Shown here: in pieces, positions 1-26,707 of the stretch
Layout: each line of letters opens with the position of its first letter
How positions within the stretch are numbered: the stretch's first letter is position 1
IMG/VR virus record: IMGVR_UViG_3300017917_000500
Span: 1-26,707 of that record
Direction: 5' to 3' (one strand)
Length of the DNA: 26,707 nucleotides
Source: a virus
Made by a program: the position numbers and the translations under genes
The notes under the pieces: model-generated
Told to the model about the DNA's origin: nothing
Databases searched by the model: none
Seen by the model: the letters and a program-made list of their open reading frames with translations, nothing else

Positions 1-1245
1 ACAGCAACTACACTACAAACCGCTAGAACAATTTCATTGGGTGGCGATTTAAGCGGTTCTGCTTCATTTAACGGGTCATCGGATATTACTATAACTGCTA
101 CTATTGCTGCAAACAGTGTTGCCCTTGGAACTGATACAACAGGCAATTACGTAGCAAGTATTACCAATGGCGCATACATCACCGGGGGTGATGGAGGCAG
201 TGAAGGCGCAGGTCTAACACTAGCTGTCGACGCTACTAGCTTAAACACTGTTTCAAAAATCGTTGCAAGAGACGCAAGTGGTAACTTTGCTGCAGGAACT
301 ATTACCGCTGCACTAAGCGGTAACGCAACAACAGCAAGCGCATGGCAAACTTCTAGAACTATCACGCTAGGCGGAGATTTAAGTGGTAGCGTAAGTATAG
401 ACGGAAGTGCTAACGTAACACTCACTGCAACTATCGCTGCTAACAGTGTTGCCCTTGGAACAGATACAACAGGTAACTACGTAGCAAGTATCACTAATGG
501 CTCGTATATCACTGGCGGCGATGGAGGTAGTGAAGGCGCAGGTCTAACACTATCTGTTGATGCAACTACAACAAATACAGCATCAAAGGTTGTAGCACGT
601 GATGCGAGTGGTAACTTTGCTGCAGGAACTATTACCGCTGCATTGAGTGGTAACGCAACTACAGCAACTACCTTACAAACTACTAGAACATTGTGGGGTC
701 AGAATTTCAACGGCGGTGCTAACGTCACAGGAAATTTAACAAGCGTAGGCGATATAACAGGTTTAAACGCTATCACAATAACAGCAGGCGGCTCGAACCA
801 AAATATCACGTTAACTCCTAGTGGAACAGGTTATACATTACTGAATGGCAACGTTGGTATTAATACAGTAACACCTGCAGAAAAATTACATGTTGAAGGT
901 GCAATTAGAATTGACAGCACTTATAATTTGGATAGTGCAACTGCAACTCTGGCATCAATAACACAAACCGCAATTGCGTCATTCAGTTCTACTACATTTG
1001 GCGGCGGCAAAGTAGTGATACAAGCAAGAGACACTGTTACCGGTGCCAGAAGTATAACCGAAATGTTAATTGTTCATAACGGATCAGTTGCTAGTGCAAC
1101 ACAATATGCTATGGTTAACACAGGTGCAAGTGATTTGGCAGCATATGATGTTGATATTAGTGGAGGCAATGTTAGAATATTAGCAACTCAGGCAAGCACT
1201 AACAGCACACAATATAAGATAGTTCAGACTCTTCTACTTGCATAA
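1..1245 (+). CDS. Tail-fibre-like repeat protein (5' end outside window)
   Basis: The reading frame is open from the first base, so the gene begins upstream; an in-frame TTG at 37 is not a credible start. At least 414 residues are visible. The visible N-terminal part is two copies of a Thr/Ala/Gly/Ser-rich module of about 110 residues (GGDLSGS, then NSVALGTDTTGNYVAS, ARDASGNFAAGTITAAL), followed by a partial third entry. After them comes GINTVTPAEKLHVEG, a motif seen near the distal end of many phage fibres, and a beta-rich C-terminal domain of about 115 residues. The composition and repeats fit a trimeric beta-structured fibre. No collagen or S74 chaperone end is visible. The same modules recur in the 2887-residue fibre downstream. 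The inferred role is host-surface attachment; the receptor is unknown. The stop codon TAA lies inside the late promoter of the next gene. Confidence 0.8.
   Translation, partial: TATTLQTARTISLGGDLSGSASFNGSSDITITATIAANSVALGTDTTGNYVASITNGAYITGGDGGSEGAGLTLAVDATSLNTVSKIVARDASGNFAAGTITAALSGNATTASAWQTSRTITLGGDLSGSVSIDGSANVTLTATIAANSVALGTDTTGNYVASITNGSYITGGDGGSEGAGLTLSVDATTTNTASKVVARDASGNFAAGTITAALSGNATTATTLQTTRTLWGQNFNGGANVTGNLTSVGDITGLNAITITAGGSNQNITLTPSGTGYTLLNGNVGINTVTPAEKLHVEGAIRIDSTYNLDSATATLASITQTAIASFSSTTFGGGKVVIQARDTVTGARSITEMLIVHNGSVASATQYAMVNTGASDLAAYDVDISGGNVRILATQASTNSTQYKIVQTLLLA
37..690 (+). repeat. Tandem 330-bp fibre module, two copies
   Basis: Two consecutive copies of a fibre module begin near 37 and 367. 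A 36-nt stretch is identical at 277-312 and 607-642, exactly 330 bp (110 codons) apart. The remainder differs mainly at third codon positions. A third copy starts near 691 but diverges after a few codons. Confidence 0.85.
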
Positions 1246-1248
1246 ATA
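1241..1248 (+). promoter_or_regulatory. T4-type late promoter (CATAAATA)
   Basis: CATAAATA matches the T4 late promoter box (TATAAATA) at 7 of 8 positions. It contains the TAA stop codon (1243-1245) of the upstream fibre gene. With the T4 geometry (box at -13 to -6) the start of transcription is about 1254, giving a leader of roughly 24 nt that carries the GGGGAG ribosome binding site at 1264-1269 before the GTG at 1278. Confidence 0.7.
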
Positions 1249-1277
1249 TAATATATGCCAATTGGGGAGAGTGAACC

Positions 1278-2363
1278 GTGGCCAATGATAAAAATTTTGT
1301 AGTCAAAAACGGCTTAGTTGTGGGCGGAGATATCACAACAGGTGTTTCAACTTTAAATATAGTTAACACCACTGCTACAACAGTTAACGCATTTGGTGCT
1401 GCAACCACTATTGCACTTGGTGCCGGAACAGGAAATACAACGGTTAATAATAACTTAGTTGTTACAGGAAACTTAACTGTAAACGGAACAACCACTACAG
1501 TTAATAGCACAACGTTATCAGTCGACGACAAAAATATTGAATTGGGATCTGTAGCAAGTCCAAGTGACGCTACAGCAGACGGCGGCGGCATAACTCTTAA
1601 AGGCACAACAGATAAAACATTAAATTGGGTAGACGCTACAGATGCGTGGACTAGCAGCGAACATTTTGCTCTCGCTGCAGGAAAAACATTATTATTATCA
1701 GGTTCTAGTTCTGGAACTGCTACAATCGTAGCACCTGCAACAGCAGGAACACCTACACTAACATTACCAACATCTACCGGAACATTTGCGAGATTACAAG
1801 ATCATTTAGGATCGTTTGCATCTACTACTAGTTCACAATTAGCAGGTGTTATCTCAGATGAAACAGGGTCGGGAAGTTTAGTATTTTCGATAAGCCCTGC
1901 ATTGACCGGAACACCAACTGCGCCGACTGCAACGTCAGGAACAAATACAACACAAATTGCAACAACCCAATTTGTTCAGTCTGCGGTTGCAGGTAACTAT
2001 ATAACAAAAACATCAAATTATACTGCATCTGCAGGTGATAGAATTTTAACAAATACTTCAGGCGGTAGTTTTACTATAACACTACCTGCATCTCCCAGCG
2101 CAGGCGATACTGTGATAGTTTATGATATATCAAACTGGGAAACAAATAACTTAACAATCGCAAGAAACGGAAACACAATAGAAGGTGTTGCAGATGACTT
2201 TATATTGGATTTAGGTCAGATAAAAGTCGATTTTGTATACAGCGGAACCACTTGGCAAGTTTATGCCGCAGTAGGTCATGCTGGTCCAACAGGTGATCCG
2301 GGACCTGCAGGCATCTCTGCACCAATCTCAACATCGGTTGCGTTAGCAGTTGCACTAGGATAA
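1278..2363 (+). CDS. Tail-fibre protein with collagen-like C-terminal tract
   Basis: A 361-residue structural protein, probably a short or accessory tail fibre. The start is GTG at 1278, chosen because GGGGAG lies just upstream and the resulting N-terminus MANDKNFVVKNGLVV is of a kind common in marine phage fibres. The order seen is: an N-terminal beta-repeat; a NLTVNGTTTTVNSTT module (about 65-80) leading into a DDKNIELGSV domain; a fibre repeat around residues 205-235 with SPALTGTPTAPTA and TQIATTQFV, resembling the Phage_fiber_2 type; a beta domain; and a short collagen-like Gly-X-Y run GPTGDPGPAG at 336-345. The NLTVNGTT and GVISDETGSGSLVF segments also occur in the giant fibre downstream. 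Which surface it binds cannot be read from the sequence. Confidence 0.8.
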   Translation: MANDKNFVVKNGLVVGGDITTGVSTLNIVNTTATTVNAFGAATTIALGAGTGNTTVNNNLVVTGNLTVNGTTTTVNSTTLSVDDKNIELGSVASPSDATADGGGITLKGTTDKTLNWVDATDAWTSSEHFALAAGKTLLLSGSSSGTATIVAPATAGTPTLTLPTSTGTFARLQDHLGSFASTTSSQLAGVISDETGSGSLVFSISPALTGTPTAPTATSGTNTTQIATTQFVQSAVAGNYITKTSNYTASAGDRILTNTSGGSFTITLPASPSAGDTVIVYDISNWETNNLTIARNGNTIEGVADDFILDLGQIKVDFVYSGTTWQVYAAVGHAGPTGDPGPAGISAPISTSVALAVALG

Positions 2364-2375
2364 TAGGAAAATATA

Positions 2376-5291
2376 ATGGCAAAAAAGAGACTTACTGATT
2401 ACGAATTTAATCCAGCAGCAGCGGGGTCTGGCACAATTATTGTTCCAGGTAAGTATACACTAGAAGATTTTTTAGTTATAACTAATACCACAGACAATGT
2501 TATAATTTATAATTTTGCAGACAGTGCTTTTGCAGGAACTACTACAACGTTTACTTCGGGTAATTATGGATCTGTGTTTCCTAGCATATCTTATAAAACA
2601 GACGGATATACTACATTAACTCTTGCTGCAAATACTAGCACAATGAGTTCAACAGATAAACTGTTGATATATGTAGAAGGCAAAGATCACGAAGCGTTAG
2701 CAATTAAACCATGGGGCTTCGGAACTGACGCTATTGACCGTATGCGTGTTTCTAACCCTTACTCTCTAATCGACGCAGACTTTGAATACGGTCTCCAGCC
2801 AACTAAATGGGCAGGATACGGAACAGTTCGTGGTTATCCTAGTTCATACGAATTACCAGGTGTTGATTTATCTGTGACAGCAATAACTACTGACTTTCAA
2901 ACTACAAGCACAACAAACAGCTTAATAACAGTTACATTTAGTTCTGCTCACGGATTAACAACCGGTAGAGTAGTAAACGTATCTGGTCTAGATTCAAACA
3001 TTTCAGGTTTTGGTAGAGCAGACGGTAACTTCGTTGTATTCAGCGTTCCTAGCTCGACTCAAATTAGATACTTTGCTAGAGGTGTAGTCGGTGTGTCCAA
3101 CGGGCAAAGTTTGTTAACTGACGAAACTATTGTTAAGCGTGGAGCATTTTATGACGGTGCAAGTATTCCAGTAAACAGTGCTACTAGTAATGGTAGTAAC
3201 CCTAGCACTATCACATTAAACTTCCTTGGCCCCCATGGTTTGATACCAGGAACTATTATACACGTAGAAGTAGCTTCGGGAACAAACGCTGCACTAGCAT
3301 CAGGACCATTTGTTGTGTTATCAACTCCTAGCTTGTCTTCATTGACATACCTTGCTCGTGCTGGTGGTGCAGTCTCAAGTCCTAGCAGTGTAACACTATA
3401 CGCACAGTCTAACGCTACCATCTTGCATAGACCGATGGACGGCGGTGTTATCTTAGAAACAAAAACACCAACATACGGTGCAGCGGTAGTTAGACAGACG
3501 AAGAAATACTTTAGATACCAGTCTGGTAAAGGTTATCTATGGTCAACAGGCACGTTATTCAAACCTAATTATACTGTTAAAACTGTTACTGCAAACGGAA
3601 CATCAGCAGGCTCTACAATAACCATCACAACGGATGATATAGATCATGGATTGCAAATAGGTGCTTCTATTGAGTTAATCGGTGTTACTACAAGTGGTTA
3701 CAATGGAACATATGCAGTTCAAAGCATTGTCAACGACTATGCATTTACTGTTACTGCAGCATCCACGTTAGGTAGTGCCACACCTACGCTAGACAGAAAG
3801 ACTAAAGTATATGTCAAAAACTGGCAAGGTGCTGCGGTTCGTGCAGGGGTGTTCGACGATCAAAACGGATTATTCTGGGAATTCAATGGTATCGATTTAT
3901 ATTGCGTTAGAAGAAGTAGCACTTATCAAATTTCAGGAACAGTCACAGTTAACCCAAATAACAGTTTAGTCACCGGCGACGGAACTAGATTTACTCAACA
4001 GTTACGGGTAGGTGATCGTGTTGTCATTAGAGGTATGATACACTTTGTCGTTCAAGTTTACAGTGATACAGAATTGTTTGTAACACCTGACTATAGAGGT
4101 ATTGCTGCAGGCGGTGTTAAAATGACTCTTGTAGAAGAACTAAGAGTCAAGCAAGGTAATTTTAATATTGATAACTTAGATGGTGATGGTCCTAGCGGCT
4201 ATACAATTGATTTGAACAAAATGCAAATGATGGGCATTCAGTATAGCTGGTATGGTGCTGGATATGTCGATTTTATGTGCAGAGGTGCAGACGGACATTG
4301 GGTTCTAGCACACAGATTTAAGAATAATAACGTAAACGACGAAGCATACATGAGAAGCGGTAACTTGCCAATTAGATATAGTATCGAAAATGATAGCCCG
4401 AGCACATATCTAACCGCAAATATGAATTCTACGCAAAATACTGTCCCGGCAGCAGATTTGACTTACTTTCCAAATCAAGGAACGTTATACCTTGACAACG
4501 AGATTATAACTTATACAGGAAGAAGCACAACATCTGGTCCTGGTAACTTCACCGGATGCACAAGGGCAGCGACATTAACACAGTATCAACAAGGTAATAC
4601 CAATACACTTTCTGCAGGTAGTGCAACAACTCATACTGCAAATACTGGTGTTATTATTATTAGTAATACATGTAGTCCAACATTAACACACTGGGGTAGT
4701 GCGTTAATAGCAGACGGCGGATATGATAGTGATAGAGGTTACTTGTTTAACTATCAAAGAACACAACAATCAATTAGCACAACTACTCAGACTGTATTCT
4801 TAATAAGACTTGCTCCTAGCGTTGCAAACAGTGCGGTCGGTAGATTGGGAGCAAAAGACTTGTTAAACAGAAGTCAGTTATTGTTACAGGCATTAGGTGT
4901 AACAACAGCAAACGGTTCTAGCTCGGGTGCAACTGTTATTGAAGGAATTTTAAATCCTAAAAACTTTGTAGATGCAACATGGATATCACTAGCAACAGAA
5001 GCACAAGGTGGTCAGCCAAGTTTTGCTCAAGTAGCAACGTCAGTTACATGGAGTAGTGGAACATTTGCTGTTCCTGGTGAACAAGTGTTTGCGGCTACAT
5101 TCCCTGCCGCAGACGTGGGTTCGGACCATGCTGAACTTGATTTGTCGTCACTTAAAGAACTAACAGGAGCACCGCTAGGAGGCGATTATAAGTATCCAGA
5201 CGGCCCCGACGTTCTTGCAATTAATATTAGAAGTACAAACGGAACTGCATTCGCAAGCACATTGTTAAGATGGTTCGAAGCACAAGCATAA
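2376..5291 (+). CDS. Large virion structural protein of marine T4-like phage type
   Basis: A 971-residue protein starting 12 bp after the previous stop, with AGGAAA before the ATG. It is less repetitive than its neighbours. Residues 121-145 contain DRMRVSNPYSLID and DFEYGLQPTKW, a segment I associate with conserved virion proteins of marine T4-like phages. Three beta modules with an HGL core (about residues 190, 285 and 423) follow a pattern HGL-x-x-G, then a Gly turn, then a beta hairpin, and look like a diverged triplication. Around 708 there is DNEIITYTG followed by FTGCTRA, another recurrent phage structural motif. Its place between fibre genes suggests a baseplate-to-fibre connector or baseplate-associated adhesin. 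The exact T4 counterpart is not clear; gp10-like wedge proteins are one option. Confidence 0.75.
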   Translation: MAKKRLTDYEFNPAAAGSGTIIVPGKYTLEDFLVITNTTDNVIIYNFADSAFAGTTTTFTSGNYGSVFPSISYKTDGYTTLTLAANTSTMSSTDKLLIYVEGKDHEALAIKPWGFGTDAIDRMRVSNPYSLIDADFEYGLQPTKWAGYGTVRGYPSSYELPGVDLSVTAITTDFQTTSTTNSLITVTFSSAHGLTTGRVVNVSGLDSNISGFGRADGNFVVFSVPSSTQIRYFARGVVGVSNGQSLLTDETIVKRGAFYDGASIPVNSATSNGSNPSTITLNFLGPHGLIPGTIIHVEVASGTNAALASGPFVVLSTPSLSSLTYLARAGGAVSSPSSVTLYAQSNATILHRPMDGGVILETKTPTYGAAVVRQTKKYFRYQSGKGYLWSTGTLFKPNYTVKTVTANGTSAGSTITITTDDIDHGLQIGASIELIGVTTSGYNGTYAVQSIVNDYAFTVTAASTLGSATPTLDRKTKVYVKNWQGAAVRAGVFDDQNGLFWEFNGIDLYCVRRSSTYQISGTVTVNPNNSLVTGDGTRFTQQLRVGDRVVIRGMIHFVVQVYSDTELFVTPDYRGIAAGGVKMTLVEELRVKQGNFNIDNLDGDGPSGYTIDLNKMQMMGIQYSWYGAGYVDFMCRGADGHWVLAHRFKNNNVNDEAYMRSGNLPIRYSIENDSPSTYLTANMNSTQNTVPAADLTYFPNQGTLYLDNEIITYTGRSTTSGPGNFTGCTRAATLTQYQQGNTNTLSAGSATTHTANTGVIIISNTCSPTLTHWGSALIADGGYDSDRGYLFNYQRTQQSISTTTQTVFLIRLAPSVANSAVGRLGAKDLLNRSQLLLQALGVTTANGSSSGATVIEGILNPKNFVDATWISLATEAQGGQPSFAQVATSVTWSSGTFAVPGEQVFAATFPAADVGSDHAELDLSSLKELTGAPLGGDYKYPDGPDVLAINIRSTNGTAFASTLLRWFEAQA

Positions 5292-5301
5292 GGAAAGATA
5301 A

Positions 5302-8300
5302 ATGGCGCAATATTTAAGTAATTTTTTAAACACAGCGTTTAGCACATACACAGAAGATGATGCGTTTAACAACAGCGTCGTCTATCCGATAACGCTAACG
5401 CATACTACAACCGGAACTCCTGCAGCAGGAATCGGGACAGGTCTTAGATTCATAACTGAGACTAGTAGTGGTAATAACGAAATAGGCGGGTTAATAGATG
5501 TAGTAACTACTGACGTTACATCTACTAGCGAAGACTTTGATTTTGTGTTTAAAACAATGGCAGCAGGCGCCACTGCAGCGGAAAAATTACGAATCAAAAG
5601 CACAGGTGATTTAGAGGTTGCAGGATCATTAACCATCACTGGCGGAAAAATTACATTAGCGGCATCAAGTAGTAGAGACAAGTATAGACTTTGGAATACA
5701 AGCACATATGCTATCGGTTTAGAAAATAGTGTCACTTATGGCGGCATAGAAACTGAAAAAGCTATGACATTCCAAATGGATAACAATAATAGCCAAGGTT
5801 TCTGGTGGGGCGATTCGACACATACAACTGCACAAGGTGCAATGGCACTTACAACTGATGGTAAGTTAACAGTTGCACACAGTATGAGAATAGGGTATGG
5901 TGAGTCAGATATTACAATTCCCGGATCAGCATTTAAATTAGACGTAAACGGAAATATAAGTGCAACTAATATAGATTTCGGTGAAGTTACAATTGGTTCT
6001 ACTACAGGTATCGATTCTTGGAAGTATAATAGTAATAGCTTTAACATGGCATCGCAAGACACAGGTGTTACTGATGTGTTTGTTGATAATGTAAACGGTT
6101 TTTATTTATTAGCAACTGGAACGTTACCAAACGTATACAAATATACATTTACAACAGCTTATAAGGTAGATACACTAACTTATAACGAATTGTTAGATGT
6201 AAGTGCAGAAGAAATTGATGTAACATCGCTATTTGTTAGATCTGACGGTTTACGGATTTACATTATAGGAACCAGTAGCAACAGTGTTCATCAGTATCAA
6301 TTATCAACTGCATGGAATTTATCTACTGCAACATATGTTAATAGTAAAAGTATTTCAACACAAGATACATCACCGCAAGGCTTATTTTTTAAGTCTGACG
6401 GAACAAAAATGTATGTCTTAGGTCAACAAAATACTAAAATATATGAATATAATTTAGGAACTGCATGGAATATTAGCACTGCAACTTATCTACAACAACT
6501 AGATATAAGTGCGTCGGTTCCTAAGCCGACATCAATGAAAATGTCGAGCGATGGAACTGTTTTATATGTATTAAGCAGCGTTCATGATGCACTTTCGAGA
6601 TTTGATCTTTCTACTCCTTGGAATATTACAACAGCAACATATACAGACGAAGTTGATGTTAGTTCGATAACTCCTACTGTTAATGTTACTGGACCAACTG
6701 GATTTGACATAAGCACTACTGCAAATAAATTGTATGTGTCGTGCATTGACAACAATAAGATTTTTGAATACGACACAACTTCGGAATCTGCAAGGGTAAC
6801 AGGAAATCGTTTAATTGTTGACGAAGACTTACACGTAAAGAATAACTTAATCGTTTATAACAATGCAAGGGTTCACGATGCCTTAGAGGTTGCAAGAAAC
6901 TTGGCAGTTAACGGCGACAGCATTACTACTGTATCTACCACATTTAACTTATTGAATAATAATGTTGATAGCTTAAACATTGCAAGTGAAGCGTCATTCA
7001 TTGACTTAGGATCTGGCACTAGTTTAGTAACTATTGCAAATGATGCTAGTGTTCAAGGCGATTTAACAGTTTTAGGAACACTTACCGGAACATTGACCGG
7101 ATCTGCTTCTTCATGGACAACTGCACGAACAATTACACTAGGCGGTGATTTAAGCGGTAGTGTAAGTATAGATGGAACCGCTAACGTAACATTAACTGCA
7201 ACCATAGCTGCAGATAGTGTCGCACTCGGAACAGATACAACTGGCAACTATGTTGCATCGGTTGGTGCAGGAACTTCTAGCACACAAACAGGCAGCAGCG
7301 GTTTAACAATAACCGGAACAGGCGAAGGTGCAAGTGTTACTATTGCTCATGCAGATACCAGCACTATTTCTAACTTAACTGCTACTAGCAGAACATATGT
7401 AACAGGTTTAACATTTGATACATATGGACACGTTACTGCTTTGACTACAGGTTCTGAAACTGTCACTGATACTAACACAACTTATAGTATAAGCACAGAA
7501 GTTGGTCCCGATGCATATAGTGAAATAATTCGTCTCACTGCAGGCGGAAGCGGAAGCGGAACAGACGACATAACTCTTGCTGTCGGCGCAGTTGGCGGTG
7601 TATATGGATTAACTATTGCAGAATCGGGCGATACTATTACATTTGCTCACGCAGATACAAGTTCAGTGACTAACGTAACTTCTGCTACAAATACATTTAT
7701 AACAGGGCAAACATACGACACATATGGTCACGTTGCTACTACTACAACAGGAACAGTCAGCTTTAACGTAGCTGGAAACTATTCGTTTACTTCTATTACA
7801 GATGGGACAAATACTGCCGTTGCTGATAGTAACGCAGATACATTTAAAATTAGATCAGGACAGCAAATCACTGTTACTGTGGCAAGCGACGACGTTACTC
7901 ATGGTGATAGCGTATTAATTGGACACTCAAACAGTGGTGTTACTGCAAACTCTTATGGTAGTTCTACTTCGATACCTACAATTACAGTAGATGCACAAGG
8001 TCACATTACTGCCGTTACAACAAACGCTATCAGCACTAGTTGGACAATAAGTGATGGCACAAATACACAAACTATAGACGGCGGCAATACATTAACTGTT
8101 AACGGAACTACAAATGAAATCGAAGTTGCGGTTAGTGCGACTGATACATTAACCATTGGGTTGCCAAATAACGTTACAATAGGTAATAACTTAATTGTTA
8201 CAGGAAACTTAACAGTTAACGGAACTACATCTACTGTTAATTCAACTACAGTAACAGTCGACGATCCTATTATAACACTAGGTGGCGACACTGCTCCGGC

Positions 8301-11300
8301 TTCAGATGATAACAAAGACAGAGGTGTCGAATTCCGTTGGCATAACGGAACTGCCGCAAAAGTAGGTTTCTTTGGTTATGACGATAGCACTGGGTATTTT
8401 ACTTTTATTCCGGATGCGACAAATACTAGTGAAGTTTTTAGCGGAACTAAAGGAACACTTGATGTTACAAGTATTACCGGAACTGCCGCTAGTTGGACAA
8501 CTGCACGAACAATTACACTAGGTGGCGATTTAAGTGGTAGCGTAAGTATAGACGGAAGTGCTAACGTAACATTAACTGCGACTATAGCTGCAGACAGTGT
8601 TGCGCTCGGAACCGACACTACAGGCAATTACGTAGCAAGTATCACTAACGGTTCATATATTACAGGTGGCAATGGAGGTAGCGAAGGCGCTGCATTAACT
8701 CTAGCAGTTGATGCAACTAGTGCAAATACAGCATCGAAGGTTGTAGCACGTGACGCAAGTGGTAATTTTAGTGCAGGAACTATCACAGCAGCACTGAGTG
8801 GAAACGCAACCACAGCAACTACTCTTGCTACAGCAAGAACAATTTCATTGGGCGGTGATTTAAGCGGTTCTGCTTCATTTAACGGATCGGCAGATATTAC
8901 AATAACTGCGACTATAGCTGCAGATAGTGTTGCTCTTGGAACAGATACAACAGGTAATTATGTTGCTACTGTTGCTGCAGGAACACCAGGCGTTCAATCA
9001 GGAACAAGCGGACTTTCTATAAGTGCAACTGCAGGCGAAGGCACTGCAGCTACTATTGCTCACGCAGATACATCAACACAAGCAACAGTGTCTAACGCTG
9101 GTAGAACATATATTCAAAGCATTACACTCGACGATTTTGGTCACATTACTGCAATCTCCAGTGCTTCAGAGACGGTTACTGATACTAACACAACTTATAG
9201 CATAAGCACAGAAGCAGGCGGAGATATATATAGCGAAATAATTCGTTTAACTGCCGGCGGTAGCGGAAGCGGAACAGACGATGTTATTCTTGCAGTCGGT
9301 GCAACTGGTGCAACATACGGATTAACTATTGCTGAAGCAGGCGATACTATCACTTTTGCTCACGCAGATACATCAACTCTTAGCGGCGCACAAGGAAGCG
9401 CAGGTATTGCGGCTATTACTGTTGACGAAATGGGCCACGTAACTGCGGTAACAACTGCAACTTACCTAACAAGCCAAGCAAACAATTTTGCAACAGTTGC
9501 TATTGGTGCAGATGCTGGTTATACTTGGGGAACTGCTAATACTAACACAAACCAAACAGCAGATAGTGCTACTGATACAATAACTATTGTTCGTGGTTTA
9601 ACCGGGTCAACTGCTGGTATTGATCTGTTTACAAACACAGTTGCAGGAACAGATGCAATTAAAATTGCTCACGCAGATACATCAACTCTTAGCGGCGCAC
9701 AAGGAAGCGCAGGTATCGCAAGTATTACTGTTGACGAAATGGGTCACGTAACTGCGGTAACAACTGCGACTTATCTAACAAGTCAAAGTTCTGACTTCGG
9801 AACTATCACTGTAACCGACACTGATAGTGGTTATACTTGGGGTGCAACAGGTAGTGCCGTTGCAGATGCTACAGGCGATACGCTAACTTTAGTAAGTGGA
9901 ACTGGTATAAACATCGACGTAGATGCAGCAAGTGACGCCATCAGAATTACAAACACTTTCACTGAAAGCGATACATTAGCAACTGTTACAGGTCGTGGCG
10001 GAACTACAGCAACAGCAATATCAATAACAAACGCAACCAACGCAACAACTACATCATCAGGTGCATTGATAGTAACAGGTGGTGTTGGCATTGGTGGCGA
10101 CTTGTTTGTTGGCGGAGGTGATATCAGTGCAGGAAACGTTGCTACTACATTACTAGGCGGTAATACTACAACTAACATCAGTTTTGCAAACGCATTAACA
10201 AGTGGAACACTTACTGTTGGCGGAACTAGCCAAACAGGAACAATGACTATAGATCCAAGCACCAGCGCACATACTCTGAATATTGCAACTGGTGCTAATA
10301 CTACTGGAACAAAAACTGTTAACATTGCAACCGGTTCAACCACTAGTGGTGTAACTGATATTACTATTGGTAGCACAAATAGCACATCGTCTACTATAAT
10401 ACAATCCGGAAGTGGCAAGGTTAAATTTAATATCGGTGCTGTTTCACTATTCTTACCTACAGCAGATGGAACAAACGGACAAGTTTTAAAAACAGACGGT
10501 GCCGGTAACTTATCTTTTGCTAGCGTAGATAGCTTGTCAGGTGGTATTTCGAACGTTGTTGAAGATACTACTCCGCAACTCGGTGGCAATCTTGATGTTA
10601 ACGGTTTTAGCATTGTTTCTGTAAGTAATGCTAACATTAACATTAGTCCTAATGGTACAGGTAAGGTTGTAGTTAATAAAGAATTGGATGCAACGTTATT
10701 AAGATCAACACAAAGTAGTGGTGATGAAGGCGGACAAATTAATCTTGCATTAGCTGCAACTAATACAACTTTATCTGGCGAAGTAGCCATAGACATCAAC
10801 CAAAACAGATTAAGAATTTTTGAAACAAGCGGGACTAATCGTGGTGTTTACGTCGATTTAACGACCGCTGCAACCGGTGTAGGCACTAACTTATTGGCGA
10901 CGGCTGTTAACACAACATACACTATAAGTGCAGAAACTGCAACTAATACAGTATTGAGATTAACAGGAAGCGATGCGTCGACTGATAACGTTGCATTTGT
11001 TGGCAGCGGCATTGTTTCTGTAACAAGAACCGATGCTAACACAATCACTATTACAGGAACAGAAGCAGATACACTAGCAACTGTAACTGGACGTGGCGCA
11101 ACAACTGCAACTGCTATTGCAATCACTAATACAACTGCATCAACAACAGTTGATACAGGTGCGTTAACTGTCGATGGCGGTGTTGGTCTTAATGGTAACT
11201 TATTTGTCGGAGGCACAGGAAACATTGCAGGTAACCTAACAGTATCAGGCGGAGCAATAACTGCAGGTAACGTCGCTACAACATTACTAGGTGGCAATAC

Positions 11301-13965
11301 AACTACTGCAGTTGACTTTGCAACAGCACAAACATCAGGTGCATTGACCATCGGCGGCACCGCTCAAACTGGAACAATTACACTCGACAGATCAACAGTA
11401 GCTCACACATTAAATCTAGGAACAGGTGTAAACACTACTGGTGTAACAAAAACTATTAATATAGGCACTGGTGGTGCAAGTGGTTCAACTACAGCAATTA
11501 ACATCGGATCAAGCACAAGCGGTGCAACTAACACAGTTAATATATACGGCGATTTAACTGTAACCGGAACTACAACTTATGTTAATACAACTACTTTAAA
11601 CGTAGGTGATAACATTATCACACTTAATGCAGATGAAGCAGGTGTTCCTAGTCAGAATGCCGGTGTTGAAATTGAGCGTGGAACAAGCACCAATGTGCAA
11701 TTGATTTGGAATGAAACAACAGATCGTTGGACATTTACCAACGATGGATCTACATTCTATAATATTCCGATAAGTTCAGAATATGGTGTTGTTAATGACG
11801 GAACCTTAACTTTAGCAGTATCTGGTGTTGGATTGTCAGGAAGTGCTTCCTTCACTGCTAACCAAGCAGGTAGTTCTACCTTTACAGTAACATCAAACGC
11901 AACTAGCGCAAATACAGCTAACACTATTGTATCACGTGATGCAAGCGGTAACTTTACAGCAGGTGTAATTACAGCAACATCAATTAACAAAGTTGCTATT
12001 ACTGCTCCTGCAACTGGATCTACATTAACAATTGCCGACGGTAAAACTTTAACAGTAAGCAATACACTAACATTTACAGGAACAGATGCTTCGTCGGTTG
12101 CGTTTGGTGCTGGAGGAACAGTTGCATACACAGGTGGCACTCTTGCACAATTTGCAGCAACAACAAGTGCTCAATTGTTAGGTGTTATATCAGACGAGAC
12201 CGGTAGCGGTTCTCTTGTATTTGCCACAAGTCCTACATTTTCAACTAGTGTTGTTGGTAGCGCAACAATGGCAGTATTTAACACAACCTCGACTAACATT
12301 AGTGCGTTCGGTGCAGCAACTACATTAGCTATCGGTAACACTGCAACTGCCGCTCAAACAGTCAACATGTTCACGGCATCAACTGGTGCAAGCACATACA
12401 ACTTTGCAACAGGTGCAACTGCTACTGCAACAACTAAAACACTTAACTTAGGAACAGGCGGTGCTGCAGGTTCTACAACTAACGTTAATATTGGATCTTC
12501 GGTAGCTGGCACAACTACAATAAGTTCGCCTAACATTACAATCTCTGGTTTGGCAGACACTGCTACCGCTGCAACTCATTATTATGTTGAAACCGCTGGC
12601 GGAAATATATTACCAAAAACACTAGCAAACGTGCAAGCAGAAATTGTCACTACTGCCGCTGTTAACGCCGCTGCACTAACAACTACTGGAACAGTTACAT
12701 CCGGAACTTGGTCTGCTTCGTTTGGTGCGGTATCTGGTGCCAACTTAACTAGTTTAACTGCTGGCAACTTGACCGGAACTATACCGTCTGGTGTATTAGG
12801 TAACTCGTCATTGTTTGTCGGGACTACTTCAATTGCACTCAACCGTGGATCTGCAAACTTAGGGTTAACTGGCATTACATCTATAGCAATGCCGGGTGCT
12901 ACCTCTGGAACTATAACTGTAACACCAGCAGCAACAGCGGGCACAACTGCAATTACTATACCTGCAACTACCGGAACATTAATTACATCGGGTGATACTG
13001 GAACTGTTACATCAACAATGATTGCAGACGGAACTATTGTTAACGGTGATATAAATGCCAGTGCTGCAATTGCTTATAGTAAATTATCACTAACGGGGTC
13101 AATTGTTAACGCAGATATTAGTGCAAGTGCTGCAATTGCAGATACAAAGTTAGCAACAATTTCGACTGCTGGTAAGGTATCGAACTCAGCAACCACTGCA
13201 ACAAACTTAAACACTGCTAGTGCTATTGTTGCACGTGACGCAAGCGGCAACTTTACTGCAGGAACTATCACAGCAGCATTGACTGGTGCAGCGTCTAGCA
13301 ACGTATTAAAAGCAGGCGATACAATGACCGGGCAGCTTATTTCGACATCAGGTGGCAGCACTGCTACAGGCGGCGGTCAAATATACTTAAACGGTGCAAC
13401 CAGTAACAGAATTGATTTTAACACAAACGGTGTTGCGGCACCTGCGTTTACAACAAGAAGTGATGGCACTAAACAAGTATTTTATCCTGCTATATCAGCA
13501 TCAGCTGTAGATTATGCTGTAGGTATAAACACAAGCACATTGTGGTATAGTATTCCTACTGCGGCCGCAACAGAATTCTTCCGTTGGTATGGTGGAACAA
13601 CTATAGCTGCAACGCTAACCGGCGCTGGGACATTTACTGCTACTGGCGATGTTTGTGCGTTCTCTGATGTTAGATTAAAAGATAACATCGAAGTAATTGC
13701 AGATCCGTTGGATAAAGTCTTAAAACTTCGTGGTGTTACATTTACAAGAACAGACCTAGACGATAACAAAACTCATATGGGTGTTATTGCTCAAGAAGTT
13801 GAAGAAGTAATTCCAGAAGTCGTAATTACTGGAGACGATGGTATAAAAACTGTTGCATATGGTAATATGGTAGGCTTGTTAATCGAAGCTGTTAAAGAGC
13901 TAACAACTCAAAATAAAGCATTGTTAGAAAGAGTTGAACAGTTAGAGAAAAAATTAAACGGTTGA
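5302..13965 (+). CDS. Giant tail fibre with beta-propeller and S74 chaperone domain
   Basis: An 8.66-kb gene for a 2887-residue fibre; AAGGAAAG precedes the ATG. Approximate order: N-terminal domain with an EKLRI motif near 93; a beta-propeller-like block at 236-497 with repeats such as FFKSDGTKMYVLG and YNLGTAWNISTATY; GGDLSGS-type modules near 614, 1074 and 1184; a DDPIITLGG module near 980; paired GSAGIA/GHVTAVTTATYLTS modules near 1355-1495; LATVTGRG blocks near 1559 and 1927; LKAGDTMTGQL shortly before the end; and a C-terminal S74 (endosialidase-type) intramolecular chaperone. In SDVRLK, Ser2788 and Lys2793 match the catalytic Ser-Lys spacing known for this family, predicting release of a C-terminal piece of about 100 residues after trimer folding. 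The end is a short coiled coil (LLERVEQLEKKLNG). Inferred role: main long fibre or side adhesin. Confidence 0.85.
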   Translation: MAQYLSNFLNTAFSTYTEDDAFNNSVVYPITLTHTTTGTPAAGIGTGLRFITETSSGNNEIGGLIDVVTTDVTSTSEDFDFVFKTMAAGATAAEKLRIKSTGDLEVAGSLTITGGKITLAASSSRDKYRLWNTSTYAIGLENSVTYGGIETEKAMTFQMDNNNSQGFWWGDSTHTTAQGAMALTTDGKLTVAHSMRIGYGESDITIPGSAFKLDVNGNISATNIDFGEVTIGSTTGIDSWKYNSNSFNMASQDTGVTDVFVDNVNGFYLLATGTLPNVYKYTFTTAYKVDTLTYNELLDVSAEEIDVTSLFVRSDGLRIYIIGTSSNSVHQYQLSTAWNLSTATYVNSKSISTQDTSPQGLFFKSDGTKMYVLGQQNTKIYEYNLGTAWNISTATYLQQLDISASVPKPTSMKMSSDGTVLYVLSSVHDALSRFDLSTPWNITTATYTDEVDVSSITPTVNVTGPTGFDISTTANKLYVSCIDNNKIFEYDTTSESARVTGNRLIVDEDLHVKNNLIVYNNARVHDALEVARNLAVNGDSITTVSTTFNLLNNNVDSLNIASEASFIDLGSGTSLVTIANDASVQGDLTVLGTLTGTLTGSASSWTTARTITLGGDLSGSVSIDGTANVTLTATIAADSVALGTDTTGNYVASVGAGTSSTQTGSSGLTITGTGEGASVTIAHADTSTISNLTATSRTYVTGLTFDTYGHVTALTTGSETVTDTNTTYSISTEVGPDAYSEIIRLTAGGSGSGTDDITLAVGAVGGVYGLTIAESGDTITFAHADTSSVTNVTSATNTFITGQTYDTYGHVATTTTGTVSFNVAGNYSFTSITDGTNTAVADSNADTFKIRSGQQITVTVASDDVTHGDSVLIGHSNSGVTANSYGSSTSIPTITVDAQGHITAVTTNAISTSWTISDGTNTQTIDGGNTLTVNGTTNEIEVAVSATDTLTIGLPNNVTIGNNLIVTGNLTVNGTTSTVNSTTVTVDDPIITLGGDTAPASDDNKDRGVEFRWHNGTAAKVGFFGYDDSTGYFTFIPDATNTSEVFSGTKGTLDVTSITGTAASWTTARTITLGGDLSGSVSIDGSANVTLTATIAADSVALGTDTTGNYVASITNGSYITGGNGGSEGAALTLAVDATSANTASKVVARDASGNFSAGTITAALSGNATTATTLATARTISLGGDLSGSASFNGSADITITATIAADSVALGTDTTGNYVATVAAGTPGVQSGTSGLSISATAGEGTAATIAHADTSTQATVSNAGRTYIQSITLDDFGHITAISSASETVTDTNTTYSISTEAGGDIYSEIIRLTAGGSGSGTDDVILAVGATGATYGLTIAEAGDTITFAHADTSTLSGAQGSAGIAAITVDEMGHVTAVTTATYLTSQANNFATVAIGADAGYTWGTANTNTNQTADSATDTITIVRGLTGSTAGIDLFTNTVAGTDAIKIAHADTSTLSGAQGSAGIASITVDEMGHVTAVTTATYLTSQSSDFGTITVTDTDSGYTWGATGSAVADATGDTLTLVSGTGINIDVDAASDAIRITNTFTESDTLATVTGRGGTTATAISITNATNATTTSSGALIVTGGVGIGGDLFVGGGDISAGNVATTLLGGNTTTNISFANALTSGTLTVGGTSQTGTMTIDPSTSAHTLNIATGANTTGTKTVNIATGSTTSGVTDITIGSTNSTSSTIIQSGSGKVKFNIGAVSLFLPTADGTNGQVLKTDGAGNLSFASVDSLSGGISNVVEDTTPQLGGNLDVNGFSIVSVSNANINISPNGTGKVVVNKELDATLLRSTQSSGDEGGQINLALAATNTTLSGEVAIDINQNRLRIFETSGTNRGVYVDLTTAATGVGTNLLATAVNTTYTISAETATNTVLRLTGSDASTDNVAFVGSGIVSVTRTDANTITITGTEADTLATVTGRGATTATAIAITNTTASTTVDTGALTVDGGVGLNGNLFVGGTGNIAGNLTVSGGAITAGNVATTLLGGNTTTAVDFATAQTSGALTIGGTAQTGTITLDRSTVAHTLNLGTGVNTTGVTKTINIGTGGASGSTTAINIGSSTSGATNTVNIYGDLTVTGTTTYVNTTTLNVGDNIITLNADEAGVPSQNAGVEIERGTSTNVQLIWNETTDRWTFTNDGSTFYNIPISSEYGVVNDGTLTLAVSGVGLSGSASFTANQAGSSTFTVTSNATSANTANTIVSRDASGNFTAGVITATSINKVAITAPATGSTLTIADGKTLTVSNTLTFTGTDASSVAFGAGGTVAYTGGTLAQFAATTSAQLLGVISDETGSGSLVFATSPTFSTSVVGSATMAVFNTTSTNISAFGAATTLAIGNTATAAQTVNMFTASTGASTYNFATGATATATTKTLNLGTGGAAGSTTNVNIGSSVAGTTTISSPNITISGLADTATAATHYYVETAGGNILPKTLANVQAEIVTTAAVNAAALTTTGTVTSGTWSASFGAVSGANLTSLTAGNLTGTIPSGVLGNSSLFVGTTSIALNRGSANLGLTGITSIAMPGATSGTITVTPAATAGTTAITIPATTGTLITSGDTGTVTSTMIADGTIVNGDINASAAIAYSKLSLTGSIVNADISASAAIADTKLATISTAGKVSNSATTATNLNTASAIVARDASGNFTAGTITAALTGAASSNVLKAGDTMTGQLISTSGGSTATGGGQIYLNGATSNRIDFNTNGVAAPAFTTRSDGTKQVFYPAISASAVDYAVGINTSTLWYSIPTAAATEFFRWYGGTTIAATLTGAGTFTATGDVCAFSDVRLKDNIEVIADPLDKVLKLRGVTFTRTDLDDNKTHMGVIAQEVEEVIPEVVITGDDGIKTVAYGNMVGLLIEAVKELTTQNKALLERVEQLEKKLNG
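6007..6790 (+). repeat. Beta-propeller-like repeats inside the giant fibre
   Basis: Residues about 236-497 hold four to five degenerate repeats of roughly 45-50 residues. Each has a strand of the type SDGTKMYVLG, a turn, a segment IYEYNLGTAWNISTATY, and a short linker with DIS/DVS. The spacing and aromatic pattern fit propeller blades. This compact globular block interrupts an otherwise fibrous protein and is a candidate receptor-binding or spacer domain. Confidence 0.7.
8527..8571 (+). repeat. 45-bp sequence shared with the upstream fibre gene
   Basis: These 45 bases are identical to 376-420 in the first fibre gene. They code for the DLSGSVSIDGSANVT part of the GGDLSGS module. The surrounding 300 or so bases are also clearly homologous but diverged, mainly at synonymous sites. 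A more diverged copy lies near 7141-7190. Confidence 0.9.
9358..9789 (+). repeat. Direct repeat of about 120 bp, 309 bp apart
   Basis: Within the giant fibre gene, 9358-9480 and 9667-9789 are near-identical. The first 50 bases of each copy (9358-9407 and 9667-9716) are the same, and the remainder differs mostly at third codon positions. The spacing of 309 bp keeps the frame (103 codons), so unequal exchange between copies would give in-frame length variants. Confidence 0.85.
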
Positions 13966-13972
13966 CGGCACT

Positions 13973-13980
13973 AATAAATA
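13973..13980 (+). promoter_or_regulatory. T4-type late promoter (AATAAATA)
   Basis: The box lies 7 bp after the stop of the giant fibre gene. With T4 spacing, transcription would start near 13986, giving a leader of about 27 nt for the small gene at 14013, with AGGA at 14001-14004 as ribosome binding site. It could also serve the following genes up to 16342. Confidence 0.7.
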
Positions 13981-14012
13981 TGTTAGTATAAAACGATTCT
14001 AGGATTTATTAA

Positions 14013-14174
14013 ATGGCGTTACCCGCAACAGGCACATTTATTAGTATTGACCAAGTGCAAGTCTACTACGGATTTACAAGTGGCTCAGCCCGATGCTTAA
14101 GTGCATTGGGCACCTTTGTGGGTATAACAGTAGGTAGCACAGTATTTTTAAGTGCTAGCTTTGGCGGTCAATAA
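14013..14174 (+). CDS. Small conserved-looking structural module protein, 53 residues
   Basis: ATG at 14013 with AGGA 8 nt upstream gives a 53-residue protein beginning MALPATGTFISIDQVQ and ending FLSASFGGQ. It is directly behind a late promoter, which supports real expression. The N-terminal MALPxTGxISI pattern followed by a second beta segment resembles the MALP-x-SG-x-ISL small modules found alone or at the start of phage fibre and baseplate proteins. The residue composition (Ser, Thr, Gly, Val, Phe) fits a beta-structured virion component. No enzymatic motif is present. The function is not known; a fibre-tip or fibre-assembly cap is a guess from position. Confidence 0.7.
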   Translation: MALPATGTFISIDQVQVYYGFTSGSARCLSALGTFVGITVGSTVFLSASFGGQ

Positions 14175-14199
14175 AAGAAAACTCATACAGGAGAAATCA

Positions 14200-14643
14200 A
14201 TGACAGTAACAAAATACGAATACGTGACATTTACCTTAGGCGAATATCCAACAGTAGCGAGCAAATATAAAAAAATTGTTCAAGACTTAGAAACCCAGAA
14301 AAAAATGTTTTGGTTTAAAAAAGATAAACAATTTATCGAGATGTTAACCACTATAAAAAAAGAGTATGATGCTTCTTACCCTATTGAAGAACTCATAATG
14401 GATGCTAAGAAAGAAACTGAATATTGGATTAAAAAGTTAGCCAAACAAGGTGCAGTAGAACTACTAGCACAAGGTAAAGTTTCTGCAGCAACTATGTCAA
14501 AAATTGCATCGTTAGAATATAATGAGTTCGTTGAATGTGTAAGAGAAACAACAAAAATGAGTTCGTTTATGAACGAAATTGCGAAAAAAGCTGAAAGAGA
14601 AATTCAGCCGCAGGATATTGTTCCCACTGATTATATGACATGA
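14200..14643 (+). CDS. Hypothetical phage protein, 147 residues
   Basis: The start at 14200 is chosen because CAGGAGAAA lies just upstream; the longer in-frame form would begin inside the preceding gene. The protein is rich in Lys and Glu and looks mainly alpha-helical, with a middle region (about 30-100) of amphipathic helices, including KKMFWFKKDKQFIEML. There is no signal peptide, membrane segment or known catalytic motif. Its stop overlaps the next start as ATGA, so the two are probably translationally coupled. It sits between fibre genes and a glycosyltransferase gene. I do not recognise a family; a fibre assembly chaperone or a partner of the glycosyltransferase are both possible. Confidence 0.75.
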   Translation: MTVTKYEYVTFTLGEYPTVASKYKKIVQDLETQKKMFWFKKDKQFIEMLTTIKKEYDASYPIEELIMDAKKETEYWIKKLAKQGAVELLAQGKVSAATMSKIASLEYNEFVECVRETTKMSSFMNEIAKKAEREIQPQDIVPTDYMT

Positions 14644-15236
14644 CTATAGCAATATGTGTTCCTGTTACGGACACAGTTAAATATAGATTTTCTTTTGCTT
14701 TAGCTGAACTAACTGCATACTTAACAAAGCACAATATTGAATATAAACTTTATTTTCAAAACGGTAGCATGTTAGTAGAGCAAAGGCATGCGTTAGTGTC
14801 CTCTGCGTTGCGTGATAAGTGTAAAGAAATATTATGGTTAGACAGCGATATGGTGTTTCCACCTAATCTATATCATAAGCTATCTAGTCATAAAAAGCAT
14901 GTAGTAGCAGCGTTGTATAGCACACGAGTAAAACCATACAAGCCTGCTGGATTTTTTGGAAACAACGAAATTCGTTCTCAAAATTTAATTGGTCTACAAG
15001 AAATAAAATCAGTGGGTATGGGTCTTATGCTTACATCAGCTGAAGTATATGACATAATACCTGCACCGTGGTTTTCTTTTAAATATGATGCAAAGTATGA
15101 TGGTTACATAGGTGAAGATATATATTTTTGTAATCTATTGTCTGACTACGATTTTAAAATTTATGTAGATATGGATATCAGTAAGTATTGCGCTCATGTA
15201 GGAACTACCGAAATTACATTAAAGGACATGGAATAA
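14640..15236 (+). CDS. GT-A-like glycosyltransferase
   Basis: A 198-residue protein. The N-terminal strand TIAICVPVTD, the QRHALVSSAL segment (48-57) and WLDSDMVFP with the metal-binding DxD (Asp68, Asp70) are the layout of a small GT-A-fold transferase: nucleotide-sugar binding at the N-terminus, then DxD. GYIGEDIYFC (about 155-164) resembles the acceptor-side acidic motif. No transmembrane segment is seen, so it would act in the cytoplasm. It starts in an ATGA overlap with the previous gene and ends in a TAATG overlap with the next. Being in the fibre-side late region, it may glycosylate a virion protein; modification of phage DNA bases or host glycans are alternatives. The donor sugar cannot be inferred. 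Confidence 0.8.
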   Translation: MTIAICVPVTDTVKYRFSFALAELTAYLTKHNIEYKLYFQNGSMLVEQRHALVSSALRDKCKEILWLDSDMVFPPNLYHKLSSHKKHVVAALYSTRVKPYKPAGFFGNNEIRSQNLIGLQEIKSVGMGLMLTSAEVYDIIPAPWFSFKYDAKYDGYIGEDIYFCNLLSDYDFKIYVDMDISKYCAHVGTTEITLKDME

Positions 15237-16342
15237 TGTTTAATCCTATAGGAACAACATTCTTTACAAATACAAAGAAAAATTTTAAAAAATGGCCTAT
15301 TGTATACACTGATGATATGAGTGATCTATCTCAAGTAGATTCATATGCTAAAACATTTAACTATGCATGGTTAGTAAATAAAAGATACAAATTTTTAGAA
15401 TCTTTTAACTGGAACTGGTTTCCAGATTCTGGTAATGAACACATGGTTCATGTATTTCCACGTTGTTATGAATTTTCAAAAAAACCTGCAAGTTGGGATG
15501 CATTGAAGTTAGTGCCAACTGATCCTAGTAAAAGAACGGATGTAGAGATAAAGCAGCCGTTTATCGCTAGTTATATAACAATGGATTTTTCGGTATACTC
15601 GTATTCGTTTAACGATAAGTTCTCTGTTAAGAAAATGATAGCAAAGCCTAAATCTCAACAGTTCAGATTAATAAAAAACAAAAAGTCATTCGGTGAACTG
15701 TTTAAATCATTGGACCTGACAGAAATTAAAGATTTTGTATGGTTAATAGATGTTAACTTAGATGTTGATCCGGGATTTGTGTTTGATTTTCAACCCGACG
15801 ACGAAAACAAATGTTACATATGGAACGTTAAACATACATCGAGTGATTTGATTTATCCAGACGTAGCAATGATGCTAGTTTCTAAAAAACACATCAGATC
15901 GTTTCACGAAGACAAAGTGTCAGAATTAAAAATAGAAATATCCGACGGATATGCAGGCGTGTTGGATGATATTTCAGATCCTATTCAATCGTGGATCCGA
16001 GCATATGTTACTAGTTATAAGTTGTTAACATCAACCCTTCCGCTTAAGGATAAAGCTATTAAAAATAAAATTCTAGGAAATTATCTAGAAAATCAAAAAA
16101 ATAGAATGATGAGTTACGCTGCCGACGGCTGTCGAACTGCTACAGCCGACTTAGAAAAAAATCTAAAATCAGAACTAGAAAGTTACACTTGGCTCAATGA
16201 TAAGTTCTATGAACGTCAGAAAGAAATAAGAGAAAATGCTTCAGTATTGAGTCCGGAAAAAAGACTAGAGATCATCAAAAAAATATATGGAGAAGATAGC
16301 GAATATTATACAAGAGAAATTGATAAGTTAAAAACTATCTAA
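15236..16342 (+). CDS. Hypothetical protein with internal duplication, partner of glycosyltransferase gene
   Basis: The start at 15236 shares its A with the stop of the glycosyltransferase gene (TAATG); a longer form would overlap that gene. The product has 368 residues. Two segments look like copies of one module: 44-78 (AWLVN, then FNWNWFPDS, NEHMVHVFP) and 168-202 (VWLID, then FVFDFQPDD, NKCYIWNVK). This W-L-[VI]-[ND] ... F-x-[WF]-x-x-P-D pattern is, as far as I recall, found in hypothetical proteins of marine phages beside glycosyltransferases. The last 130 residues are charged and helical. No catalytic motif is evident. Strong coupling suggests work in the same pathway as the glycosyltransferase, but this is inference. 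Confidence 0.75.
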   Translation: MFNPIGTTFFTNTKKNFKKWPIVYTDDMSDLSQVDSYAKTFNYAWLVNKRYKFLESFNWNWFPDSGNEHMVHVFPRCYEFSKKPASWDALKLVPTDPSKRTDVEIKQPFIASYITMDFSVYSYSFNDKFSVKKMIAKPKSQQFRLIKNKKSFGELFKSLDLTEIKDFVWLIDVNLDVDPGFVFDFQPDDENKCYIWNVKHTSSDLIYPDVAMMLVSKKHIRSFHEDKVSELKIEISDGYAGVLDDISDPIQSWIRAYVTSYKLLTSTLPLKDKAIKNKILGNYLENQKNRMMSYAADGCRTATADLEKNLKSELESYTWLNDKFYERQKEIRENASVLSPEKRLEIIKKIYGEDSEYYTREIDKLKTI

Positions 16343-16786
16343 CCAATTTGGTAAATCTAGTTTACCTTTTTGTCTGTCGTATATCGTTTTAATTTTATCG
16401 ACCATCTCTGGTTTATCTAATACAAGTTTAGCGCCTCTATGCAAAGGTTTTGGCCAAGCGCCTAATTTAACCCAAGCATAGCCGGCGCTTTCTTTATTGC
16501 ACAATGGTATGAATTCTTCAAATACTGTGATACAAAATGTATGATATGTAAAGTTGTTGTCGTCGCTTATGAATGTGTGTATGGGATAAACTTTTTCTAT
16601 ATCAGGCAATGGACCCATTTCTTCTTTACATTCACGCAATAAAGTTTCTATAGGTCTCTCATTGTTTTCACTTTTTCCTCCCCAAAAACTCCATGTAAGA
16701 GGATGTGACACTTCTGTGCTACGCTGTTGTAACATTATTCTTCCGGTATCAAGTGCTAAAAAGCAGCAACCGCTAGCTATCAACAT
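16328..16786 (-). CDS. Nudix hydrolase
   Basis: A 152-residue Nudix-fold protein. The Nudix box is present: Gly37, five residues, Glu43, seven residues, Arg51-Glu52, then Glu55-Glu56 and Gly58, the metal-binding residues of this family. Two positions that are usually aliphatic are Cys53 and Pro59, an uncommon variant. Such enzymes cleave X-linked nucleoside diphosphates; in phages substrates include dinucleoside polyphosphates, ADP-ribose derivatives, oxidised dNTPs and NAD-capped RNA. The TWSFWGGK segment before the box is common in NTP/NADH-type members. It starts in a TAATG overlap with the gp15 stop, so it is the last gene of the gp14-gp15 late unit. Its 3' end overlaps the convergent gene by 15 bp. 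The substrate is not predictable by eye. Confidence 0.88.
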   Translation of the reverse strand: MLIASGCCFLALDTGRIMLQQRSTEVSHPLTWSFWGGKSENNERPIETLLRECKEEMGPLPDIEKVYPIHTFISDDNNFTYHTFCITVFEEFIPLCNKESAGYAWVKLGAWPKPLHRGAKLVLDKPEMVDKIKTIYDRQKGKLDLPNWLDSF

Positions 16787-18171
16787 TACAGATATATTCT
16801 CCAGAAACCTGGATTGTATGTTCCTTCGAACGCACTAATCCATTGCGATCCTGTCCATTTTAGTTTATCTAATGTAGTTAAATTAGTTGTATAGTGGGTG
16901 CCAGTGACAGAACTAGCGTCAAACGTTCTGGTCCACACAGTGCCATTATACTGTATAATATCATTTTTATCTGCTGATACAACACCCCATGCACTACCTT
17001 CAGGAACCGAGTTAAGTATCAAATATCGTTGTCCATTGGCAGCAGCCGGCAACGTTCCGTCGCCCGGATAACTGTATTCTGGGTTAATTATTCCGTTAAT
17101 CGGACTTTGTGTGTTTGCGGGTAATGTGTCTACATCTAGCGTAATCACTAACTCATTTACATTAGGATCTGGCATAGTGCATGTTCCGATAATGTCGTCT
17201 GTTGTGTCCATTGGATCAGATGTTTGTTTTAATCTTAGTTGTGTTATACCGTCTCTGAATTCACCGTATGCCTGTAATACGTCATACCAAAGTAACGGAT
17301 CTCCGTTGCTATTTGTATTTCCGCCTAAACTGTTTAGTAATACTGCCGTTGCTACACCCGAGCTATTGACCGTAAATCTCATTTTATAATTTTCAAGTGT
17401 TATAACTTTATAAGAGGTAAATCTAGGAACAATGTCATCGACTGATTCAATTGAAGCAGCAGACCCAGTTGCAACATCATGGATATTTGCAACAATAGTG
17501 TGTATCACTGTGTTTCTTTTGACTTTTGCTGCAGGGTTGATGAATATAGGTATTTCAAATGTAAGGGTTGAAATATCAATGATGTCATCAACACCCTGTG
17601 GAATTGTTCTGTTAGACCACTGAACGTTAGTAAGTTCTACTATACTTAAATTGCTCCAGTCTAGTGCATTATTGTTTGTATGTATGTTTACACTAGGGTT
17701 GAATAAAACTAAAATTTGTTCTAACAACTGCATTTTTGTTTCAGTGTTACTAGTCCATATATCACAGTTCATTGTTAGTTTATAAGGAACAGGTTGGTAT
17801 CGTTGTAAGGTATACGAATCGCCGGCTTCGTTACTATAAGTGCTAGTTTCATTGTCGAACTTTTTTTCGATAACAGGTAATTTGTCCTCGAATTGTGCAT
17901 ATGTGCGTTTAGTAGGATCAATCTGCAAACTCATAACATAGCAACTAATAAACGGAACTGTATTGACCACATTTTCACTGTTTTGTTTTAAAATGTGCGC
18001 TGCTACTCGATTCATGTCGCCATAACGAACAGGAACCGTTTGGTATATTGGATCACCCGTTTCTGTTTGACTAATAACAAATTGAAACCCTGCAAATAAT
18101 CTTATAAATTGCTGAATGTATTTGCGTAGCTGTTTATCGTAGAAATAAGGAACTGCAATTATATTTGACAT
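16786..18171 (-). CDS. 15: Tail sheath stabiliser and completion protein, gp15-like
   Basis: A 461-residue homologue of T4 gp15, the terminator ring at the head-proximal end of the tail. The N-terminal 220 residues follow the T4 protein in order: PYFYDKQLRKY, then an FAGFQ strand, TGDPIYQTVPVRYGD, the PFISCYVMSL segment, RYQPVPYKLTMNCDIWT, and the helix KMQLLEQILVLFNP. T4 gp15 has 272 residues, so this protein has a C-terminal addition of roughly 190, ending in a module with GQRYLILN, DIIQYNGTVW and an FEGTYNPGFWR end. The gene begins in a TAATG overlap with the gp14 stop and passes by the same type of overlap to the Nudix gene. It is expected to be expressed late from the promoter before gp14. 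Confidence 0.85.
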   Translation of the reverse strand: MSNIIAVPYFYDKQLRKYIQQFIRLFAGFQFVISQTETGDPIYQTVPVRYGDMNRVAAHILKQNSENVVNTVPFISCYVMSLQIDPTKRTYAQFEDKLPVIEKKFDNETSTYSNEAGDSYTLQRYQPVPYKLTMNCDIWTSNTETKMQLLEQILVLFNPSVNIHTNNNALDWSNLSIVELTNVQWSNRTIPQGVDDIIDISTLTFEIPIFINPAAKVKRNTVIHTIVANIHDVATGSAASIESVDDIVPRFTSYKVITLENYKMRFTVNSSGVATAVLLNSLGGNTNSNGDPLLWYDVLQAYGEFRDGITQLRLKQTSDPMDTTDDIIGTCTMPDPNVNELVITLDVDTLPANTQSPINGIINPEYSYPGDGTLPAAANGQRYLILNSVPEGSAWGVVSADKNDIIQYNGTVWTRTFDASSVTGTHYTTNLTTLDKLKWTGSQWISAFEGTYNPGFWRIYL

Positions 18172-19262
18172 TATACATCAGCCTTTGGTAAAATTACTTC
18201 GCTTAGTGCTTGCTTTTCGCTTAACTCTTGATCGTTTACAACAGTAACATTGGCCTCGTTATTGATATAAGTGCTAGCGTTATATGTTCTGTCTGACCAT
18301 GTTTTTGTTGCACCGTATTCCGGAACACGGGCCCACTTGTTTCCTCTGCGAACAAACATGCGATCTGGGTTAAAGTCGGTTCTAATAAAATATTGACCTT
18401 CACTCGGATTGATCGGAAATGTTGGGCCGCTATCTACTGTTTCACCGTGAGTGTATGTAGAGTTGTCGTTAACAGTCCCGCCAGATGTTCCACGATCATA
18501 ACCAAACAGGTGATCTAAGTCCATAGTGCCATCTGGATCCATGTCTGATGCTGCACCAATAATTGCATCGCTGATCTTGAATTCTTCTTTGTATGTGCTA
18601 ATGTTATTTTTAAGACTGCCCGTGTCTTGTGCGCTGCCAAGTATATCGTAGTATTCCTGACTGTCGTTGATTGGACTCAATTTAACACGCCATATGTGTG
18701 GATACCATGTTTGGCTAAAGCCTTCGGCACCTTTCGACGCATCATTAACAACATAAAATTTACTGATCGGATCTTTGTTTGCGTCTAACGGAAATTCTTC
18801 ACGTAATGTTGGTAGTTCTAACACATCGCCTGCTAACAGTTTTCTGCCAAGTGTTTCTACCATACTGTTTATATGAAATGTCATATAAAACTGGTCATTG
18901 CTTAAGAACAGACCAAATTGTGTTAAGTCGAAGTCGTTGTCACTTACGTTATACACGCCACGTAGTTCATACACATCTGGATCATACTTGCGGTCTCTGT
19001 TTTCTAGAAACAGCAAGTCCTGTATTTTTGTTTCGTTGATAATGCCTTCTAAGTTTATAAACTCGCCACTTAGCGGGTCCACTTCTCTACCATCAATATA
19101 ATTGGGTTGACTCTTGTCGTTTTTATCTAGTTGGGCTGCAGGTCCGACGTATTTGTGGACAATAACACCAACGCCGCCGATCTGGAACTGTTCGGCAACA
19201 TTGCGATCTAAAAACTTGTAGTCGTTTGTTTTGTATGGTGAGTATGATGTGAGTCTTGGCAT
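18171..19262 (-). CDS. 14: Neck protein, gp14-like
   Basis: A 363-residue homologue of neck protein gp14, which with gp13 closes the head after DNA packaging and joins it to the tail. The start is ATG at 19262 (MPRLTSYSPY); a TTG ten codons earlier would lie upstream of the late promoter box and is rejected. Family features are VGVIVHKYVGPAA near residue 35, IQDLLFLENRDRKYD and YELRGVYNV near 80-105, and the block LTQFGLFLSNDQF ... GDVLELPTLREE (about 115-155), parallel to T4 gp14's FGMQVQDEVTLSINP ... GDLIYFPMD. It is longer than the T4 protein (256), with a C-terminal extension containing GQYFIRTD and VRRGNKWARV, similar in kind to that of gp15. There is no Shine-Dalgarno sequence. Confidence 0.8.
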   Translation of the reverse strand: MPRLTSYSPYKTNDYKFLDRNVAEQFQIGGVGVIVHKYVGPAAQLDKNDKSQPNYIDGREVDPLSGEFINLEGIINETKIQDLLFLENRDRKYDPDVYELRGVYNVSDNDFDLTQFGLFLSNDQFYMTFHINSMVETLGRKLLAGDVLELPTLREEFPLDANKDPISKFYVVNDASKGAEGFSQTWYPHIWRVKLSPINDSQEYYDILGSAQDTGSLKNNISTYKEEFKISDAIIGAASDMDPDGTMDLDHLFGYDRGTSGGTVNDNSTYTHGETVDSGPTFPINPSEGQYFIRTDFNPDRMFVRRGNKWARVPEYGATKTWSDRTYNASTYINNEANVTVVNDQELSEKQALSEVILPKADV

Positions 19263-19270
19263 GATGTATA

Positions 19271-19278
19271 TATTTATC
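19271..19278 (-). promoter_or_regulatory. T4-type late promoter (GATAAATA) for gp14-gp15-Nudix
   Basis: Read on the minus strand, GATAAATA ends 8 nt before the gp14 ATG. With T4 spacing the predicted start is about 19265, leaving a leader of only 3 nt, and no ribosome binding site is visible. The box lies back-to-back with the sigma70-type promoter of the plus-strand genes. Confidence 0.7.
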
Positions 19279-19299
19279 CATATTTTTGACAAATTGTTC

Positions 19300-19328
19300 T
19301 TGACAAACGCACCTATAGTAACTATGTT
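19300..19328 (+). promoter_or_regulatory. Sigma70-type promoter (TTGACA-17-TATGTT)
   Basis: A perfect -35 box at 19300-19305 and TATGTT at 19323-19328 are separated by 17 bp. A second TTGACAAA lies 14 bp upstream (19286) but has no -10 at proper distance, so it may be a duplicated half of the site. The predicted start near 19335 rules out the GTG at 19331 and supports the ATG at 19364 of the secreted-protein gene. Confidence 0.75.
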
Positions 19329-19363
19329 GTGTGAGTAAGGACGCTAACAAAGGATTGTCTGAT

Positions 19364-19678
19364 ATGAAACTGAAAACCAAACTTCACCGTGTCGCTGCCA
19401 CGCTTGCACTGATTCTCATGTATAGTGGTGTAAGTGCCGAAACTGTATACTATCCTAAGGATAAGTGTGCAGAAATCCTGTCAGTCGAAGTGTCTACTGG
19501 CAACGGCGATAGTTCTATCAATCAAGTTGACGTCCTGTGTAAGGATGTTAGCGGAAATTATACTGTATACGTTGGTTCTTGGACTAACGTAGCAGGTTTG
19601 TTTGGTCTCGGTCGCATGTCTACTCCTGAAGTAATGACGTTTGTCCCTTATGATGGCGATACGGTTACAGTCGAATGA
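19364..19678 (+). CDS. Small exported protein with signal peptide
   Basis: ATG at 19364 is selected because it lies downstream of the predicted transcription start and has AAAGGA before it. The 104-residue product has a classical signal peptide: basic start (MKLKTKLHR), hydrophobic core (VAATLALILMY) and a cleavage site after VSA at residue 25. The mature part of about 79 residues has two cysteines (35 and 59), suitable for one disulfide in the periplasm, and a TVYVGSWTNV strand. It resembles no family I can name. It heads an early-type operon, overlapping the next gene by ATGA. A phage-encoded periplasmic protein expressed early could alter the envelope, for example superinfection exclusion or lysis control; this is inference. 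Confidence 0.8.
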   Translation: MKLKTKLHRVAATLALILMYSGVSAETVYYPKDKCAEILSVEVSTGNGDSSINQVDVLCKDVSGNYTVYVGSWTNVAGLFGLGRMSTPEVMTFVPYDGDTVTVE

Positions 19679-20328
19679 GCTGGGCTGATGACTATGTAGA
19701 CACCATACAAGACGGGTATTGGGGCGACAGATACAATCTCCGAAAGAAACAAAACACACAGAGTAAAAAAATGACACAACGATTACAAGTAGGCGATTTA
19801 GTTCGCAAGAAGTATGGATCAAAAGCTATCGAAGTCGTTCAGGAATACGGCAATCATTTCTATGGACGTTATGTTCATAGTGGTGCAAGTTCTGGCCGAC
19901 TAAGCATAGGCGATGTTGTTCGATTCGATGAGCAAAAAAATGAAACTGAACAAGGAAACGGAAAAATGAAGGGTAAACTATTTCAAACTAATGACGGTCG
20001 GTTTGGCGTCGGTCTCGCAATTAACAGTGCTGGTAAGTTCGTTCTCGAAATGAAAGGCACAAATGATCTAGAGGCATTCGACAAAAAGGATGTTGAACTA
20101 GTCATGCCGTTTACGTTTGCTGTTAAGTTCAGCACAGGCAACACCGAATATCAATACCTTGGTAAAGAAGGTAGTGTTAAGGTCGGTGATCTGTTGCTTG
20201 CTTTCGACAGCAACCATAAAAATGGTGGCATCAGTATTGCTCAGGTTACTGCGGTTAACACAAAGAGCGAACGAGCAACTAAGCACTTTGAAGGTGTGAA
20301 GGTCGTTACTGAGCCGCTCGAACATTAA
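19675..20328 (+). CDS. Hypothetical protein with two SH3-like VGDL modules
   Basis: A 217-residue protein starting in an ATGA overlap with the exported-protein gene; an alternative start at 19771 (MTQRLQVGDLV) has no better ribosome site, so the coupled start is preferred with moderate certainty. Two short beta modules begin with VGDL: one near 39-85 (VGDLVRKKYGS, then YGRYVHSGASSGRL, IGDVVRFDE) and one near 171-195 (VGDLLLAFDSN, then IAQVTAV). The pattern is like SH3/KOW-type small barrels, which often bind nucleic acid or protein. The linker is charged. There is no signal peptide or membrane segment, so it is cytoplasmic. It lies between the secreted protein and the SPFH protein; function unknown. 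Confidence 0.75.
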   Translation: MSWADDYVDTIQDGYWGDRYNLRKKQNTQSKKMTQRLQVGDLVRKKYGSKAIEVVQEYGNHFYGRYVHSGASSGRLSIGDVVRFDEQKNETEQGNGKMKGKLFQTNDGRFGVGLAINSAGKFVLEMKGTNDLEAFDKKDVELVMPFTFAVKFSTGNTEYQYLGKEGSVKVGDLLLAFDSNHKNGGISIAQVTAVNTKSERATKHFEGVKVVTEPLEH

Positions 20329-20330
20329 TA

Positions 20331-20359
20331 TTGACATAGCATCGTTAAGGTGCTATGTC
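20331..20359 (+). promoter_or_regulatory. Promoter overlapped by a 9-bp inverted repeat
   Basis: TTGACA at 20331-20336 and TATGTC at 20354-20359 are 17 bp apart, matching the promoter class used in this region. GACATAGCA (20333-20341) and TGCTATGTC (20351-20359) are perfect inverted repeats with a 9-nt gap, so each arm covers one promoter box. It could be an operator, or the hairpin could attenuate read-through from upstream; no U-run directly follows, so it is a poor intrinsic terminator. Confidence 0.6.
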
Positions 20360-20401
20360 TAACTTACTTTAAACAACTTGACCTAACAAAAGGAGAAATG
20401 A

Positions 20402-21805
20402 ATGTTTGGTCTTATTACGGGCGTTGCCCTTGTAGTCGGTGCTATTGCAATTCGTGTAGTGCTTAAAAATGCTCCCGTTGAACTGCAATCTATTAGGTCC
20501 TTTGCATCATATGTAGTAGGTGTCCTGGGTATCATTGTAGCGATGTGGGGCTCGGTTAGTTACAATGACGCCGGTTATTGTCAACATGTTCGGACTATCT
20601 TCGGAAATGAAGATGCAACATGTGAAACCGGTTGGTATTTCTCAGGCTGGGGTAACGCTACTAGCTGGCCGCACTTCATTACTGTTCAACATACTATGGA
20701 CCAAGAAGCAGACGGCAGTGCCATTTATCCTCCATACAAAGTTCGTCTAGCAGATAACTGGAATGGTGATGTAACTCAGGCAACTCGTTTTGGTATCCCA
20801 CAAGATAAAGATCAGTTCTTGAAGATGGCACGTGACTTTCGTAGTCCTGAACGACTAATTAGCACTATGCTCAAGCCTGCTGTTACAAGCTCACTTGACT
20901 CGGTGTCTAACATGTATACTATGGAAGAATATTGGGCAGAAGGCAAGCGAGATGAATACAAGAGCGAGTTTGCTGAAGCTGTAACCAAAGGTCGTGCAGA
21001 AGTTCGCCAAGTTTCTCTTAACGAAGCAGGCGGTATTATCCGTGGTCGTGCTGCACCTAACGAAAGTGATGTTGCACAAGATGACAGTGTAATTGAAGAT
21101 ACAGAAGTGCGCCGTGTATATATGGAAAAGATCCAAGATTCTAGCGGCAACGATGTTCGAATCCAACACGATTACGCTAAGTATGGCATTGTGGTTTCCC
21201 AAGCTATTCTAGAAAATCTTGACCCCGACGACAAGTTCGAAGATCGAATTCAAGCACGTAAAGATGCAGCATCACGCCGTATCATTGCACAAGAAGAACG
21301 TCGTGAGCAAGAAGAACAGCGTTTGCTAGCCATTCAAAAAGGTGAAACAGACGTAGCGGTTCGTCAGGCAGAAGCTAAAACTGAACAGATTCAAGCTACT
21401 ACCGAAGCTGAAACTCAAAAGAAGCTAGCTCTAATTGCTGCAGAACGTCAACGTGAAGAAGCACGTATTGCTAAGGAAACTGCTGAACTTGCGCTAGATA
21501 AAGCTAAGATTGATGCACAGGCTGTAACTGTTGCTGCTGATGCTGAAGCCTATGCAAAGCAAGCTATCCTAGAAGCTGACGGTGCTCTTGCACAAAAGCT
21601 GGCTGCTTGGACCGAAGCGCAACGTGTATGGGCTGATGCTGCTAGCCGAATCAATGTTCCTTCTACTGTAATTGCAGGCGGCGGCGAAGGTAGCACAGCG
21701 GGTAATGCACTAGGCACAGTGGACCAGTTTATGCAACTGATGATGCTTAATGCTGCCAAGCAGCTACAAGTTGATCCAACTATTGCTAATACCACAGTAA
21801 AGTAA
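20402..21805 (+). CDS. SPFH/prohibitin-like membrane protein
   Basis: A 467-residue protein with AAGGAG before the ATG. Residues 2-20 and 36-52 are hydrophobic and look like two membrane helices or a hairpin. The part from about 55 to 290 has the layout of a prohibitin/band 7 (SPFH) domain, ending in YAKYGIVVSQAILENLDPD, followed by a long Ala/Glu/Lys/Gln-rich coiled coil (about 290-400; REEARIAKETAELALDKAK) and a short Gly-rich and helical tail (LQVDP). This is the usual design of SPFH proteins, which oligomerise into membrane cages and regulate membrane proteases such as FtsH. Its own promoter and a strong terminator make it a separate unit. Candidate phage roles are control of host proteolysis, lysis timing or superinfection exclusion, none shown by the sequence. 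Confidence 0.85.
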   Translation: MFGLITGVALVVGAIAIRVVLKNAPVELQSIRSFASYVVGVLGIIVAMWGSVSYNDAGYCQHVRTIFGNEDATCETGWYFSGWGNATSWPHFITVQHTMDQEADGSAIYPPYKVRLADNWNGDVTQATRFGIPQDKDQFLKMARDFRSPERLISTMLKPAVTSSLDSVSNMYTMEEYWAEGKRDEYKSEFAEAVTKGRAEVRQVSLNEAGGIIRGRAAPNESDVAQDDSVIEDTEVRRVYMEKIQDSSGNDVRIQHDYAKYGIVVSQAILENLDPDDKFEDRIQARKDAASRRIIAQEERREQEEQRLLAIQKGETDVAVRQAEAKTEQIQATTEAETQKKLALIAAERQREEARIAKETAELALDKAKIDAQAVTVAADAEAYAKQAILEADGALAQKLAAWTEAQRVWADAASRINVPSTVIAGGGEGSTAGNALGTVDQFMQLMMLNAAKQLQVDPTIANTTVK

Positions 21806-21823
21806 AAATATCAAAAAAAGATT

Positions 21824-21844
21824 AGGGCCTTCGGGCCCTTTTCT
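21824..21844 (+). terminator. Intrinsic terminator after the SPFH gene
   Basis: AGGGCC (21824-21829), a TTCG tetraloop and GGCCCT (21834-21839) form a 6-bp GC-rich stem followed by a T-rich tail. An A-run upstream (21813-21819) might give weaker activity on the other strand. It sits 19 bp after the stop codon and directly before the next promoter. Confidence 0.85.
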
Positions 21845-21845
21845 C

Positions 21846-21874
21846 TTGACTATGCAAATGACTATAGTTATGTT
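21846..21874 (+). promoter_or_regulatory. Sigma70-type promoter (TTGACT-17-TATGTT)
   Basis: TTGACT at 21846-21851 and TATGTT at 21869-21874, spacer 17 bp, immediately follow the terminator. The predicted start is near 21881, giving a leader of about 22 nt. GGGA about 9 nt before the ATG at 21903 is a reasonable ribosome site. Confidence 0.7.
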
Positions 21875-21902
21875 GTTACTGTAACAAGATGGGATATGCA
21901 CT

Positions 21903-22226
21903 ATGAAATATCTAGAATTTACGACCGGTAATAACTATCTTGACGAATCGCTTGAAAACTATCTTATGTATGGTCTAGAGCCTGGCGGTTTTTTAACAAG
22001 TGTTCTTGCAAATGATCTCCGACTTGCTATTGGCAGGGCAGATCATTGGAATAAATCTAATCTGCCTGAAATTATAGATGCGGTAACTTATAATGTTCCG
22101 GACCTTGCATGGGGCAGCTACCTGCGGGTTAAAGATTGGTGCAGCAATAAGGATGGTCGTCGGGTAGCGTATGCTGAATACATCCGAGAAAAACATATCA
22201 TCAAAAAACTTGAAAACTCCTATTGA
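21903..22226 (+). CDS. Hypothetical phage protein, 107 residues
   Basis: The protein carries YLMYGLEPGGFLTSVLANDL near residues 20-39, AIGRADHWN at 42-50, and VPDLAWGSYLRVKDW at 69-83. This G-x-x-PGGFL ... NDL ... RAD pattern is one I recall from small hypothetical proteins of many phages of unrelated hosts, without a known function. It is predicted helical and cytoplasmic. It is a single-gene unit with its own promoter in a run of short genes. No enzymatic motif is seen. Confidence 0.75.
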   Translation: MKYLEFTTGNNYLDESLENYLMYGLEPGGFLTSVLANDLRLAIGRADHWNKSNLPEIIDAVTYNVPDLAWGSYLRVKDWCSNKDGRRVAYAEYIREKHIIKKLENSY

Positions 22227-22264
22227 CAAACCAAGACACTTTGCTTATATTAATAATGTAGGCA
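22223..22264 (+). promoter_or_regulatory. Duplicated 42-bp promoter, copy 1
   Basis: TTGACA (22223-22228), a 17-bp spacer and TATATT (22246-22251) form a strong sigma70-type promoter that overlaps the stop of the preceding gene. The whole 42 bp, from -35 to just past the expected start, recurs at 22645-22686 with one difference. Confidence 0.85.
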
Positions 22265-22279
22265 GCGAAGGAGAGAGCA

Positions 22280-22429
22280 ATGCGTGAGATGATCGAAGGT
22301 TACATCAAAACTTGCGAAGAACTGATCGCACGTCATATGTTGATCGAAGACGAGGATGAACGTGCTCGGGCGGTCGATGCTCAAACAAAGATGAAAGAAG
22401 ATTTCGAAGCTCTGCTGGAGACGCTCTGA
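22280..22429 (+). CDS. Small acidic hypothetical protein, 49 residues
   Basis: ATG at 22280 has GAAGGAGAG upstream, an excellent ribosome site, and follows promoter copy 1. The product (MREMIEGYIKTCEEL at its start, DFEALLETL at its end) is short, strongly charged and probably a helical hairpin. Its stop overlaps the next start (TGATG), so both are made from one message. Function unknown; small early phage proteins often bind host enzymes, but nothing specific is visible. Confidence 0.8.
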   Translation: MREMIEGYIKTCEELIARHMLIEDEDERARAVDAQTKMKEDFEALLETL

Positions 22430-22626
22430 TGTTTCTTAAATTCCGTGAAAACATGATGTATGCTATTGCTCTTCGTGAAAATTGGAACGAAGACACCAGC
22501 ATCAATTGGAATTTCGTCGACGCTGATATGTATCCTAAATGGAGCGTGTTGCTGGACGGCGAAACATACACCGAATGGTTTGATAAGGTTGCTGACGAAG
22601 TGGAAGGCGTCAGCAATGCAGCATGA
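22429..22626 (+). CDS. Small hypothetical protein, 65 residues
   Basis: It starts in a TGATG overlap with the 49-residue gene and is thus translationally coupled to it. The product is acidic and rich in Trp and Asn (RENWNEDTSINWNFVDADMY, then YTEWFDKVADEVEG). No membrane segment or known motif. The aromatic-acidic composition is common in small phage proteins that target host complexes, but this is only compositional. The gene ends 18 bp before promoter copy 2. Confidence 0.7.
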   Translation: MFLKFRENMMYAIALRENWNEDTSINWNFVDADMYPKWSVLLDGETYTEWFDKVADEVEGVSNAA

Positions 22627-22644
22627 AATTTTTTAATAAAATAG

Positions 22645-22686
22645 TTGACAAACCAAGATACTTTGCTTATATTAATAATGTAGGCA
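22645..22686 (+). promoter_or_regulatory. Duplicated 42-bp promoter, copy 2
   Basis: TTGACA (22645-22650), 17 bp, TATATT (22668-22673). It matches copy 1 at 41 of 42 positions, the single change lying in the spacer. The downstream genes of both copies begin ATGCGTGA, which helps fix the start of the following gene at 22702. Confidence 0.85.
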
Positions 22687-22701
22687 ATGAGGGATATATA
22701 C

Positions 22702-22926
22702 ATGCGTGAAGCGATCATCACTAAAGAGTGGGGCGAAGTTGGGTTTGGTAGCAGCAAGCGTGACGGTTGGGCTTGGGAGGTTGCGTTCTTTGTAGAAGGC
22801 AACGAAGATCCGATCGACCGTCACTACTACAAGACAGAAGAATTTGCCGAGAACGCAGCAAGTCTGTTCGAACGTGGTCTTTATTACACCGGCGAGTATG
22901 GCGGTGTAGAATTTGAGGAATGCTAA
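22702..22926 (+). CDS. Small hypothetical protein, 74 residues
   Basis: Start at 22702 is preferred over the in-frame ATG at 22687, because GAGGG then serves as ribosome site and the position matches the gene after promoter copy 1. The product begins MREAIITKEWGEVGFGSS and contains DGWAWEVAFFVEG and TGEYGGVEFEEC. It is acidic with a beta-rich look and a C-terminal cysteine. There is no recognised family. It ends in a TAATG overlap with the next gene, which suggests joint expression. Confidence 0.75.
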   Translation: MREAIITKEWGEVGFGSSKRDGWAWEVAFFVEGNEDPIDRHYYKTEEFAENAASLFERGLYYTGEYGGVEFEEC

Positions 22927-24086
22927 TGGCTAAAGCAGTTACTAAATCACTTACTCCCCGTAAGAAAAAAACAGTTCGGGCAACACGGCGTGTCACTGGT
23001 ATGGCAGCAATGCCTACTGGTGATTTTCAAAAAGCAAAATTCTATGTTCATTATGAAGTAGAAAGTCGTGAGTGGGGTGCGGCTGTTAAGGCTTATGTCA
23101 AAAAGTTTATGACTAAGCAAGAGCAGGCTGCAATTAACAAGCTGCCCGAAAGCAAACTCAGCTACGGTAGTCATTGGGCCACTACAGCGCAGATGTATAT
23201 TATCGATCAACCTGTGCCAGAGTCGTATGCTAAAGGTTTTAAGAAGTATCTTGCACAACTGGTAGAAGAAGGTAAAAATATACTACAAAGCGAAAAGCCT
23301 ACTTCCAAAAAAGAAGTATATGTTCCTACTATTCAGGAACGGCTGCAAGAAGCTACAGAGGAAAAACTCGAAGAGCTTGAACAGTGGCTCGACGATTTCC
23401 TGCGGGACCCTAAAGCTAACCCGCTTAAAGATAAACATCCTCTGACTTACTTTAAGTCTAAAGAAATCAACTTGGGTCATGCTCGTTTTATCAACGACTG
23501 GTATAAAGGCTCATTCGAGGAAATGGAAGAACTTGTAAACCTTCCCACTCCTGCAAAACAAACAGAAATGCAAAAGCAACTCGCAGAGGGCTATAACCAC
23601 CTTACTAAACTTCAGCAAAAAGAACTGCATGAGTTTTACAAGCGGGTAATGCAAGCGGTAGAGATTCTACGTGCCGAGAAGAAACAAGTCAAAGCGCCAC
23701 GTAAAGTAAAACAAAAAAGCGCAGCAGAGCTTGTCAAAAAGCTAAAGTTTAAAGCAAGCGAACCGCAATACGGTATTGCAAGTGTAAACCCTGCAGACTT
23801 GATCGGTGCAACTGTTGCAGTAGTCTTTAACACCAAGAATCGTAAACTGGGTGTATATTATGCAGAACCGAACTGCACCTTCCAGGTAAGTGGGACTTCG
23901 TTGAAGTTCTTCGATGAAACAAAAAGTGTGCAAAAGACAATTCGTAAGCCAGAAGAAGTCCTGCCTCACTGGAAAAAAGTAACCAAGCACAAAGTAGATG
24001 CTCAGTTTGGTTACCTAAAGACAACTGATACGAAAATGAACGGACGCTTTAACGAAGACATTGTGATTCTCAAAGTATTTCAATAA
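22926..24086 (+). CDS. Conserved-type phage protein with basic N-terminus and C-terminal beta domain
   Basis: A 386-residue protein; the start at 22926 is chosen because GAGGA is 6 nt upstream. Three parts are visible. The N-terminus is very basic (AKAVTKSLTPRKKKTVRATR). The middle (about 35-270) is Lys/Glu-rich and helical with likely coiled coils (EEKLEELEQWLDDFL; NHLTKLQQKELHEFYKR). The C-terminal 100 residues contain VVFNTKNRKLGVYYA, a segment of alternating strands, and SVQKTIRKPEEVL, a domain I recall from hypothetical proteins of marine T4-like phages. The basic tail suggests nucleic-acid contact. It is the last gene driven by the sigma70-type promoters here; its TAA stop lies inside the following late promoter. 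Function unknown. Confidence 0.75.
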   Translation: MAKAVTKSLTPRKKKTVRATRRVTGMAAMPTGDFQKAKFYVHYEVESREWGAAVKAYVKKFMTKQEQAAINKLPESKLSYGSHWATTAQMYIIDQPVPESYAKGFKKYLAQLVEEGKNILQSEKPTSKKEVYVPTIQERLQEATEEKLEELEQWLDDFLRDPKANPLKDKHPLTYFKSKEINLGHARFINDWYKGSFEEMEELVNLPTPAKQTEMQKQLAEGYNHLTKLQQKELHEFYKRVMQAVEILRAEKKQVKAPRKVKQKSAAELVKKLKFKASEPQYGIASVNPADLIGATVAVVFNTKNRKLGVYYAEPNCTFQVSGTSLKFFDETKSVQKTIRKPEEVLPHWKKVTKHKVDAQFGYLKTTDTKMNGRFNEDIVILKVFQ

Positions 24087-24089
24087 ATA
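24082..24089 (+). promoter_or_regulatory. T4-type late promoter with predicted +1 at the ATG
   Basis: AATAAATA includes the TAA stop (24084-24086) of the upstream gene and ends 5 nt before the ATG at 24095. With T4 spacing (-13 to -6) the transcript starts on the A of that ATG. No Shine-Dalgarno sequence is present. Confidence 0.7.
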
Positions 24090-24094
24090 CATGT

Positions 24095-24790
24095 ATGAGA
24101 TTACATGAACTGATAGAAGCTAGATTAGATCCGGACGATGATTTCCTTTCTCAAGTAGAGGAGATCATCGACGATTCTATTGCAGAGTATCAAGAATTTT
24201 TAGAAGATAACAACGACGAAGACGATATTAATGAGTTAGAAGAAATTCTTAACTCGAATAATGTTGACGAACTTCCTATAGAATTTATAGCAGACTATAG
24301 TCCACGTAAAGACCCTAACGAATGGGTCAGTGCCGCTGCTGATTGGGATCCAAAAGAAGGCAAAAGTATACGTGTCTTCCTTCATGCAAAGAATTTAGAA
24401 AAAGTATACGGTCCACAAACATTCAAAAAAATAATGATGAGGATGTTAGCACATGAAACTGTGCATTGGAATCAATACGACAAAATAGATCCTAAAGTGT
24501 TAGCTGGTCACAAGAGCGGCTACATGAAAGGTGTAGAAAAAAAAGCAGCAGGCGGCACCGATAGAGACTTGATGCGTAGTTACTTGCGTGACCCGCATGA
24601 GTTAATGGCTTATGGTCGTGATATAGCTGACGAAATGAAAGATACAGACAATCCAGAAGCTGCACTACGCAATCCTGAAAAGTATCGTGATGAATTGCCA
24701 TCCTATGACAGGTTTAGGCAGATATTTCCTGCAGATTCTAAGCAAATTAAACAACTGCTCAAATACGTTGCAGATTATTTTAGGGTATAA
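24095..24790 (+). CDS. HExxH zinc metallopeptidase-like protein
   Basis: A 231-residue protein. LAHETVHWNQYD contains HExxH (His120, Glu121, His124), the zinc and catalytic motif of zincin peptidases; RDPHELMAYG offers Glu169, 45 residues on, as a likely third ligand of the gluzincin type. Residues 1-60 are very acidic (many Asp/Glu, EDNNDEDDINELEE) and may be a regulatory or propeptide-like arm. The MRLHELIEA start recurs, from memory, in unrelated marine phage proteins. No signal peptide is seen, so it would act in the cytoplasm or in the virion. It stands directly before neck gene gp13 behind a late promoter, which suggests a part in assembly or maturation rather than takeover. It is not the T4 prohead protease gp21, which is a serine enzyme. 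Confidence 0.75.
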   Translation: MRLHELIEARLDPDDDFLSQVEEIIDDSIAEYQEFLEDNNDEDDINELEEILNSNNVDELPIEFIADYSPRKDPNEWVSAAADWDPKEGKSIRVFLHAKNLEKVYGPQTFKKIMMRMLAHETVHWNQYDKIDPKVLAGHKSGYMKGVEKKAAGGTDRDLMRSYLRDPHELMAYGRDIADEMKDTDNPEAALRNPEKYRDELPSYDRFRQIFPADSKQIKQLLKYVADYFRV

Positions 24791-24793
24791 ATA
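24786..24793 (+). promoter_or_regulatory. Consensus T4-type late promoter with predicted +1 at the gp13 ATG
   Basis: TATAAATA is a full match to the T4 late consensus. It contains the TAA stop (24788-24790) of the metallopeptidase gene and ends 5 nt before the gp13 ATG at 24799, so the predicted +1 is the A of the start codon. No ribosome binding site is seen. Confidence 0.8.
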
Positions 24794-24798
24794 TTAGC

Positions 24799-25542
24799 AT
24801 GGCAAACAAAAAACAACTTCTCATTAAAGAAATAGAACTTCGTTTAGGCGGGCAAATGGTCGATGTTGAACTAGACCCCGAACATTACGATTTGTCTATA
24901 CAAAAAGCAGTAGAAAAATATCGCCAACGGGCAGAAAACTCAGTGGAAGAAGGATTTATACCTTTGGACATTGTAGAAGATCAAGTTGAATACACACTGC
25001 CCGACGAGGTTATTGATGTAAAAGACATATACCGTAGAACAAGTGGCACACTTAACAGTAGCAGCGGCGGCGACATTGAGCCCTTTGAGACTGCATACTT
25101 GAATAACTTCTTGTTATATCAAGGACGCCCGGGTGGTATGGCTACATATGACTTTCTTGCACAAAATAGAGAAACATTAGGTCGTTTGTTTGGCGAAAAG
25201 TTTATGTTTTCATGGAACAATGTGTCGAAGAAACTTCTATTACATCGTCGAGTGAAGGCAAGCGATACTGTATACTTGCATGTTTTTAAATATAGAACAG
25301 ACGAAGAGTTGCTTATGGACGTTTATAGTGCGCCATGGATCAAAGAACTCTCACTAGCATATGCAAAACTAATGTTAGCAGAAGCGAGAGGTAAGTTTAA
25401 CACTATTGCCGGTCCACAAGGCGGCACAGGTATGAACGCAGATGCGTTAAGATCAGACGCACAAGCATCAATTGACAAATTAGATGATGAACTGAAGACT
25501 TATATCGACGGTAGTGTAGGACTTGGTATTATCATCGGTTGA
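24799..25542 (+). CDS. 13: Neck protein, gp13-like
   Basis: A 247-residue homologue of T4 neck protein gp13 (309 residues), which with gp14 seals the portal vertex after packaging. Features typical of marine T4-like members appear in order: MVDVELDPEHYDLSI and VEKYRQRAENSVEE (about 20-50), YTLPDEVIDVKDIYRR (about 70-85), an EPFETAYLNNFLLYQ segment, LGRLFGEKFMFSWN, and PWIKELSLAYAKLMLAEARG followed by FNTIAGPQGGTGMNA near 200-213, the last being the most characteristic. It starts right behind a consensus late promoter without a leader. The T4 neighbour gp14 is 5.5 kb away on the other strand here. Confidence 0.85.
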   Translation: MANKKQLLIKEIELRLGGQMVDVELDPEHYDLSIQKAVEKYRQRAENSVEEGFIPLDIVEDQVEYTLPDEVIDVKDIYRRTSGTLNSSSGGDIEPFETAYLNNFLLYQGRPGGMATYDFLAQNRETLGRLFGEKFMFSWNNVSKKLLLHRRVKASDTVYLHVFKYRTDEELLMDVYSAPWIKELSLAYAKLMLAEARGKFNTIAGPQGGTGMNADALRSDAQASIDKLDDELKTYIDGSVGLGIIIG

Positions 25543-25567
25543 CGATAACACATTTTTGTGCTACATT
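25539..25567 (+). promoter_or_regulatory. Sigma70-type promoter (TTGACG-17-TACATT)
   Basis: TTGACG at 25539-25544 overlaps the gp13 stop codon, and TACATT lies at 25562-25567 after 17 bp. The predicted start near 25574 leaves a leader of about 20 nt before the ATG at 25594. Both boxes are one to two bases off consensus, so it is weaker than those at 22223 and 22645. Confidence 0.6.
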
Positions 25568-25593
25568 GAATTATACAACCCGATGAGTTATTA

Positions 25594-26124
25594 ATGAAAT
25601 TACCTAAACTCCTAATAATCGGCCATGGTCGTCATGGCAAAGATACTGTCTGTGAAATTCTTAAAGAAAATTACGGATTCAGTTTTGAAAGCAGTAGCAA
25701 ATTTTGTAGCAAGTTGTTCATATATGAAAGTCTTAAAGACAAGTATGGATATTCTAATGAGGAAGAATGTTATGCTGACAGGCATAATCACCGAGCAGAA
25801 TGGTATGATGCTATCTGCAATTATAATGTTCCTGATGCAGCTAAACTAGGACGAGAAATTTTCAAAGCACACGACATTTACTGCGGCTTACGCAACAAGC
25901 GTGAATTCTTTGCTATGAAAAATACAAGCGTATTTGACGTTGCTATCTGGGTAGACCGGAGCGATCATTTGCCTTTAGAATCAAAAGATAGTATGAGCCT
26001 AGAGCATTGGATGGCGGATTTTACTATCGACAATAATGGATCGTTAGAAGATTTGGAATTTAACACTAGTCAACTTATGACAAGCATGTTAAATTTAGAT
26101 AGTCCTAAGAGAATTTTAAACTAA
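25594..26124 (+). CDS. Deoxynucleoside monophosphate kinase-like P-loop protein
   Basis: A 176-residue P-loop kinase. LLIIGHGRHGKDTV contains the Walker A loop (Gly10 ... Gly15-Lys16-Asp17-Thr18) with the GKDT ending found in phage dNMP kinases such as T4 gp1. After a helical region comes VFDVAIWVDRSDHLPLE and a C-terminal DFTIDNNGSLEDLE, the IDN-x-G-x-x-x-x-L end typical of this fold. It is shorter than T4 gp1 (241). Such enzymes phosphorylate dNMPs to feed phage DNA synthesis in the cytoplasm. The ribosome site is weak. The gene is inserted between structural genes gp13 and gp18, with its own promoter and terminator, so it is independent of the late units. Substrate range is not readable. 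Confidence 0.8.
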   Translation: MKLPKLLIIGHGRHGKDTVCEILKENYGFSFESSSKFCSKLFIYESLKDKYGYSNEEECYADRHNHRAEWYDAICNYNVPDAAKLGREIFKAHDIYCGLRNKREFFAMKNTSVFDVAIWVDRSDHLPLESKDSMSLEHWMADFTIDNNGSLEDLEFNTSQLMTSMLNLDSPKRILN

Positions 26125-26144
26125 AATAATTTTTAAATGTTAGT

Positions 26145-26172
26145 AAAAAGGCACTATTATAGTGCCTTTTTT
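26145..26172 (+). terminator. Intrinsic terminator after the kinase gene
   Basis: A perfect 12-bp stem (26145-26156 with 26160-26171), loop TTA, core GGCACTA/TAGTGCC, ends in six Ts (26167-26172). The flanking A-run makes it potentially bidirectional. It isolates the kinase unit from the gp18 late unit. Confidence 0.92.
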
Positions 26173-26221
26173 ATTATGTGCGTAGTTAATGGTTCTAATC
26201 CTCGAAATATATAGCGGTTTT

Positions 26222-26229
26222 AATAAATA
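26222..26229 (+). promoter_or_regulatory. T4-type late promoter (AATAAATA) for gp18
   Basis: AATAAATA with predicted start near 26235 gives a 30-nt leader with a GAGGAG ribosome site (26250-26255) before the ATG at 26265. In contrast to gp13 and gp14, this late gene has a normal leader. Confidence 0.75.
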
Positions 26230-26264
26230 TATTTAGATAGTTAAACCCAGAGGAGTAAAAATAT

Positions 26265-26707
26265 ATGGTAACTTTAGTATCTCCAGGCGTATCGGTTACA
26301 GTAGTCGATGAAAGTGCATACGGCGCACCAGGCGCAGGCACAATCCCATTACTTGTAATTGCTACCGAACAAGACAAAGTAGATCCTACTGGTAGTGAAA
26401 CTGACGGTATTGCATTATATACAAAAGCAGCTCGTGCAGGTGAAGTAGTTAGAGTTACATCACAACGTGAGCTAACACAGTATTTTGGTAATCCGCAATT
26501 TGCTACTAGTGGTTCAAGCATAATTCAAGGTGCTGAAACAAGCGAATATGGTTTGATGGCAGCATATAGTTATTTAGGACAAGGCAGTCAAGCATACATT
26601 GTTCGTGCTAATGTCGACTTGTCACAGTTAACAGCAACAACAACAGAACCAACATCTGCTATTAGCAGTGCCGGAGCATGGTGGTTTGATACAGACGAAA
26701 CCTCATA
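26265..26707 (+). CDS. 18: Tail sheath protein, gp18-like (3' end outside window)
   Basis: The first 147 codons of a gene that runs off the window. The N-terminus MVTLVSPGVSVTVVDES matches the contractile-sheath start (T4: TLLSPGIELKE), followed by an IPLLVIATEQ strand, RVTSQRELTQYFGNPQF (T4: NEVDLVNTFGQP) and YGLMAAYSYLGQGSQAYIVRANV (T4: MSAMNFLQYGNDLRVVRAV). GAWWFDTDET at the edge is the start of an insertion of the kind I recall from marine T4-like sheaths. The protein forms the hexameric contractile sheath around the tail tube. GAGGAG and a late promoter precede it. Confidence 0.88.
   Translation, partial: MVTLVSPGVSVTVVDESAYGAPGAGTIPLLVIATEQDKVDPTGSETDGIALYTKAARAGEVVRVTSQRELTQYFGNPQFATSGSSIIQGAETSEYGLMAAYSYLGQGSQAYIVRANVDLSQLTATTTEPTSAISSAGAWWFDTDETS

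Follow-up and report, generated by a model that had tools for sequence, protein, structure and literature searches.

The T4-type late promoters of two neighbouring genes, one encoding a putative zinc metallopeptidase and the other a gp13-like neck protein, very probably place the first transcribed base (+1) on the A of the start codon, and the late mRNAs of both genes would accordingly carry no leader. The window, by which we mean the whole stretch of 26,707 nucleotides under analysis, is a 26.7-kb record, classed as viral in IMG/VR, of a T4-related phage; a DNA-level search of annotated phages gave no match. A previous inspection of the letters alone (hereafter, the sequence-only reading) had proposed leaderless expression of these two genes, and its proposal is supported by a fixed spacing between promoter box and ATG, a two-moded distribution of such spacings, and a contrast in the use of Shine-Dalgarno sequences.

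The features concerned are collected in Table 1. At both sites the order is stop codon, box, 5 nt and ATG, at exactly the positions that the sequence-only reading had given, with spacers CATGT (24090-24094) and TTAGC (24794-24798). The three late genes which it had chosen for comparison likewise have the leaders and Shine-Dalgarno sequences that it described. One of these three is a small ORF of 53 aa (14013-14174), which has a leadered late promoter and a Shine-Dalgarno sequence of its own.

Table 1. Late promoters and late genes of the window; all +1 positions and leaders are predicted.
Feature	Position	Strand	Remarks
Leadered late promoter CATAAATA	1241-1248	+	29 nt before GTG 1278; Shine-Dalgarno GGGGAG, 24-nt leader
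Leadered late promoter AATAAATA	13973-13980	+	32 nt before ATG 14013; AGGA, 27-nt leader
Virion structural protein, candidate near-leaderless late gene	18171-19262	-	PHROG 11591, E=1.6e-80
Late promoter box GATAAATA	19271-19278	-	8 nt before ATG 19262; predicted +1 at A19265, 3-nt leader AUC
Late promoter box AATAAATA of peptidase gene	24082-24089	+	5 nt before ATG 24095; holds TAA stop 24084-24086 of ORF 22920-24086
Putative zinc metallopeptidase, 231 aa, HETVH motif	24095-24790	+	Predicted leaderless; predicted +1 at A24095
Late promoter box TATAAATA of gp13	24786-24793	+	5 nt before ATG 24799; holds TAA stop 24788-24790 of peptidase ORF
T4 gp13-like neck protein (head-tail adaptor Ad2)	24799-25542	+	PHROG 211, E=1.4e-34; predicted leaderless, predicted +1 at A24799
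Leadered late promoter AATAAATA	26222-26229	+	35 nt before ATG 26265 (tail sheath); GAGGAG, 30-nt leader

Octamers with at most one mismatch to TATAAATA are not enriched in the window (59, versus 55.7 expected from shuffled sequence). The signal is therefore the spacing, and relatives are needed to judge it. The same lack of enrichment speaks for chance or shared ancestry, under which the two sites would be AT-rich coincidences inherited within one narrow lineage. Since contigs are not fully independent and kinship inflates raw counts, we count distinct upstream sequences and gene families; the assignment of boxes to ORFs is mechanical, and the distinct-sequence counts take the start codon as their reference point and do not assume a box in advance.

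Across the clade, the distances from the box to the first ATG fall into two modes: 5 nt (with a minor class at 8 nt), and then 16-35 nt with a Shine-Dalgarno sequence. No distance of 9-15 nt occurs among the clade relatives. Counted by family, 11.4 of 47 late-gene families lie at exactly 5 nt, 3.1 at 8 nt and none at 9-15 nt, and nearly all of the rest lie at 16-35 nt. The excess in the 5-nt bin has a binomial P of ~4e-9 (one of 46 bins, family-weighted). On these counts, roughly one in four late-gene families with a consensus late promoter has the 5-nt spacing. Coincidence or common descent is scarcely credible as the source of such a peak: it involves at least 11 gene families in the clade and others in the 342-kb genome of a peptidase relative (G008) and in the pelagiphage HTVC008M, the box is invariant beside a variable spacer, and permuted control boxes produce no peak at 5 nt.

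The register of initiation can be assessed from the leadered promoters, in which no ATG dictates the letters at the relevant positions. A pyrimidine followed by A is the usual initiator. Among 71 leadered promoters, A occupies the sixth position after the box (box+6) in 85%, and a pyrimidine (T/C) the fifth (box+5) in 81%; the signature is weaker in single contigs, with A at box+6 in 56-58% for two clade contigs (G001 and G002) and in 59% for T4. In the 5-nt genes, box+6 coincides with the A of the ATG; in the 8-nt genes it is where a 3-nt leader (AUA, AGA or AUC) would begin. The placement of +1 on the A of the ATG, as the sequence-only reading had it, is thus the register favoured by the leadered promoters. 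If initiation occurs at box+6, distances of 9-15 nt would correspond to leaders of 4-10 nt, which we infer to be too short for a Shine-Dalgarno sequence and too long for leaderless initiation; such leaders would fit neither format, and this would explain the gap.

A Shine-Dalgarno core of at least four bases precedes 4 of 106 five-nt genes and 1 of 27 eight-nt genes, versus 141 of 176 leadered genes (Fisher P 1.6e-40). Its absence in the 5-nt class is partly forced, because the box itself fills positions -13 to -6; the contrast with the leadered genes shows, nonetheless, that elsewhere this group of phages relies on Shine-Dalgarno sequences for initiation. Genes at 5 nt start with ATG in 101 cases, and with GTG or TTG in none. 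The sharp peak at 5 nt and the minor one at 8 nt, combined with absent Shine-Dalgarno sequences, are the outcome for which the sequence-only reading had asked in its own support, here obtained at the level of sequence.

A box whose spacing to the ATG is constant, and which is accompanied by no Shine-Dalgarno sequence, might instead be an AU-rich element of translation initiation in these genes (an S1 or standby site, for example) and not a promoter. We consider this very improbable. The identical octamer is also found 16-35 nt before genes that do bear a Shine-Dalgarno sequence, there with an initiator-like pyrimidine-A at box+5/+6, and the box agrees with the T4-type late promoter consensus (PMC2988020, PMC5259590).

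The fixed spacing is most extensively documented for gp13, whose nearest annotated relatives are in jumbo phages such as PA5oct (43% identity). A search recovered 80 related contigs, 79 of them with upstream DNA, and in every one of the 79 exactly 5 nt separate the end of the box NATAAATA from the ATG. The upstream gene varies among these contigs, being the peptidase in some and the preceding ORF in others. In terms of distinct upstream sequences, NATAAATA stands at 5 nt in 32 of 33, and in the lone exception a variant box preserves the register; the variants among the exceptions for gp13 and for the structural gene discussed below are GGTAAATA and GCTAAATA. GC at the first two positions of the box is a variant reported for Aeh1 (PMC2988020).

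For the peptidase gene, the box lies 5 nt before the ATG in 16 of 16 distinct upstream sequences of relatives, which form a family of HExxH proteins with 42-97% identity to the peptidase of the window. The start codon is fixed by conservation, because M1, E5 and E8 are invariant in 13 aligned sequences, in which HExxH is conserved as well. Comparison with Pfam, PHROG and PDB folds gave no significant match, so that HExxH is the sole basis of the label 'metallopeptidase', and tblastn with the peptidase gave no match either. Its N-terminus (24095-24121) reads MRLHELIEA, a beginning that we take to be similar to the capsid-targeting sequences of T4. With a pattern chosen post hoc, and in the window together with the G001, G002, G008 and G009 contigs, a similar N-terminal motif is found in 9 of 34 short-leader genes, 5 of 107 leadered late genes and 31 of 854 ORFs overall. 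The peptidase may be a protein packaged in the head; residues 1-8 have low confidence in the structure model.

A third case in the window, missed by the sequence-only reading, lies on the minus strand (box 19271-19278), upstream of the gene for a virion structural protein. Orthologues of this gene have the box at 5 nt in 25 of 36 distinct upstream sequences and at 8 nt in 4 of 36, and in a further six a GCTAAATA box preserves the register. In one relative (L100) a Shine-Dalgarno leader takes the place of the abutting box. At 31 sites there is no second box within 250 nt upstream. The mechanical ORF call starts the gene at TTG 19292; conservation and the box put its start at ATG 19262. A further family, the QQGIY gene, which on its sequence is taken for a putative tail tube gene, has the box at 8 nt in 20 of 21 distinct upstream sequences. 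Tail sheath orthologues, like the tail sheath gene of the window, are leadered, at 26-35 nt wherever a box is found. Three cases at 6 nt, all from one gene family (MKEEAMKSLKQY), we set aside as ambiguous, since an in-frame ATG follows at roughly the distance seen in leadered orthologues.

The sequence-only reading had offered, as its other option, that these genes are translated by read-through from upstream mRNA. The boxes would then be weak or only partly used, and ribosomes on long upstream transcripts would terminate at the overlapping stop codon and reinitiate. Consistent with such coupling, in the window and in many relatives the upstream gene stops 8-13 nt before the ATG, inside the box or immediately ahead of it. 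However, at 39 of the 106 five-nt sites no ORF on the same strand ends within 60 nt, and the same arrangement occurs behind divergent neighbours: the minus-strand structural gene is preceded by an ORF on the other strand (19331-19678), and gp13 of HTVC008M (start at 59714, box 8 nt upstream) by a divergent gene at 59091-59681. Moreover, the position of the stop is variable where the spacing from box to ATG is constant. Coupled read-through is thus disfavoured, and we regard it as improbable. The same variability counts against the suggestion that the stop codon had been packed in by design: we tried the TAA inside the box as part of the device and rejected it, since among relatives the upstream stop is found at many positions. 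That the stop falls within the box is a matter of compaction, and this overlap is not conserved.

Under the leaderless interpretation, host RNA polymerase with a gp55-like sigma factor would read NATAAATA, the first transcribed base would be the A of the start codon, and the genes for the peptidase and gp13 would yield late mRNAs without a leader. Ribosomes would then begin at the 5'-terminal AUG without a Shine-Dalgarno sequence. There would be two formats of late mRNA, serving different sets of genes: one with no leader (or 3 nt), and one with a leader of ~11-30 nt and a Shine-Dalgarno sequence. The RNA 5' ends and the translation of leaderless messages are what we infer from the arrangement of the DNA. 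By analogy with the phage phiYS40, for which such a change is reported, the two formats might constitute a regulatory programme, in which a late change in the translation machinery favours leaderless late mRNAs. The timing or dosage of late genes would then be controlled at a second level, that of translation, perhaps in particular for tagged proteins inside the head; we think this rather unlikely.

In the group of the window the NATAAATA box precedes virion genes, as T4-type late promoters do. A gp55-like sigma gene is present in the 342-kb relative (E=2.3e-81) and also in PA5oct; none was detected in G001 and G002 (133 and 89 kb), both of which are fragments and may lack genes. The T4-type clamp gp45 (PHROG 223) was found in T4 and HTVC008M and not in G008, G001, G002 or PA5oct, where a divergent clamp is possible in its place.

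Counted genome by genome among ORF-associated boxes, the 5-nt spacing accounts for 8/32 in the 133-kb clade contig, 6/27 in the 89-kb clade contig, 11/64 in the 342-kb genome, 9/24 in HTVC008M and 2/43 in PA5oct, with 0/32 in T4 and 0/20 in Syn9. We accordingly reject the idea that the trait is common to all T4-type phages. Purine-rich, Shine-Dalgarno-like leaders precede gp13 in PA5oct, Vibrio phage 2.275, Atu_ph07 and Phosso, and these cultured relatives with a leadered gp13 likewise indicate that the trait is not universal. Judged by its distribution, the trait seems to come and go, yet to be fixed for gp13 in the group of the window.

Both leaderless mRNAs and late promoters of the T4 type have been described before. 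In the literature searched, from which subscription papers were mostly absent, no account was found of the two being systematically combined, with a T4-type late promoter joined directly to the start codon. In a large and widespread group of uncultured aquatic T4-like phages this fusion is conserved at one gene after another, and it occurs in a cultured SAR11 phage. It affects the annotation of both start codons and promoters: such genes may escape promoter searches confined to intergenic regions, as well as gene callers built to expect a Shine-Dalgarno sequence. In a survey of pelagimyophages, prediction of late promoters by a method developed for cyanophages failed (PMC7029224), and our guess is that the fusion of box and start codon may be one reason.

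Among known systems, the late promoter of T4 (gp55/gp33/gp45) consists of a TATA-like box of eight bases, roughly one turn of the helix ahead of the transcription start, with an AT-rich downstream segment and no -35 element (PMC2988020). T4 resembles the group of the window in carrying a TATA-like octamer before its virion genes, but in every ORF-associated case its box stands at least 12 nt before the ATG, usually with a Shine-Dalgarno sequence, and there are no cases at 5 or 8 nt. The RaK2-group jumbo phages CBB and GAP32 have the same motif, reported as an ATAAATA late motif upstream of structural genes together with a gp55-like sigma factor in passages of PMC5259590 that make no mention of a leaderless arrangement; the four phages related to CBB/GAP32 in which the start of gp13 is clear are those named above for their Shine-Dalgarno-like leaders. 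The Thermus phage phiYS40 is alike in having late mRNAs without a leader: most of its middle and late mRNAs are leaderless, and a review reports a shift in IF2/IF3 that favours leaderless translation (PMC3594737). The likeness is one of mRNA format; a T4-type late box is not mentioned in that review.

A cultured parallel to the arrangement is HTVC008M (NC_020484), which has nine boxes at 5 nt (6267, 7549, 16020, 18929, 19443, 31119, 49747, 75546 and 142347), some of which belong to genes for the tape measure, the DNA end protector and the baseplate. Two further boxes lie at 8 nt, one of them upstream of gp13. HTVC008M differs in being annotated in another group (Kyanoviridae), and in that most of its relatives have a leader at gp13, with the box at 18-20 nt and in a few cases at 8 or 5. 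It offers a cultured system in which the prediction of leaderless late mRNAs can be tested at once.
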